Assembly (NCBI GenBank): GCA_003599055.1 | Contig: QZIM01000012.1 | Coordinates: 1 to 64,000, forward strand | DNA length: 64,000 nt | Reading direction: 5' to 3' | Source of the DNA: Candidatus Woesearchaeota archaeon | GTDB lineage: Archaea; Nanobdellota; Nanobdellia; Woesearchaeales; ARS49 | Shown: positions 1-64,000 of the stretch, one piece after another | Numbering within the stretch: the first letter of the stretch is position 1 | How the letters are laid out: the number at the start of each line of letters is the position of its first letter | The notes under the pieces: generated by a model | Told to the model about the DNA's origin: nothing | The model's database searches: none | What the model saw: the letters and a program-made list of their open reading frames with translations, nothing else | Made by a program: the position numbers and the translations under genes

Positions 1-93
1 GGGCGCGTCGATTCCAAAGGTTTTATCGGGAAAGTGCGTAATTGCCATACGCCTGGGCGAAAGGGTACGCTATTTAAACGTATTGACAAGTAG
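1..93 (+). CDS. C-terminal fragment of an unidentified CDS (…GRVDSKGFIGKVRNCHTPGRKGTLFKRIDK*)
   Basis: Open frame 1 from window edge to TAG at 91-93; basic composition; truncated so product not assignable. Confidence 0.45.
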   Translation, partial: GRVDSKGFIGKVRNCHTPGRKGTLFKRIDK

Positions 94-162
94 TAACAAC
101 AACAGGGGAATTTTTGGAAAATTGCCGAAAATCTTTTAAATGAACTGCAAGGCACCTCGTCT

Positions 163-801
163 ATGGTTAAGGCAGTCTTATTTGACTTCTGGGGAACGCT
201 CGTGGAGAACGGGACGTATTCTCCGCTCAAGCAGAGCTATCGCATTTTGCGCGTGCGTGTCCCGTTCAGCCAGTTTGTCGAGCAGTTTGAGCGCGTTGTG
301 ATGACGAGCCAGTTTGAGGACCAGGCGCAGGCGTTTGAGGAGGCGTGCAAGAGTTTTAATGTGAACCCGCTTCCGATTATTATTGACCGCCTGATTGGAG
401 TTTGGAACAAGAACCGCTTGCTTGCAAAAGTGTATCCTGACACGGTGGATACGCTCAAGGCGCTGAAGGAAAAGGGCGTGAAGATTGCGATTGTGAGCAA
501 TGCGCCGCAGCACAGTGTCGAGCAGGTGCTTGAGCGGTTTCAGCTCACGGAACTGTTTGACGGTATTTTTGTAAGCCACGCGGAAGGCAAGTTGAAGACG
601 GACGGCTTGTTTGATGTCGCGTTGGAGAAGCTTGGGCTTTCCGCAGGCGAAGTCATTTCTGTTGGTGACAGCATTGAGACGGACATTCGCGGGGCGGAAA
701 TGGCGGGTATTGCGGGCTATCTGATTGACCGCCGAAATTCGCGCGAGTTCGAGAGAAAGATTGTTTCACTCAAGGAAATTCTTGATTTGGTGGAGGGGTG
801 A
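163..801 (+). CDS. HAD-superfamily hydrolase
   Basis: N-terminal VLFDFWGTL motif I, VSNAPQ, SVGDSIETDIRGAEMAG motif. Confidence 0.85.
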   Translation: MVKAVLFDFWGTLVENGTYSPLKQSYRILRVRVPFSQFVEQFERVVMTSQFEDQAQAFEEACKSFNVNPLPIIIDRLIGVWNKNRLLAKVYPDTVDTLKALKEKGVKIAIVSNAPQHSVEQVLERFQLTELFDGIFVSHAEGKLKTDGLFDVALEKLGLSAGEVISVGDSIETDIRGAEMAGIAGYLIDRRNSREFERKIVSLKEILDLVEG

Positions 802-1046
802 AAATGGAAGCATTTGTAATTCACAATGGGAAGCGGCGCAAGAGCCGCGGATTCAGTTGTAAGGAGATTGTTGAGGCAGGCCTTTCCTGCGAGGATACCT
901 GCGCGCTGAATGTGCGCTGGGATGCACTTCGCAGGTCAAGTTATAAGGAGAATGTTGAGGCGCTCAAAAAAGCAAAGACGGGAATGCCGGCAAAGGCAAA
1001 GCCGGCATCGAAACCTGCCGCGCCAAAGGCAGCCAAAGCGCAATGA
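798..1046 (+). CDS. L13e-like ribosomal protein (eL13-type), small basic protein
   Basis: RKSRGFSCKEIVEAGLSCEDTCALNVRWDALRRSSYKENVEALKK resembles archaeal L13e pattern (rGFS.eEl.eAGl…A..lgi..D.RR.s..eENv.aLk); basic Ala/Lys/Pro tail; overlaps neighbours by 4 nt on both sides. Confidence 0.6.
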   Translation: MKMEAFVIHNGKRRKSRGFSCKEIVEAGLSCEDTCALNVRWDALRRSSYKENVEALKKAKTGMPAKAKPASKPAAPKAAKAQ

Positions 1047-1459
1047 GCGATTGTGTTTTCTGTAAAATAATCCGTAAGGAGATTCCTGCGCAATTCGTGT
1101 ATGAAAATGACACGGTTGTTGCCTTTCTTGATATCAGTCCGGTAAACCCTGGGCATACCTTGGTTGTCCCAAAGGAACATCACGAGGACATCTTGTCAAC
1201 CCCTAATAGTATTCTTGCGGAGATGATGGTCGTAACAAAGAAAATTGCAAGTGCGGTTGTTGCCGCAACAAAGTCTGATGGGTTCAACATCGGCATAAAC
1301 ACAAAGCCCGCAGCAGGGCAGGTTATTTTTCACACGCACCTGCATATTATTCCAAGGCTGAGTTCTGATGGGCTCAAGCACTGGCCGCACCAAAATCTGG
1401 GAAAAGGGGAGATGGATGCAGTGCAGGCAGGAATTCGGGCGATGCTTGAGAACAAGTGA
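1043..1459 (+). CDS. HIT-family protein
   Basis: CVFCKIIRKEIPA N-terminus and HTHLHIIPR (HxHxH) motif. Confidence 0.92.
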   Translation: MSDCVFCKIIRKEIPAQFVYENDTVVAFLDISPVNPGHTLVVPKEHHEDILSTPNSILAEMMVVTKKIASAVVAATKSDGFNIGINTKPAAGQVIFHTHLHIIPRLSSDGLKHWPHQNLGKGEMDAVQAGIRAMLENK

Positions 1460-1512
1460 ACGGGCATCGGCACAACCTTTTTAAATCACTCCGCAGCCGA
1501 AGGCACAGCGTC

Positions 1513-1587
1513 GGCGGTGTAGCTCAGCCTGGTTAGAGCACCGGTTTCATAAGCCGGGGGTCGGGAGTTCAAATCTCCCCACCGCCA
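1513..1587 (+). tRNA. tRNA-Met (CAT; elongator-type, tRNA-Ile2 cannot be excluded)
   Basis: GGCGGTG/CACCGCC acceptor, D arm GCTC..GAGC, CCGGT-TTCATAA-GCCGG anticodon arm, GGGAGTTCAAATCTCCC T arm. Confidence 0.93.
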
Positions 1588-1591
1588 TAAG

Positions 1592-2122
1592 ATGAACTAC
1601 GTTCGCGCGTTTTTGCAGGACCCGCTTGTGGCAACGATTGCGGGCACAAGCCCTATTGCGGCAAGGAAGATTGTGCGCGAGGCGAATCTTGGCTCTGCAC
1701 GGTGTGTTGTTGAATATGGTGCAGGAGACGGAGTTCTGACAAGGCACATCCTGAACGGCTTGTCTTCTGATGCAAGGCTGATTGCGCTTGAGACAAATGC
1801 GCGTCTTGCAGAAAAGTTAAGCGGCATACGTGATGAGAGGTTGACGGTATATCAAAGAAGCGCGGCGGATATTGAGGAAATAGTGTGCGGGCCGGTGGAT
1901 GTTATCGTTTCGGGAATCCCGTTCAGCCTGATTCCGCAAAAGGCGGCAATTCTTGATGCAGCGGCGCGCGTGCTTGCGCCAAACGGGCGTTTTGTGGCGT
2001 ACCAGGTGACTCCGCGGCTGTTTAAGGACTTGCGTGCCCGTTATGAAAAGGTCAGCGCGAATGTAGCGCCCATCAACATTCCTCCGCTTTTTGTGCTTAC
2101 GGGCGAGCGCCCGCTTCGCTGA
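1592..2122 (+). CDS. rRNA adenine dimethylase-like / phospholipid N-methyltransferase-like SAM methyltransferase
   Basis: VVEYGAGDGVLTRHIL SAM-binding motif; VIVSGIPFSLI. Confidence 0.7.
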   Translation: MNYVRAFLQDPLVATIAGTSPIAARKIVREANLGSARCVVEYGAGDGVLTRHILNGLSSDARLIALETNARLAEKLSGIRDERLTVYQRSAADIEEIVCGPVDVIVSGIPFSLIPQKAAILDAAARVLAPNGRFVAYQVTPRLFKDLRARYEKVSANVAPINIPPLFVLTGERPLR

Positions 2123-2960
2123 TGCCAAAGTGGAGCCCGCGGAAGCTTCTGAATAAGTCAGTGCCGGTTGCGCGTGCACCAATGACAACAGTATAATTGC
2201 CGGGCGGCAGGAGCGCAGTGTCTGTTCCAAGCGCGCGAACAAAGCAGCGGTTGGTTGCAGTCGGTCTTTTTTCAATGGGTGTTGCAAGAAGGTTGCCTGC
2301 GGTATCGCGAATTTCCACAAAGGCAAGTTCGCTTGCAAGGATGTGGGCAAAGAAGGTCACATTCATTGGGCGCGTGATTGAAAAGTCAATCCAGCGGTTG
2401 ATGTCCCAAGCGTCGTTGCGCGTGAGGCAGTTGAGTTGGGCGGGCAAAAGCACATTTTTGCCAACGTAGCTTTGCGGGATGCATTGGGAGTTTCCAAGGC
2501 AGCTGTTAAAGCATTTGGTGACGGTAAGGCCGGGAATGTTTTGTCCGGTGCAGGTTGCGTTTCGAACAAGGAGTGTCGGGCTTGCAAGTTCAAGTTGGCA
2601 CGCGCCGCGCTGGCAGCCGTACGTGCAGGCGTGGATGTTTGCAACCGGCTCATCATTTTGGCAGGTGTATTCGACAACCTGGCCAAGTGATATCAGTTCA
2701 TCATCAATTTTTGTGTTGAGGCATTCATCGCGAAGTATTTTTTCCGAAACGACGACTCCTGCAGTATGGGTATTGTTTCCGTCCGTGTCCGTGCACGAGG
2801 CAGGAGCAGGGGTTTGGATTTCAGGAGTGAATTGTGCGGGAGTTTGTGTTGCAGGAGGAATGAGCGGGGTTTCGATGGTGTAGTCTGCGGGAGGTGGTGC
2901 AAGGGTGACTGTTTGCGGGGCGCAGGCAAAGAGAAGGATGAGCAAAACGAGGCGTTTCAT
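2097..2960 (-). CDS. Cys-rich secreted lipoprotein
   Basis: MKRLVLLILLFACAPQ lipobox-type signal; CTDTDGNN… Cys-rich domain; start trimmed from ORF-track start 3035. Confidence 0.7.
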   Translation of the reverse strand: MKRLVLLILLFACAPQTVTLAPPPADYTIETPLIPPATQTPAQFTPEIQTPAPASCTDTDGNNTHTAGVVVSEKILRDECLNTKIDDELISLGQVVEYTCQNDEPVANIHACTYGCQRGACQLELASPTLLVRNATCTGQNIPGLTVTKCFNSCLGNSQCIPQSYVGKNVLLPAQLNCLTRNDAWDINRWIDFSITRPMNVTFFAHILASELAFVEIRDTAGNLLATPIEKRPTATNRCFVRALGTDTALLPPGNYTVVIGARATGTDLFRSFRGLHFGISEAGARP

Positions 2961-3403
2961 CAGTAGTACTCCGGTCCGAACAGGCTTGTTTGTCTTCGTT
3001 CGTGAAAGTATTCTTGTGCGCGCTGAAGCGTGCAAAATTCCGCAAATGTGCCATAGCAGGAGGGCACTGCGTCAAGCGCGTGTTCGAGGACAGGACCAAA
3101 GTTCCATTTTGAGCGGACTTTTCCCGTGGTATGGTCGTAGCGCCCAAAGTGGCGGATGTCGCCTCGTTCGGAATAGACGACGATTCCTGTTGCGCGCGAA
3201 GGGGTGCGCGGAATGCGTTGTATTGCTTCAATGAGCGGGACTGTTCCTTCAAGTCCGAGTGATGCGAGGACGTAGTGCCCGCAGTCGGTAAGTGGCGATG
3301 CGGCATCAATTATGTGAATTTCAAACTCGGCAAGCCCTGCCCAGTCTTTTTTTCGGAAAAGCCGTTCGATATGTTCTCGTTTGGCAGTGTGCGGAATCTG
3401 CAT
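2960..3403 (-). CDS. conserved hypothetical protein
   Basis: 147-aa ORF whose stop abuts the start of the downstream lipoprotein gene (operon-like). Confidence 0.55.
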   Translation of the reverse strand: MQIPHTAKREHIERLFRKKDWAGLAEFEIHIIDAASPLTDCGHYVLASLGLEGTVPLIEAIQRIPRTPSRATGIVVYSERGDIRHFGRYDHTTGKVRSKWNFGPVLEHALDAVPSCYGTFAEFCTLQRAQEYFHERRQTSLFGPEYY

Positions 3404-3471
3404 AGGGCAAAAAAAGGCGAATCAATATTTAATATGCGCGCTTTTAAATAGAGGTTGGAGTTCACAGGAGT

Positions 3472-3912
3472 ATGATTCCTTATTTTCGTCAGGAAACCGA
3501 GTATACGTGCGGTAAGGCGTGTATGCGTATGGTGCTCGCTTCGCTCGGGATAATCAAGTCAGAGCAGGAGCTTTCTAAGTTTATGAGCAGGACAAAATAC
3601 GGCGGCACCAATAACGGCGACCTTGCACGGTGTGCAGAGTTGTTTCGGCTCAGTTATGTGGTGTCGCGAAACGGCAAGTTGCGTGATGTGCAGCGTTTGC
3701 AAAAGAAAGGGTATCGCGTGATTGTGGGGTTCACTGACCCGCTTGAGAAGGTCGGCCATTTTGCAATTGTGCGGAAGGTCACGGAAAAGTTTGTGTACTT
3801 AATTGATCCCTGGCACGGTCCAAAGCACAAGATGCCTCGGCAGTTATTCGTGCGGAACTGGAAGAGTATGTTTGAGTCCGATGAGGGATTTCTGATTGGG
3901 ATTAAGAAATAA
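3472..3912 (+). CDS. peptidase C39-like protein
   Basis: QETEYTCGKACMRMVLASLG (catalytic Cys motif) and VGHFAIVRKVTEKFVYLIDPWHG (His/Asp region). Confidence 0.75.
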   Translation: MIPYFRQETEYTCGKACMRMVLASLGIIKSEQELSKFMSRTKYGGTNNGDLARCAELFRLSYVVSRNGKLRDVQRLQKKGYRVIVGFTDPLEKVGHFAIVRKVTEKFVYLIDPWHGPKHKMPRQLFVRNWKSMFESDEGFLIGIKK

Positions 3913-3977
3913 TTGCATTTCGAATTGTCCAAATACGGGAGTCATTGAATGTTTTAAAAAAAGAAGAGAAAGAAAAG

Positions 3978-4048
3978 CGCCGCCGCCCGGATTTGAACCG
4001 GATACGGAAAATCACAGACTTCATCAGCGATTTTCCAACACCGGTTCA
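3978..4048 (-). repeat. truncated 3'-end copy of tRNA-Ser(GGA) with a 31-nt hairpin (4006-4036) in place of the variable arm
   Basis: Minus strand …GGAAAATCGCTGATGAAGTCTGTGATTTTCCGTATCCGGTTCAAATCCGGGCGGCGGCG repeats the T arm and acceptor of the tRNA at 4092-4175. Confidence 0.8.
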
Positions 4049-4091
4049 CATCCTCGCCCCATCTGAAAAATGGACTTCGTCCTCGTCTTAA

Positions 4092-4175
4092 CGCCGCCGC
4101 CCGGATTTGAACCGGGAAATCCTTGCGGAAACGGGATTTCCAATCCCGCGCAGTACCAGGTTGTGCCACGGCGGC
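4092..4175 (-). tRNA. tRNA-Ser (GGA)
   Basis: GCCGCCG/CGGCGGC acceptor, anticodon arm CGGGA-TTGGAAA-TCCCG, long variable arm TTTCCGCAAGGATTT, T arm CCCGGTTCAAATCCGGG. Confidence 0.92.
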
Positions 4176-4220
4176 AATATTTTTTTGTTTTTCTTAGGAA
4201 GGCGTATTTAAATGCTTGCA

Positions 4221-4316
4221 CGGGATTTCCAATTCCGCGTAGCCACAGAAATCCGCTGATTTCTGGGGTTCCGAAAACCGCAAGGTTTTCGAGATACCAG
4301 GTTGTGCCACGGCGGC
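4221..4316 (-). repeat. truncated 5'-half copy of tRNA-Ser(GGA) with a ~52-nt two-hairpin insertion
   Basis: Minus strand GCCGCCGTGGCACAACCTGGTA[TCTCGAAAACC…GGATTTCTGTGG]CTACGCGGAATTGGAAATCCCG; no T arm or 3' acceptor. Confidence 0.8.
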
Positions 4317-4372
4317 AAAAATGATGCTGGCTGTGTTGAGTTTTTCAGAAGGGGTTATTTAAATGCTCTGCT

Positions 4373-4465
4373 GATTTCCGATTCCGCGCAGCCACAGAAA
4401 TCCGCTGATTTCTGGGGTTCCGAAAACCGCAAGGTTTTCGAGATACCGGGTTGTGCCACGGCGGC
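4373..4465 (-). repeat. second truncated 5'-half copy of tRNA-Ser(GGA) with the same two-hairpin insertion
   Basis: Same structure as 4221-4316; own upstream TATTTAAAT box at ~4493-4504, near-identical to the flank of the full tRNA. Confidence 0.8.
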
Positions 4466-4556
4466 AATATTTTTTGTTTTTCTTAGGAAGACGTATTTAA
4501 ATGCTTGTGCCGGATGAGCCGTCAGGTTTTTAAAATGGCGCAAGGGTGGCTTTTTT

Positions 4557-5105
4557 GTGCCGTTGATTCATTTTCCAAACGCGAAGATGGCTGCAAAAGC
4601 CCTGCATTGTATGCGTTGGTATACGGAGGTGAAGACTGTGCAGGGGGTTGCGTATCGTGTTCCGCACAGTGAATTGGTCGCGCTTGAATTTTATCGGGCG
4701 GAGAAGAGCTTGGCGTTTCGGGAAATCTGCGAGGACGAGTTAGAGGGGCTTATTGAGCAGTCTGAGCGCGGGCAGTACGAATCGTGGAAGGGAAAGATGT
4801 ATGATGAGGAGGTGGACCTTGCGCCGTTTCCGTATCGCCGATTAAAATTTTACGTCTCGCCGGGCGAACAGGAGGGTGTTGAGGAGATTTTGGCAGGGTA
4901 TGATTGTAATTGGGTGGATTCTTCGTTTCAGAGTTTGCAGGAGCGTCCGGGCGAGTTATGGTATTGTTGTGATTTGCACGTTCATAGGAATGGGGTTTCT
5001 AAGCTTGTTTCTGCGCTGGAGGCTGCAGGTATTTTGAAGGCGCGCGAGCAGCCGTTTCTTTATATATGGCCTGACCCGGACAGTAGAGAAAATAATTCAG
5101 TTTAA
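4557..5105 (+). CDS. hypothetical protein
   Basis: 182-aa ORF with no overlapping credible alternative. Confidence 0.55.
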   Translation: MPLIHFPNAKMAAKALHCMRWYTEVKTVQGVAYRVPHSELVALEFYRAEKSLAFREICEDELEGLIEQSERGQYESWKGKMYDEEVDLAPFPYRRLKFYVSPGEQEGVEEILAGYDCNWVDSSFQSLQERPGELWYCCDLHVHRNGVSKLVSALEAAGILKAREQPFLYIWPDPDSRENNSV

Positions 5106-5215
5106 GAACTGGTGCCTAACTAATCTATCGACGGAAAACCGATTCACTGGACGCGCGCGGTCAGAAGATTATTATAGCGGATTTCCGAAAAATGGCCTTG
5201 CGGAGGTGGTTTGGT

Positions 5216-5296
5216 ATGGACGCACAAGCAAACATGCAGCCCAAGAAGAAGGGCAAGAAGATGGACCAGCAGACGCAAAACAACGGCTGCTGCTAA
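5216..5296 (+). CDS. candidate 26-aa small protein MDAQANMQPKKKGKKMDQQTQNNGCC
   Basis: ATG preceded by GGAGGTGG (SD-like) ~10 nt upstream; TAA at 5294-5296; not in ORF track because of length. Confidence 0.4.
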   Translation: MDAQANMQPKKKGKKMDQQTQNNGCC

Positions 5297-5418
5297 ATTG
5301 GCTCCACGCTTCTTCGGATTTTTTTTCTTTTTTTGTTATGCATTTTTGATTCTCTATCTGCGGTTAAAACAATCTTTACATACTCGCAATCTGTTCAGCG
5401 CCGAAAGGAGGGGGTAAA

Positions 5419-6282
5419 ATGACGAAACTTGCAGTGATTGGCGGTTCAGGTGTGGGTGACAGCGAGGTCTTTGAAGGGCTTGAGTGGAAGGCAGTGAACA
5501 CGGGAATTGGCTATCCGTTCGGAATCAGGGATGGTGTTGTTGAATATGTTGAGCGTCCCGACGGAGTTATTTTTATTCCGCGGCACGGCAGAACGAAGAA
5601 GTACGGGCCTGCACGCACGCAGTACGCGGCAAATATTGTTGCAGCATACGAGCTCGGCGCGCGGGCGATTATTGCAACAAGCGCGGTGGGTAGTCTCACC
5701 GACCGCATTAAAGTCGAGTCAGCAGTTGTTCCTGATGACTATATTGATGAGTCGGGAAGGGATTCAAATCTTTTTGGAAAGGGATTTATTGTGCACGTGG
5801 CTCCACGGCCGCCGTTCTCTCAGTCACTTCGCGACCTTGTCTGTGCTGCAGCAGGAAGCGTAGACTGGACCGGCGGATTTCATAACGGCGGAACCTATGT
5901 GACAATTCCGGGTGATTCTTTTGGGACAAATGCAGAGGGGCGCAAACGGGCGCAGTATGCGGATATTGTGGGGATGACTGCGTGTCCTGAGGCAAGTATG
6001 GCAATGCAGGCAGGGCTGCACTATGCGCTTATCGCGTTTCCGGTTGATATGGACTGTGATGCAAACCACGAAGGCGGGACAATTGAGATTATGCATCGGA
6101 TGCGGGATTCCGGAAATGTTAAGCAATTCTTTGACCGCGTGATTCCGGGGGCGCTCGAACTTGCGGGAAATCCTCCGCTGCTGCCGCAGCTTAAAGGGAA
6201 CATTATTCCGCATTCAACAGGGCAATGCGATACTGAACAATTGAAAAGATTGGCGGAAGAATTGAAGGCGAGGTATTGTTAG
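5419..6282 (+). CDS. mtnP: S-methyl-5'-thioadenosine phosphorylase (PNP family)
   Basis: KLAVIGGSGVGDSEVFEG, RHGR, MTACPEASMAMQAGLHYALI motifs. Confidence 0.85.
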   Translation: MTKLAVIGGSGVGDSEVFEGLEWKAVNTGIGYPFGIRDGVVEYVERPDGVIFIPRHGRTKKYGPARTQYAANIVAAYELGARAIIATSAVGSLTDRIKVESAVVPDDYIDESGRDSNLFGKGFIVHVAPRPPFSQSLRDLVCAAAGSVDWTGGFHNGGTYVTIPGDSFGTNAEGRKRAQYADIVGMTACPEASMAMQAGLHYALIAFPVDMDCDANHEGGTIEIMHRMRDSGNVKQFFDRVIPGALELAGNPPLLPQLKGNIIPHSTGQCDTEQLKRLAEELKARYC

Positions 6283-6761
6283 CGAATGACTGCGCACGCG
6301 ATTCTCGCGCCGCTGTTGCCGGACGGGTCTGTTGCATAATCATCTGCGGCTGCGTGGATAATGAGTGAGCGTCCGCGCAGTTCTGAGAGTTTGGCAGGGA
6401 CGAGTATTCGTGCCTGTGCCGTTCCGTCAGGGCCTACCTCGATGTTTGGCAAATCGCCGATGTGGTGGCCGAGCGGGTTGTTGAACCCGTGCTCACGCCC
6501 TTCAGGGTTGTAGTGTGCTCCTGCAGTTGCAAAATCAGGGGCTTCGCACCGTCCTGTTTCGTGGACGTGCAGCCCGTGTGCTCCGGGGGTAAGAGAGTGC
6601 GCGACAAGTTCAATGGATGTTCCTTCTGAAGAGTCCGCAAGGCGCGCAGAGCCAAGGGAGAATCCTTGGGTGCTCAGGAGCGTAATTTGAATGGGTGCGC
6701 TCGTGCAGCTTGCAAGAAAGATAAGAATAAAGGTCAAAGAACTGCTAATGAATCGGTTCAT
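6279..6761 (-). CDS. sodC: Cu/Zn superoxide dismutase, secreted/lipoprotein
   Basis: GAHGLHVHETGRCEAPDFATAGAHYNPEGREHGFNNPLGHHIGDLPNIEVGPDGTA and GNSGARIACAVI hallmark motifs; signal/lipobox N-terminus LASCTS. Confidence 0.88.
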   Translation of the reverse strand: MNRFISSSLTFILIFLASCTSAPIQITLLSTQGFSLGSARLADSSEGTSIELVAHSLTPGAHGLHVHETGRCEAPDFATAGAHYNPEGREHGFNNPLGHHIGDLPNIEVGPDGTAQARILVPAKLSELRGRSLIIHAAADDYATDPSGNSGARIACAVIR

Positions 6762-6836
6762 GGCAAGGGCAAGCAAACGGTTGTTTTTATGTGTTTGGTA
6801 CGAAGTTTTAAGAATGAGTGAAGATTAGAATACGTT

Positions 6837-8192
6837 GTGAAAAAGAGGGTTTTTGATGTTGTGGTAATTGGTGCGGGCAGCGGGCTTGAGATTTCGTCGT
6901 ACGCTGCAGAGCAGGGTTTGAATGTTGCCGTAATCGAGCCGGGCCCGTTTGGCGGAACGTGCCTTAACCGCGGCTGTATTCCTTCAAAGATGCTGATTCA
7001 CGCGGCTGATGTTGCGCGAACAGTTCAGGAGGCGGGAAAGTTTGGTGTGAATGCATCGTTTAACGGTGTCGCGTGGAAAAAGCTGGTATCGCGCATTAAC
7101 GCGACAATTGGCCGCGATGCAAGGGGAATTGAGGCGGGAAATCGTTCTTCGAAGAACGTCACGGTATTTAAGGAATACGCGCAGTTTTTGGGGAAAGATT
7201 CTCTTTTGGTGGGAAAAGAAGTCATCCAAGGGAAGCGCATATTCATTTGTGCAGGCTCCCGCCCGTTTGTTCCCAAGATTCCGGGGCTCAAAGAGGTGAA
7301 CTATCTTACCTCGGATGAGGCGTTAAGATTGCCAAAACAGCCAAAGTCAATCATCATTATTGGCGGCGGCTATATTGGGTGTGAGCTTGCTCACTTCTTT
7401 GGTTCGCTCGGGACGAAAGTCACAATTGTTCAGCGCGGGAACCTCTTGATGGGCGCGGAAGATGGCGATATTGCGCGCAAGTTCACGCAGGTATATCGAA
7501 GAAGATTTACTGTTTTATTGAACACTGATGTGCTTGGCGTGCGAAAGCGCGGAAGGGAGATCGCAGTTGATTTAAAGAAAAAAGGAAAAAAAGCCACGAT
7601 TACAGGAGAACAGTTGCTTGTTGCGACCGGCAGGGTTCCGAATTCTGATGTGCTGAACGTGAAGGCAGCAGGAGTAAAGGTGAATGAGCGCGGATTTGTC
7701 GTTGTGGATAAGTATTTGCGGACGAGTGTTCAAAACGTGTGGGCTATCGGCGATATTGCGGGCGTTTTTATGTTCAAGCACAGCGCGAATTTGGAAGCGC
7801 AGTTCGCGGTTCAGAATGCGTTTGGGGAGAAGGTTCCTGTTGATTATGCGGCAATGCCGCATGCGGCATTCACAAACCCGCAGGTGGCAAGTGTTGGTGC
7901 AACTGAGGAAGAGCTTGCGCGCGAGAAGCGCAGATTCGTCAAAAATATTTACGAGTACAAGAATACAGGGTATGGTGCGGCGCTTCGTGAATCAGATGGT
8001 TTTGTGAAAGTGCTTGCTGAGCCAAAAACAGGTGCGATTTTGGGCTGCCACATCCTTGGCCCGCACGCAAGCATACTTATTCACGAGGTGATTGTGGCAA
8101 TGAAAGCAGGTCTTGGTGTTGAGGGCATCAGGCAGGCAGTGCACGTGCATCCTGCATTATCCGAGGTGGTGCAAAGAGCTTTTTGGTTCTAG
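6837..8192 (+). CDS. FAD-dependent pyridine nucleotide-disulfide oxidoreductase (dihydrolipoamide dehydrogenase/mercuric reductase-like)
   Basis: VVVIGAGSG, GGTCLNRGCIPSK active-site disulfide, GGGYIGCELA, C-terminal HVHPALSEVV; GTG start. Confidence 0.85.
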   Translation: MKKRVFDVVVIGAGSGLEISSYAAEQGLNVAVIEPGPFGGTCLNRGCIPSKMLIHAADVARTVQEAGKFGVNASFNGVAWKKLVSRINATIGRDARGIEAGNRSSKNVTVFKEYAQFLGKDSLLVGKEVIQGKRIFICAGSRPFVPKIPGLKEVNYLTSDEALRLPKQPKSIIIIGGGYIGCELAHFFGSLGTKVTIVQRGNLLMGAEDGDIARKFTQVYRRRFTVLLNTDVLGVRKRGREIAVDLKKKGKKATITGEQLLVATGRVPNSDVLNVKAAGVKVNERGFVVVDKYLRTSVQNVWAIGDIAGVFMFKHSANLEAQFAVQNAFGEKVPVDYAAMPHAAFTNPQVASVGATEEELAREKRRFVKNIYEYKNTGYGAALRESDGFVKVLAEPKTGAILGCHILGPHASILIHEVIVAMKAGLGVEGIRQAVHVHPALSEVVQRAFWF

Positions 8193-8202
8193 GGGTGAAA
8201 AA

Positions 8203-8487
8203 ATGAAACAGGATTATGGTGAGTTTGACAAAGTTCATCGTGCTGCATCAGCAGTGCTTGTGTCTTTTCGGGCAAGGCCGTTTGAGAGCAGTCCTTTTGT
8301 GAAAGAGGGACTTTTGTATTGGCGGGTTGGCTGGCTTGGGCCGGCGAGCGAGGGGTCGCCGCTTTTTCAGTATGATGGAGTAATCGGAATTGCAGGAGAC
8401 CCTGTTGATGCGGTCGCGCTCAGGTCATTTGCGCAGGGTCTTGAGAAGAAAGTGGAAGAGACGCTAAAGCAGTATTCGGGAGAGTAA
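8203..8487 (+). CDS. hypothetical protein
   Basis: ORF from ATG 8203 (MKQDYGEFDKVH…), immediately downstream of and co-directional with 6837-8192. Confidence 0.55.
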   Translation: MKQDYGEFDKVHRAASAVLVSFRARPFESSPFVKEGLLYWRVGWLGPASEGSPLFQYDGVIGIAGDPVDAVALRSFAQGLEKKVEETLKQYSGE

Positions 8488-8540
8488 GCTTTTTATACAG
8501 ATTCCGCGTAATTTGCAGTATCAAAGGGGGTGTTTAACCT

Positions 8541-8852
8541 ATGGAAATGATTGGAAGATTGGCCTTTTTGGCAGGACTGGTAATTTCGGTTGCAGCAGGT
8601 TGGCTTGCACTCGGGACGACCGGAGCGCTTGTGCTTTTGGTCTTGGGTCTTGTTGTCGGGTTACTGAATGTGTCCGGCAAGGAGACCGGCCGCTTTTTGG
8701 TGGCGACAATCGTATTGATTGTGGCAGGCCTTGCGCTGCGTGAAGCGTTTGGTGAGACTGTTGCGCGCATTTTGACCGCGTACATCTCGTTCACGAGCGC
8801 GGCAGGCCTGGTTGTTGCAATCAAGGAAGTGTACAGCATCCAGCGTGATTGA
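8541..8852 (+). CDS. small membrane protein
   Basis: 103 aa with several hydrophobic segments; TATA-like ttttata upstream. Confidence 0.6.
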   Translation: MEMIGRLAFLAGLVISVAAGWLALGTTGALVLLVLGLVVGLLNVSGKETGRFLVATIVLIVAGLALREAFGETVARILTAYISFTSAAGLVVAIKEVYSIQRD

Positions 8853-8901
8853 ATTTTTCATTTTTTCTTTTTTTTTTGAATTTTTTTAAAAAAGAGCGCA
8901 A

Positions 8902-9435
8902 ATGATGAATCGTGTGTTTAAAATTGGTGACGTTTCAGGGGAGAATCGCATTTATCAGTGTTCTCGCTGCGGGAATTTGCACGCATTTTTGCAGGGGGAG
9001 GTTTTTTCCGCGTGCGCGGTGTGCGCGGGGAAAAAGCAGGAGTGGAAGCCAAAGAAAGAGCTGATTATCCGTACAAGGAACGTTGCTGCGGAAATTGAGC
9101 GAAGAAAGACTGCATTGGACAAGTTCTCCGACTGGCTGGTTTCCTCTTTTGGAACACCGTGGTTTTTGGTGTTTCATATTGTTTGGTTCGGGTTGTGGGT
9201 TATTGTGAATATGGGCTGGACGTCTTTTCCTGTCTTTGATGAGAATTGGGAACACTTGACGATGATTGTGTCGCTTGAGGCGATTTTTCTTGCAATTTTC
9301 ATCCTTATCAGCCAGAATCGTGCAGGTGAGACAAGTGAGCTTCGCTCCGAACTTGACTATCAGACTGATTTGAAAGCGGAAAAGAGGAGTGAGGAGATTT
9401 TGGCGCTTTTGCAGGCGCACGTGAAGCGGAAGTAA
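8902..9435 (+). CDS. DUF1003-family membrane protein with N-terminal zinc ribbon
   Basis: YQCSRCG…CAVC zinc ribbon; FGTPWFLVFHIVWFGLWVIVN…LEAIFLAIFILISQNR typical of DUF1003. Confidence 0.75.
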   Translation: MMNRVFKIGDVSGENRIYQCSRCGNLHAFLQGEVFSACAVCAGKKQEWKPKKELIIRTRNVAAEIERRKTALDKFSDWLVSSFGTPWFLVFHIVWFGLWVIVNMGWTSFPVFDENWEHLTMIVSLEAIFLAIFILISQNRAGETSELRSELDYQTDLKAEKRSEEILALLQAHVKRK

Positions 9436-9468
9436 GCTTTTTATAGGATGTTGTTCTTTTTGAGTGGT

Positions 9469-9840
9469 ATGAGATGGCTTGTGCTGTGTATGTTTCTTTT
9501 GGCTGCGTGTTCTGCGCAGGAGCAATTGCCGGTTGTTGCAACGGAAACGGTTGTTGTGGCAGGCGGCTGTGACGGTGCCCGCGGCCCGTCTGAATCGTGC
9601 GCAACCGATTGTGATTGCGCACGTCCCCTTTCTTGCCTGAACGGCGCCTGCAGGGCAACGAAGCTGCAGGAAGGCGATTTGTGTTCTGAAAATGCGCAAT
9701 GCGCGAGCAGGTATTGCACTGAGTCAGGCAGGTGCGGCGGTCCGGACGGCCCGAATTTGAGTTATTCGTGTGAAAAAGAGTGTAAGGACAGGTGGACGGG
9801 TGAGCCGCTTCCGTGCCATACGGTGTGCAGGGAAAGATAA
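9469..9840 (+). CDS. Cys-rich secreted lipoprotein
   Basis: MRWLVLCMFLLAACSA signal; multiple Cys pairs. Confidence 0.6.
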   Translation: MRWLVLCMFLLAACSAQEQLPVVATETVVVAGGCDGARGPSESCATDCDCARPLSCLNGACRATKLQEGDLCSENAQCASRYCTESGRCGGPDGPNLSYSCEKECKDRWTGEPLPCHTVCRER

Positions 9841-9846
9841 GCTGCG

Positions 9847-10032
9847 TTAAAGCCGCACAAGCGTGTCTTTTGTGAATCGAAAACTCGCAAGCCCCATCAT
9901 TCCGCCCGTTGTTTTGAATTCAACGTGGACTTTGTCGCCCTGTACGTTGACGTGGTTGAGATAAACGGTTTCTCCGTATTGTTTTTCAAGCGCTTTGATA
10001 ACACGTTTTTCAAGGTCTTTTGATTCGGTCAC
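9847..10032 (-). CDS. hypothetical protein (61 aa)
   Basis: Short ORF with regular amphipathic composition. Confidence 0.45.
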   Translation of the reverse strand: MTESKDLEKRVIKALEKQYGETVYLNHVNVQGDKVHVEFKTTGGMMGLASFRFTKDTLVRL

Positions 10033-10179
10033 AAGAAAGCAAGAACGGCAGAAGGATTTAAGCCTGTCGGGATGCCTGAACGGTAAGCTTTTTAAACACT
10101 CTGCGTTCTGTCGGGATTGCCCGCGTCACCTGTCCGTGCCGAGCGTGCGGTTGCGTGACGACTCCGGGCCATCATATTC

Positions 10180-10254
10180 GCCGATGTAGTATAGTCCGGT
10201 CAAGTATTCGGCCCTCTCGCGGCTGAGACCCGGGTTCAAATCCCGGCGTCGGCA
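10180..10254 (+). tRNA. tRNA-Glu (CTC)
   Basis: GCCGATG/CGTCGGC acceptor; anticodon arm CGGCC-CTCTCGC-GGCTG; T arm CCGGGTTCAAATCCCGG. Confidence 0.9.
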
Positions 10255-10347
10255 TACCTGCGGGAGCAGCGCTCCTGCGCCTTTTTCTTTTTCTGGATTT
10301 GAACCCTTGGGTTCATTTCAGACTGAGCGCAGCGAAGGATGAAAACT

Positions 10348-10385
10348 CGAAAACCGCAGGTTTTCGTGCAATCCCGGCGTCGGCA
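10348..10385 (+). repeat. hairpin (CGAAAACCgcaGGTTTTCG) joined to truncated 3'-end copy of tRNA-Glu
   Basis: TTTTCGTG-CAATCCCGGCGTCGGCA repeats the last 17 nt of the tRNA ~130 bp downstream. Confidence 0.75.
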
Positions 10386-10574
10386 TTTAACTTCAAGTGT
10401 AACGCCCGGCCCCGGCATTTATCTTTCTGTTCAATGCCTACTTTTGTAGCACTAAAAGTGCTACAGGGCAATGGTTTTGGGAGTACCATTCAGAGCCACA
10501 AACCCTAATTATTACTATCAAAAAGTGACTATAAGGCAGAAAACTTTAAAAACCACGAAACGCATATACAGCGG

Positions 10575-10814
10575 ATGGCAGAAACATACATCGATTCAAA
10601 CGGGTATCGAAGGTTTACCAACTCTGGCAAACTCGTTTCACGCTGGGCAGCGGCAAAGAAAATAGGTAGGCCGCTGCGCTCACAAGAAGTGGTCCATCAC
10701 GGATTCGGTGGGAAACTCGACAATAGGCCTGACAATCTATGGGTGTTCAAGAACAACCAAGAGCACCTCAGGAAAAAGCACCGAAGCTTATTTAGCCGGA
10801 TTTTCGGCAGGTGA
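10575..10814 (+). CDS. HNH endonuclease
   Basis: SQEVVHHGFGGKLDNRPDNLWVFKNNQEHLRKKH HNH-type signature. Confidence 0.75.
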   Translation: MAETYIDSNGYRRFTNSGKLVSRWAAAKKIGRPLRSQEVVHHGFGGKLDNRPDNLWVFKNNQEHLRKKHRSLFSRIFGR

Positions 10815-10823
10815 GAGAAATTT

Positions 10824-11342
10824 ATGCGAATCAGAAAATGCGTAGCTTGCAAGAAAGAATTGGACGAGCTTGAAGGATGCACGCTGCCTGTTGAAATGCC
10901 TGCCACCCCTTCATTCAACATGCCATCTGGCGGAGTGGAACTTTATTGTGAGTCCTGCTATGCTGACGTAATTGGTGAAACAGCTCTCAAAGAAGAGAGA
11001 ACTCGCGCTAAACTTAACCCCAAATCCATATCTCCGCTGGAAAAGTTAAGGAATCAAAACAAAGCTGCCAGTTATATCAGCCACGTAAGGACAGGAGATA
11101 ACGTTACGATCATAGGCTTCGTGGTTTCGACGATTTTTCACAAGGACTTCCCTGATCGGAAATTAAAAATGGCTTCTTGCGATGTGGAAGATGAAACCGC
11201 CAAGATAAAGCTGATTTTATGGAATGATATGGTGAACGCGGTGGAAACTGGCAAGTCATATCGCATAGAAGGTTTCGTACAAGAATACGATGGCAAAAAG
11301 CAAATAACTCGTGGTTATAAGGGAAAAATTCAAGAAATCTGA
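10824..11342 (+). CDS. zinc-ribbon + OB-fold nucleic-acid-binding protein
   Basis: CVACKKE…CESCYAD Cys pairs; C-terminal OB-like segment (VTIIGFVVST…LKMASCDVEDETAKIKLILWND…YRIEGFVQEYDGKKQIT). Confidence 0.65.
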   Translation: MRIRKCVACKKELDELEGCTLPVEMPATPSFNMPSGGVELYCESCYADVIGETALKEERTRAKLNPKSISPLEKLRNQNKAASYISHVRTGDNVTIIGFVVSTIFHKDFPDRKLKMASCDVEDETAKIKLILWNDMVNAVETGKSYRIEGFVQEYDGKKQITRGYKGKIQEI

Positions 11343-11392
11343 GTATAAACAAGCAAGCAAAATTTATCTACTCCAAAACCATAATTGTCCCC

Positions 11393-11506
11393 ATGAAAAA
11401 ATCACCTCAAAAGCGAGAACAAGTGATTTCCAAGATAGTTGAACTTCAAAAAGATCCTGAATTCATTGAGCAAATTAAGCGATTCATTCGTGCCACAACC
11501 CGGTGA
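11393..11506 (+). CDS. candidate 37-aa small protein
   Basis: ATG 11393 to TGA 11504-11506: MKKSPQKREQVISKIVELQKDPEFIEQIKRFIRATTR. Confidence 0.35.
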   Translation: MKKSPQKREQVISKIVELQKDPEFIEQIKRFIRATTR

Positions 11507-11532
11507 TTTCCGCAACATTTATATATTAACAC

Positions 11533-11544
11533 CGTATTAATACG
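11533..11544. promoter_or_regulatory. 12-bp palindrome CGTATTAATACG, candidate TA operator
   Basis: Perfect inverted repeat between a TATA-like TTTATATATTA and the antitoxin start. Confidence 0.5.
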
Positions 11545-11560
11545 CACTTAGGTGATATTA

Positions 11561-11806
11561 ATGGTCCAAGCACTCATCGACATTTCAGAGCATTCGAACA
11601 GGATATTGAATATTTTGAAAGCTAAGTATGATTTGAAAGATAAGTCTGCTGCGATTAACTTGATGGCGGAGCAGTATGAAGAAGAGCTTCTTGAGCCTGA
11701 ATTGCGGCCTGAATACATACAGAAAATAGAGCGGATCCGGAAGACTTCCGCGTCTCGGACCTTCAAGGATATAAAGGAGTTACGCAGACATTTAGAGAAT
11801 GCGTGA
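11561..11806 (+). CDS. antitoxin-like protein of a RelBE-type pair (DUF2683-like)
   Basis: Small helical ORF overlapping downstream RelE-like ORF by 8 nt. Confidence 0.6.
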   Translation: MVQALIDISEHSNRILNILKAKYDLKDKSAAINLMAEQYEEELLEPELRPEYIQKIERIRKTSASRTFKDIKELRRHLENA

Positions 11807-12068
11807 ATTTTCAGTAACTGACGACCTTCAGAAGATTCTCGTAAAAACCGAGAAGAAGGATAAGGTTCTTTATCTTTCGGTGATGAAGAAGATAGAGGAG
11901 ATAGTCTGCTGCGAGGATATTGACCACTACAAGAATCTTCGGGCGCCGATGCAGGAATTGAAACGCGTTCACGTTGGCTCTTTTGTGCTTGTCTTCGCCT
12001 ACGACAGACAGAAACACAAGGTCGAATTCATTGATTTTGACCACCACGACAAAATCTACGCGCACTGA
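11799..12068 (+). CDS. RelE/ParE-superfamily toxin-like protein
   Basis: NLRAPMQELKRVHVGSFVLVFAYDRQKHKVEFIDFDHHDKIYAH typical RelE C-terminus. Confidence 0.75.
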   Translation: MREFSVTDDLQKILVKTEKKDKVLYLSVMKKIEEIVCCEDIDHYKNLRAPMQELKRVHVGSFVLVFAYDRQKHKVEFIDFDHHDKIYAH

Positions 12069-12251
12069 TTTTGTACCCACATTGTCGCTACACGGTACTC
12101 GACAAAAATTTTATAGTTTCGTCATTTCATGACTTTTAAAATTTTGTGCTGGCAGAAAATGCCTGTAGGCACTGAACAGAGCTTTATATGCCAAAGTTGA
12201 GCATTCACCCGCGGGTGGACCGCCCGGCCCCGGCATCTTCTTTCAAAGAAA

Positions 12252-12719
12252 TCAAACTCCTTCTTCACACACCAAATCAAGCCATACTTCGCGTTGTTCA
12301 AATTCGCCAAATAACTCTTTCAGGTTGACCGTCGTGCAGTACAGCAATTTTGCTTTTTGCGGTTCGGTTTCGTCGTAGATTCCCCAGTGGAGTTCAAGGT
12401 CTTTGTCCCAGAGGTTCAGCGTGGTGTATTGGGTAAAGAGCGTAATCGAGTATTTTATCGGAAGCGTCCCGCCGCTGCCTACAATCTTCCCGTCATAAAG
12501 TGCGACTATGCGGTACGTCGGATGTTTGACGCCGAGTACGCGGTCGTCTTCGCGGTAGAGCGGGCTTCCGTCGGGTGCGCGAATGTCTCCCTGAAGATGT
12601 ATTGGCGGCTGGAAGGTGTCTGATGTTGGGCCGACGGAATAGATGAATGCGGGAGTGACGAGAGAGGCAAGTGCTGCAATGGAAACAATACTGACAACAA
12701 AAAGCACCGTCTTTTCCAT
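12252..12719 (-). CDS. membrane-anchored hypothetical protein
   Basis: MEKTVLFVVSIVSIAALASLV N-terminal anchor; start trimmed. Confidence 0.5.
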   Translation of the reverse strand: MEKTVLFVVSIVSIAALASLVTPAFIYSVGPTSDTFQPPIHLQGDIRAPDGSPLYREDDRVLGVKHPTYRIVALYDGKIVGSGGTLPIKYSITLFTQYTTLNLWDKDLELHWGIYDETEPQKAKLLYCTTVNLKELFGEFEQREVWLDLVCEEGV

Positions 12720-12790
12720 AGAGTGCGCGTGATTCTTGGCTGTTTTAATGCTTTCCAAAGAACTGCAGCAGGCGATGCTTTTTTGTGCAG

Positions 12791-13171
12791 TTATCTCACG
12801 TGCAACATACAAGCGTTCTCGATGCCTTCGTATTTTTGCCGCGTGTAGTCTCCGACTGCGGAAAGGATTGGTTGCGGGAGGGTAAAAAGTGCTTCTGCCC
12901 CGCCGAGTGCTTCAAACAGGGATGCATATGCCCTGTCTCTTTGGAGGCGCATTTTGACGAGCGGGTTCACGACTGCGTAGCCGTCTTTTGTTTCGCGTGC
13001 GGTTGTAAGGGCTGTTTCGCCCATTTCGTGGAGTTTGGCAAGTTCGGAAACGAACTTGTCAAGTCCGTTTCCTAATGTTTCTGCGGCGGTTGTTCTTCCG
13101 ATTCCGCGTGAGCCAAGGTATGCAAGGAAGCGTTCGCGTTCTGCGTTGATGTGTTGTTGGTTGGGTTCCAT
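12791..13171 (-). CDS. hypothetical protein
   Basis: 126-aa ORF, no overlapping alternative. Confidence 0.5.
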   Translation of the reverse strand: MEPNQQHINAERERFLAYLGSRGIGRTTAAETLGNGLDKFVSELAKLHEMGETALTTARETKDGYAVVNPLVKMRLQRDRAYASLFEALGGAEALFTLPQPILSAVGDYTRQKYEGIENACMLHVR

Positions 13172-13218
13172 ATTGTGCGCGGAGCAGGGGTAATTTAAAA
13201 AGCTGACGGGGCATACCG

Positions 13219-14304
13219 GTGAATACGATGAAGCACATTCTTGTTTTTGGCGATATTGAGATGGGTGCGGGTACGGTAACGGATGACTTCATTAGTGATA
13301 CGGCCTTTTGCAGGGTCATCGATTCTTGGGCGAGGAGAAAAGGCGCGGTTGATTTGGTGCTGAATGGGGATACGTTCGATTTTTTGAAGGTAAATGACGG
13401 GGAGTATTCAAGCCGTATTACGGAGAAGATATCGCTAAGGCGTCTTGGGATGATTGAGCGGGCGCACGCATCTGTTTTTGAGAGCTTGAAGCGTTTTGCG
13501 GAAAAGAGAGGGAAGCGAATCGTGTTTATTATCGGCAATCACGACCAGGACTTGTTGTTTCCGAAAGTTCAAAGGCGGCTCAGGAGCAGGCTTGGCAGGG
13601 TGGTTTTTGCGGAGATGTATAAGTTGGGAGGGGTGCGTATCGAGCACGGCCATCATCACGATTTTTTGAATCGTTGGGAGCGGCCGTTCCGAATGCACGC
13701 AGGTGAGCGCGTGCTTAATGTTCCGTTTGGGAGCGCGGGAGTTCTTACGTCATATGTGAGGCTCAAGGAAGAGCATCCGTTTCTTGAGCGGATTCACACG
13801 CATCACGCGCTTTTTCAGTGGTATCCGAAGATGGTGCGCAAGCTGCAGATGAAGGGTTTTTGGCACGTCTCGCAGGTTTTGCGGGCAAAACTGTTTGATT
13901 CCACTCATCCGATTACGCATTTGCCGCGGGGTATTTTTAAGGAGTTGTACAAGCGTTGGCAGGAGAGTGATTGGAATGTTCCTGATATTTCAAGGTATGT
14001 GCGTTCCGCGGAATCTGCGCGAATTTATGTGCTCGGCCACCGGCACAAGTTCCGTGTTCGGGAGGGAAAAACAACCGTCATCTTGCCGGATACGTGGCGG
14101 GACGAGTACGTGTTGGATGGGCGAACGGGCAGGCTGTATCCGAAGGCGAAAAGGTATGTGCACATCATTGTCAAGGGACGGAAGCATTTTTGGAAGGTGG
14201 TGACCGTTCCGGTAAAAAGGAGCGTGTGGAGTTTTAAGGACGTGTTAAAGGATGAGCAAAAGTATCTTGGGCTTGCGGCAAAGGAGGAAAAAAGAGCGGG
14301 CTAA
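13219..14304 (+). CDS. metallophosphoesterase
   Basis: LVLNGDTFD, FIIGNHDQDLL, HGHHHDF, VLGHRHKF motifs. Confidence 0.85.
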   Translation: MNTMKHILVFGDIEMGAGTVTDDFISDTAFCRVIDSWARRKGAVDLVLNGDTFDFLKVNDGEYSSRITEKISLRRLGMIERAHASVFESLKRFAEKRGKRIVFIIGNHDQDLLFPKVQRRLRSRLGRVVFAEMYKLGGVRIEHGHHHDFLNRWERPFRMHAGERVLNVPFGSAGVLTSYVRLKEEHPFLERIHTHHALFQWYPKMVRKLQMKGFWHVSQVLRAKLFDSTHPITHLPRGIFKELYKRWQESDWNVPDISRYVRSAESARIYVLGHRHKFRVREGKTTVILPDTWRDEYVLDGRTGRLYPKAKRYVHIIVKGRKHFWKVVTVPVKRSVWSFKDVLKDEQKYLGLAAKEEKRAG

Positions 14305-15692
14305 TGCGAGTGTCTGAAGAATCGTTTTTGCGGTCGATGGGAGGGTTTTCCGTGTCCGGTGCGCGATTGTCCTGGTCTTGCGTGGCTTGGCCGCTCGGCG
14401 CCTTCAAATCTTCCGAAGGAGTCTGATTTTTGGCCGCTGAATTTTCCGCGGTTCTCAAACCTTCCGCCTTGTCCTTCGCGCGGTGCGCCCCCGAACCTGC
14501 GGGGACCTTTGCGGAAGTATGCGCCTTTTCTGAAGCGGTGTTCTTCTCGTTCGGGAACTTTTGGCGAGGCAACGCGTTCAAATTCAGGCAGGTTGGACTG
14601 GGGGATTGTTCGGTTTATGCTGCGCTGGATGCTGTTAAAATCGTGCTTGTCCTGAGGGGTTACAAAGATGACTGCCTTGCCTTCTGCGCCCGCGCGTGCG
14701 GTTCTTCCGATGCGGTGGACGTAATCGTCGGGTGTTTGCGGCAGGTCGTAGTTGTACACGTGCGAGATGTTGTCAATGTGGATTCCGCGCGAGGCAACGT
14801 CGGTTGCGACAAGGACGCCGACGCCGCGCTTGTGCAATTGTGCGATGACGTGCAGCCGTTTGCTTTGGGTGAGCCCTCCGTGGATGGGGGTGCTGTCGAT
14901 GTTTTGCAGGCGGAGCTGTTTTGCGATTTTGTCGCAGCCGCGCCGTGTTGCGCAAAAGACGATGGATATTGCGTTTTTGTCCTGCTTGAGAAGGTGGGCA
15001 AGGAGGGAGAATTTGTCCTGCGGGGAGACAAAGAGCGCTTCTTCGGTAAGGAGGCTGGTGTCCACGTGCACTTTGGTTTGGATGGCAACGGGCGAGTTCA
15101 TATATTTGTTGACAAGGGAGCGAAGTTTCGGGGAGAGCGTTGCGCTAAAGAGGAGTGTTTGCCGCTCTTTTGAGGTGAGCGAGATGATTTTTTCGACGTC
15201 GCGGATAAAGCCCATATCGAGCATGCGGTCTGCTTCGTCAAGGACGAGGTGCTGGACGGTGTGGAGTTTCATTCCGCGGGTGACCAAGTCAAGAAGCCTG
15301 CCGGGTGTTGCAACGACGATGTCTGCGGAGCGTACTGCCTGAAGTTGTGCGCCGATGCCGACGCCGCCAAAGACGGCAGTGATGCGTAAGGGCAGGTTGC
15401 GGGCAAATCCGCGGAGTGCATCGCTTACTTGGACGCACAGTTCGCGAGTGGGTGTTAAGATGAGTGCGTGGATTCCTTTGCCGTGCGGAACGCGGCTCAC
15501 GAGCGGAAGGCCGAATGCTGCTGTTTTTCCCGAGCCGGTTTGGGAGTGTGCAATGATGTCCTGGCCGCCAAGGATGAGAGGGATTGCTTTTTGCTGGATT
15601 GCAGTGGGTTCAGTGTAGCCAAGTGCGGATGCTGCCTTGACAACTGGTTCGGGAAGGTTCAGTTCGGAAAAGTTCATTGTTTCACTCGTCAT
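14301..15692 (-). CDS. DEAD-box RNA helicase
   Basis: AHSQTGSGKTAAFGLPL, PTREL, VLDEADRML, SAT, HRIGRTARAG motifs; Arg/Gly-rich tail. Confidence 0.96.
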   Translation of the reverse strand: MTSETMNFSELNLPEPVVKAASALGYTEPTAIQQKAIPLILGGQDIIAHSQTGSGKTAAFGLPLVSRVPHGKGIHALILTPTRELCVQVSDALRGFARNLPLRITAVFGGVGIGAQLQAVRSADIVVATPGRLLDLVTRGMKLHTVQHLVLDEADRMLDMGFIRDVEKIISLTSKERQTLLFSATLSPKLRSLVNKYMNSPVAIQTKVHVDTSLLTEEALFVSPQDKFSLLAHLLKQDKNAISIVFCATRRGCDKIAKQLRLQNIDSTPIHGGLTQSKRLHVIAQLHKRGVGVLVATDVASRGIHIDNISHVYNYDLPQTPDDYVHRIGRTARAGAEGKAVIFVTPQDKHDFNSIQRSINRTIPQSNLPEFERVASPKVPEREEHRFRKGAYFRKGPRRFGGAPREGQGGRFENRGKFSGQKSDSFGRFEGAERPSHARPGQSRTGHGKPSHRPQKRFFRHSH

Positions 15693-15785
15693 CTATTCTC
15701 TAAAATATGTTTCAAGGAATAGTAATTTGAATGCGCAGATTGCCCTTTATAAAGGTTTGCTTTTTGGGGCCGCAGGAGAACAGAA

Positions 15786-15968
15786 TCAGCCGTGTTTGTA
15801 GAGTTGGTAGATGGCAAGTGCGGCAAGGGCAAGTCCTGCAAGAAGGGAGAGCGCAAGGCCTGCGTCCGATGAGAGGAACTTGTCAAGGAACAGCCACGTG
15901 CTGCGAAAGATGAGAACTGAGGACAGGATAAGGAGAAGTTCCCAAAAGACGTGGTATTTTTGCGTCAT
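15786..15968 (-). CDS. small membrane protein
   Basis: 60 aa, two hydrophobic segments. Confidence 0.45.
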   Translation of the reverse strand: MTQKYHVFWELLLILSSVLIFRSTWLFLDKFLSSDAGLALSLLAGLALAALAIYQLYKHG

Positions 15969-16085
15969 GGGGGTTTTCTCTTGCGGGTGTTTCGCGCCCG
16001 GCGCAGCGTTCCGTTAAGGACCATGCCGAATGGAGCGTGCCGGCATTAATAATCATTACGTTTTAAAAAAACAAATAAAAAACAG

Positions 16086-16361
16086 CTAGTACACGCTGTT
16101 CCAGATTCGGGCAAATACCTGTCCAAGAAGGTATCCGAACGCAAAGGTCACTGCAAGCAACAGGAGTGCGCTCAGCGGGTGAAAGGGCAGAATCTGAAAA
16201 CCCATTGCAATATGGTGCAGTCCGAGCACCCAGGTTAAGAATTTTTGTACTCCCTGCGGGGCAATAAGCACAAAGAGCAGCCAAGCTGCGTGAATGAGTG
16301 CAAGAACGAAGCCAAACGCAAGGCCGGTTTTATGTGCGTCAAGTTTTTTCATCATATCACC
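16086..16361 (-). CDS. small membrane protein
   Basis: Three hydrophobic segments; likely start MMKKLDAHKTGLAFG. Confidence 0.55.
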   Translation of the reverse strand, partial: GDMMKKLDAHKTGLAFGFVLALIHAAWLLFVLIAPQGVQKFLTWVLGLHHIAMGFQILPFHPLSALLLLAVTFAFGYLLGQVFARIWNSVY

Positions 16362-16402
16362 TCTTGTCACCGCTGATATCTTTTGCAGTTATAAGTGTTA
16401 TG

Positions 16403-17572
16403 TCAGTGCGCGGCTTTTCGGTCCGTCCCAAAGACTTGCTGTACGGCAAAGCTCAGGAGTGTGCTAAGGAGGCCGTACACAAGAAGTGATTCGTAGAGAA
16501 TCGGCTCAACCGAAAAGACGCTGTGCAGGATTTCCGCGATGACGAACGAAAAAAAGAGCGTTGGCAGAACGGATACCACAATGGTAAATGACTTGCGTGC
16601 GGGCTCGTTGAACCTGCGGTGGCGGTGGAAATACATGCTCGCGGCGCGAACCAGTAAGATTGCAATGCCAAGGAGCGAGCTGAATGCGATTGCGCGAAAC
16701 GGCAGGTTTGCGTCCGCAATCTGAAGGCCGATGGAAAAGAAGTAAAACGGTGCAAAGAGGATGGCAAAGAAGCTGAAGCCCTCGATGATTTGCTGTCCTG
16801 TTTCTACCGTCACGTGCTTGTAGTCCGGGCTTTTAACGATGTGGCGGACGAACCTGCGCGAGACAACGCCTGCAAGGAATGCGCCGACCAAAAAGTGAAT
16901 ACCGAGGAGTTCCGTGATGAATGCGCTGACAACGGCGACAACAAAGATGAAGCTGAACTCGTTGCCGACGATTGTGCTGAAGATGCGGTGGTACAGTTGG
17001 TGCAGGACGTGCGGCAGGACGGTAATTAATAGGCCGACGACCGCAAGCGAAACAGCCAATTCTGTCAGCTTATTGATTTTAAGGAAAATAAGGAGCAGGA
17101 AGATGGCCATAATCTCGCCGGCGATGGCTTTGCCCGCTATCCAGTTTTTGACGGCGCCGCTCTGTCCGCGAATGCCTGAGAAGATGTAGCTTGCGGATGG
17201 CGCGGTGAAGCCTAATGCCGCGATGAAGGATACAACGATTCCGGTTTGGTAAAAATAGCCGACTGCGGCGGCGATGATGCAGAGGACGAGAATGTGGCGG
17301 GCAAAGTTTTCGATAAAGAAGCGCCGGTTTCGCGCAATGAATTTTCCGTCAATTTCCATGCCGGAATGGACGAATAGCGTGATGATTCCGATGGTCCCGA
17401 TGATGCTCAGCGTATCGTCCCAGCGAAAGACATCCGGAAGGAAGATTCCAAGGAGGATGCCGAGCAGGATTTCTGTGATGGGAAAGGGAATGCGGTAGAG
17501 CCGGTACACTATTTTGGGGATGAAAAAGAGAATGATGAGTGTGAGGAGAAAGGTAAGAAGGACGTTTTCCAT
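16403..17572 (-). CDS. Kef-type cation:proton antiporter
   Basis: Multi-TM CPA2-like sequence (LGFTAPSASYIFSGI, LGIHFLVGAFLAGVVSRR). Confidence 0.85.
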   Translation of the reverse strand: MENVLLTFLLTLIILFFIPKIVYRLYRIPFPITEILLGILLGIFLPDVFRWDDTLSIIGTIGIITLFVHSGMEIDGKFIARNRRFFIENFARHILVLCIIAAAVGYFYQTGIVVSFIAALGFTAPSASYIFSGIRGQSGAVKNWIAGKAIAGEIMAIFLLLIFLKINKLTELAVSLAVVGLLITVLPHVLHQLYHRIFSTIVGNEFSFIFVVAVVSAFITELLGIHFLVGAFLAGVVSRRFVRHIVKSPDYKHVTVETGQQIIEGFSFFAILFAPFYFFSIGLQIADANLPFRAIAFSSLLGIAILLVRAASMYFHRHRRFNEPARKSFTIVVSVLPTLFFSFVIAEILHSVFSVEPILYESLLVYGLLSTLLSFAVQQVFGTDRKAAH

Positions 17573-17646
17573 AAGCGGCGAAAGTGACGCGGTTATTAAA
17601 GCATTTGGTGCGAAACTCTTTTAAGTTGTCTGGATTTGGAAAAAGT

Positions 17647-18048
17647 ATGCAAGCGAACTTGTGTCCTGACTGTCTTTGTCCGTGTTTGGAAGTTGTTCTC
17701 AAAAAGGAGGGCAGGTATTCTTGCCCGTTGTGCGGCTGGCAGGGAAAGCTTGGCGGCAGGCCGCCCGTGTTTGTTTCGCAGGAGATGGAACGGGAAATGC
17801 AGGGAAAGCTCGCGCGAAAAAAGGCAGGGCAGTTGTATAACGTGCGCGTGTATGTTTCCACGCTGACCGCAAGGGGTGCAGGGCAGGTTGTCAAAGAGCT
17901 TATTTCGCTGTTTGGGAGCGAGCAGTATGCGGTTGATGGTGAGGGGAATCACCGGGTTTTGCGGGTTGAGTTGGGTGCAAAGCCGACGTCAATTTTTGTT
18001 GAGAAATTAAAGAAACTACAGGGCGTTATTGACGTGCAGGTTTTTTAG
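17647..18048 (+). CDS. zinc-ribbon protein of unknown function
   Basis: CPDCLCPCLEVV…YSCPLCGWQGKLGGRPP. Confidence 0.6.
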   Translation: MQANLCPDCLCPCLEVVLKKEGRYSCPLCGWQGKLGGRPPVFVSQEMEREMQGKLARKKAGQLYNVRVYVSTLTARGAGQVVKELISLFGSEQYAVDGEGNHRVLRVELGAKPTSIFVEKLKKLQGVIDVQVF

Positions 18049-18133
18049 GTGCACAGGACAAATGGTATGAACGTACCGCAGTGAATAAATGCTTAAATAG
18101 TCTTGTGCGGATGGTTTGCGCGAGGTGGTGTGA

Positions 18134-18520
18134 ATGGAAAAAAATCTTGCAAAGTATGGTCCGCTTCCGCTGCGCGTGATGCTGGGAGTTATTTTTCTCG
18201 TGCCGGGCGTAATGAAGCTGCTCGACCCAAGTATGCCGACGGGAATGTTGGCGGGTTTGGGCTTTCCTGCAGCCGCAGCGTGGGCGTGGCTCCTTATCGC
18301 AGTTGAGATTGTGGGCGGCGTGCTGCTGCTTGTTGGCTGGAAGATAAAGTATGCAGTCTTGCCCCTTATGGTGATTTTGCTGGTTGCAACCGTGCTCGTG
18401 CACATTCCGAGTGTTGCGCAAAACCCGCAGAATGTGATGGCGGTGCTGTTCCACGTGCTTGGTGTCGCGGGCCTTCTGAGCTTGTTCTTTACGGGCGCAG
18501 GCGCAGTTGCGATTGAGTGA
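18134..18520 (+). CDS. DoxX-family membrane protein
   Basis: PLPLRVMLGVIFLVPGVMKL…AWAWLLIAVEIVGGVLLLVG. Confidence 0.75.
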   Translation: MEKNLAKYGPLPLRVMLGVIFLVPGVMKLLDPSMPTGMLAGLGFPAAAAWAWLLIAVEIVGGVLLLVGWKIKYAVLPLMVILLVATVLVHIPSVAQNPQNVMAVLFHVLGVAGLLSLFFTGAGAVAIE

Positions 18521-18541
18521 TTTTTTCTTATTTTCTTTTTT

Positions 18542-19141
18542 TTAGAAGAAAATATCTTCTTTGGAAAACCGTATTTTTGGCCGTTGTTCATCCGCAGCGT
18601 ATCCTATGGGCATCACTGCAGTCGGGATGAGATTTTTTGGCAGGTTGAGTATTTTTGTGTATGCTGCAGGGTCGAACCCTTCCATTGGGCAGGAGTCGAA
18701 TCCGAGGAATTTTGCGCCAAGAAGCCCGTTTTCAAGGGCAAGGTATGTCTGGCGTTGCGCCCAGGCGAGTTTTTGCGCATCATTCATTCCTGCAATAAAA
18801 GGAGTAATATAGCCCATAAGCGCAGTGACGCTCTCTTTTGGAACGCCTGCAAGGAGCATTGCGGATTCAAGTTTTTTTGCTACGGCAGCAAGGTCGGTGT
18901 TCGCGCAAAAGACAAGGACGTGGCTTGCTGTGCGTATCTGTTCTTGGTTCCAGCTTGCGGGAAAGAGCACGTCTTTGGTTTGCTGGTCGCTGATGATTTT
19001 GATTTTCCACGGCTGGAGGTTAAATGAGCTTGGCGCGTATCGGATAAGGTCAAGCAGTTCGTCAACGTGTGCGTGCGGAAGCGGTTTTCCGTTGAATTTT
19101 TTGGTCGCATATCTGCTCATGACGAGTTCTTTGAAGTTCAT
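18542..19141 (-). CDS. nitroreductase-family protein
   Basis: MSRYATKKFNGKPLP, YAPSSFNLQPWKI, FLGFDSCPMEGFDP motifs. Confidence 0.9.
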   Translation of the reverse strand: MNFKELVMSRYATKKFNGKPLPHAHVDELLDLIRYAPSSFNLQPWKIKIISDQQTKDVLFPASWNQEQIRTASHVLVFCANTDLAAVAKKLESAMLLAGVPKESVTALMGYITPFIAGMNDAQKLAWAQRQTYLALENGLLGAKFLGFDSCPMEGFDPAAYTKILNLPKNLIPTAVMPIGYAADEQRPKIRFSKEDIFF

Positions 19142-19266
19142 TGTAATTCCTCCGTCCCAGTTAATATCGGATAACCGATACTATTTAATGGTTTCGGTTG
19201 GTGAATCAATAGGACCATTCTCAAATAGTAACAACTGTTTAAAAAGCAGAGAGACTGGGCAAACGT

Positions 19267-19836
19267 ATGGGCTGGGAAGAATCGTGGGAACTCATTATGG
19301 GGCAGTTCTGGGCGCTGGTTCGGGCGCCGTTGGACGTTCCTGAGTTATGGTGGGTACTCGCGCCGCTTATTGCAGTCACACTGATTATGACCTTGTACTT
19401 CGGAAAGTATTTCCGCGAGGAATTGGGCTGGAATACTGCGCTCGGGAACAGCGTTGTTCTGTTTTTTGTGGGGATTGACCTTTTGCGCACCCTTGTTCAG
19501 ATGACGGACTCGTTATATTTGCTTGCCCTGCACCCGATAAAAGTCGTGTTTATTCTTGCGGTGATGTGCGAGGCAATGCTGATGGCACGGCTTGCATTCC
19601 GGCACGCGATTCCGTCAAAGGTGATGTTTTTTATCGCGCAGCCCGTATCGGTAAACGTGCAGGCGTATGTTGCGGCGGTGATAGTGTACACAAACGCAGT
19701 GCCTGACCGGTTCCTGCTTGGTGCGGCAGTGTTGCTGTTTTTGGTCATTTTTGCCGCGTTGCGGGTTGTACAGGAGGCAGAGCATTTGCTCTACAGGTAT
19801 CATTTCAGGGGAGAGAAACGTGCGAAGAGCCGTTAA
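19267..19836 (+). CDS. membrane protein
   Basis: Multiple hydrophobic segments; overlaps MscS gene start. Confidence 0.6.
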   Translation: MGWEESWELIMGQFWALVRAPLDVPELWWVLAPLIAVTLIMTLYFGKYFREELGWNTALGNSVVLFFVGIDLLRTLVQMTDSLYLLALHPIKVVFILAVMCEAMLMARLAFRHAIPSKVMFFIAQPVSVNVQAYVAAVIVYTNAVPDRFLLGAAVLLFLVIFAALRVVQEAEHLLYRYHFRGEKRAKSR

Positions 19837-20758
19837 TTTGGGGGTGTTTGCGGGCGCTGCGCTTGCTGCGTTTTTGGTTGCGACGTGGTTTCCGCACCCG
19901 TCCTCGGAAAAGCTGTTCTATACGCTTGTTGCGCTTGTTATTTCATACGGTTTCTTCCGCGCGATTGTCGAGCCGCTCGTGGGCAGGAGGCTGAAGGATA
20001 ACAAGGCAAGGTATGGGTTTAGGAAATCGATTGCAATTGTGTGCTGGACGGTCTTTGGCATTGTCACCTTGCGCATTTGGATTATCAACCCGCAGGCGCT
20101 CCTTGTGGCATACGGTCTTGTTGGCGCGGGAGTTGCGGTTGCCCTGCAGGATTTATTCAGGAATTTTGTGGGCGGGATTATTATTTACGTGACAAACGTG
20201 TACCGCGCGGGCGACCGGGTAGAGATTAATCACGAGTATGGGGACGTGATTGACGTGGGGTTGATGTATACAACGTTTATGGAGATTAAGGAGTGGGTTG
20301 GCGGGGACCAGGCAACGGGCCGGCTTTGCGTGATTCCGAACGGGCATATTTTGTCGTACACGATTCACAATTATACAAAAGAGCACAGTTTTATTTGGGA
20401 TGAGCTGATGATTCCGATAACGTACGACAGTGATTTTGTGCGGGCGCGGGAGTGCATAACGCGGGTGCTGAAGGAAGAGACGGAAAAGCTCTCGGGCGAT
20501 GCCGTGCGGCAAATGGCGCATATGGAGCAGAAGTATTACTTTTCGCGAAGGGAAGTTGAGCCGATGGTGTTCCTTACGCTCACGGATAATTGGGTGCAGC
20601 TCAATGTGCGCTATATCACGAGTGTGCGTGAGCGCAGGTTTATGCATAACGCGGTCAGCGAGGGGATTCTGAAAGCGCTAAGGAAGGAAAAGAAGGTTAA
20701 GATTGCATCGCAGACCGTGAGCGTGGTTGGTTTTCCTGATGTGCGGCTAAAGAAGTAA
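19820..20758 (+). CDS. MscS-family mechanosensitive channel
   Basis: GLVGAGVAVALQDLFRNFVGGIIIYVTNVYRAGDRVEI motif; GTG start within ORF 19718-20758. Confidence 0.85.
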   Translation: MRRAVNLGVFAGAALAAFLVATWFPHPSSEKLFYTLVALVISYGFFRAIVEPLVGRRLKDNKARYGFRKSIAIVCWTVFGIVTLRIWIINPQALLVAYGLVGAGVAVALQDLFRNFVGGIIIYVTNVYRAGDRVEINHEYGDVIDVGLMYTTFMEIKEWVGGDQATGRLCVIPNGHILSYTIHNYTKEHSFIWDELMIPITYDSDFVRARECITRVLKEETEKLSGDAVRQMAHMEQKYYFSRREVEPMVFLTLTDNWVQLNVRYITSVRERRFMHNAVSEGILKALRKEKKVKIASQTVSVVGFPDVRLKK

Positions 20759-20815
20759 GCGCCACTGGACTTCTATCTATAAGCTTTATAAAGGGTTGCC
20801 GGAAACTTTTCAAAT

Positions 20816-22750
20816 ATGCAGTTTACCTTATCGTCGAAGTTCAAGCCGGCAGGAGGGCAGCCGCAAGCGATTAAGCTGCTCGTTGAGGGGCTAAAGAAGC
20901 ACCCGATGCAGACGTTGCTTGGAATTACGGGCAGCGGAAAGACGTTTGTGATGGCAAACGTGATTGAGCAGTATCAAAAGCCGACGCTCGTCCTTGCGCA
21001 CAACAAGACGCTTGCAGCGCAGTTGTACGCAGAGCTAAAAGAGTTATTTCCGGAAAACCGCGTTGAATACTTCATCAGCTATTACGACTATTACCAGCCG
21101 GAAAGTTATCTGCCGACCACGGATACTTATATTGAGAAGGATGCGCAGATTAATCAGCAAATTGAGAAAATGCGCCTGAAGGCAACGAGCAGTCTTCTTG
21201 CAAGAAGTGATGTCATTATTGTTTCCTCAATATCCTGTATTTACGGCCTTGGGGACCCGGGCGATTTTTCGCAATTGTCCGTCCTTTTGAAAAAGGGTGC
21301 GCAAATGAAAAGGCAGGACCTGATTTCTCAGCTGGTGAAGATGCAGTATGAGCGAAACGACCAAGCGGTTGAGCCGGGCAAGTTTCGCGTGCGTGGCGAT
21401 GTGATTGATGTGATTCCTGCATATGATGACCGTATTGTGCGCTGCGAATTGTTTGGCGACACGATTGACCGTATTGACGAGATTGACCCAATTACCGGCG
21501 AATTGATTGCAAGCGTGGATGAATTGCGCGTGTTTCCGGCAAAGCAGTTCGTCGTGGCGGATGAGAAGCAGGAGCGTGCAGTCGAGGCGATTAAGGAGGA
21601 GCTCAAAGAGCATTTGCCGACGTTGCCTCCGCTTGAGCAGGAGCGGCTTCGCCGCCGGGTGAAATACGACCTTGAGATGATGCAGGAAGTGGGCTATTGT
21701 CCCGGGATTGAGAATTACAGCAGGCATTTTGACGGGCGGGCTCCCGGAACGCCGCCGTTTTGCCTGCTGAACTATTTTCCGGATGATTTTTTGCTGATTA
21801 TTGATGAGAGCCATCAGACTTTGCCGCAGGCGCACGCAATGTACAAGGGTGATTTTGCGCGGAAGAAAAACTTGGTTGATTTTGGGTTTCGCCTGCCGTG
21901 CGCGTTTGACAACCGCCCGCTGAAGTTTGATGAGTTTGAGCAGTTTTTCCGGCACGTGATTTTTGTGAGCGCAACGCCTGCGGAGTACGAGCTGAAAAAG
22001 TCAGGGCAGGTTGCCGAGCTTATCATTCGGCCGACGGGACTGCTCGACCCATTGGTCGAGGTGCGTCCGATTCAGGGGCAAATAAAGGACCTGATTCGTG
22101 AAATCAATCAGGCGGTCAGGCGCGAGGGGCGTGTTCTTGTAACGACGCTCACGAAAAAGATGGCAGAGGACCTCACTGATTTTCTTTCAAAAGAGGGCAT
22201 TCGCGTGCGGTATATGCATTCGGAAATTGAGAGTTTGGACCGAATAGAGATTATCAGGCAGTTGCGCGCGGGCGAGTTTGACGTGCTTGTGGGGATTAAT
22301 TTGCTCAGGGAAGGCCTTGATTTGCCGGAAGTCAGCGTGGTTGCAATTTTGGATGCGGACAAGGAAGGGTTTTTGCGGAACGAGCGCAGTCTCATTCAGA
22401 CCATAGGCAGGGCCGCGCGAAATGTGGACGGGCGCGTGATTATGTATGCGGACGTGATGACAGAATCAATGCAGCGGGCGATTGATATCACGCGAAAAAG
22501 GCGCGCGGCGCAGGAAGAGTTCAATAGGAAAAGCGGGATTGTGCCGCGCCAGATTCAAAAGCCGGTTGCGCAAAAGACAAGGGAACTGAAGGGAATTAAG
22601 CATTTGTCCCGGTCTGATGTTTTGAAAAGGATTGCCGATATTGATGCGCAGATGCGAAGGGCTGCAGAGGAGCTTCAGTTTGAGAAGGCAATTGAGCTTC
22701 GGGATGCATTGCGGCTCTTGCAGGAACAGGCGGGTGACGCAAATGATTGA
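20816..22750 (+). CDS. uvrB: excinuclease ABC subunit B
   Basis: [63 protein letters not shown]. Confidence 0.98.
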
Positions 22751-25589
22751 CCGGATTATTGTGCGCGGTGCGCGGGAGCATAACCTCAAGAATATCACGG
22801 TTGAGATGCCAAGGGAGAAGTTCATCGTGATAACCGGCCTTTCCGGCTCGGGAAAGTCGACGCTTGCGTTTGACACGATTTATGCGGAAGGCCAGCGAAG
22901 GTATGTTGAGTCTCTTTCCGCGTACGCTCGGCAGTTTTTGGGGCTGATGAATAAGCCGGATGTGGACAGTATTGAGGGGCTGAGCCCTGCAATCAGTATT
23001 GAGCAAAAGACCACAAGCAAGAACCCGCGCTCAACCGTGGGGACAGTGACGGAGATTTATGATTATTTGCGCCTTTTGTTTGCGCGCGTGGGAACGATTC
23101 ATTGCCCGCAGTGTGACAGCCGAATTAAGCCGCAGAGTGCGGAAAATATTGTGAACCTCATTATGGCTGAGCCGGGAAAGGAGCTCTTGGTTTGCGCGCC
23201 CGTTGTGCGGAGTATGAAGGGGACGCACGAGAAGGTTTTCGAGGAATTGCAAAAGGACGGTTTTGCGCGGGTGCGCGTGGATGGGAAAGTGCTTCGCACA
23301 GATGATGCAAAGGCAGAAAAGCTCGGCCGGTATGAAAAGCATTGGATTGAGGCAGTGGTTGACCGCGTGAAAGTTGAAGAGGATAACCGGCACCGAATTA
23401 CTGAGGCGGTTGAGCAGGCATTGCATAAGGGAAAAGGGACTATCATTGTTGTTGATGCAAACGCGAAAAATGAGGGGAAGGAAATCAGCCGTTCTGCATT
23501 TGAGACGGTGTATTCAAGCTTTGGCGCCTGTCCAAACCACCCGCAGGTTGTGTTCGAGCAGCTTGAGCCGCGGATGTTCTCGTTTAACAGCCCGTTTGGC
23601 GCGTGCCAATCCTGCCTTGGGCTTGGCGAGCATATGGAGATTTCACCTGACCTGCTTATCCCGAATCCGGAGAAAAGTATTATGGACGGGGCGCTTGCAA
23701 TTTACGGCAAGATTGACCTGCAGTGGCGTGCGCAGCAAATCGCAGTGGTCGGCAAAAAGTTCGGCTTTGATGTGTTTATGCCAATCAAAAAGTTCACAAA
23801 AAAACAGTTGGATGTTCTTTTGTACGGGACAAAGGAAAGTATTTCGGGCAGGTGGAGTACGGGTGCAAGTATGCGGATGGATGATGGCTGGGAGGGCGTG
23901 ATTCCCCAGACAATGCGGCTCTATAAGCAGACGGAAAGCGAATGGAGGAAGGAAGAGATTGAGAAGTATATGACGGCAAAGCCGTGCCTTGCGTGTAAGG
24001 GGAGACGGCTTAAGGAGACGATTCTTGCGGTAAAGATTTTGGGAATGTCAATCATTGACGTGACTGATTTGAGTATTGAGCGCGCGGTCGGCTTTTTTGG
24101 CGCGCTGCCGAAAAAGTTAAGTGAAAAGGAGATGCACATTGCGCGGCAGGTGCTCAAGGAAATTGGTGACCGTCTTGGGTTTTTGCACAATGTCGGGCTT
24201 GGGTATCTCTCACTTTCGCGCAGCGCAAGGACGCTGTCAGGAGGGGAGGCGCAGCGTATTCGCTTGGCAACGCAGATAGGGGCGAATTTGATGGGTGTTC
24301 TGTATATTCTGGATGAGCCGAGTATCGGGCTGCACCAAAGGGATAATGAGAAGCTGATTCATACGCTGCACAAGCTGCGTGATTTGGGTAATACGCTGAT
24401 TGTGGTCGAGCACGATGAGGATACGATTCGCGCGGCAGACTACTTAATTGATATGGGTCCCGGCGCAGGCGTTGAGGGAGGCCATATTTGCGCAAAGGGA
24501 ACACCGGGAGAAGTGGAGAAGAACAAGGCGTCAATTACGGGAAAATATTTGAGCGGGCAGGTGAAAATAGAGGTGCCAAAGTTGCGCAGGGCGCCAAAAG
24601 AGTGGCTTTCAGTTATCGGCGCAGAGGAAAATAACCTGAAAAAAGTGACGGTGAAGTTTCCGACCGGGGTGTTGTGCGGGATTACCGGGGTGAGCGGGAG
24701 CGGAAAATCAACGCTGATGAACCAAACAGTAGTTCCGCTGCTCAAGAAAAAGTTCGGGCAGGTTCCGGGGAAGATTGGCGCGGTAAAGGACATCGTTGTG
24801 CCTGAATCGGTTGATAATGTTATTGTGATTGACCAGGACCCGATTGGGCGCACGCCGCGCTCAAACCCGGCGACGTACACAAAACTATTTGATGACATTC
24901 GGGAGATTTTTGCGGGAACAAAAGAGGCGCGCGCAAGAGGATACAGGGAAGGCAGGTTCTCGTTTAACGTGAAGGGCGGGCGTTGCGAGAAATGCCAGGG
25001 CGACGGCGTGATTAAAATCGAGATGAATTTCCTGCCTGACGTGTACGTTCCGTGCGAGGATTGCAAGGGCAAGCGGTACAATCGGGAAACGCTTGCAGTA
25101 ACGTATAAGGACAAGTGTATTGCGGACGTGCTCGAGATGAATGTTCTTGAGGCGCTTCGGTTCTTTGAGAATCACCCGTCGATTATGCGCAAGCTGCAGT
25201 TGCTTGCGGATGTGGGGCTAACCTACATTACGCTCGGGCAGAGTTCAACGACGTTGTCAGGAGGCGAAAGCCAGCGCATCAAGCTTACGCGGGAATTGGC
25301 AAAGTCAAGGAAGGGAAGCACGCTCTACTTGCTTGATGAGCCGACAACCGGGCTGCATTTTGAGGATGTGCGCAAATTGATTCTCGTGCTGAACCGGTTG
25401 GTTGATAAGGGAAACAGCGTGTTTGTGATTGAGCACAATTTGGACGTGGTAAAGTCCTGTGATTACGTGATTGATTTGGGTCCTGAGGGCGGTGATGCGG
25501 GCGGCGAGGTGATTGCAAAGGGAACTCCGGAAGAGGTGGCAAAGGCAGAGGGTTCGCACACGGGCAGGTTCCTGCGCAGGTTGTTATGA
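22743..25589 (+). CDS. uvrA: excinuclease ABC subunit A
   Basis: [35 protein letters not shown]; two ABC signatures; CxxC zinc motifs; start at ATG overlapping uvrB stop. Confidence 0.98.
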
Positions 25590-27169
25590 TTGATTGGAGA
25601 ACGCTCCCGCAAAGCCCGGGGGTGTATTTGTTTAAGGGTACCAAAGGCGAAGTGATTTATGTCGGGAAGGCGGCGCGCCTGCGCGCGCGGGTGGCAAGTT
25701 ATTTTCAAAAAAGCGCGAAGTCGCCGAAGACAGAAGTGCTCGTGCGAAGCATTCAGGACATTGATTTTATCGTGGTGGGAAGCGAAGTTGAGGCGCTTTT
25801 GCTCGAAAATAAGCTGATTAAGCAATACTCGCCAAAGTACAACATCAGTCTGAAGGACAGTAAGACCTATGCATATATTTGCATAACGGACGAGGAATTC
25901 CCGCGGATTCTGACGGTACGGAAACGCGGAAAGAAAGGGACCTATTTTGGTCCGTACACGGATGGTTTTGCGCGCGTGCAGCTGATTGCCCTTGCCGTTC
26001 GGATTTTTCAATTGCGAGTATGTAAGACGATGCCCAAGCGTGCCTGCCTGAATTATCATATCGGGCTGTGCTCCGCTCCCTGTATACACAATGTAAGCAG
26101 GGAAGAATATCTGCGTCAAGTTGAGGGCGCGGTTCGTTTTCTGAAGGGCGACTCGGGTTGGGTTGAGGAGTTGCTGAGAAAGGAAATGGATGCGGCGGCA
26201 AAGTCACTGCAGTTCGAGCTCGCACTGGAAAAAAGAAGGCAGCTTGAGTCGCTTGAAGTTTTGCGGCAGCGGCAAAGTGTTGACCGGTATCGGGAGTTTG
26301 ATGAGGACGTCATTGCGTTTGTTGAGAACGGGGTGAAAGGATATGTTGAGCTTTTGGCGGTGAGGAAGGGAGTTATTTCAGGGAAAAAGCAGTTCACGTT
26401 TGAGTTGCAGGATGACTTGCTGCAATCGTTTATCAAGACGTATTATGCGGACACGGTTCCTCCGCAGGAGATTTTGCTGAGTGAGGCGTGTTGGGCGGAT
26501 GATGCGGAGAAGGCGTCAATTGAGCAGTATTTGGAGGAGTTGCACGGAAAGAACGTGCGATTGGGAGTTCCGCAACGGGGTGACCGCCTCGCGCTCATCG
26601 CCCTTGCCGAGAAGAATGCGCTTGCGCGCAGTGAGAATAAGGTTCTTGAGGAAATAAAGGAAAAGCTTCTCTTGCCGGGTTTGCCGGTCGTCATTGAGTG
26701 TTTTGATATGTCTAATCTTGGTCAGGAAGCGCTTGTTGGGGGAATGGTGCAGTGGGTGAACGGAAAGCCGAACAAGGCAGGATACCGCAGGTTTGCAATT
26801 AAGAGTTTCTCGGGAAAGAATGATGATTTTGCAAGTATGCGCGAGGTGGTGTTCAGAAGGTATCGGCAGCTGGTTCGCGAAAAGGCGGATTTACCTGATT
26901 TGATTATTGTTGATGGCGGGAGAGGGCAGCTTGAGAGCGCACTGTTTTCATTGAAAACGTTGGGGTTGAAAATCCCGGTTATCGCGCTGGCAAAGGAGCG
27001 TGAGGAGATTTATTTGCCGCACGAGCGCGAGCCGCTTCGGTTTAACCCGCAAGGTGAAATGATGCTTTTGCTGCGGGCGATTCGTGACAGCGTTCACCGG
27101 TTCGTGCTGAGCTACAACCGGAAGAAGCGAAGTATGCGTGTGCGTGATGAGATGTCGCAAGCTTCATAA
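25586..27169 (+). CDS. uvrC: excinuclease ABC subunit C
   Basis: PGVYLFKGTKGEVIYVGKAARLRARVASYF GIY-YIG domain; CFDMSNLGQEALVGGMV. Confidence 0.96.
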   Translation: MIDWRTLPQSPGVYLFKGTKGEVIYVGKAARLRARVASYFQKSAKSPKTEVLVRSIQDIDFIVVGSEVEALLLENKLIKQYSPKYNISLKDSKTYAYICITDEEFPRILTVRKRGKKGTYFGPYTDGFARVQLIALAVRIFQLRVCKTMPKRACLNYHIGLCSAPCIHNVSREEYLRQVEGAVRFLKGDSGWVEELLRKEMDAAAKSLQFELALEKRRQLESLEVLRQRQSVDRYREFDEDVIAFVENGVKGYVELLAVRKGVISGKKQFTFELQDDLLQSFIKTYYADTVPPQEILLSEACWADDAEKASIEQYLEELHGKNVRLGVPQRGDRLALIALAEKNALARSENKVLEEIKEKLLLPGLPVVIECFDMSNLGQEALVGGMVQWVNGKPNKAGYRRFAIKSFSGKNDDFASMREVVFRRYRQLVREKADLPDLIIVDGGRGQLESALFSLKTLGLKIPVIALAKEREEIYLPHEREPLRFNPQGEMMLLLRAIRDSVHRFVLSYNRKKRSMRVRDEMSQAS

Positions 27170-27191
27170 ATGCGGAGCGTATTGATATCCT

Positions 27192-27845
27192 GTGCTGGTT
27201 CAGTTTTGTGCGCCGTATGGGCAAGACGGGGATGCGGAAAGTCTTGATGAGGATTATCGTATTTCTGTTGCGTGTTTGGAAGACCGGTATCCTTCATCGG
27301 AACTTCTGGGAGACGGATTGCTTTCAGCGCCGCTTGAGGGGGTTTGGGAGTTGCGCGCCTTTCGGGACGGAGAGGGAAATACCGGCTCGCTTGTTCGGGT
27401 GCGTGCACGCATTGATGGTGGCCAAAGAGGGCTGCGGTCTTCTCTTGGGATTGGTGATTTTGGCAGGGGCGGGTCTGTTGATACGTATCAGGTTGATGCA
27501 AAAGGAGAGCTTGGTGAAGAGCTTGAGCTGATGGTTCGTTCGCTGTATGAGGCGGGCGCGGGGTATGACGAGGTTTCATCGCACGATTTTGAGGTGCGGG
27601 CACGAAGAGCTATCCATCCCCGCGTGAGGATGGATTTTTTCCGAAGGGCTGCGGAGCTTGAGTTTGCAAAGGGGCCGTTGAGAAATAATGAGCGGTTTGC
27701 AGCGCTTCTTAATGAGTGTCAGCTGCAGAGAGAATATGTGTCATCACTTGCGGGACTGGCGCACGACTCGCTTGTGGGCGTGGTTCCGTTTTATGCAAAT
27801 GCGCTTGCACGGCTGGCGCACTGGATTGCAAAATCAAGGAAGTAG
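27192..27845 (+). CDS. hypothetical protein
   Basis: 217-aa ORF after uvrC; no recognised motif. Confidence 0.5.
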   Translation: MLVQFCAPYGQDGDAESLDEDYRISVACLEDRYPSSELLGDGLLSAPLEGVWELRAFRDGEGNTGSLVRVRARIDGGQRGLRSSLGIGDFGRGGSVDTYQVDAKGELGEELELMVRSLYEAGAGYDEVSSHDFEVRARRAIHPRVRMDFFRRAAELEFAKGPLRNNERFAALLNECQLQREYVSSLAGLAHDSLVGVVPFYANALARLAHWIAKSRK

Positions 27846-27853
27846 GGAAAAAA

Positions 27854-28126
27854 TCAGCGGTACGCGGTTTCGCATCGCGCGTGGCAATAGCTGGTTCCGT
27901 CAAGGGCGAGGTCTGAACGCGCGTTGCATTCTGCTTTGCAGCGGTCAAGGGATGAGATAATCCACGCGGGCTGCTGGAGTTCTGGTTGAGAAACCGGCAC
28001 TGCCGCAGGCTCTTCTGAAACGATTGCGGCAGGTTCTTCAGGAAGCGGGATGGAAAGAAGCATACTGAGCGCAACGAGCGCGACAAGGGCAACAACGCCA
28101 AGAACGGTCACCTGTCCTCTTTTCAT
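27854..28126 (-). CDS. small secreted/membrane-anchored Cys-containing protein
   Basis: MKRGQVTVLGVVALVALVALSML hydrophobic N-terminus with a K/RGQVT motif; four Cys. Confidence 0.5.
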   Translation of the reverse strand: MKRGQVTVLGVVALVALVALSMLLSIPLPEEPAAIVSEEPAAVPVSQPELQQPAWIISSLDRCKAECNARSDLALDGTSYCHARCETAYR

Positions 28127-28209
28127 AAGGGGCAAGTGGTGAATCCCTGTTATAAACCTTTCTCTCGTGTGCAGTATGATTTAAAAAGCGAAGTCTGTTT
28201 TTTTGTCTG

Positions 28210-30135
28210 ATGGAGTTCAAAGGACTGACGCTGGACGATTTTCAGGTTCGGGCGATTGAGGCAATTGAGCAGAATCACAGCGTGGTTGTTTCCGCGCCGA
28301 CCGGTTCGGGCAAGACGTTGATTGCGGATTACATTATTGATAGGGATATCAAAAAAGGGGTGCGCGTGATTTATACTGCTCCGATTAAGGCGCTCTCAAA
28401 CCAGAAATACCGCCAGTTTTGCGAGCAGTTCGGGGAGGAAAATGTCGGGATGCTGACGGGCGATACGGTGAAGAACCCGCGCGGCCTGATTTTGGTGATG
28501 ACAACGGAGATTTATCGCAATATGGTGATGGTTCGCGACCCGGTGATTGATGAGACGAGTTATGTGATTTTTGATGAGATTCACTATATCAATGATATTG
28601 AGCGCGGGTATGTGTGGGAGGAGAGCGTTATTTTTTCTCCCGAGCACATTCGGCTGATTTGCCTCTCAGCAACGATTCCGAATGCAGAGCAGTTCGCAAA
28701 GTGGATTGAGTCGATTAAGAAACACAACGTGCGTGTTATTCGCCACGACGTGCGGCCGGTTCCGCTGGAGGTTCGGTTTTTTGATACGGAGCTTGGCGTG
28801 ACGTCATTGCGGGCGATTAAGGAGGTTGCGGACATTCCTGATTATCGTCACGTGCGCCAAGGCAGGCGGGAGCGAAGGCCGCGCGTTGAGCCGCCGTCCC
28901 ATCTTGATTTGATTCGAAAGGTGCGGCATCAGGTTCCGATGTTGTTTTTTGCGTTTTCGCGCCTTGGCTGCCAGCAGCGCGCAGAACAGTTGGCAAAGCT
29001 TAAGCTGTTCACTCCTGACCCTGAAGTGGTTGAGTTCGTGCAAAGGAAGCTTCGCGAGGCGCCGCAGGAGATTGGCCATCTTGCAACGGCAAAGATGCTC
29101 AGGCATTGTTTGGGGCAGGGGATTGGGTTCCACCACGCAGGCCTCCTGCCGCTCCTAAAGGAAATTGTTGAGGAATTATTCGGGATGGGCAAGATTAAGG
29201 TTTTGTATACAACGGAAACGTTCGCGGTCGGGATTAATATGCCTGCAAAGGCGGTTTGTTTTGAGAGTTTGCGCAAGTTTGACGGCAGGGACTTCCGATT
29301 GCTGGACAGCAAGGAGTTTTTCCAGATTGCGGGGCGGGCGGGCCGCAGGGGAATTGATAAGGAAGGGTTTGTGTACATAATGCTGAACCGTTTTGATTTT
29401 GATTATAAGCGGATGAATGAGATTACGACGCGTGATGTGACGCCGATTCAGTCGCAGTTTAAGATGAGTGTGAATACGGTGCTGAATATGATTAAGCGGC
29501 ACACGCCTGCGGAGGTTGATGTGCTTTTGCGGCTTAGTTTTGATTCGTATCAAAAGCACGGTGACCGGTTTGATAAGGTGCAGCAGCACGAGGCGCATTT
29601 GATGTTTAACAAGTATGTGAAAAAGCTTGAAAAACTGGGATACTTAAGCGGGGGGCAGCTTACGGAGAAGGGTGAATTTGCCGCGCTGATTTACGCCGAC
29701 GAGATTATCACGGGCGAGGTTTTCGCAACGGATTTTTGGAGGGGCCTGACGCCGTATCAGGTGCTGCTGATGTTTGCCTGCATTTGTTTTGAGGGGAAGC
29801 GGACCGAATTCCGAAAGAAATTTCCGTCAGGGGACGTGCACCGCCTGCGTGACCTCATAAAGGCGGCGCCGGTGATTAAGGATGACCCTCGGTTCAAGGA
29901 GCTTGACCATATGACTGCGCTGTTCCATCCGGTGTACCACGATGCAACGTTTTTTGAGATTTTGGACAATACGAGTATGCTTGAGGGCGACATTATTCGT
30001 TTTTTCCGCCAGATTGCGGACCGTTTGCGCCAGGTAAGTATTGCCACGCCGCATCGTGAATTGCAGGACCTGTTGGGAAAAGCGTCGCACAAGCTTGACG
30101 TGTGCTTGAAGGATATTGATGTTCTTGGGGACTAG
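28210..30135 (+). CDS. Ski2/Mtr4-like DEAD/DEAH helicase
   Basis: SAPTGSGKTLIADYII, FDEIHYI, LSATIPN, FHHAGLLPLLK, QIAGRAGRRGID. Confidence 0.92.
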   Translation: MEFKGLTLDDFQVRAIEAIEQNHSVVVSAPTGSGKTLIADYIIDRDIKKGVRVIYTAPIKALSNQKYRQFCEQFGEENVGMLTGDTVKNPRGLILVMTTEIYRNMVMVRDPVIDETSYVIFDEIHYINDIERGYVWEESVIFSPEHIRLICLSATIPNAEQFAKWIESIKKHNVRVIRHDVRPVPLEVRFFDTELGVTSLRAIKEVADIPDYRHVRQGRRERRPRVEPPSHLDLIRKVRHQVPMLFFAFSRLGCQQRAEQLAKLKLFTPDPEVVEFVQRKLREAPQEIGHLATAKMLRHCLGQGIGFHHAGLLPLLKEIVEELFGMGKIKVLYTTETFAVGINMPAKAVCFESLRKFDGRDFRLLDSKEFFQIAGRAGRRGIDKEGFVYIMLNRFDFDYKRMNEITTRDVTPIQSQFKMSVNTVLNMIKRHTPAEVDVLLRLSFDSYQKHGDRFDKVQQHEAHLMFNKYVKKLEKLGYLSGGQLTEKGEFAALIYADEIITGEVFATDFWRGLTPYQVLLMFACICFEGKRTEFRKKFPSGDVHRLRDLIKAAPVIKDDPRFKELDHMTALFHPVYHDATFFEILDNTSMLEGDIIRFFRQIADRLRQVSIATPHRELQDLLGKASHKLDVCLKDIDVLGD

Positions 30136-30137
30136 GA

Positions 30138-31268
30138 TTAGAGCCCGTGCAGTTTGCGCGCATCAAATGACACGACGGCGACATCCTGTGCAGCGTCCGT
30201 AATTATCTGCGCGGCAATGAGTTCCGCAGGTATCCTGCCTTCAGGTCCTGTGAAAAAGTATTGGATTCGCGAATCGAGTTCGGAAATGAGCCGTGTCCTG
30301 TCTTCTTCGGTGAGCCGCACAGGGGCGTGTTCAAGCGGATAGTCTGCAAAGACCTGTGCAACAGAGCGGTTGCGTGCAAGAGTCAGGTTAAGCTGGGGCA
30401 GTGCGCCTGCCTTGCTGAATTCTGAGAGGATGGTTTGCCCGCCGTCGTGGTTGACAATGCGCATGCCGAGCGAGTCGTAGAGGAATTGCGGCACGCGCGC
30501 GATATCGAGCTTGTCCGGTTCTCCGGGAGGGGAGAGCGGGAGGAGTATTTTGTCGATTCCGCCGGCAAGGGGATATTTGCCTGCGCGTTCCCTGATTTTT
30601 TGAGCGCCTGATTCGCTGGTGAGAACGTATGCCTCAATGGGTGTTCCGTCAGGGTGCGTTTCATAAAAAATGCTTGCTTCAAGGATGTCACGTGTTCCGG
30701 GACGGTGTTCTCCTGAGCCGGTAATCACGATTTGTGCGGGGTACTTGCGACCTGAAAGGTAGCCGAGTTTTTGCCATTCCTCGCGCTGCCGTGCGATTTT
30801 TGCGGCAAGGTTTGGGTCTGCGGCGCGAAGGTGCGGCCAGTTTGCCGGCCCGTATGGCTGCCAAAGGTATCCTTTGTGTCCGTCGTGCGGGACTCCTTCT
30901 TTTGCAACCGTGGTCGAGCCGACCATAACCGCATCAGAAACACCGTATTGGAGGGCAAGCCGGTATGCGTCGACGGCGTTGCCGTTTGCGATAAGCCAGC
31001 CGCCGTCTGCGCCCTTTACGTTAAAGGCCCAGTGTTTTGCATCGGAGAAGGAGGTTGGGTTTCCAATCCACGCTTCTTTTGCCGGGCGCAGGACGAACAT
31101 GCCGACGATTGAGGCGCGCTTGGTGTTCTGCGGGTCCTCAACGAGTGCAAATGTTCCGTTCTCGTGGTACTGTTGAAGTTCAGGGGTGAGCGGCAGCTGG
31201 ACTGCCGCGTGGCTCTTGTTTTCGTATACGGTCTTTTGCGCAAGTGTACTGGTCATTTTATCCCCCAT
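30138..31268 (-). CDS. RibD C-terminal / dihydrofolate-reductase-like domain protein (tentative)
   Basis: DAVMVGSTTVAKEG…PAQIVITGSGE…VNHDGGQTILSEFSKAGALPQLNLTLAR resembles RibD_C layout; TATA-like TTTATATA upstream. Confidence 0.45.
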   Translation of the reverse strand: MGDKMTSTLAQKTVYENKSHAAVQLPLTPELQQYHENGTFALVEDPQNTKRASIVGMFVLRPAKEAWIGNPTSFSDAKHWAFNVKGADGGWLIANGNAVDAYRLALQYGVSDAVMVGSTTVAKEGVPHDGHKGYLWQPYGPANWPHLRAADPNLAAKIARQREEWQKLGYLSGRKYPAQIVITGSGEHRPGTRDILEASIFYETHPDGTPIEAYVLTSESGAQKIRERAGKYPLAGGIDKILLPLSPPGEPDKLDIARVPQFLYDSLGMRIVNHDGGQTILSEFSKAGALPQLNLTLARNRSVAQVFADYPLEHAPVRLTEEDRTRLISELDSRIQYFFTGPEGRIPAELIAAQIITDAAQDVAVVSFDARKLHGL

Positions 31269-31321
31269 TTCGTCCCTTTTAAGTGGAATCGCACTATATA
31301 AATCTTTTCCCAAATCAGGCG

Positions 31322-32374
31322 CTAATAAAACCCGCTCGGCGCATACTCGATGCCCTTGCAGCCTGCGTGCACGACTTTGTAATCCTCATACGTTCGGCGG
31401 TACGCAGTATAGGCGTCGCGGTATTCAGCGTAGTCTTTGGGGTCGCGTGATGCTGCTGCGCGTGTTTCAAGTTCTTTCATGCGTGTCTCGGAAATAGTCA
31501 GGTTTTCTGTTGCATCGGGAAGGTCTGCGCAGAATCCTCTGCGGGCCACTTCTTTGCGCAGGTTGTCTGCAGCGCGGGTGTATGCGGTTCCGTTGGTAAT
31601 CGGTATCACGAGCGGTTGGCTTGCAAGGCTGATGTTTCCTGAGAGGAGTTGCGGTGCAACGCCCGTGGCTTCTGCGGCAGTGGTTTCAACGTAGCAGTAG
31701 CCGGAGAGGTAACTGCTGTCAATTTTGGGGCATTGAAGGCCTAAACTCATATGGTTTTCATCATCAAAAAGGAAGAGGGCGACGCCGTAGCCGAATCGTG
31801 CAAGGATTTTTGCCGCAAGAAGGGTTTTGTCGCTGCAGACTCCTGTTTGGTCAAAGAGTGTTTGGTACGGGTAGCGTACTTGGCGGTTCGGGTTTTCAAG
31901 GCCGGCGTAGTCGTAGGGGAGTGTTTGGACAAACGTGATGACGAAGTCGGCAAAGTCGTCGTTGCTGAATTTTTTTTCCTGTTTTGTTTTGTTGAGGTAG
32001 GTGATAAGTTCGTTAAATCCTTCTGTTTCATTGAGTGAAAGGACGGTGACGTAAATTTGTTCTTGCCAGTTGGAAGGAAGCGCTCCGCGATAGGTGATAA
32101 CGCGGGGCTGGTTTTGGTAGTGTTGGTTAATGCTGGTGTAAAGCGGCAGCGTGACTGAGTATGTTTCTTTTTTGAATTTCCACGTAAACGCCTTAGAGTC
32201 AAGTCCTGTTTTTTGCGGAAGGGGTGGTGCTTGCAGGGCGGGCAGCAGGGGTGTTTTTTGCGCGTCCTGTGCGGGAGGATGAGCGGGCTGCGAAACAGGT
32301 TCCGGCTGTGCGATGAGCTGCGGAGTTTGCGTGCAGGCAATGCAGAAAAGCAAAAGGAGTGTTCCCCACTTCAT
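31322..32374 (-). CDS. lipoprotein with transglutaminase-like domain
   Basis: MKWGTLLLLFCIACTQ lipobox; TLFDQTGVCSDKTLLAAKILARFGYGVALFLFDDENHMSLGL (Cys/His transglutaminase-like). Confidence 0.65.
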   Translation of the reverse strand: MKWGTLLLLFCIACTQTPQLIAQPEPVSQPAHPPAQDAQKTPLLPALQAPPLPQKTGLDSKAFTWKFKKETYSVTLPLYTSINQHYQNQPRVITYRGALPSNWQEQIYVTVLSLNETEGFNELITYLNKTKQEKKFSNDDFADFVITFVQTLPYDYAGLENPNRQVRYPYQTLFDQTGVCSDKTLLAAKILARFGYGVALFLFDDENHMSLGLQCPKIDSSYLSGYCYVETTAAEATGVAPQLLSGNISLASQPLVIPITNGTAYTRAADNLRKEVARRGFCADLPDATENLTISETRMKELETRAAASRDPKDYAEYRDAYTAYRRTYEDYKVVHAGCKGIEYAPSGFY

Positions 32375-32457
32375 AAATGGGCAGTCACGGGCGCCGTTTA
32401 TATGCTTTATCGTGATTGTGTCACTACGTTTAAATACTAAGCAGGGTAAAAAAAGGT

Positions 32458-32904
32458 ATGCGAAGGCACGTCCCGTGGACGCATATGCCTCTTGAATGGG
32501 CGTTACAGCTTCTTGATGAGAATGAAAAGGCGTTGCGTAAGCTGGAGAAGGAACGGGCGGCACGCGGGAAAAGAGTAAAAGCGTATCGTTCATTATGTCA
32601 TTTGTTTCAGGAGCGATATCAGCCTCTTTGTTATCAGACGGAATGCACGCGCGGTTTGCAGGTCGGTTTTGACCCGACCGGGCGGGATGAGGAGTGTGCG
32701 GAAGTGACCGGTGTTCCGTTCAACATTTTGCCGTCGGGCTTGCAGTTACGTCCGTATGAGGGCGCGAAAGGATGGACTCAGGAAACGTTGTCGATTCCGT
32801 TGGAGAGAATTGTGTGCGTCGGCGTGATTGATTTGGTCGTGCCGGTTGCCCGGCCTGTCCATCCGTCGTATGCCGCGTGGGCAAATTCAGGAAATGTTGC
32901 CTAG
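32458..32904 (+). CDS. hypothetical protein
   Basis: 148-aa ORF; convergent 4-nt overlap with next gene. Confidence 0.5.
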   Translation: MRRHVPWTHMPLEWALQLLDENEKALRKLEKERAARGKRVKAYRSLCHLFQERYQPLCYQTECTRGLQVGFDPTGRDEECAEVTGVPFNILPSGLQLRPYEGAKGWTQETLSIPLERIVCVGVIDLVVPVARPVHPSYAAWANSGNVA

Positions 32905-33953
32905 CCGAATGTAAACGTGTACAGTTCGAATCCTTTTCCGGTAACGTCAAGCGTCAGGTCGTAAGTTCCGTATTCTTTTTCCATTGCAACCGGGTACAGG
33001 TCGCTCGATGATGTGCGGAATTGTTCGCGTTGTTCGCCGTTGAGGTACGTCGTGACGTTACTTGGGCCGCCCGCGACAATGTTTGCATTCTTTGCAGTAA
33101 ATTGAAGGTGAACTTTGCCGGTGTCGCTCTCAAGCCGGACGTGGTCTTTGCCGACGGTCCAGGTTCCCTCAAGGTAGACGTTGTTTGGCGTTCGCTCGGC
33201 AGCTGCGAAATAAGTGATTGTTTTTCCGTGCGGAAGGCCTTCGGGTGAGCCGAAGTTTCCGCGTGTGAATTCTGAGCCGAGATAGATTTCAGGGGTTCCG
33301 ATTTGTCGGAAGTTTACTGTCGGGGCGTTAATGGTTGAAAGTTCAAGCGGCATTGCCAAAGAGATTCCAAGCCGTTCTTGGCGTTCTTGGAGGAGTTCCT
33401 GGATTTTCCGTTCGGTTTCGTCGTATGCGCCTTCTCCGATGTGGTCGTAAGCGATATATCCGTCGATGTCAATGAGGTATTTGCGCGGCCAGTAATTGTT
33501 TCGGAACGCGCGCCAGGTTGCGTGGTCGTTGTCAAGAACAACAGGGTACTGTATGCCCCATTTTTCAACTGCGCGCGCAACGTTTGCCGGGTTTTTTTCA
33601 AAGTCAAATTCAGGGGAGTGGACGCCGATGATTTCAAGGCCGAGGTCTTTGTATTTTTCGTGCCACGCGGTAATATAGGGGAGTGTGCGCTGGCAGTTGA
33701 TGCAGCTGTACGTCCAAATGTCGACAAGAATGACTTTTTTGCCGACAAGTTCGCCAAGAGTGATGTTTTGCGTGTTCAGGTATGCTGCGATTCCGGCAAG
33801 TTCAGGGGTAAGAGTGCCGCTTTTCTGGACGGCAGGAGTCACGGTTTCAACCGTTCCGCGAGGGCGCGGCTCCTCAAGGTAAATGATGAAAACGCCTGTC
33901 AGAAGGAGCGCGGCAATGAGCAGTGTTGTTCTGCGTGTTTTTTTCTTTTTCAT
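32901..33953 (-). CDS. membrane-anchored TlpA/DipZ-like thioredoxin-fold protein
   Basis: VDIWTYSCINCQRTLPYI (CxxC), WRAFRNNYWPRKYLIDIDGYI. Confidence 0.85.
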   Translation of the reverse strand: MKKKKTRRTTLLIAALLLTGVFIIYLEEPRPRGTVETVTPAVQKSGTLTPELAGIAAYLNTQNITLGELVGKKVILVDIWTYSCINCQRTLPYITAWHEKYKDLGLEIIGVHSPEFDFEKNPANVARAVEKWGIQYPVVLDNDHATWRAFRNNYWPRKYLIDIDGYIAYDHIGEGAYDETERKIQELLQERQERLGISLAMPLELSTINAPTVNFRQIGTPEIYLGSEFTRGNFGSPEGLPHGKTITYFAAAERTPNNVYLEGTWTVGKDHVRLESDTGKVHLQFTAKNANIVAGGPSNVTTYLNGEQREQFRTSSSDLYPVAMEKEYGTYDLTLDVTGKGFELYTFTFG

Positions 33954-34648
33954 CGAAGGAGCACCTCGCTAAGGATGCCAAAGTTTGCAATGAGGGCGAG
34001 TTTGCCCGTGAACACCAGTGCGCCGAGAATGACGATGATGATTCCGACGACGGTGTTGAAGTATTTGAGGAAGTGCCCGTTTCGCTCAAGGAGTGAGAGG
34101 AATTGCCGTGCAAAGAGTCCGACGAGGAGGAACGGAAGGCCAAGTCCCAGGCTATAACTCAACAGAAGGACAAGGCTCGAGCCGGGCTGGCTTGCAGCAA
34201 GCGCCAAGATAGTGCCTAACACTGCTCCAACGCACGGTGTCCAGCCAACTGCAAACGCTGCACCGAACACAAAAGAGGTAACGGATTTGCTTTTGAACCG
34301 CTTTACTTTGAGCTTGTGCTCTGTTTCGAGGAATTTGGGCTTGATGAGGCCAAGCAGGTAAAACCCAAAGAAAATGATGATGACTCCTGCAATGCGGCCA
34401 AGCCAGATTTGCACGTCGTATGCAACGTTGGAAAGGAAGCTGTTAAGCAAGACGCCAAGGGCGGAAAAGACCGCGCTGAAGCCAAGGACGAACAGGAAGC
34501 TGTGCCAAAAGAGAACCCACCGCGAGGTTTGCTCGATGCGCGCTCCTGCAAGGTATCCGAGGAATGCAGGGACGAGCGGCAGCACGCACGGCGCTAAAAA
34601 GGAAACAAGGCCTGCCAAAAATGCAATAAAAATGGTGACCTCAGCCAA
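33950..34648 (-). CDS. ccdA: CcdA/DsbD-type cytochrome c biogenesis transmembrane protein
   Basis: FLAPCVLPLVPAFLGYLAG, VGWTPCVGAVLGTIL. Confidence 0.88.
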   Translation of the reverse strand: MAEVTIFIAFLAGLVSFLAPCVLPLVPAFLGYLAGARIEQTSRWVLFWHSFLFVLGFSAVFSALGVLLNSFLSNVAYDVQIWLGRIAGVIIIFFGFYLLGLIKPKFLETEHKLKVKRFKSKSVTSFVFGAAFAVGWTPCVGAVLGTILALAASQPGSSLVLLLSYSLGLGLPFLLVGLFARQFLSLLERNGHFLKYFNTVVGIIIVILGALVFTGKLALIANFGILSEVLLR

Positions 34649-35324
34649 GGGAGTTCACCTCCGTGACAAATCGCGCAGCATCCCACGCTTCGGGATTTTT
34701 GAGGACGATTTGCCCGTCACGCAGGACGATTTTTGTGTGCTGATACGCAATTCCGTACTTGCGTGCAAGGGCATTGTGCTCGTCGGTTGTCATACTGTCT
34801 TTATACGGAATCTTAAAGCCGATGACGTTCGGGTTATCAAGCTGTTCAAAGCCTGCAATAAGTTCAGGTTCTTGTTTTTGGCACACCGGGCACCATTCTG
34901 CGCTGAATTCAAGATAGACAAGTTTTCCTTCTTCAACGGACTTCTCAAAAAGGGCGCTATCCCACAGGTAATATTTTGAAATGTCTCCGCCGATGGATTT
35001 TGGCTCTGCCATCCTGCTGCCCTCTTCATCCGGTTTATGCATGGTTTCAGTGTCTTGAACCATCAGTGAACCAGTGCGCGTCATCGTGTCGTTGTTTTCC
35101 GTCACGACCGGTTGGATCATTTTGTCCTGCATTGGTTCATCTTTTTGCATCGAAGCGGAGTCTTCGGCTGAAGTGGTTTTTTCCATCGTTGAATCAGGCA
35201 AGGGTTCTTTTTCCGTCATTGTGCCAAGGGGTTCTGCAGGTTCTGCCGGCGCAGCGGCAGGCGTACCGGGTGTGCACGCAATAAGCAGTGCGAACATTGC
35301 TATCGCTATGTATTGATGTTTCAT
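34641..35324 (-). CDS. thioredoxin-like lipoprotein
   Basis: MFALLIACTPG lipobox; VYLEFSAEWCPVCQKQEPEL. Confidence 0.8.
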   Translation of the reverse strand: MKHQYIAIAMFALLIACTPGTPAAAPAEPAEPLGTMTEKEPLPDSTMEKTTSAEDSASMQKDEPMQDKMIQPVVTENNDTMTRTGSLMVQDTETMHKPDEEGSRMAEPKSIGGDISKYYLWDSALFEKSVEEGKLVYLEFSAEWCPVCQKQEPELIAGFEQLDNPNVIGFKIPYKDSMTTDEHNALARKYGIAYQHTKIVLRDGQIVLKNPEAWDAARFVTEVNSLG

Positions 35325-35338
35325 GGTTGTTTCCTCCG

Positions 35339-35623
35339 TCAGGTCCACGATATGAAGCTAAGGACCGCAAATGCAATGGTTTGAATGAGCGTGATGACAA
35401 AGACGTGAACGCCGACCATATCGACGTAAAATGCCATATTGGTCAGGTAAAAATAGAGCGATGTTGCGTAGTGGGCTAAGAACGCAAGCGTGAACAAGAG
35501 AAGGCCCAGGCTGAAATTGCTGCGCAGGCGAAGGAAGTTTCGCCCGTAAAGCCAAGTAAGCAGTATGAGCAACAAAACATTAAGCGCGGTTAATGCGCAG
35601 GTTGCCTGCATAAGTAATTCCAT
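35339..35623 (-). CDS. small membrane protein
   Basis: 94 aa, hydrophobic, clustered with ccdA/trx genes. Confidence 0.55.
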   Translation of the reverse strand: MELLMQATCALTALNVLLLILLTWLYGRNFLRLRSNFSLGLLLFTLAFLAHYATSLYFYLTNMAFYVDMVGVHVFVITLIQTIAFAVLSFISWT

Positions 35624-35629
35624 AGTGTT

Positions 35630-35935
35630 CTACCTCGCGTGTTCCTTTTTATTGCTTTTCCCAAATCTGTTCCAGATTTCCTCAAAGTCGTTCCAGTACG
35701 GCTGAGCTTCTTCGCTGACAAAGTACACTGCCCCGTAAGATTCCCGATTGACTGCCGTGACTGCGTGATTGTCTGAGAGGACGCGAAGGTGGTGCTGTAT
35801 TGTTTTGTAGTCGCAGTGAAGTTCCTGCGCGAGTTGGTGGGCGTTGCGCGGGCGTTCCCGAAGGGCAAAGAGGATGCGCGCGCGGGTTTCTCCGCCGCGT
35901 GTTCCGGCAAGCAGGTACCAAAGGATGTTTTTCAC
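35630..35935 (-). CDS. ArsR-like winged-helix transcriptional regulator
   Basis: ARILFALRERPRNAHQLAQELHCDYKTIQHHLRVLSDNHAV. Confidence 0.85.
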   Translation of the reverse strand: MKNILWYLLAGTRGGETRARILFALRERPRNAHQLAQELHCDYKTIQHHLRVLSDNHAVTAVNRESYGAVYFVSEEAQPYWNDFEEIWNRFGKSNKKEHAR

Positions 35936-36366
35936 AAGCGAAAGAAAAGCGGGCGGTTTTAAAAGGTTGCTGAATGTGCGGGCAAAAGAGAACCCTCACT
36001 TTTTGGTCTTCCCGAATTGAAAGAAAAAATCTGCCCGTAAAAAAATGGGCGCCATCAGTCCTTGTATTTCAGACTAAAAGAGCGGGCGAAGGCAGAGGGC
36101 AAGTGTGGATTGACAGATTCTGCAATGAGTTCAGGAGCACACGCCTGTGCAGTGTATGCGTTTTCGGCAAAGACCGAAAAAGGCGCGCTCCTTCCAAACG
36201 CAACCGGGGAAGGATTGGCTGTGCTGGTCAGGTGATGGGAATTTATTTACCATAGTTCTAAGGCGCAGCATTACTTGAGTATTTGCGCCGCATCAACACG
36301 CCGTCTCGCATTTTGAGCTGGCCAAACACAAACAAAATAGGCGATAAAAGTATTGACGACAGAGAA

Positions 36367-36400
36367 AATCTTTAAAGATTATCCATAAATCTTTAAAGAT
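36367..36400. promoter_or_regulatory. tandem palindromes AATCTTTAAAGATT / ATCTTTAAAGAT
   Basis: Two near-identical perfect palindromes ~21 bp centre to centre, 38-70 bp upstream of the PhoU/AbrB start. Confidence 0.55.
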
Positions 36401-36437
36401 AGAAAAATTGAGCTGTCCCGGGAATACGCATAGCGCT

Positions 36438-37265
36438 ATGAAAGAGAGAAAACTGCAGGAAATCGGAAAATCATTATTGGTGACGGTTCCGAAGAGTTGG
36501 GCAGACGAGTTGAATCTCAGGAAAGGCTCGCCGGTAAGGATGTCCGTGACCGACCGGGGTGCGCTGATGATTTCTCCGGAGTTTGTGAGCGCAAAGGAAA
36601 GGAAGGGCGCGCGCATTGCATTTGACGCAAGCGGAGAGCGCAGGTTTTTCCGTGAGTATTTCGGCGGCGCGGATAGAATAATTATTGACCTTAAAGAAAG
36701 GGCAAGGGCTGACTTGCAGTCTTTTCTGGGCGGATTTATGAACGTGCAGGTTGTTGAAGAGAGCGAAAAGAGAGTTGTGATAAAGTTGTTTCCGGTGGAT
36801 GAGTTTTCAATGGAAGAATGCCTTGCACGGATGCATTTCTTGTCTTTGGGCCTGTTCGATGAAGCTGCCAAAGGTTCGGCATATGCAGTCAGGGACTCAC
36901 TTGAGGGGTCGCTGACGAAGTTTTATTATTTGCTGGTGTTGCAGGTGCGCGGGTTCCTTTCGGAAGGAAGGTTTGCAAGCGCACGAGTGCCGCTGATTCG
37001 CGCAATGGATATGCGGATGGTTGCGGAACGTATCGAGCGTATGGCGGATATTCTCAAGAGGGCGCAGTTGCGTTCGTGGGAAGCGCGGGAGTTGGAATTG
37101 GTAAAACAGTTTTACGTGCGCGCGTTTGGCTGTTTTCGTGATGAAGAGTTTGATGCAGCCGTGCCGGTTTGGGCAGAAGAGCGCGCATTGCGCAAAAGAA
37201 TTCAGTCCGTACAAGGTATGCAGTTGTTGCGCTTGGCAAAGGAGATATCTTCATTTGTCCGGTGA
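36438..37265 (+). CDS. AbrB-domain/PhoU-like regulator
   Basis: RKLQEIGKSLLVTVPKSWADELNLRKGSPVRM AbrB-type N-terminus, PhoU-like helical C-terminus. Confidence 0.8.
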   Translation: MKERKLQEIGKSLLVTVPKSWADELNLRKGSPVRMSVTDRGALMISPEFVSAKERKGARIAFDASGERRFFREYFGGADRIIIDLKERARADLQSFLGGFMNVQVVEESEKRVVIKLFPVDEFSMEECLARMHFLSLGLFDEAAKGSAYAVRDSLEGSLTKFYYLLVLQVRGFLSEGRFASARVPLIRAMDMRMVAERIERMADILKRAQLRSWEARELELVKQFYVRAFGCFRDEEFDAAVPVWAEERALRKRIQSVQGMQLLRLAKEISSFVR

Positions 37266-37889
37266 GCGTGCTGAAAGCAAGTGCGCACAGTCATTGTACG
37301 TGTGCAGGTGGAATTCTTCCCCGTCATAGGTGAACGTGCTGATTCCGGTGTTGTTCAGCTTTATTTTCCAGTAAAGGTGTGCGGGAAATTGTAAGACGTG
37401 GTGAAGAAATGTGCGGATTGCGTTCCCGTGGCTGAAAAGTGCGTACCGTCCTTCCTTGCCGGGCCGGATGAATTCACGGTCAATATAGGCGATAACTCTT
37501 TTCTCAACGTCTGCCATACTTTCGCCATTCGGAAAACGAAAGTTCCACGGGTCTTCATCGATTACTGCGCGGGTTTCAGGCGTGTACACGTCCTCAATTC
37601 GTTTGCGTTCGGCGTCGCCTTGGCTTCGCTCAAGAAGTTCCGGGGCGAAAATCAGTTCTTTTGTGTAGGCGAGCGTGCCTGCAACTGTTCGTGCAGTATC
37701 GTATGCGCGTACTGCCGGGCTCGTGTAAATGCCGTCAAAAATGCGTTCCTCACAAAGAAGCCGAAACGCGAGTTTTTGTGCCTGTTCTCTTCCTGTTGGC
37801 GTGAGGGAAACGTGGTTTTGCTGTCCGCCGATTTCCTGTTTCAGGTTTGCTTCGCTTTGCGCGTGGCGGATAAGGATAAGTTCAAGCAT
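37251..37889 (-). CDS. histidine phosphatase superfamily (phosphoglycerate-mutase-like)
   Basis: LILIRHAQSEANLKQ, TPTGREQAQKLA, LFSHGNAIRTFLHHVL. Confidence 0.9.
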   Translation of the reverse strand: MLELILIRHAQSEANLKQEIGGQQNHVSLTPTGREQAQKLAFRLLCEERIFDGIYTSPAVRAYDTARTVAGTLAYTKELIFAPELLERSQGDAERKRIEDVYTPETRAVIDEDPWNFRFPNGESMADVEKRVIAYIDREFIRPGKEGRYALFSHGNAIRTFLHHVLQFPAHLYWKIKLNNTGISTFTYDGEEFHLHTYNDCAHLLSARSPDK

Positions 37890-37909
37890 AAGAAAAGGGA
37901 AAAGAAAAA

Positions 37910-38476
37910 TTAAATTTTTCCGACCAGGTCCATACCGGGCTTGAGTGTCTTTTCACCGGGCTGCCAGCTTGCAGGACAAACCATGCCGGGGTTCTTCTCA
38001 ACGAATTGTGCTGCTTTCAGCCTGCGCATAATTTCGTGAACGGACCTGCCGATGCTGTTGTCGTGGATGTCGTAGCTGCGCACGACTCCTTTTGGGTCGA
38101 TAATGACTGTGCAGCGTTGCGAGAGCCCGTCTTCTGCAATGAGTGTCCCGTATGCAGTGCATACGGTGCGGGTTGGGTCTGCAAGCATTGGGTACTTGAT
38201 TTTTTTGATGGTTGGGCTGTTGTCTTTCCACGCCTTGTGGACGAATGCAGTGTCCGTGCTGACAGAGACAATTTCCGTGTTCATTTTGCGGAACTGGTCG
38301 TAATTGTCTGCAAGTTCACCAAGTTCTGTTGGGCAAACAAAGGTGAAGTCCGCGGGATAGAACGCGAGGATGACCCATTTGCCGCGAAGGCTTTTGAGGC
38401 CGAGTTTGACCGTGCGGTCGTTCACAAATGCCTCTGCGGTGAATTCTGGTGCTGGTTTTCCGACGAAGTGGCTCAT
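37910..38476 (-). CDS. peroxiredoxin (AhpC/Prx)
   Basis: ILAFYPADFTFVCPTELGELAD, second Cys VCPASWQPGEKTLKP. Confidence 0.95.
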   Translation of the reverse strand: MSHFVGKPAPEFTAEAFVNDRTVKLGLKSLRGKWVILAFYPADFTFVCPTELGELADNYDQFRKMNTEIVSVSTDTAFVHKAWKDNSPTIKKIKYPMLADPTRTVCTAYGTLIAEDGLSQRCTVIIDPKGVVRSYDIHDNSIGRSVHEIMRRLKAAQFVEKNPGMVCPASWQPGEKTLKPGMDLVGKI

Positions 38477-38599
38477 GGTATTCCCTCCTGACAATAATAG
38501 AACTACTTGTGAGGGAATATGAGTGATATATAAAGATAGTGGTTCTTGAAGAGAATGCTTTTAAAGTCGCCTGCATTGCAAAAGTGAAAAGAGGTTGAG

Positions 38600-39781
38600 A
38601 TGAACGCGCTGGCGACCGTGCTTATTTGTGTGACTGTTATGTACTTGTTTGGTGAAGTGTTGCGCCACCTGCGCATCCCGCGGGTCGTAAGCCACATCAC
38701 CGCAGGGATTATTTTGGGGCTTCCGCAGGTTCGCCCGATTGTTTTTTCGGCGGAAAGCGGGTGGCTGGTTCAGTTTTTTGCAGATGTGGGCGTGATTTTG
38801 CTTTTGTTTTTTGTCGGGCTGCAGATTGATTTGCATAAGTTCAGGGACGCGCTTCCGACGTCTCTTTGGATTTCGGTGTGTAACACGCTGTTTCCTTTGG
38901 TGACGGGGTTTTTGGTGACGCATTATGTTTTCGGGCTCGCGCGGTATGCTGCGCTTATTGTCGGTATTTGCTTGAGCGTGAGTGCAACTGCGCTGGCGTT
39001 TGACTTGCTGGCAGAATTGGGCAAGTTGAGGACAAGATTGGCAACGTTTATTGTGAGCGCAGGCACGTTTGACGATATTGTTGAGATGTTTTTGGTTGCG
39101 GGAGTTTTTACGGTCCTTGAAACAACGGTGAAGCGTATCGGGGTTTTTGAGCTTGCCGTGAACGTGTTTATTTTTGCAGCGGTTATTTTCGCGTTCCGGT
39201 TTTGGCTCATCCCGGTTATTCTGAAGAGAATTGAGGGGCAGCCCGAGCACGCGCAGTTGTTCACGGGCGCGCTGATTATTACCCTGCTTATGGCAATTCT
39301 TGCGGAGTATTTGGGCATAAGCGCGATGATTGGCGCGTTATTTAGCGGGGTGATGATGCGCCAGGTGCTGCTCAACCCGGGCCATAAGCCCTGGGAGCGG
39401 ATGGAAATTACGCACTCAATTCACACGCTGGCATTCGGGCTTTTTGTGCCGTTTTTCTTTTTGATGATTGGCCTGCAGACGGACGTTCTTGCAATCGGGG
39501 AGAATTTATGGTTCGGCGCTGCAATCACTGCAATTGCAATTCTTGGCACGGTTCTGGGAAGCGCAGTCGGATATTATGTTACGCACAAGAACTGGACGGA
39601 AGGGCTCGTCATTGGTTGGGCGATGAACGCAAAAGGAGATACTGAATTGGTTATTGCGCAGCTTGCGCTTTCCGTGGGCGCGATTTCGCAAGAAGTGTTC
39701 AGCAGCCTGATTTTTATGGCAGTGGTCTCGACGCTGATAAGCCCGCTCGTTCTGAAACGTCTTGTTGTGAAATACGTGTAA
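38600..39781 (+). CDS. Kef-type cation:proton antiporter
   Basis: CPA2-type TM pattern (VVSHITAGIILGLPQV, MNAKGDTELVIAQLALS). Confidence 0.88.
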   Translation: MNALATVLICVTVMYLFGEVLRHLRIPRVVSHITAGIILGLPQVRPIVFSAESGWLVQFFADVGVILLLFFVGLQIDLHKFRDALPTSLWISVCNTLFPLVTGFLVTHYVFGLARYAALIVGICLSVSATALAFDLLAELGKLRTRLATFIVSAGTFDDIVEMFLVAGVFTVLETTVKRIGVFELAVNVFIFAAVIFAFRFWLIPVILKRIEGQPEHAQLFTGALIITLLMAILAEYLGISAMIGALFSGVMMRQVLLNPGHKPWERMEITHSIHTLAFGLFVPFFFLMIGLQTDVLAIGENLWFGAAITAIAILGTVLGSAVGYYVTHKNWTEGLVIGWAMNAKGDTELVIAQLALSVGAISQEVFSSLIFMAVVSTLISPLVLKRLVVKYV

Positions 39782-39815
39782 CTCGAGGCGCGATAAGATT
39801 AATAATCGGCCGCGT

Positions 39816-41123
39816 ATGAGAAAACGTATGGTTCGGTTCCTCACGCCGGTAAAGCGTATCGCGATTCCCGTGTACGGTCCGGTGGATACCTCGGAAGTTT
39901 GGCCGATTATTGACACGCAGGCATTCCAAAGGATGCGCCGGATTAAGCAGCTGGGAATTGCCGATATGGTATTCCCGGGAGCAGTGCATACCCGCTTTGA
40001 GCATATGATTGGGGCGTACGAACAGTGCCGCAAGTATGCGCAGGAGCTTGTACGCAAGGGAATGTTAAGCCAAGAGGAAGGGTTTGCGTGCGAAGTCGCA
40101 GCGCTCCTGCACGATGTCGGTCACGGCCCGTATTCTCATTTGATTGAGGATGTTCTGCGTGTTTCAAAGAGCAGGTTCAAAAGTCACAACGAGCACACCG
40201 CTCACGTGATTAAAGAGCTGCTCTCAGCGGCGATTATTGCAAGCGGGGCAGACCCTGAATTGGTGCTTGATATTGTCAACAAAAAAAATCCGCTCTCGCA
40301 GCTCGTATCTCATAAGACGATTGGCGCGGATAAGGTTGCGTACATTACGGTTGACCAGCACCACACCGGGTACCCTGCAAGTCCGCTTATGACTGCTGAT
40401 TTGGCGAAGAATTTGATTTTTCGAAGGGGCGTTTTGGGAACGGATGAGCGGATGAAGGAGAACCTTGTCGCGCTGCAGCGGTTTTATTTTACGATGTATA
40501 GTGAGGTGTATTTGCGTAAGCAGATTAATGCAGTCCAGCGCGTGTTTGAGCGGGCAGTGCAATTGGCGCTTGATGCGGGCGCGATTCACGCGGATAACGT
40601 GTGGCAAATGACGGATGACCAGTTGGTTGCAGGCCTTACTGCTATTGAAGGCCCGTGGAAGCGGGCGGCAAATGAATTGTTTTTCGGTCATCGGAATCTG
40701 CTCAAGGCAGCAGTTGTTCTTCGGCCGCCGAGCGAGGAAGGGAAGGAAATTGTGGTGGGAAAGCCGATTCGGACGCTTGCGCTCGCGTCGGGAAAGCTCT
40801 TTGAGCACTATGCTGATCCGAGGAATGTGCTGCGCGCGGAAAAGGCGTTGGCAGACCGTTTCAAAGTCGGGCTTGAAGAGGTCGGTTTTTGTCGGGTTCC
40901 CGCGCCAAGTAAGCTGGTTCCGCAGGACGTTCAGCTTTTTGACCCCTTGGGAAACCAGACGATGACTCTTTTTGAGAAGTATCCGAAGCACCGCCAGAGT
41001 ATGGAGGAGCTTGCATCAGAAGTGACCGCGTTCAGAGTTATTGTCGCAGAGAAGCACCGAAAAATGTTCTCGGAAGCAGCAGAGCAGGTGTGCGACATTT
41101 TATATCGGGAAGCAGGGATTTAA
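39816..41123 (+). CDS. HD-domain phosphohydrolase (dGTPase/SAMHD1-like)
   Basis: HTRFEHMIGAYEQ…AALLHDVGHGPYSHLIE…HNEHTAHVIKELL. Confidence 0.9.
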   Translation: MRKRMVRFLTPVKRIAIPVYGPVDTSEVWPIIDTQAFQRMRRIKQLGIADMVFPGAVHTRFEHMIGAYEQCRKYAQELVRKGMLSQEEGFACEVAALLHDVGHGPYSHLIEDVLRVSKSRFKSHNEHTAHVIKELLSAAIIASGADPELVLDIVNKKNPLSQLVSHKTIGADKVAYITVDQHHTGYPASPLMTADLAKNLIFRRGVLGTDERMKENLVALQRFYFTMYSEVYLRKQINAVQRVFERAVQLALDAGAIHADNVWQMTDDQLVAGLTAIEGPWKRAANELFFGHRNLLKAAVVLRPPSEEGKEIVVGKPIRTLALASGKLFEHYADPRNVLRAEKALADRFKVGLEEVGFCRVPAPSKLVPQDVQLFDPLGNQTMTLFEKYPKHRQSMEELASEVTAFRVIVAEKHRKMFSEAAEQVCDILYREAGI

Positions 41124-41165
41124 CCCCAAAAGCTTTTAAAATGGTTCTGTGGACAGGGTTTGTAT

Positions 41166-41249
41166 GCGGCCATGGCACAATCCGGTACTGCGGCGGTCTT
41201 GAAAACCGCTTTCCGAAAGGATATCCCGGTTCAAATCCGGGTGGCCGCG
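41166..41249 (+). tRNA. tRNA-Ser (TGA)
   Basis: GCGGCCA/TGGCCGC acceptor; GCGGT-CTTGAAA-ACCGC anticodon arm; long variable arm; CCCGGTTCAAATCCGGG T arm. Confidence 0.92.
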
Positions 41250-41300
41250 TCGGCAAGGACAGAGACCTTTCCACAAAAACAACAAGGATGCGAACGGGTT

Positions 41301-41359
41301 GGAAAATCGCTGATGCAGTCGGTGATTTTCCGTATCCGGTTCAAATCCGGGTGGCCGCG
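41301..41359 (+). repeat. 31-nt hairpin joined to truncated 3'-end copy of tRNA-Ser(TGA)
   Basis: GGAAAATCGCTGATGCAGTCGGTGATTTTCC-GTATCCGGTTCAAATCCGGGTGGCCGCG; differs from the module at 3978-4048 at only two positions within the 31-nt hairpin, both in the loop. Confidence 0.8.
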
Positions 41360-41407
41360 TACATAAGGACAACATCCTGCCAAGAGAATTAATACTGAGG
41401 AAGAAAG

Positions 41408-42049
41408 TCAATCTATTTTCTTCCCAAATGACCGGTCGCCCGCATCGCCAAGTCCGGGGACGATGTACCCTTTGTCGTTGAGTTCATCGTCAAGGGCGGC
41501 AAAATAGATGTGGTCGCGCGGGACGAGCCCTTCTACTTTTCGAACGCCGGGAGCTGCCGCGATTGCGCTGCAGACGTAAATTTCGCGCGCTCCCCTGTCT
41601 TGTACGGTGCAGACGGCATCACATATGCTTCCGCCGGTTGCAAGCATAGTATCGCAAATGATTGCGGTTTTTCCTTCAAGGTTGGGGAGTGCAAGGTAGG
41701 TTGTTTTTGGCTGCAGGGTTGTTTCATCGCGCATACTGCCGATAAAGCCGGATTCTGCGTTGGGAAATGCATCTTGAAGCCCTTGATAAAGGGGGATTCC
41801 CGCGCGAAGGATTGTGATGAGGACAGGGTTTTGCTCAAGAGGATAGTGGATTGCTTCTTTACCGAGGGAAGTCTTTATCCTTGTTGGGGTTGAGGTGAGT
41901 TGTTTTGAGATTTCATAGCCAAGGAATCGCCCGATTTCAGCAAGGGCGAAGCGAAACGCAGGCGACGGTGTCGAGGGGGCTCTTATGGTGATAACGAGTT
42001 CTTCAAGTCGTGGAGTTGCCATATTGTTCGCCGCGATTGAGAAGTTCAT
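41408..42049 (-). CDS. upp: uracil phosphoribosyltransferase
   Basis: ILRAGIPLYQGL, AIICDTMLATGGSICDAV PRPP motif, GLGDAGDRSFG. Confidence 0.92.
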   Translation of the reverse strand: MNFSIAANNMATPRLEELVITIRAPSTPSPAFRFALAEIGRFLGYEISKQLTSTPTRIKTSLGKEAIHYPLEQNPVLITILRAGIPLYQGLQDAFPNAESGFIGSMRDETTLQPKTTYLALPNLEGKTAIICDTMLATGGSICDAVCTVQDRGAREIYVCSAIAAAPGVRKVEGLVPRDHIYFAALDDELNDKGYIVPGLGDAGDRSFGKKID

Positions 42050-42125
42050 AATGATTATGGTACTTGAGGCGCGGTGATCGAGCCGCAGCGTAAGATTAAT
42101 AAGGGTTCAGGACACGGAATATCTA

Positions 42126-42650
42126 ATGAAAAAGAAGGTGCGTAAATTCCCGTGGGCAGTAGTTGGCTACCTGCTTGCACTGCTGTTTTTTTCATACGTG
42201 GGTTATTCGGTGTGGTATTACTATGCGAATTACGAGAACGTGGAAGAGTTCGAGGTCTGTTATGCGGACCGATGCATAAAGGCATATCACACTCATTTTA
42301 CTTTGCTCGTTGATATTTGCGGGGAGCGTTTGCATTTGCCGCTCGAGCACGGCCCGCTGGACAATATGCACACGCACAAGGAGGCAAATTATTTGCATTT
42401 CCACGAGCGAATCGAATATGACCCCGCAACCGGAAAGCTCTTTGACGAGTCTCCGTTTATTTTGAAGACAACGATGGATATTTTTGATATCAGGTTCAAC
42501 GGGTCGTGCCTTGGGAAGTACTGCAATGGCGACGTATGTCCAAGCGGGAAGCCGGGACGGGTTTCAATGACGGTGAACGGCGAGCCGAGCAATGCATTTG
42601 AAAGCTATCGCTGGCACGATGAGGATGTTGTGCGCGTGAAGTTTGAATAG
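42126..42650 (+). CDS. membrane-anchored hypothetical protein
   Basis: WAVVGYLLALLFFSYVGYSVWYY anchor; HTHFTLLVDICGERLHLPLEHGPLDNMHTHKEANYLHFH His-rich. Confidence 0.6.
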   Translation: MKKKVRKFPWAVVGYLLALLFFSYVGYSVWYYYANYENVEEFEVCYADRCIKAYHTHFTLLVDICGERLHLPLEHGPLDNMHTHKEANYLHFHERIEYDPATGKLFDESPFILKTTMDIFDIRFNGSCLGKYCNGDVCPSGKPGRVSMTVNGEPSNAFESYRWHDEDVVRVKFE

Positions 42651-42693
42651 GGAAACCAAAATATATTTATAAGATGAATGCGTAACACTTTTT

Positions 42694-42810
42694 ATGGCTA
42701 AGAAAAAAAGAGGAAAGACAACAAAGCGGGCCGCGAAGAAATCGGTGCGAAAGTCGGCTCGCAAAAAAGCACCCATGCGCAAAAAGCGCATGGTGTGCGA
42801 GTTCTGCTGA
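42694..42810 (+). CDS. 38-aa highly basic small protein with C-terminal CEFC
   Basis: ATG 42694–TGA 42808-42810: MAKKKRGKTTKRAAKKSVRKSARKKAPMRKKRMVCEFC; TATA-like ATATATTTATAA upstream. Confidence 0.55.
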   Translation: MAKKKRGKTTKRAAKKSVRKSARKKAPMRKKRMVCEFC

Positions 42811-42822
42811 AAACCGATTCTT

Positions 42823-43629
42823 ATGAGCGAGATTAATCTTCCCATTATTGTTGGCGCTGCCTTAATTGACGGTATTAACCCGTGCGCTTTTGGTGTTCTG
42901 ATTTTTATGCTTGCCTATCTTGCAAAGACTGCTTCGCGGGCAAAGATGCTCGCAAACGGGCTCATTTACATTTTCTTTGTCTTCCTCACGTATCTTGCCT
43001 GCGGTTTGATTTTGCTGCCGGTTATTCGCTCACTTGCGGGCTTTTCCGTGGTAAGTTATTATGTGATTGCAGGGCTTGTTGGCCTTGCAGGGCTTTTGGA
43101 GATTAAGGACTATTTTTGGTACGGCAAGGGGTTCTCGCTCACGATTATTCCGGGTGAGGCGGAACGGATTAAGCAGTATACGAAAAAGGTGGGGGACAAG
43201 TGGTACACGTCTGCGTTTTTGGGGACGTTTGTTGCGCTGGTTGAATTGCCGTGCACGGGTGCAGTGTATCTTGCCGTTCTTGCGTTAATGTCGCTCAGCG
43301 GCGTTACGGTTTCAAACGTGACGTTTTTGGTTGTTTATAACCTGATTTTCGTGCTTCCTTTGGTAATTATCCTTTTTGCGGTCTACAAGGGCGCGCATTG
43401 GAAGAAGTTTGAGCATTGGAGACAAAAGCACAAGGGACTTATGCGCCTCTTTACGGGCGTTTTGCTGCTTGTGCTCGCTATTTGGATGGTTGAGTTCACG
43501 ATGACGGAGAGCATTCAGCTTCCGAAGATGACGCTGGTTTCATCAGTGCTGATTGTTGTCGGTCTTGCACTGATTGTGTTCATCAAGCACATTTTTGAGA
43601 AGAACGGGAGAAGGAAGCACCATGAATAA
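42823..43629 (+). CDS. DsbD/CcdA-superfamily-like transmembrane protein
   Basis: LIDGINPCAFGVLIFML and ALVELPCTGAVYLAVLALM conserved Cys-Pro motifs. Confidence 0.7.
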   Translation: MSEINLPIIVGAALIDGINPCAFGVLIFMLAYLAKTASRAKMLANGLIYIFFVFLTYLACGLILLPVIRSLAGFSVVSYYVIAGLVGLAGLLEIKDYFWYGKGFSLTIIPGEAERIKQYTKKVGDKWYTSAFLGTFVALVELPCTGAVYLAVLALMSLSGVTVSNVTFLVVYNLIFVLPLVIILFAVYKGAHWKKFEHWRQKHKGLMRLFTGVLLLVLAIWMVEFTMTESIQLPKMTLVSSVLIVVGLALIVFIKHIFEKNGRRKHHE

Positions 43630-43759
43630 TCAGACGCTTGCGTTTTTGAACGTGCTTGCCTTGGCGCTTTTGTTCCTGCCGTTTGTCCCGTGGAATGGCC
43701 GGATTGCACAGGTCCTGATTTTGGTTGTTGCAGTTGTGCTGTTTCTGAAGAAAAGATGA
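43622..43759 (+). CDS. small hydrophobic protein
   Basis: ATG overlaps end of previous gene; two TM segments. Confidence 0.45.
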   Translation: MNNQTLAFLNVLALALLFLPFVPWNGRIAQVLILVVAVVLFLKKR

Positions 43760-43807
43760 GCGAATGACAAAAAAAGGGGTCTCCTGAAGTTTTCACAAAA
43801 AGGCGCA

Positions 43808-44560
43808 TCACTCAACAAGGAGAATGAGCACCATAACTCCTATGCCGGCAAGGAATGCGAGGACTTGAAGGAGGCTTTCCTTGACTGCAACGCTTTTGTG
43901 GAGTTCGGGAAGAAGGTCCGTGCAGGCGATGTAGATGAAGTTGCCTGCGGCAAAGGGAATGAGGAATGCCGTGACGGCGGTTGTTTGGTGTAAAGTGAGG
44001 GCGACGACCACGCCAAGGACCGCAACAAGGCCTGAGAGGAAATTGTAGAAAAGTGCTTGAGCCCGTTCAAATCCGCCGTGGATGAGGACGCCGAAGTCTC
44101 CGATTTCTTGGGGGATTTCGTGGAAGATGACGGCAAGCGTTGTTGAAATGCCGACAGGGATGCTGACAAGGTAGCTTGCGCCGATGATAAGCCCGTCGAT
44201 AAAATTGTGGACGCCATCACCAATGAGGTTCAGGTAGGCAAACGGCTGTGGCCGCGCGTGGTGGTGTCCTGCAGTGCACTTGTGCAAATGGCAGTGGCGC
44301 CAGATGATTTTTTCGATGATGAATGAAATGATGATGCCAAGCAAAATGTAAAGAGAGACGGAGAATCCAAAGCCGCTTTCAGAGACCGCTTCAGGCAAAA
44401 GGTGGATGAATGCATCGCCAAGGAGCCCTCCTGCGCTGAAGCTGACAAGGTATAATACAATGCGCTCAAGTTTTTTTGCCTGAACGGCAAATGTCCAAAG
44501 CCCGATAAATGCGACTGCACTGACGAGAATGACACTGAGAAGAGGATATGCCCACTGCAT
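43808..44560 (-). CDS. ZIP-family metal transporter
   Basis: LNLIGDGVHNFIDGLIIGASYL, VIFHEIPQEIGDFGVLIHGG. Confidence 0.95.
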   Translation of the reverse strand: MQWAYPLLSVILVSAVAFIGLWTFAVQAKKLERIVLYLVSFSAGGLLGDAFIHLLPEAVSESGFGFSVSLYILLGIIISFIIEKIIWRHCHLHKCTAGHHHARPQPFAYLNLIGDGVHNFIDGLIIGASYLVSIPVGISTTLAVIFHEIPQEIGDFGVLIHGGFERAQALFYNFLSGLVAVLGVVVALTLHQTTAVTAFLIPFAAGNFIYIACTDLLPELHKSVAVKESLLQVLAFLAGIGVMVLILLVE

Positions 44561-44715
44561 TGGTTTATAAAAGATGGATAGGGTATAAAAAGGTTGGGGT
44601 GCAAGAAAGCGTAAACATTCCAAGTATTTCTTGCAAGCGTTCTTTAATTAGAAATATACAAGAAATCATATGAAGAAAAGTTTAAATACTAACGTAATAA
44701 CAAGAGTTATAACAA

Positions 44716-44982
44716 ATGCCTGAACTGGATGCATTCAGGAAGAGCGCAGAAATCACGTTTGACCCGCACGTATTCATACGGCAGGGCGAACGGCATTTTG
44801 ACATCGATTTCGTTGTCCTCACCGTGCGAACGGGCAGCATCGTGGAAGAAAAATCAGAGCTTCCAAGAAAAGCCTGTTTCAGCAGGTATCACGGAAAGGA
44901 ACGAAAAACGTACTTTGTTATCGTCCACATTCATCAGGACTTCATGGAGGTCAAAACAGTATGGCTCACGAAAGGAAGATAA
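44716..44982 (+). CDS. DUF4258-like putative toxin
   Basis: Short β-rich ORF overlapping a zinc-ribbon/AbrB gene by 22 nt. Confidence 0.45.
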   Translation: MPELDAFRKSAEITFDPHVFIRQGERHFDIDFVVLTVRTGSIVEEKSELPRKACFSRYHGKERKTYFVIVHIHQDFMEVKTVWLTKGR

Positions 44983-45278
44983 AATGCGACTGCGGGCGCA
45001 CGCTCGAAGAGAAAGAAGTCATAATAGAACGTATTCAAACTCCTGCACTCGTCTGCCCGAATTGCCAGTTTAGGACGCTTACAGTTGAGCAGGCAAAAAC
45101 GTTCCAAAAACGCCTAGAATTCCACCGGGCAATCGACCAGCAAAAGCAAATCATCAGAATAGGAAACAGCATGGGCATCACATTGCCTGAAAAATTGAAG
45201 GACTTTGGACTTAAAATCGGTCACAAAGTGAAGCTTGAGGCAATTGATGAGAAGTCGTTCAGGGTTGAGTTGGGTTGA
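44961..45278 (+). CDS. zinc-ribbon + AbrB/MazE-like DNA-binding protein (MqsA/YgiT-like antitoxin layout)
   Basis: CDCGRT…LVCPNC and RIGNSMGITLPEKLKDFGLKIGHKVKLEAI. Confidence 0.6.
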   Translation: MAHERKIKCDCGRTLEEKEVIIERIQTPALVCPNCQFRTLTVEQAKTFQKRLEFHRAIDQQKQIIRIGNSMGITLPEKLKDFGLKIGHKVKLEAIDEKSFRVELG

Positions 45279-45291
45279 AAAATAAGAAAAA

Positions 45292-45603
45292 TCACGCGTC
45301 AATCATTTCAATTTCGATGTTGAGCCCGTCTGGGACCGGGATTCTCATAACAAGGCGAAGTGCGCGTTCGTCAAGGCCAAGGTCAATCATTCGCTTGTGC
45401 ACTCTCATCTCATAGCGTTCCCAGGTTGCCGAACCGCGTCCGCCGGGTGCACGTCTTGTGGCAAGTTTTAGTCTCTTCGTGGGAAGAGGAATTGGTCCGC
45501 GCATTTGCACGCCGGTCTTATCAGAAATATCTTTGATGAAAGCACAAGTTGTATTCAACTTGTCGATGTCTACACTTGCCAGTTTGATGCGTGCTTTTTG
45601 CAT
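45292..45603 (-). CDS. rps10: ribosomal protein uS10
   Basis: IKLASVDIDKLNTTCAFIKDISDKTGVQMRGPIPLPTKRL…HKRMIDL. Confidence 0.95.
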   Translation of the reverse strand: MQKARIKLASVDIDKLNTTCAFIKDISDKTGVQMRGPIPLPTKRLKLATRRAPGGRGSATWERYEMRVHKRMIDLGLDERALRLVMRIPVPDGLNIEIEMIDA

Positions 45604-45628
45604 GGGAAAAAAACAAAATAAATTTGTT

Positions 45629-46909
45629 TTATGCCTTCTTTACGAGGTCGATGCACATGCCGGCCGCGACGGTGTTTCCGGAGTCGCGAACAGCGAAGCG
45701 CCCAAGCGGTGGGAACTCCTTGACCTTTTCGATGACGAGGGGCTGCATTGGCTTGAATTTGACAACTGCAGCGTCGCCGTTTTTGATAAAGTCAGGGTGG
45801 TCTGCCAAGGTTTCGCCCGTTGCAGGGTTGATTTTCTTGACAATTTCGGTAATCTGGCAGGCGACCTGTGCGGTGTGGATGTGGAACACCGGGGTGTAGC
45901 CGACCGTGATGACCGACGGGTGGTTGAGTACGATGACGTTTGCCGTGAACTCAACTGCAACCGTTGGCGGGTTGTCTGCGGGGCCGACGACGTCTCCGCG
46001 CTTGATGTCTTTCTTTTCAACACCGCGCACGTTAAAGCCGACGTTGTCTCCGGGCTCTGCTTCCTGCTGTTGCTCGTGGTGCATTTCGACGGTTTTGACT
46101 TCGCCGGTAACTCCTTTTCCTGCAGGACCGGGCATAAAGATAATCTTTTGGCCAATCTTGAGGATTCCGGTTTCAACTTTTCCGACCGGAACGACGCCGA
46201 TGCCCGTGATGTTGTACACGTCCTGAATGGGCAGTCGAAGCGGCAGGTTGGTTGGCTTTTCCGGAATCGTAAGTGCATCGAGCGCTTCAAGGAGCGTGGG
46301 ACCGGTGTACCAGGGCATGTTGCCTTGTTTCTTGACAACGTTTTCGCCGGGGTATGATGCAATCGGGACAACTTGGACTGCGTCTACTTTGTAGCCGACG
46401 CTCTTGATGAGGTCCTGTGCTGCCTTTTTGGTTGCTTCGAACTTTGCCTGGTCGTACTTGTTGAGGTCCTGCTTGTTGCAGGCAACGATGATTTGGCTGA
46501 CGCCAAGCGTCTTGCAAAGGAATGCGTGTTCCTTGGTTTGTGCCTGGACTCCTTCGGAGCCGACAACGATGACTGCTGCGTCCGCTTGGGATGCGCCGGT
46601 AATCATATTCTTAATGAAGTCCTTGTGTCCGGGTGCATCAATGATGGTGTAGTCGTATTTTTGCGTGCTGAACTTCTTGTGGGAGAGGTCGATGGTGACT
46701 CCGCGTTCTCGCTCTTCCTTAAGTGAGTCCATAACGAATGCGAATTCGAATCCGCCCTTACCGAGTTCTTCTGCTTTTTCTTTGAGCTTGCGCATGGACT
46801 GTTCGTCGACTGCGCCGGCATCGAAAAGGAGACGTCCGACAGTGGTGGATTTGCCGTGGTCAACGTGACCGACGAAAACGATGTTCAGGTGTGGTTTTGC
46901 TTTTGCCAT
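45629..46909 (-). CDS. tuf: elongation factor 1-alpha
   Basis: [42 protein letters not shown]. Confidence 0.98.
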
Positions 46910-47096
46910 TGGTATACCCCTCCTTATTAAGTAGTATAAGGTATGTTCGGGAGTGTCAAGGGGTGGTTTATAAACATTTCTGTTTTGCGCGCGTGTGCAG
47001 GCACGCGTGTTTTCTTCTGTTTACACTACTCTTGAATACTGACGGTCGCAAGAATTATATAGCGGGAAAGTGGCGCAAAGAGAGGAGGGATAAACT

Positions 47097-47294
47097 ATGG
47101 CAAAGAAAAATGAGGCAACGCGATTACAACAGGTGAAGGCGCAGGTGAGCGCGCTCAATGATAAACTGCACGATGTGAGCGACCAGACGCAGGAATATAT
47201 CAGCGAGCATCCGGTGAAGTCTACTGTGACTGCGTTTGCAATCGGGATGGTTGCGGGCGCAGTGCTTATGAAACTGTTGGAGCGCCGCCAATGA
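47097..47294 (+). CDS. DUF883/YqjD-like small membrane-associated protein
   Basis: Helical N-term, VKSTVTAFAIGMVAGAVLMKLLERR C-term. Confidence 0.6.
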   Translation: MAKKNEATRLQQVKAQVSALNDKLHDVSDQTQEYISEHPVKSTVTAFAIGMVAGAVLMKLLERRQ

Positions 47295-47563
47295 TTGAGA
47301 AGCTCGCCGAAGGGTTTGCGCACGGGCTTTCTGCAGGCGTCATCGGTGAAGTAAAGTCGCAAATAGAGAAGGAAGCTGCGCGTGCAGTGTCGCGTGCGAA
47401 AAAGACCGTTGTTCTTTTTGTTTTGCGAGTGGTCTTTCTTGTTCTTGCGGTTGTAATGGTAATGACCGGGTTTGCGCTGCTTGGCGCAAAGTATATTGGG
47501 CTTGATGTGATGCTGCTGTTAGTGGGCGGCGTGCTGTTTTGCGGATTCCTCTTGCTCAAGTAA
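47291..47563 (+). CDS. small membrane protein (holin-superfamily-III-like)
   Basis: Two TM segments, overlaps upstream DUF883-like gene by 4 nt. Confidence 0.5.
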   Translation: MIEKLAEGFAHGLSAGVIGEVKSQIEKEAARAVSRAKKTVVLFVLRVVFLVLAVVMVMTGFALLGAKYIGLDVMLLLVGGVLFCGFLLLK

Positions 47564-48568
47564 GAATTCGTGCCGTTGGAGTGCGCGCAGGTAATCATAG
47601 AGGCCGGTGAAGATTATTCTGCTGATGACATAAAGGGGAATTGCAAGGATAAGCCCAAGAGGGCCAAGGACTTCTCCTCCGATAAGGGTCACAATGACGG
47701 CGATGAGCGGGTGGACGTTCACGTATTTTGAGACGAGCCACGTTTGCAGGAGTGCGTTGTCAATGAGTTGTGCAATGAATATGACAAGGAGTGAGAGCCC
47801 AATGAGTTTTCCGCTGCCGAATGATATCGCAATGAGCGCCACGGGAACAATGCTCAAAAGCGGGCCGATGTACGGGATGATGTTCAATGTGCCGGCAAGG
47901 ACGCCTAAGAAGAGTCCCTGCGGAAGGCCGATGAGCCAAAATCCTGCTGCCTGGATAACTATCATAATGAGGGTTTCAAGGGATTTTGCGGAGACGTAGG
48001 TTTTGATGTGGTCAACAATTTGGTGAACGACTGTGGTCGTGACTTCAAACTGGTTGTTTGGGATTGCCTGGGAAAAAAGGAGCGATAGCTCTTTTCTCGT
48101 TGCAAGAAGGGTGACGGTGATGATGGGAATGGTAATGAGCGCAGTGAGAATGCTGCCGGATAAGGCGAGTATGCTCTGCACAATGGCAGTCATTTCTGCG
48201 CGGCTTCGTTCGCCCAGTCCTTTGATGAAGGGGTTTGCTTCTTCAAAGAGTGCAACGCGTTCTCGAACTCCTTCAAGGAATTGCGGGAACTGTTGGCCGA
48301 ATCCCTGGATTTGCTCAAGAAGGGGAAGGCTCACGTAAAGAAAGAATGCGACAAAAACTGCCGTGCCTCCGAGTCCTAAGACGACTTGCGCTTGTTTTTG
48401 GCTAAGCCCTTGTCTGCGAAGCCAGTCAAGCATTTGGTCAATGATGAGGAACAGGGTGAATCCTGCAGCAACGGTGAGCGTGATGAATGCAAGGGTGTAG
48501 AGAAGGTATCCGACTCCGATAAGGAGGGCGGTTCCGATGGCGAATTTTGTGGCAAAGGAGAGTTTCAT
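47519..48568 (-). CDS. AI-2E family transporter/permease
   Basis: Multi-TM, GTLNIIPYIGPLLSIVPVALIA…IDNALLQTWLVSKYVNVHPLIAVI…GPLGLILAIPLY. Confidence 0.88.
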   Translation of the reverse strand: MKLSFATKFAIGTALLIGVGYLLYTLAFITLTVAAGFTLFLIIDQMLDWLRRQGLSQKQAQVVLGLGGTAVFVAFFLYVSLPLLEQIQGFGQQFPQFLEGVRERVALFEEANPFIKGLGERSRAEMTAIVQSILALSGSILTALITIPIITVTLLATRKELSLLFSQAIPNNQFEVTTTVVHQIVDHIKTYVSAKSLETLIMIVIQAAGFWLIGLPQGLFLGVLAGTLNIIPYIGPLLSIVPVALIAISFGSGKLIGLSLLVIFIAQLIDNALLQTWLVSKYVNVHPLIAVIVTLIGGEVLGPLGLILAIPLYVISRIIFTGLYDYLRALQRHEFLLEQEESAKQHAAH

Positions 48569-49041
48569 TTGCGTTCGTTGCTTGCGCGCAGTCGTTCTGC
48601 AAGGATGCGTGAGAGGTTAAGGAGCAGTTTGTTGCCAAGGCGCGGGTGGTGCTTGAGGATGCGGTCAAGGTCGTGTTTGAAGAGGCAAAAGAGCGTGGAG
48701 TCTTCTGCGACGTAGGCGGTTGCGCTGCGGACTCCTTCAAAGACTATGGCGAGTTCGCCAAAGAACATTCCTTGGCCGAGAGCGGCAAGGGTGATGTGCC
48801 GTCTGGGGTCGTGCCTTTCGATGTTGATGGTTCCGCGAAGGATGACGTAGAGTGCGGAGCCGGGGTCGCCCTGGAAGAAGACGTGTTCACCCTGTTTGAA
48901 TGTCCTGATGTTGTTGCGTTGGGCAACAACGTCAAGCTCGCGCGAGGTGAGGTCTTTGAAGAGGAGTGTTTTTGAGAGTTCTTTCTTGAGCCGGTTGTGG
49001 TCCGGGCTTCCGAAGATGTACGCATAGAGTTCTTGCATCAT
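48565..49041 (-). CDS. cyclic-nucleotide-binding-domain protein
   Basis: FKQGEHVFFQGDPGSALYVILRGTINI…GQGMFFGELAIVFEGVRSATAYVAE. Confidence 0.88.
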   Translation of the reverse strand: MMQELYAYIFGSPDHNRLKKELSKTLLFKDLTSRELDVVAQRNNIRTFKQGEHVFFQGDPGSALYVILRGTINIERHDPRRHITLAALGQGMFFGELAIVFEGVRSATAYVAEDSTLFCLFKHDLDRILKHHPRLGNKLLLNLSRILAERLRASNERK

Positions 49042-49125
49042 TCCCCCAATACTACCACTGATAAATAGTAACTATGCTTATAAAGGTTTCGGTAGTTTTA
49101 TGAGAATGGCACACCTTAAGCCCCT

Positions 49126-49389
49126 ATGCTTACGCAGGAACAGGTAAACGCAGTATTTGCGCAGCTTCGAATAATTCATAAGGCGCATTGGAAGGCGCCG
49201 AAAGTCGAGGATGTTAAAAAAGAGATAGCGCAAAAAGGAGCATTCCTGTTTCTCATCGGAAAAGACCCGTATGTGGCACAGGTACGAATAACAGAAGACA
49301 CAATTTCTTATGAAGTGAATCCTGCATTACCTGAACGGATGAGAATGCAGGCAAATGATATGAAAAGAAGGTTTGAGCGCCTGTTTTGA
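49126..49389 (+). CDS. hypothetical protein
   Basis: 87-aa ORF. Confidence 0.45.
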   Translation: MLTQEQVNAVFAQLRIIHKAHWKAPKVEDVKKEIAQKGAFLFLIGKDPYVAQVRITEDTISYEVNPALPERMRMQANDMKRRFERLF

Positions 49390-49395
49390 GCAATC

Positions 49396-49947
49396 CTATT
49401 TGCGGTATTGTGCGCGCTCTTCGAGTATTGCCGCATAAAGGCCGCTTGGTGAATGGTATGTAAAATTGATGCTTTTGATTTTGATTGGCGTGCCGTCAAC
49501 AAGGCAGGCTTTCTCTTCCCTTTGGAGTTCACTGCCGTTCACAAGTGTGCCCTTGGGCGACATATTCTGCAAAATCCAGTTGCCTCCTTCCTGCAAAAGG
49601 ATTGCCGCAAGTTTGGAGACGTGCCCGTGGTCGAGAAAAATATCGTTGTTGGGTGAACGGCCGACAGTAATAAACGCAAATGCGTTGTTTGCTTCCGGGT
49701 TTTTCTGAACACGGTACACCGGCCGTTCAAAGGCCTCATAGGGACGGAATTCTCCGCTTTCATCCGAAATAGTGTCAAATTGGCGAATGGTGCGCCCAAC
49801 CGTTCCCAGCTTCTGTCCTTTTCCGTTGAGTTGCATAAGGACCGGCACCGTGAGCTTTTCGCGCGCAAGGAATGTATCAAGGCCGTCTCCTTCGTGAAAT
49901 CTGACCAGGTAGTCGCCGAATTTTTGCAATTGCATGAAATGAACCAC
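49396..49947 (-). CDS. FHA-domain protein
   Basis: AFITVGRSPNNDIFLDHGHVSKLAAILLQEGGNWILQNMSPKGTLVNGSEL (degenerate FHA). Confidence 0.65.
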   Translation of the reverse strand: MVHFMQLQKFGDYLVRFHEGDGLDTFLAREKLTVPVLMQLNGKGQKLGTVGRTIRQFDTISDESGEFRPYEAFERPVYRVQKNPEANNAFAFITVGRSPNNDIFLDHGHVSKLAAILLQEGGNWILQNMSPKGTLVNGSELQREEKACLVDGTPIKIKSINFTYHSPSGLYAAILEERAQYRK

Positions 49948-49979
49948 TGAACAGTAGTTTATAATTCTTGCGGCAAAAA

Positions 49980-50471
49980 TTAGCGCGTGGTGGTGAATCT
50001 ATCCCCCTCAATATGAAAGGGCCGGTTATCATCCGCAGTCATTTCGCTGTGCACGACTTTTCCTAAAAAAAGCATTGAGTCTCCTGTTTCTTTTGATTCG
50101 ATAACTTCGCATTCAAGCCATCCGATGGCGTGCTGCAGGGCAAAGCAGTCCACTAATTTTTCGCACGGGGCAGGGTGAAGCCCGATGGTTTCAATTTTGT
50201 CGCTGAATTCTCCGCTGACCGTCATTGCGTGCAATGCTTTTTCAGCCATTTTGTACGGGATGAAGTTGACGACAAATACCCTGCTCTCTTCAATGATTTT
50301 TGCGCCCATAAGGTTTTTGTTGACAAAGATTGCGTAAAGGGGCGGGTGGCTGCTTGCGGGAGAGTGCCACGTGAGCGGCAAGATTTCATCAAGTTCTGTT
50401 TCCCTGCCGAGAACAAGGTGTTTTCCCCTGCACGTGATAAGGGCAACCTGGCGCGGGTTATAGATTAGCAT
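49980..50471 (-). CDS. flavin reductase-like (FMN-binding) protein
   Basis: LPLTWHSPASSHPPLYAIFVNKN…FVVNFIP…AIGWLECEVIESKETGDSMLFLGKVVH. Confidence 0.8.
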   Translation of the reverse strand: MLIYNPRQVALITCRGKHLVLGRETELDEILPLTWHSPASSHPPLYAIFVNKNLMGAKIIEESRVFVVNFIPYKMAEKALHAMTVSGEFSDKIETIGLHPAPCEKLVDCFALQHAIGWLECEVIESKETGDSMLFLGKVVHSEMTADDNRPFHIEGDRFTTTR

Positions 50472-51112
50472 TGCAAAAACTCCCAAACGCGCGCGTCATC
50501 AAGCTGTTTGACGATGAGGTCTGCGAGGCGCAGCTTGTGTGCGGGAAAGCTGTTGGTGACGGCAATGCAGCGCATTTTTGCGCGCTTTGCCGCTTCGACG
50601 CCGGCAATGCTGTCTTCAATAACAACGCATTGGGCGGGCGTGCAGCCGAGCTGCGCGCACAGTTTGCGGTACACTTCCGGTGATGGCTTGTGGGTGCGGA
50701 CGTCTTCGCGCCCGAGTATCTTGTGAAATGCCCGGCGAAGTCCTGTTTTGCGCAGGACTGCTTCGTATTCTTGTTTGCTTGATGACGTGGCGAGCCCCAC
50801 ACGATATGTGCCGCGGCAGCGCGAGATGAGTTCTTTGACGCCGGGAAAGACCGGAATGGTTTTCTTGCGCATAATGTCGACAACGATTTTTCTTTTTTCT
50901 TTGCCCATACGCGCGATGGTGCAGCGCATTTTTTTCCTGTGGCATACGTCTTTGATAATGTGTTCATCAAGCCTGCCGAAGATTTCCGCAGTGTCTTTTT
51001 TTGTGAGCCTGATTCCGTATCGTTTGAAGAGTATGATAAACGCTTGGACGTGATAGGGTTCTGAATCGCACAGGACGCCATCCATGTCAAAAAGGACGGC
51101 ACGGCAGTTCAT
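50465..51112 (-). CDS. HAD phosphatase (beta-phosphoglucomutase-like)
   Basis: AVLFDMDGVLCDSEPYH, VGLATSSSKQE, KPSPEVY, VIEDSIAGVEAAKRA. Confidence 0.92.
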   Translation of the reverse strand: MNCRAVLFDMDGVLCDSEPYHVQAFIILFKRYGIRLTKKDTAEIFGRLDEHIIKDVCHRKKMRCTIARMGKEKRKIVVDIMRKKTIPVFPGVKELISRCRGTYRVGLATSSSKQEYEAVLRKTGLRRAFHKILGREDVRTHKPSPEVYRKLCAQLGCTPAQCVVIEDSIAGVEAAKRAKMRCIAVTNSFPAHKLRLADLIVKQLDDARVWEFLQC

Positions 51113-51885
51113 TTCTTGCGTTTCTCCTCAACTTGGCAGCCGATGATGCATACGGCAGTGAGAATGGCAAAGAGCGCGAGCGTGATGATGTAAATGTTGA
51201 GGCCGACAAATCGGAAGGGAAGGGGCAGAAGGTATGCGGTCGTGAGTGCTGCGCTGACCGTTTCAATAAGGAGGATGGGGACGATGGTGTGCGAGCAAAT
51301 GTTGAGCATTTGTTTCCATTTGAGCCGGTACCTGCTCAAATCAAAGATGATGTACCAGAGCGTGGCAAAAAGGAGTACCATAAGGAAATATTTGAGGAGG
51401 CTGCGCAGGTAGAGAAGGAGCGCAACGCCGGGCATCATTAATAAGATGAGCAGTGTGATGAATCGGGAGACCGGTGCTCGGTATTCGGATGGTTCCTTAA
51501 TGTGGTCGCGGTCAACTGTTTTGATACCGAAGAATCGGTATTTGATGGTGTCTTTGTCTATGACGAATGTTTCTTTGGTGAGGCTTACGTTGTTGTTGAG
51601 GTCAACGACGAGCCAGGGGTTTGTGCGGGGAATGGTGATGCGGTCTGTTTGCGTCACGTTGCCGGAGAGGGAAAACGTGCTGAATTTTCCAAGTTCGTCC
51701 TCGATATGCCCTTTGAGGAAGGCAAGTTTTGGAAGGAAGATGATTCCTGCAAGGAGGAACGCAACAAGGAGCATTTTGCAAAGGAACGAGAAACTCTTGT
51801 GGAACGGCTGTTCGGAGAGTTGCTTGTAGCGCGGCGGGTAGAATGTCCAGATGAGTTCTCGGACGAACGGGGGAAGCTGCACCAT
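51109..51885 (-). CDS. multi-TM membrane protein
   Basis: Several hydrophobic segments; overlaps HAD gene by 4 nt; start trimmed to ATG 51885. Confidence 0.6.
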   Translation of the reverse strand: MVQLPPFVRELIWTFYPPRYKQLSEQPFHKSFSFLCKMLLVAFLLAGIIFLPKLAFLKGHIEDELGKFSTFSLSGNVTQTDRITIPRTNPWLVVDLNNNVSLTKETFVIDKDTIKYRFFGIKTVDRDHIKEPSEYRAPVSRFITLLILLMMPGVALLLYLRSLLKYFLMVLLFATLWYIIFDLSRYRLKWKQMLNICSHTIVPILLIETVSAALTTAYLLPLPFRFVGLNIYIITLALFAILTAVCIIGCQVEEKRKK

Positions 51886-51961
51886 TTTTTTAATACTGCG
51901 GGGAGCAAAGCTATTTATACATTTCGGGCATATCTTTAAGGAGAGCCTGCGCTCATTGCAT

Positions 51962-52303
51962 ATGGGACAATACACTTGCTCAAACTGCGGAAAGGAATAT
52001 GCTGTTCCGCCCAAGGCGTGTTCGTGCGAGCGGTCTTCCGGGCCTGATTTTTCTGAAAATGTTGAGTTTGCGCTCGTGGGCGATGACGTGGTGTCAATTT
52101 CCGCAAAGGAGTATTCTGCGCTGAAGAAATTGTCAGGGCAAAATCCAAAAGAAGATGATTTTCGGCTGGTGCGGACGCGCTCACGGTGGGGTGTTGAGAC
52201 TGCGGATGTTGCGCACGATGATATTCGTTTGACAAAGGAAGAGTTTGAGCGCTGTAAGGCGTGGTTGCGGGACCGCCGCAAGATTCAGGGCGAACAGAAG
52301 TAA
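51962..52303 (+). CDS. zinc-ribbon protein
   Basis: YTCSNCGKEYAVPPKACSCER. Confidence 0.55.
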   Translation: MGQYTCSNCGKEYAVPPKACSCERSSGPDFSENVEFALVGDDVVSISAKEYSALKKLSGQNPKEDDFRLVRTRSRWGVETADVAHDDIRLTKEEFERCKAWLRDRRKIQGEQK

Positions 52304-52761
52304 ATGATGTCGTGCTGTTCTTCAATTCGTTTGCGCACCGTAAGGTGTTTTTGTATTGTTCGCTCAACATCAGGGAGTTTCTTGCTTTTCTTAAGGCAGG
52401 TAATCACGACGTCACGTTTTGCAACGCGTGCGATTTCCGCAATTCCTTTGTCGATGTCGTCAAAGTTTTGGACTGCCGTGAGTGAAATGACAACGTCAAA
52501 TGACTTGTCAGGGAACGGGAGTGATTCTGCTTTGCCGACCTGTGCGGGAACGGGTGATTGTTTGACAAGTTCTGCCGCTGGGTCTATTCCTTGTGCGTTG
52601 CAGGGAAAGAGGGCTGTTATTTTTCCCGTGCCGCAGCCGACGTCAAGAAGCGTGTCTGTTTTTTTCAGGGACAATTCCTTGAGGATGATTTCCGCCTTGC
52701 ATTTTTGTTCTTCGAAGTGAAGTTCATCGTATCCGGGCGCGATTTCATCGTAATAAGTCAT
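52285..52761 (-). CDS. class I SAM-dependent methyltransferase
   Basis: DTLLDVGCGTGKITALF; LPFPDKSFDVVISLTAVQNF. Confidence 0.85.
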   Translation of the reverse strand: MTYYDEIAPGYDELHFEEQKCKAEIILKELSLKKTDTLLDVGCGTGKITALFPCNAQGIDPAAELVKQSPVPAQVGKAESLPFPDKSFDVVISLTAVQNFDDIDKGIAEIARVAKRDVVITCLKKSKKLPDVERTIQKHLTVRKRIEEQHDIIYFCSP

Positions 52762-52762
52762 A

Positions 52763-53248
52763 ATGGCAGGTCGTACGATAAATTTTAAAAGCGTAGCGGA
52801 AGTGGGGCTTGCAATGGCCCTGAAATATCCTGAATCTATGGATGAGTGCGTCTATTTTACAAGCAGGGCAGTTGACGCAGGATATGTCAAGTGTTGGGTT
52901 TTCCGTGAAGATTGCCCAAAATGCAAAAAAGCAAAGATGGGAAAGCCGCGGGATGAGAAGACCGGCGCGGTGAAGATTCGCGCAAAGGAGTACATTTGTC
53001 CTGCGTGCAACTATACGGTGGAAAAGACGGAATACGAGGATACGTTAACGGCAAATATTGCCTACACGTGCCCGCACTGTAAGGCAAAGGGTGAGACGCA
53101 AATTCCGTTTAAGCGCAAGTCATTTGAAGGCGTCAAGGCATTGGTGTTCTTGTGCGACAAGTGCAAGGGAAAGATACCGATTACAAAGAAAATGAAGGCA
53201 GTTGGCAAGAAGGGCGAAGAAGCCGATATGGATGACGACGATATCTGA
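52763..53248 (+). CDS. multi-zinc-ribbon protein
   Basis: Four CxxC knuckles (CPKC, CPAC, CPHC, CDKC). Confidence 0.6.
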   Translation: MAGRTINFKSVAEVGLAMALKYPESMDECVYFTSRAVDAGYVKCWVFREDCPKCKKAKMGKPRDEKTGAVKIRAKEYICPACNYTVEKTEYEDTLTANIAYTCPHCKAKGETQIPFKRKSFEGVKALVFLCDKCKGKIPITKKMKAVGKKGEEADMDDDDI

Positions 53249-53379
53249 TGGTTCATACTGCTGATTCTCAGGCGAAATACAAGTGTAAGAAGTGCGGCTC
53301 AGGCCACGTTGACCTTGTTGATGACAAGACGGTTATGGTGTGTTTTGATTGCGGGTTTGAATGCCCGGTAAAACAGTAA
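53248..53379 (+). CDS. 43-aa zinc-ribbon protein
   Basis: MVHTADSQAKYKCKKCGSGHVDLVDDKTVMVCFDCGFECPVKQ; start overlaps stop of upstream gene. Confidence 0.6.
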   Translation: MVHTADSQAKYKCKKCGSGHVDLVDDKTVMVCFDCGFECPVKQ

Positions 53380-53413
53380 GATTTAAATCTGACAGAAAAG
53401 TCCACACTAAACA

Positions 53414-54019
53414 GTGATGAAAATGGCAGAGTATGCTGAGGTCCAAAAAATGTATGCACGGGCGCGCGCGCACGGGTATGAACCGCTGGTGAGAGCGCAT
53501 CCGCTCTACGGGACGCTCGATGTGGTTCTTGTCTGTGATGATTCAAAGAGTGCGGGCGAACTGGCAGAAGGTGTGCTTTCTGCAACTGCATTGAGGGCGC
53601 TGTTGGATGATGACGATGCGCGAAGAGGCAGGCTCTGCCAAAGGTTCAGTCTCAGCGGGTATCCGCTAACCCAAGGAGATGATGAGCTTGCGCGGCTGGG
53701 CAGGGGCTTGCTCAATGACGAGTCAGGAACTGTTCATCCCTGGCATCTTCTTGCCTGCCAAAGAGTGTATGCGGCATATCAAAATGTGAATCCTGAAATC
53801 TTTGCACCGATTCTTGCGGTTGCCCCTCCTGATTTTTTCAGAAGGGAAGTATACGAATTGCTCTGCCCGCCGATGGTCACGCCAAAGATGGTTCAGGGCC
53901 TTGGGTTTGTTGTGCTTAACCCAAAAAAGAGCGAAGAGCAAAAAATTGAATATCAGAAGGCGCGCAGGGCCGAAGATGTTCCTGAGTTGCGAGATTTCGC
54001 TGCAAAGGTTAATAAGTGA
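53414..54019 (+). CDS. hypothetical protein
   Basis: ~200-aa ORF, directly upstream of metG. Confidence 0.55.
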   Translation: MMKMAEYAEVQKMYARARAHGYEPLVRAHPLYGTLDVVLVCDDSKSAGELAEGVLSATALRALLDDDDARRGRLCQRFSLSGYPLTQGDDELARLGRGLLNDESGTVHPWHLLACQRVYAAYQNVNPEIFAPILAVAPPDFFRREVYELLCPPMVTPKMVQGLGFVVLNPKKSEEQKIEYQKARRAEDVPELRDFAAKVNK

Positions 54020-54039
54020 GTGTTGGGCAAGAGAACGCA

Positions 54040-56046
54040 ATGCCAAAAGAGAAGTTCTACATCACAACGGCAATTGATTATCCGAACGCAAGGCCGCATA
54101 TCGGGCACGCGTATGAGAAGATTGTTGCGGATATGATTGCAAGATGGCATAAGCAGGCAGGGCGTGATGTTTTTTTCTTGACGGGAACGGACGAGCACGG
54201 GCAGAAGATTGAGAAGACGGCAAAGGATGCGGGAAAGCCGCCCAAGCAGTTTGTTGATGAATTGTCTGAAGAGTTCAAAAGGATGTGTTCTTTGCTGGGC
54301 GTTGAATACTCCGGTTTTATCCGTACAACGGATAAGAAGCACGTGAAAACTGCTCTTGACTTGTTTCAGAAAGCAGAGCAAAAGGGCGTGATTTACAGGG
54401 GGGAATACCGCGGCCTGTATTGTGTTGGCTGCGAGGCATTCTATACGGACAAAGACCTGGTTGACGGGCAGTGTCCGACGCACAAGCGGCCGGTTGAAGA
54501 GGTGAAAGAAGAGAGTTATTTCTTTAAGTTGGGTGCATTCCAAGAGCGGCTCATAACTCATATTGAGCAGCACCCTCATTTCATCCTGCCTGAGGCGAAG
54601 CGGCACGAGATTTTGAATCGGCTCAAAGAGCCGCTTCGGGATTTGAGTGTGAGCCGAACGTCGTTTAAGTGGGGAATTCCTCTGCCGAATGATAAGAAGC
54701 ACGTGATGTACGTTTGGTTTGATGCCTTGACAAATTATTTAAGCGGAGTCTCGTACCCTTCGGCAAAATTCAGGAAATACTGGCCTGCGGATTGCCATCT
54801 TATCGGCAAGGATATTGCGTGGTTTCATTGCGTGATTTGGCCGGCGATTCTGATGGCAGGGGATTTGCCGCTGCCAAGGACCGTGTACTGTCACGGCCAT
54901 CTGACGATTGCGGGGCAGAAAATGTCAAAATCGCTTGGGAACGTGGTTGACCCGATAAAAGTTGTTGAATCATACGGAAGCGACCCTCTTCGTTTTGTGC
55001 TTTTGCGGGACGTTCCTGCAGGTTCAGACGGTGACTTTTCTGAGTCTGCATTAATTGACCGGAATAATGCAGAGCTTGCGGATGCGCTGGGCAATTTAGT
55101 GCAGCGCTCGCTCACGCTGGTAAACAAGAATTTTCAGGGAAACATTCCTGTGTGCGGCAAGCTCACAGAGGTCGACAATGAACTTATCGCGCACATTCCT
55201 GATTGGAAAGCGCTCGACGATTTAATGCAGAACTATCGCTGGTCGCAGGTTGTTGACCAAATTTGGCAGTACATTAACCGGTGCAATAAGTATGTGAATG
55301 ATACGGAGCCGTGGAAGCAGGCAAATGATGCGGAGCGGTTGGGAACGATTCTTTACCTGTTAATCGAGAATTTGCGCATCATCACTATTTTTGTAGCGCC
55401 GATTATTCCCAAAAGTGCGGAAAAGATGGCGCAGCAAATCGGATTGCCGATGGGCAAATTAAGGGATGCGAAGTTTACGAAGAAGACAAAGGGAAGGGTG
55501 AATGCGCCGGAAGTGCTTTTTCCGAAGTTCGCGCAAAAAACTGCAGTCGCAAGCGAAAGCGTAATTATGCCGGGGCCTTTGGACGCATTCGGAAAGCTCA
55601 ACCTGAAAGTTGCGCGAATCATTGGCGTCGAACTGCACCCGAATGCGGACAAGCTCTACGTGTTACGGCTGGATTTGGGAAAGGAGCAAAGGCAAATTGT
55701 TGCAGGAATGCGCGAGCATTACAAAATTGACGAGTTGGAAGGGAAACTCATCGTGCTCGTGAGCAATCTGAAGCCTGCGCTTTTGCGCGGCGTGGAAAGC
55801 CAGGGGATGATGCTTGCTGGTGAAAAGGATGGAACCGTGCGTGTTCTCGAGCCGCGCAATGCAGAGCCGGGCGATTCGGTAACGATTGAGGGCATAGTGC
55901 CAAATCAGGGCCAAATTACTATTGAGGATTTTCAGAAGGTCGTGATGACCACGAAAAATCAGGTTGCCGTATGTGACGGGAAACCGTTGAAAACGCACGC
56001 AGGGCCTGTTGGGGTCGAGCTTGGTGATGGGGCAAAAATCAGGTAA
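54040..56046 (+). CDS. metG: methionyl-tRNA synthetase with C-terminal EMAP/tRNA-binding domain
   Basis: ITTAIDYPNARPHIGHAYEKI (HIGH), GQKMSKSLGNVVDP (KMSKS), LNLKVARIIGVELHPNADKLYVLRLDLG. Confidence 0.97.
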   Translation: MPKEKFYITTAIDYPNARPHIGHAYEKIVADMIARWHKQAGRDVFFLTGTDEHGQKIEKTAKDAGKPPKQFVDELSEEFKRMCSLLGVEYSGFIRTTDKKHVKTALDLFQKAEQKGVIYRGEYRGLYCVGCEAFYTDKDLVDGQCPTHKRPVEEVKEESYFFKLGAFQERLITHIEQHPHFILPEAKRHEILNRLKEPLRDLSVSRTSFKWGIPLPNDKKHVMYVWFDALTNYLSGVSYPSAKFRKYWPADCHLIGKDIAWFHCVIWPAILMAGDLPLPRTVYCHGHLTIAGQKMSKSLGNVVDPIKVVESYGSDPLRFVLLRDVPAGSDGDFSESALIDRNNAELADALGNLVQRSLTLVNKNFQGNIPVCGKLTEVDNELIAHIPDWKALDDLMQNYRWSQVVDQIWQYINRCNKYVNDTEPWKQANDAERLGTILYLLIENLRIITIFVAPIIPKSAEKMAQQIGLPMGKLRDAKFTKKTKGRVNAPEVLFPKFAQKTAVASESVIMPGPLDAFGKLNLKVARIIGVELHPNADKLYVLRLDLGKEQRQIVAGMREHYKIDELEGKLIVLVSNLKPALLRGVESQGMMLAGEKDGTVRVLEPRNAEPGDSVTIEGIVPNQGQITIEDFQKVVMTTKNQVAVCDGKPLKTHAGPVGVELGDGAKIR

Positions 56047-56620
56047 GCGTTTCGCGGCAAATGCCGTGATTTGCGTGTTGTTTTGTCTTTCGCTGTCTTT
56101 GCTGGTTTTGTTGACGGACCCGTTTTTTACGTTTTTTTTACTGGAAGATGGCGCGGTTCAGGTCACGAGGGAGTATCTTGGGTATGTGTTCTTGGCGGGC
56201 GCGCTTCCGGAAGTATTTGCACCGGATGAGGCAAGCCATATGCGGGACGTTGCGTGGCTGCTAAGGTCAGTGGTGCTTGTTTTTGTTTTGTGCAGTATGC
56301 TGCTCATAATGTGGGTTCAAAAGGGCGAGTGGGAACGGATAGGAAAGGCAGCAAGTGTTTTTTTCGCAGGGTGTGCAGGAATTGCCGTGCTGGTTCCGTT
56401 TGACATCGTATTTCGCTGGTTTCACGTGTTGTTTTTCCCGCAGGGGAATTGGATGTTTCCTGCAGGCAGCACGCTGATTCAGTTCTATCCGCAGGAGTTT
56501 TTTGCACGGTATGCTGCTGCCTGGCTTGCGCACGCGGTTTTGGTAAGTGTATTGATATGGCAGGCGGGAAAGGTGCTCGGTGAAGGGCGGTTGCAAAAAA
56601 TACGCAATCGTAACCACTGA
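56027..56620 (+). CDS. membrane protein
   Basis: Multiple TM segments; overlaps metG end. Confidence 0.6.
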   Translation: MGQKSGKRFAANAVICVLFCLSLSLLVLLTDPFFTFFLLEDGAVQVTREYLGYVFLAGALPEVFAPDEASHMRDVAWLLRSVVLVFVLCSMLLIMWVQKGEWERIGKAASVFFAGCAGIAVLVPFDIVFRWFHVLFFPQGNWMFPAGSTLIQFYPQEFFARYAAAWLAHAVLVSVLIWQAGKVLGEGRLQKIRNRNH

Positions 56621-56712
56621 TTTTTATCTATACTTCTTACTATGGAAATGCTTTAATATCGTTTCCCATCGGGGAATGGTAACAAACGATAACTCGCAAA
56701 GGGGGATTTACT

Positions 56713-57912
56713 ATGAACAGACTCAGCATAACCGCATTGGTGCTTCTCATATTCATCGTTGCGTGCGCTCCGGCATTGCCTGCACGAAACCAGACGATGA
56801 ATGCAACAGAGCCTGTTGTTGTGATGAATGAGACAGAAGAAGTTCCGGTGCCTGTTGAGCAGGTTCAGGAAGAGAATGAGACGGTAAGCGAGCCCGCACC
56901 GAACTTGCAGGATGTTCCGCGCAAGGAAGTGGTTGAGGGTGAGACTGTGAGTTTCCCGAATTTGCGGGCGGTTGACCCTGATGGGGACCCGATTGAGTAC
57001 ACGTTTAGCGCGCCGCTTGATGAGAAGGGTGTTTGGAGAACAAAGGATGGGGATGCAGGAGAGCATCTTATCACGATTACTGCATCAGACGGGACGAATA
57101 CGGTGACGCAGCAGGTGCTTATTGTTGTTCAGCCAAAGAACAAGCCGCCCATAATCGAGCTTGAAGAGCCGGTTGAAGTAAGCGAAGGTGAAATGCTGAC
57201 GCTGAATCCGACGGTATCCGACCCTGACGGGGACAATGTGACGCTGTCATATTCGGGCTGGATGACGTCAAATGTGAAGAATGTGTCTTTTGACGATTCA
57301 GGATTGCACAAAGTCATCATTTCCGCAACGGACGGGAAAGCGGTGACGACAAGAGAAGTTATCGTGTCTGTTGAGAACGTGAACCGTGCGCCGACCATTT
57401 TCGACCTTGACCCGGTTACGGTAAAGGAAGGTCAGCGCGTGATTGTGAAGCCCGCTGGCAAGGACCCTGATGGTGATACGGTTCGTTTTGAGTTTGAGGA
57501 ACCTATTGGCCCTAACGGAACGTGGAATACGGAAATCGGGGATGCGGGCGAGTACGAATTGCTCGTCATTGCAACTGATGGCGAGCTGACTGCGGAAACG
57601 CTGGTAAGCGTGTTTGTTGAAGCGGTGAACAAGCCGCCGACAATTGAGCTTGCAAGCCCGATTGAAGTGAACGAGGGCGACCAAGTCGTTTTAGAGCCAA
57701 TCATCTCTGACCCTGAGGGTGATGAGGTGCGCGTCTCGTATTCGGGCTGGATGAGCGCGAACACGCGTTTGACCACGTATGATGATGCGGGCAACCACAA
57801 GGTGACTATCACCGCGCGTGACACGGCGGATAACGAGGCTCGCCTTGAGGTTATTGTTGTGGTAAACGACCTGAACCGTCCTCCGATATTCGGAGCAGGA
57901 AGCTTCAATTAA
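56713..57912 (+). CDS. secreted lipoprotein with four tandem cadherin/Ig-like repeats
   Basis: Lipobox VACAPAL; repeated DPDGD…DGTN… units. Confidence 0.8.
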   Translation: MNRLSITALVLLIFIVACAPALPARNQTMNATEPVVVMNETEEVPVPVEQVQEENETVSEPAPNLQDVPRKEVVEGETVSFPNLRAVDPDGDPIEYTFSAPLDEKGVWRTKDGDAGEHLITITASDGTNTVTQQVLIVVQPKNKPPIIELEEPVEVSEGEMLTLNPTVSDPDGDNVTLSYSGWMTSNVKNVSFDDSGLHKVIISATDGKAVTTREVIVSVENVNRAPTIFDLDPVTVKEGQRVIVKPAGKDPDGDTVRFEFEEPIGPNGTWNTEIGDAGEYELLVIATDGELTAETLVSVFVEAVNKPPTIELASPIEVNEGDQVVLEPIISDPEGDEVRVSYSGWMSANTRLTTYDDAGNHKVTITARDTADNEARLEVIVVVNDLNRPPIFGAGSFN

Positions 57913-57950
57913 TTTTTTATTTCTTTTTTGGTAATTTATTGGTGATTGTA

Positions 57951-58304
57951 ATGGATGAACGGGCGCTCTATTTTGACAATGGTGAATTGCAGGGCAACTA
58001 TCAGAAGAGTCTGCTGCATATGGAAAGTGACGGGCAAATCATCGGCATTCGCCAGTTGTCTCTTGATGCAGAGTTATTCGATGACGGGACGCAAAAAGTG
58101 TGCCCGTATGCGCTTGAGATTCGTGTGAAAGTAGGTGTTTCTGTTGACGTGTTTCGTTTCAGCGATGCCGAGACGGTGAGCGGGTTGTTCGGCAAGTTAG
58201 GGGCAAAGACGTTTGATGAGTTGCTCGGAAAGGCAGTTTCGGTGCATTATGATGCGGCGCGCACTCCTCCGTTGCGCGCGATTTCTGTGCCGCGGCAAGA
58301 ATGA
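57951..58304 (+). CDS. hypothetical protein
   Basis: 117-aa ORF from ATG 57951. Confidence 0.5.
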   Translation: MDERALYFDNGELQGNYQKSLLHMESDGQIIGIRQLSLDAELFDDGTQKVCPYALEIRVKVGVSVDVFRFSDAETVSGLFGKLGAKTFDELLGKAVSVHYDAARTPPLRAISVPRQE

Positions 58305-58693
58305 TGCAGCCAAGGACAAGAATGAGAGAAAACCTGCAGGGCGTGCTGCGCGCGCTTTTTCCTTCTGCAGCAGTTCTTGCAGTTCATTTTGTCCTGTGGC
58401 CGTTTGGCGTGTTTGACGTGTTTCCTTGGCTTGATGTGCCGATGCATTTTTTTGGCGGAGTTGCAATCGGGATTTTATTTTCCGCAATCACGCCGAAAGT
58501 GCGCGGGCGCGCAGGGTTTGTTATGATTTTTTGTTTTATTACTGCGCTTGGCTGGGAAGGGTTTGAGTTATGGCTTGACCCGTTTGTGGAAACAGTTATG
58601 CAGCCCGGCATTTTTGACACGATTAAGGATTTGGTTCTGGGAAGTCTTGGCGCGGTTATCGTGCTTCTTTGGCGTCGATTCCGAGAGTCTTGA
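58301..58693 (+). CDS. membrane protein (VanZ/DUF2238-like)
   Basis: WLDVPMHFFGGVAIGILF…ALGWEGFELW…GIFDTIKDLVLGSLGAVI. Confidence 0.65.
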   Translation: MMQPRTRMRENLQGVLRALFPSAAVLAVHFVLWPFGVFDVFPWLDVPMHFFGGVAIGILFSAITPKVRGRAGFVMIFCFITALGWEGFELWLDPFVETVMQPGIFDTIKDLVLGSLGAVIVLLWRRFRES

Positions 58694-59309
58694 GCTTGCG
58701 GTGGAGTGTTTCAAACCGAAGGCCGATTGCGCGTGCGGTTCGTGAGACGTTTCCGCGGAACTGCGTGAGCGCCTTGCGGAAATATGCGTCTTCAAATTCG
58801 TGTTCTGCTTCTTTGAGCGTTTTTGGTGTTTCGGGAAGTGTCTGAATGATGTCTTCGGAAAGGGCGGGCGCGTAGCGCTGGAATGCTTCATACTTGCGGG
58901 GGTTGAGCGCGGGCTTGTAGGTTTGGAGGCTGTGTTCAATGATTCCAAGGACGTGTTGTTTTGCGTATTGTTTTGCCGTGAGTGTTTCACGCAGGCGTTG
59001 GACGTCTATTTTTTGCTTCGCGACAATGCGGTGGACGCTTCTGCGGTCAACGCGTGCGACGCGCGCTGCGTCTTCAACGTTTCCGGAATTGAGCTGCAAA
59101 AGGCGCGCGATGTACTGGTGTTTGAATTTGCGTTTTGCGGTTTTGAACGGGATGGCGATGTCTATTTCAAAATCAAGAATAGCGCTTTTTTTGAGCCGGT
59201 CCGAGATGTCTGTTTCGAGTTCAGCGATGGTGATGCCAAGGTTCTTGTGCATTGCAGTCTCGAGGAGGGGCTTTATTTTTTGGTCGATGATGTGTTCCAA
59301 TTCATCCAT
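58656..59309 (-). CDS. Fis-type HTH regulator with two HTH segments
   Basis: IARLLQLNSGNVEDAARVARVDRRSVHRIVAK and FRKALTQFRGNVSRTARAIGLRFETLHRKLKTLGI; start set at ATG 59309 given the TATA position (ORF track starts 59327). Confidence 0.75.
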   Translation of the reverse strand: MDELEHIIDQKIKPLLETAMHKNLGITIAELETDISDRLKKSAILDFEIDIAIPFKTAKRKFKHQYIARLLQLNSGNVEDAARVARVDRRSVHRIVAKQKIDVQRLRETLTAKQYAKQHVLGIIEHSLQTYKPALNPRKYEAFQRYAPALSEDIIQTLPETPKTLKEAEHEFEDAYFRKALTQFRGNVSRTARAIGLRFETLHRKLKTLGIDAKEAR

Positions 59310-59318
59310 ATGACCATA

Positions 59319-59367
59319 ATGTCGCACTCTTGAATATATAAAGGTTATGATGGAAATGTCGCACTAC
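59319..59367. promoter_or_regulatory. duplicated TGTCGCACT motif flanking a TATATAAAGG box, candidate operator/promoter
   Basis: Two identical copies (59320-59328, 59358-59366) on either side of the Fis-like gene's TATA box. Confidence 0.5.
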
Positions 59368-59411
59368 GTGCCGCAAGGAGACTTTCCTGAGAAAGAAATA
59401 CAATAGAATAA

Positions 59412-59475
59412 GCGGGCCGCGAGGATCACGAAAATACTCCTGTATTTTCGAGAACCCAAAAATGCAGGCATTTTT
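59412..59475 (-). repeat. truncated 3'-end copy of tRNA-Lys joined to two hairpins
   Basis: Minus strand AAAAATGC/GCATTTTT, GGGTTCT, CGAAAATAC/GTATTTTCG, TGATCCTCGCGGCCCGC; compare tRNA 3' end CCTCACGGCCCGC. Confidence 0.7.
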
Positions 59476-59597
59476 GTGTCTTTCCCGCAGCGAAGGGAAA
59501 GTTTCCGAAAACACGCGAGCCAAATCGAGCGGGTTTTTGGAAGGTCAATCCCCTTAATGAACAATCCGAACAAAAACGAAGTGCGATAGAAGAAAAG

Positions 59598-59731
59598 CGG
59601 GCCGTGAGGGGATTGAACCCTCGACCACCCGATATCGCCTTGCAGCGCTTGCGTTTGGCAAGCCCGCAGTAAGAGTCTCACCAAATTCCGTAAAGGAATC
59701 TACGGGTGCTCTACCGCTGAGCTAACGGCCC
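59598..59731 (-). tRNA. tRNA-Lys (CTT) with two introns (approx. 59677-59702 and 59634-59669)
   Basis: Spliced: GGGCCGTTAGCTCAGCGGTAGAGCACCCGACTCTTAATCGGGTGGTCGAGGGTTCAATCCCCTCACGGCCCG, a complete 72-nt cloverleaf only if two segments of ~26 and ~36 nt are removed. Confidence 0.8.
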
Positions 59732-60376
59732 ATGAGTCGTGACCCGTTTGCATCGATTTAAATACCTTTCTACGTGATACGGGTTGCTGGGACGAACAAT
59801 CGCCATAAAGCGCGCAATGTCTTCTTGACGCGTTATCCGTAAAACAGATGTGTTTTTTTCACGAATTATTGTGTTTGAACCTATTCCCGCTAAAAACAGT
59901 ATCTCTTTGACTTGTTGAAGAAGGCGATATCCTTCGAGCTTAAATTGAACAACTAAGGAGTCATAAATTCTTGTGTGCCCTTTGTATTGTCGAGAGTACC
60001 TGCGATACACTGAGCCATCAGTATCAAAAATTCCGCGAACGCATGCAATAGAATGCGGAAGAGATGTTCTGATTTGTTGAGGAATCAGAAGATTTCGTTT
60101 CTTTCCGACAGGGAAACCAAGACCGTAAAGGAAGTCAAAGACGGTTTGCCCCATCACAAGTACAAGAGCGCAACGGGAGTGACGTTTATACAAATAGCCA
60201 TCAGATGAAAAGTACGCGCGAAGAATCGGGCGAAGAACCGTTTGATAGTATGCGTGGTCATTCAAGAGATGGCCGGTCAGTACAGCTACTCGCCTGCTTC
60301 TGCCTCCGCTAACGAATGAAGAAAGACAACCATCACCAAGCATTGCACCATAGAGTTCAGAAAGGGACGTATCCAT
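59711..60376 (-). CDS. LAGLIDADG-family homing endonuclease, C-terminus overlapping tRNA-Lys
   Basis: LYGAMLGDGCLS and ACVRGIFDTDGSVYRR paired motifs; ORF stop TAG lies in the tRNA D-loop. Confidence 0.82.
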   Translation of the reverse strand: MDTSLSELYGAMLGDGCLSSFVSGGRSRRVAVLTGHLLNDHAYYQTVLRPILRAYFSSDGYLYKRHSRCALVLVMGQTVFDFLYGLGFPVGKKRNLLIPQQIRTSLPHSIACVRGIFDTDGSVYRRYSRQYKGHTRIYDSLVVQFKLEGYRLLQQVKEILFLAGIGSNTIIREKNTSVLRITRQEDIARFMAIVRPSNPYHVERYLNRCKRVTTHGPLAQR

Positions 60377-60517
60377 AAGTTCACACGCACTTATTGGTTT
60401 AAAAAGCGCGCGTCAGAGCCAGTCCAGTGAAAAATACGTTTCCCCGTACACAATCCTTATATGGGCTGCAATGAGTAGTCTTATCGGAAAACCACCGGTT
60501 TGGTGGCTTGAGGTGAT

Positions 60518-60775
60518 ATGATGGCAAAGAAGATGGCTATGAAAATGGATATGATGTGTCCGCAGTCGCAGTGCGGTCCGAAGTGTCTTTTGCTTGGCTT
60601 GATTGCGGCAGTGCTTGCGGCAGGCGGTTTGTGGATGCTTGTTGGCGGCGCGCGTATGCAATGGGCAGGGCTTCCGTGGAAGTCTGTTCTGGTTTGGTAC
60701 ACGGGCGGTTTCCTTCTTTGGTGCGTTGCAAAATGCGCAAAGATGAAGGCGTGCGGAACCTGTAACCGAATGTAA
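60518..60775 (+). CDS. small Met/Cys-rich membrane protein
   Basis: MAKKMAMKMDMMCPQSQCGPKCLLLGLIAAVLAAGGLWMLVGG…CAKMKACGTCNRM. Confidence 0.55.
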   Translation: MMAKKMAMKMDMMCPQSQCGPKCLLLGLIAAVLAAGGLWMLVGGARMQWAGLPWKSVLVWYTGGFLLWCVAKCAKMKACGTCNRM

Positions 60776-60788
60776 TATTTTTTCTTTT

Positions 60789-61745
60789 TTACTCTATTTT
60801 TTCCGTGATTTGTTGGAGTTCAGAAAGGCGTTCTTTTGCAAATGATGGCGCGTCCACCGGAACGGTGGATTGTCCGCGAAGGTGCGCGTTTTCGGATATG
60901 TGGTAAAGCAGGTTGAAATAGTCGTAGTGTTCGCCAAGGGTTCGCGCGTCTGCAGGTTCGAGAAGAAGCCCTTGTTCTGCAAGGTACGTAAGCCTGTCGC
61001 GGGTGTTTGCCGGCATTTGAAGGACTGCTCCTTTGGTTTCAAAGTAGTTGCGCTCTCCTTTGCGGGCGTGTTTCATAAGGCCGCGGGCGATTGCGTATTG
61101 GACAAGGCGAAGCGGTCCTGCCTTAAATGAGAGGTGGTGGTTTTCCGGATCGAACGTCGCAATTCCTTCTTCAAGGTCGAAATGGCGGATTGGTTTTCCT
61201 TTGTACGTTTGTTTTCCGTTGCTTGTGGCAATGCGTTTTGCTTCTCGGGTCTTGTCTGAGACGCGTTCGAGGAGGTGTTTTCCTTCCGGGCCAATCCATT
61301 CTTCAACAAGCCTGCTTTTTGCAAGGTCGAGTGCTGCGGCAGAGCCGTATACGAGTGTGCTGTCCGTGACGCGCGTTGGGAAGATGCGCTGGGGGTTTTC
61401 TGCGTACTGGTTTATGCCGGGGCGGTCAACGTTTTTGCAGTCAAGTTCGTGCCAGAAAGTTTCGGGTGCGGATTGGATGAGGAAAGTGAGTTTTTGGAGG
61501 GTGCGGGTTGGGATGGCTTGTTGTGTGTGGTACACGCAAAATTCAATGGGTGATGCAGGGCTTTTTTCGTATCGCCCGTCACTGCCAAGAACGGCGATGG
61601 ATGTTTCGGGAAAGTCCCGCGCAAAGAGTTCTTCAAGCGTAAGCCGTAGGCGTTCGTGCACTTCTTTATTGTAGGCAGCAAGGTCGCGAGTGTATTGTTC
61701 AACGGACCGGGAAGGGGGCACGTATGGCGGCAGCGTGAAGTTCAT
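60789..61745 (-). CDS. putative GlnD/DUF294-like nucleotidyltransferase-related protein, paralog 1
   Basis: VLGSDGRYE…, RHFDLEEGIATFDPENHHLSFKAGPLRLVQY. Confidence 0.5.
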   Translation of the reverse strand: MNFTLPPYVPPSRSVEQYTRDLAAYNKEVHERLRLTLEELFARDFPETSIAVLGSDGRYEKSPASPIEFCVYHTQQAIPTRTLQKLTFLIQSAPETFWHELDCKNVDRPGINQYAENPQRIFPTRVTDSTLVYGSAAALDLAKSRLVEEWIGPEGKHLLERVSDKTREAKRIATSNGKQTYKGKPIRHFDLEEGIATFDPENHHLSFKAGPLRLVQYAIARGLMKHARKGERNYFETKGAVLQMPANTRDRLTYLAEQGLLLEPADARTLGEHYDYFNLLYHISENAHLRGQSTVPVDAPSFAKERLSELQQITEKIE

Positions 61746-61790
61746 AGGGGCAAATTGCAGCGAAATACTATTTAAAGCTATTGGAAGTAT

Positions 61791-62759
61791 TTACTTTTGA
61801 GGGACAACCAACTCGTAACCGAATATGGAGCAAAGGTCAGAGAGCCGTTCACGGACTTCCCGTGCATCAAACAGTGTTTTCCTCTCGCCAATCTGCCAGT
61901 AACGGATTTGGCTTTGGTGATATGCGGCAAGGGCAAAGAAATACGTATCTTCAACGGTCTTGCGCTGTTGTTCGGTAAACGGGAGCACTCCTTGCTCGGA
62001 AAGGAATTCGAGGCGAAGAGGAATCGACGCAGGCGAGTCAAGAAGAATGCGTCGCGCGGTTGCCTCATCGGTTGTTCGTGCAGCGCCGAGTGATTCGCGC
62101 AGCGTGCGCACTTGTGTGTAGCGAAGGGGTCCTGCCTTAAGCCCGAGCAGTTTTTGTGCAGGGTCGTAATAGGCGATTCCTTCGTTAAGGTCAAAGTGCT
62201 GCAGCGTGGTTTCCTGGTTGAATTTTTGTTTGCCGGTTTTGATGACTTCACGGAAGTCGCGCACGCGGTTTTTGAGGGAGTGAAGGACGTCTTTTCCCGC
62301 AGTGCCGCGCAGTTCAGAAAAGAGCTTGTCTCGCGCAGCAGCAAAAGTGGTTTGGTCTCCGTGGAGCGGTGCTGCATAGAGGAGCCGGCCGGGGAAGTTT
62401 TTGCGCCGCTCGTTGTTGAAGCGGTACATATCATCAGTGTCGATGTTCTTGACTTCAATGAGGTCTTCTGCGCAGTTCTCATCGCCGGCAGGGGTTCGCT
62501 GTAGTCCGGAAAGGAGGGAAAGCGGCCGGGTTGCGGCAGCGTTGTCTGCTCGGTCTTTGATGAGGATTGTTTCAATGTTTGACCCAAGGCCTGCTTCAAG
62601 GCGCGCGTGGCTGCCGGTGATGGCAACGCTGACTCCGCGAAGTTGCCCAAGTTCCAGGGAAAGCCCTTGCCTGAATGCGGCAAGTTTGGACTCGTTTTCA
62701 GCGCGCAGTGCTTCTGCATACGTTCGATAGTCCTGCGTGAATGGGTTTGGGTCAGCCAT
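61791..62759 (-). CDS. putative GlnD/DUF294-like nucleotidyltransferase-related protein, paralog 2
   Basis: AITGSHARLEAGLGSNIETILI, QHFDLNEGIAYYDPAQKLLGLKAGPLRYTQV; same layout as paralog 1. Confidence 0.5.
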   Translation of the reverse strand: MADPNPFTQDYRTYAEALRAENESKLAAFRQGLSLELGQLRGVSVAITGSHARLEAGLGSNIETILIKDRADNAAATRPLSLLSGLQRTPAGDENCAEDLIEVKNIDTDDMYRFNNERRKNFPGRLLYAAPLHGDQTTFAAARDKLFSELRGTAGKDVLHSLKNRVRDFREVIKTGKQKFNQETTLQHFDLNEGIAYYDPAQKLLGLKAGPLRYTQVRTLRESLGAARTTDEATARRILLDSPASIPLRLEFLSEQGVLPFTEQQRKTVEDTYFFALAAYHQSQIRYWQIGERKTLFDAREVRERLSDLCSIFGYELVVPQK

Positions 62760-62911
62760 AAGAGGGAGAATTTCCTTATATTTTATAAATATAACCCTGC
62801 AAAAGTGGCAAAAACCGAGCGGGCAAAAGTTCCCGTAAGCTTTATAAACCCGCGTTCACAAGAAATGCACGGGAGAGAAAAAGGAAGAAAAACGTATGAT
62901 GGGTTTTTTCT

Positions 62912-62927
62912 CACCTAATAATAGGTG
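62912..62927. promoter_or_regulatory. palindrome CACCTAATAATAGGTG upstream of rnp2
   Basis: 6-bp arms with AATA spacer, ends 6 nt before the ATG. Confidence 0.35.
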
Positions 62928-62933
62928 TTTTCA

Positions 62934-63302
62934 ATGAATAGACAGAGACCAAGGCTGAGGCCTATTTTACCGACCTTAAAGGAGAAAAAGCGCTATTTGG
63001 CCTTTGAAATACTCTCTAACGGAAAAATGAAGGACTTTTCAGACGTTTCTCGCGCAATTTGGGGCTCTTTATTGTCCTTTGTGGGAACAAGAGGCGCAGG
63101 AGAGATGGGCGTCATTATGATACCGGAAAAATACAATGCCAAACGGCAGCGGGGATTGATTCGCGTCGCGCATACCGGGCTGGATACGTTAAGGGCATCG
63201 CTTGCGCTCGTGCAAAAGGTTGGCGATGACGATGCAATCGTGCGCAGTTTGGGCGCGAGTGGAATTTTAATGAAAGCACACAAGAAGTTTGTGGAGGGGT
63301 AA
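62934..63302 (+). CDS. rnp2: RNase P protein component 2 (Pop5/Rnp2)
   Basis: RPRLRPILPTLKEKKRYLAFEI…, directly upstream of proteasome alpha as in many archaea. Confidence 0.85.
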   Translation: MNRQRPRLRPILPTLKEKKRYLAFEILSNGKMKDFSDVSRAIWGSLLSFVGTRGAGEMGVIMIPEKYNAKRQRGLIRVAHTGLDTLRASLALVQKVGDDDAIVRSLGASGILMKAHKKFVEG

Positions 63303-63305
63303 AAA

Positions 63306-64000
63306 ATGGTGAAACGAGAAGATGATGGAATGCAGACACCGCACGCAATGATGGGGTATGACCGCGCAATTACGATGTTTTCACCTGACGGCAGGCTGCT
63401 GCAGGTTGAGTACGCAAAGAAGACCGTTCGTCAGGGAAGCACGGCAATCGGCCTTACCTGTGCGGACGGAATCGTGCTTATTGCGGACAAGCGCATCGTG
63501 GACAGGCTGGTCATTCCCGAAAGCGTGGAGAAGATTTTCCAAATCGATGACCACCTTGCGGCAACCGCAAGCGGCATCTTAAGCGATGCCCGTGTTCTTA
63601 TCGAGCGCGCGCAGCTGCGGGCGCAGCAGCACAAGGTAACGTATGACACGCCGGTTGATACCGTGACGGTCGTAAAGGACATTTGCGCGCTCAAACAGGT
63701 GTGCACGCAGTCAGGCGGGCTTCGCCCCTTTGGCGTTTCGGTTATTATTGCAGGAATTGATGCGGACGGGCCGAAATTGTTTGAGACTGACCCGACCGGG
63801 ATTTATTTCCAGTTCCGTGCGACCGTCATCGGTGAGGGCGAGCAGGAAATTGAGGAAATCCTGGGCCAGGAGTACAGTGAGAAGCTCACGATTGAGGAAG
63901 GGCTTAAGCTTGCGCTTGGCGCACTGAACAAGGTGCTTGACAAGAATTTCAATGTTGACCGTGTTGATGCGGCATACATCACGAATGAAGAACGGATGTT
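63306..64000 (+). CDS. psmA: proteasome alpha subunit (3'-truncated by window end)
   Basis: MGYDRAITMFSPDGRLLQVEYAKKTVRQGSTAIGLTCADGIVLIADKR…; open to window end, absent from ORF track because there is no stop. Confidence 0.95.
   Translation, partial: MVKREDDGMQTPHAMMGYDRAITMFSPDGRLLQVEYAKKTVRQGSTAIGLTCADGIVLIADKRIVDRLVIPESVEKIFQIDDHLAATASGILSDARVLIERAQLRAQQHKVTYDTPVDTVTVVKDICALKQVCTQSGGLRPFGVSVIIAGIDADGPKLFETDPTGIYFQFRATVIGEGEQEIEEILGQEYSEKLTIEEGLKLALGALNKVLDKNFNVDRVDAAYITNEERM

What the first reader, a model, noticed from the sequence alone, without database searches (positions are those of the whole stretch)
3978..4517. Three tandem promoter + tRNA-Ser 5' units and one 3' half around tRNA-Ser(GGA)
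On the minus strand the order is: [TATA + 5' half with two-hairpin insert], [TATA + 5' half with the same insert], [TATA + complete tRNA], [3' half with hairpin]. The flank of the first unit and of the intact tRNA is almost identical (AGCATTTAAATACGYCTTCCTAAGAAAAACAAAAAAATATT), so the promoter was duplicated too. The insert lies in the D region between GGTA and CTGCGCGG. These units could be transcribed into tRNA-Ser-like 5' fragments, or they record repeated insertion and repair at one locus.
Basis: partly seen in the sequence, partly recalled or inferred. Interest (0 to 1): 0.75.

Follow-up and report, generated by a model that had tools for sequence, protein, structure and literature searches.

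The report
Nested and partial tRNA-gene copies
In this tiny archaeon many tRNA genes are wrapped in partial copies of themselves, and in several relatives a whole tRNA gene sits inside the intron of another copy; the array in this window looks like a partly decayed case of that unusual arrangement.

Summary
On the minus strand lie two promoter + 5' tRNA-Ser pieces (A, B) with an identical 52-nt two-hairpin insert in the D loop, an intact tRNA-Ser(GGA) and a 3' piece.

It is not a local oddity. In this genome (same order as a named Woesearchaeota MAG) 20 of 41 tRNA genes, of many isotypes, carry a downstream copy of their own 3' end. Cross-tRNA controls give 0 of 1568. Across six genomes 3' copies are always downstream (43:0) and 5' copies almost always upstream (15:1).

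In eight loci of seven genomes, one of them in this genome (tRNA-Arg), a complete tRNA gene is nested inside an intron of a second tRNA gene of the same anticodon, usually framed by a 10-15 bp inverted repeat. Outer halves joined in silico are read as tRNAs, and in five of nine layers their acceptor strands fit each other better than the inner gene.

The window locus has the same order but no such repeat, and its outer gene lacks the variable arm: most likely a tandemly duplicated, decayed outer gene around a working tRNA. Splicing, transcription and function were not tested. I found no report of nested tRNA genes in the papers searched.

The parts
4494..4505 (-). BRE/TATA-like box of unit A (AGCATTTAAATA)
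4370..4465 (-). 5' piece A: exon 1 4465-4444, D-loop insert 4443-4392, exon 2 4391-4370 (anticodon stem decayed)
4356..4367 (-). BRE/TATA-like box of unit B
4220..4316 (-). 5' piece B: exon 1 4316-4295, identical D-loop insert 4294-4243, exon 2 4242-4220 with anticodon GGA, ends before the variable arm
4205..4216 (-). BRE/TATA-like box of the intact gene
4092..4175 (-). intact tRNA-Ser(GGA)
4072..4082 (-). small hairpin GGACGAAGTCC after the tRNA; similar hairpins at the same place in L041 and L046
4002..4052 (-). antisense T-arm copy (4052-4041), 3x3 internal loop and hairpin core TGGAAAATCGCTGATGAAGTCTGTGATTTTCCG (4037-4005)
3978..4001 (-). 3' copy: T arm to discriminator base, identical to the last 24 nt of the intact tRNA gene
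41250..41359 (+). same kind of 3' unit after tRNA-Ser(TGA): hairpin core 41306-41327, 3' copy ending at 41359
10255..10385 (+). 3' unit after tRNA-Glu(CTC): antisense T arm, two-hairpin T-loop insert, 3' copy ending at 10385

Best explanation
The locus is one case of a recurring arrangement in this Woesearchaeota-like order, in which a tRNA gene is enclosed by the 5' part (upstream) and 3' part (downstream) of a second copy of the same tRNA. In the cleanest cases the outer copy is still complete: its intron holds the entire inner tRNA gene in a hairpin whose 10-15 bp stem brings the outer halves together. Proposed working (inferred): one transcript; RNase P and RNase Z free the inner tRNA; splicing endonuclease and RtcB ligase join the outer exons. 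In the window the order is kept: promoter + 5' exon with a D-loop intron (twice), intact gene, 3' exon. The outer gene is probably broken, because pieces A and B stop before the variable arm, A's anticodon stem is damaged, and no inverted repeat frames the inner gene. The likely products are one normal tRNA-Ser(GGA) plus dispensable transcripts. A and B arose by tandem duplication and exchange of promoter + 5' exon. Shown: sequence, recurrence, direction, nesting, repeats. Inferred: transcription, splicing, decay.
For: 20 of 41 tRNA genes in this genome have a downstream copy of their own last 14 nt, 9 of 30 in the same-genus genome; cross-tRNA controls 0/1568 and 0/836; 3' copies are never upstream. 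Complete nested pairs: tRNA-Arg in this genome (L207), Pro (L131), Ser (L039, L040, L024, L020, L042 double), Val in another family (L264). Outer exons joined in silico are read by ARAGORN as tRNA with the inner gene's anticodon. Outer acceptor strands fit each other better than the inner gene in five layers, e.g. L024 7/7 against 4/7 and L042 middle layer 6/7 against 2-3/7. A perfect inverted repeat of 10 bp or more between 60-nt flanks marks only the four nested genes among 174 tRNA loci of six genomes. Two-hairpin inserts at the same D-loop site occur in L041, L053 and L095. EndA and RtcB genes are present. Window repeats and promoters.
Against: No RNA data. A canonical bulge-helix-bulge could not be drawn at the D-loop insert or at the nested-intron junction that I checked by hand. 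Several outer exon borders were chosen by me to match the tRNA, which favours recognition. The outermost layer of L042 has no inverted repeat (6 bp), and the repeats of L040 and L264 are only just above shuffled flanks (1/500 and 2/500). The window tRNA has none. Most 3' copies have no 5' partner upstream, so nesting does not explain them without loss of the 5' copy.
Confidence: 0.55

Rival explanations
1. Scars of integrative elements: elements integrating at tRNA ends duplicate the 3' (or 5') end, and deletion of the element leaves short remnants between direct repeats.
For: Direct repeats of tRNA ends are the usual trace of archaeal integrases, and a Caldiarchaeum tRNA-Thr locus has a 5' fragment upstream of an intron-bearing tRNA explained this way (PMC3293823). 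Direction fits: 3' copies downstream, 5' copies upstream.
Against: Spacing is narrow (63-230 nt to the first copy), nothing but hairpins lies between the window repeats, and none of the five window tRNAs has a far 3' copy. Units carry antisense arms fitted to their own tRNA (0/5000 permutations). A hairpin core found five times in the genome lies only in such units. The scar model does not predict inverted repeats around complete nested tRNAs.
Confidence: 0.2
2. Functional 5' fragments: A and B are transcribed from their own promoters into stable tRNA-Ser-like 5' RNAs with a role of their own, or act as alternative 5' exons.
For: All three TATA boxes are conserved at similar spacing (36, 47, 37 nt). 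The insert is identical in A and B while exon 2 diverged. Comparable 5' pieces with a D-loop insert stand before intact tRNA-Ser in L041 and L053, with no separate TATA box visible between.
Against: Not present at the same locus in the same-genus genome (L067). Insert identity can reflect recent duplication or gene conversion. No conserved structure beyond the two hairpins was shown.
Confidence: 0.12
3. Selfish hairpin/intron elements: a family of short BHB-like hairpin introns spreads between tRNA genes, duplicating the exon end as it inserts so that the tRNA stays intact.
For: The same hairpin core (ATCGCTGAYG..GTGATT) sits in five different tRNA units of this genome and one of the sister genome, always in the same orientation to the tRNA. 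Core types differ between species at the same tRNA (window versus L067).
Against: No mobile machinery identified; the locally fitted antisense arms need an extra copying step; 3x3 internal loops of one unit class are not a known splicing substrate.
Confidence: 0.1
4. Assembly artefact of a metagenome-assembled genome.
For: The window genome is a draft of 26 contigs, 88.7% complete.
Against: Copies A, B and the intact gene differ by substitutions; the arrangement recurs in other genome assemblies with different sequences.
Confidence: 0.03

Closest known systems
Archaeal intron-containing tRNAs with introns at non-canonical positions (BHB introns; e.g. Thermoproteales; PMC8450103, PMC4090602)
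   Same: Clean inserts in D loop, anticodon arm, variable arm and T loop; several per gene; EndA and RtcB present
   Different: Two-hairpin design, no canonical BHB found, intron can hold a whole tRNA gene; only one short EndA (195 aa) found
Split (trans-spliced) tRNAs of Nanoarchaeum equitans and Desulfurococcales (PMC3218864)
   Same: Separate 5' and 3' parts, complementary stretches that bring the halves together
   Different: Both parts stay in cis around another complete tRNA gene of the same anticodon, so the outer tRNA is redundant
Caldiarchaeum subterraneum tRNA-Thr(GGU) locus (PMC3293823)
   Same: 5' tRNA fragment upstream of a complete tRNA carrying an extra intron
   Different: There the spacing is 1.8 kb with a recombinase gene; here 60-230 nt, non-coding, genome-wide, with 3' copies dominant
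tRNA gene fragments left by integrated elements in archaea (PMC9897764)
   Same: Partial tRNA copies, as direct repeats of tRNA ends
   Different: No element, tight spacing, antisense arms fitted to the local tRNA
Circularly permuted tRNA genes (PMC3978253)
   Same: Rearranged tRNA halves
   Different: Order here is 5' upstream and 3' downstream, the opposite of permutation

Membership tests
Archaeal BHB tRNA introns | Removal restores a continuous tRNA exon | tested here: met
   Removing 4443-4392 or 4294-4243 gives the intact gene's D arm; nested outers joined in silico are read as tRNA
Archaeal BHB tRNA introns | Canonical bulge-helix-bulge (3-nt bulges, 4-bp helix) at the junctions | tested here: inconclusive
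   Minimum-energy fold of A and B shows near-continuous helices with single-base bulges; relaxed motifs are known substrates of some endonucleases (PMC12397907)
Archaeal BHB tRNA introns | Splicing endonuclease and ligase in the genome | tested here: met
   PF01974 105 bits, RtcB 565 bits
Archaeal BHB tRNA introns | Spliced product seen in RNA | not testable with these tools
   no RNA data
Split tRNA | 5' and 3' halves together make a complete tRNA | tested here: not met
   Window A or B plus the 3' piece lacks the long variable arm of tRNA-Ser; met for the nested loci
Split tRNA | Complementary stretches joining the halves | tested here: not met
   Window flanks of the intact gene: 6 bp only; 10-15 bp in eight of the nine nested layers
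Integrative-element att scar | Direct repeat of a tRNA end | tested here: met
   24-nt repeat ending 114 nt downstream
Integrative-element att scar | Integrase or element between the repeats | tested here: not met
   The 90 nt between the repeats are hairpins without room for a gene
Permuted tRNA | 3' half upstream of 5' half | tested here: not met
   3' copies never upstream, 43:0

The most novel reading that the evidence does not exclude
In Woesearchaeota-like archaea whole tRNA genes live inside introns of a second copy of the same tRNA, and both mature from one transcript: the inner tRNA is cut out by RNase P and Z while an inverted-repeat stem holds the outer halves for splicing. Such 'tRNA-in-tRNA' genes would be a natural stepping stone to split tRNA genes, and the flanking 5' and 3' units, including those in the window, are stages of their gain and loss.
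Probability: 0.45. Interest if true: 0.9.

Novelty: new variant of a known kind. Interest (0 to 1): 0.78.

Why it matters
How intron-containing and split tRNA genes arise is an open question. A lineage in which intact, partial, single-nested and double-nested copies of the same tRNA coexist gives a graded series that can be tested directly by RNA-seq. If outer tRNAs do mature, one transcript encodes two tRNAs, one inside the intron of the other, a gene organisation I found no report of. It also warns annotators that tRNA fragments next to tRNA genes in these genomes may be exons, not scars.

Tried and rejected
A protein-based scan of named genomes found nothing; a DNA pattern scan named Woesearchaeota relatives instead. 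The sigma-70 promoter scan does not apply to archaea and gave nothing. I looked by eye for C/D-box features in the hairpin cores: not consistent between copies. I tried to fit a bulge-helix-bulge to the 3x3-loop units and to the L131 nest: no fit. Upstream 5' copies as alternative 5' exons spliced to the inner gene's 3' exon: cannot be excluded, no evidence for it. Retro-copying stopped at the T loop: copies end at the discriminator base without CCA, so no support. Association of 5' with 3' copies over 69 tRNA-Ser loci of the family was only suggestive (Fisher P = 0.088). A simple copy count in 22 loci of three more genomes found one case, in the same family, so the phenomenon is uneven across the order.

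Full report
Observation. The array is as described. Minus strand order: TATA-like box 4505-4494, 5' piece A 4465-4370; box 4367-4356, piece B 4316-4220; box 4216-4205, intact tRNA-Ser(GGA) 4175-4092; 3' piece ending at 3978. A and B hold the same 52-nt insert between GGTA and the 3' strand of the D stem; removing it restores the D arm of the intact gene. The repeat periods are 138 and 151 nt. The 40-nt flank of A equals that of the intact gene except for one base and one indel, while B's flank is diverged although A and B share the insert. This conflict points to recombination, not one simple duplication. The 3' piece is preceded by a near-complement of its own T arm and a long hairpin.

Organism. 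The genome is a 1.15 Mb draft. Relative G037 (same order) has contigs of 75,291 and 52,561 bases, the lengths of two contigs of Candidatus Woesearchaeota archaeon Meg22_1618_Bin_104 returned by a pattern scan. I therefore take the order to be Woesearchaeota.

Genome-wide pattern. Searching each tRNA's own last 14 nt (at most one mismatch) within 500 nt downstream gave 20 of 41 tRNA genes in this genome and 9 of 30 in the same-genus genome; using another tRNA's 3' end gave 0 of 1568 and 0 of 836. Other genomes gave 4/30 (G013), 2/30 (G017), 7/30 (G055, another family) and 1/14 (G036), with a few cross hits there (1 to 5 per 176 to 820 tests), so in those genomes the counts alone are weaker. In all six genomes 3' copies were downstream 43 times and upstream never; 5' copies were upstream 15 times and downstream once. 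A tandem duplication with a breakpoint inside the gene gives this direction too, so direction by itself does not prove nesting.

3' units. A typical unit is: small hairpin, spacer, antisense copy of the tRNA's own T arm or acceptor strand, a hairpin, then the 3' copy ending at the discriminator base. The antisense arm fits its own tRNA better than those of other units (0 of 5000 permutations as good; this pools four genomes). Some units carry a two-hairpin T-loop insert ending in GUA or GCA before AUCC, as in complete multi-intron tRNAs. One hairpin core, ATCGCTGAYGNNNTNNGTGATT, occurs five times in the genome, all in such units (Ser GGA, CGA, TGA, Glu, Leu), each followed by the local tRNA's 3' end; once in the sister genome's fetched loci, again in a unit. 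The tRNA-Ile unit is nearly identical over about 60 nt between the two species while its spacer does not align; other orthologous units are not conserved, so selection on the units is not shown in general. tRNA-Pro has at least three tandem units (L122/L219).

Nested genes. In L207 (tRNA-Arg, this genome) positions 1-23 of an outer tRNA are followed by a two-hairpin intron, a stem arm GGAAAACAAA, a complete tRNA-Arg(GCG), the arm TTTGTTTTCC, and the rest of the outer tRNA. Comparable loci are L131 (Pro, G001), L039 and L040 (Ser, G017), L024 (G026), L020 (G007), L264 (Val, G055, another family) and L042 (Ser, G020), where a tRNA lies inside a tRNA that lies inside a third. Inner and outer anticodons agree wherever read. 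ARAGORN accepts the joined outers; for L024, L042 middle and L264 I adjusted exon borders after a first failure or misreading, which biases that test. Acceptor pairing does not depend on those borders: outer strands fit each other better than the inner gene in L039 (7 against 5 Watson-Crick pairs), L024 (7 against 4), L042 outer (7 against 4-5), L042 middle (6 against 2-3) and L264 (7 against 5); in L207, L131, L040 and L020 inner and outer are too alike to tell. Flanking inverted repeats are 10-15 bp in eight of nine layers and 6 bp in L042's outer layer; L040 and L264 were matched by 1 and 2 of 500 shuffles, the other six by none. Over 174 tRNA loci of six genomes, repeats of 10 bp or more mark only the four nested genes in that set.

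The window locus. Order and parts resemble a nested locus, but there is no flanking repeat (6 bp), A and B end before the variable arm, and the 3' piece starts at the T stem, so no complete outer tRNA-Ser can be assembled. A naive join of B with the 3' piece is read by ARAGORN as a 72-nt tRNA without the long variable arm; the join was mine and is not evidence. The two closest parallels, L041 and L053, also have a 5' piece with a D-loop insert ending in the anticodon arm, directly before an intact tRNA-Ser. At the same-genus tRNA-Ser(GGA) locus only a 3' unit is present (L067). I therefore favour a decayed outer gene whose promoter and 5' exon were duplicated.

Machinery and literature. EndA (one short 195-aa protein) and RtcB are present. 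Papers on archaeal disrupted tRNAs describe introns, split and permuted genes and integration fragments; term searches for nested or intron-embedded tRNA genes in archaea returned none. The library lacks most subscription papers, so novelty is provisional.

Noticed in passing
window 59598-59731, minus strand: Intron-containing tRNA of 134 nt found by Rfam but not by ARAGORN.
   Followed up: no
L122/L219 (G000:C1:120393-120463 and downstream): tRNA-Pro followed by at least three tandem ~98-nt units, each ending in the tRNA's own 3' end.
   Followed up: partly
L042 (G020:C11:8300-9145): Double nest: tRNA-Ser inside tRNA-Ser inside tRNA-Ser; a TATA-like AACCTTTATAATG lies in the first hairpin of the middle gene's intron.
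   Followed up: partly
L022 (G055:C40): Tandem copies of a mini-helix made of the tRNA-Ser 5' and 3' acceptor strands with a hairpin, downstream of the tRNA.
   Followed up: no
G036 whole genome: Single-contig genome rated 100% complete in which only 14 tRNA genes are found with the continuous tRNA model, suggesting heavily interrupted tRNA genes.
   Followed up: no
L025, L085, L014, L040: 5' mirror units: first 12 nt of the tRNA, a hairpin and an antisense copy, upstream of the intact or outer tRNA.
   Followed up: partly
L051/L106 (G006:C10): Two partial tRNA-Ser(CGA) 5' copies with several hairpin inserts upstream of an intact one; the 3' part seen downstream does not match either copy.
   Followed up: no
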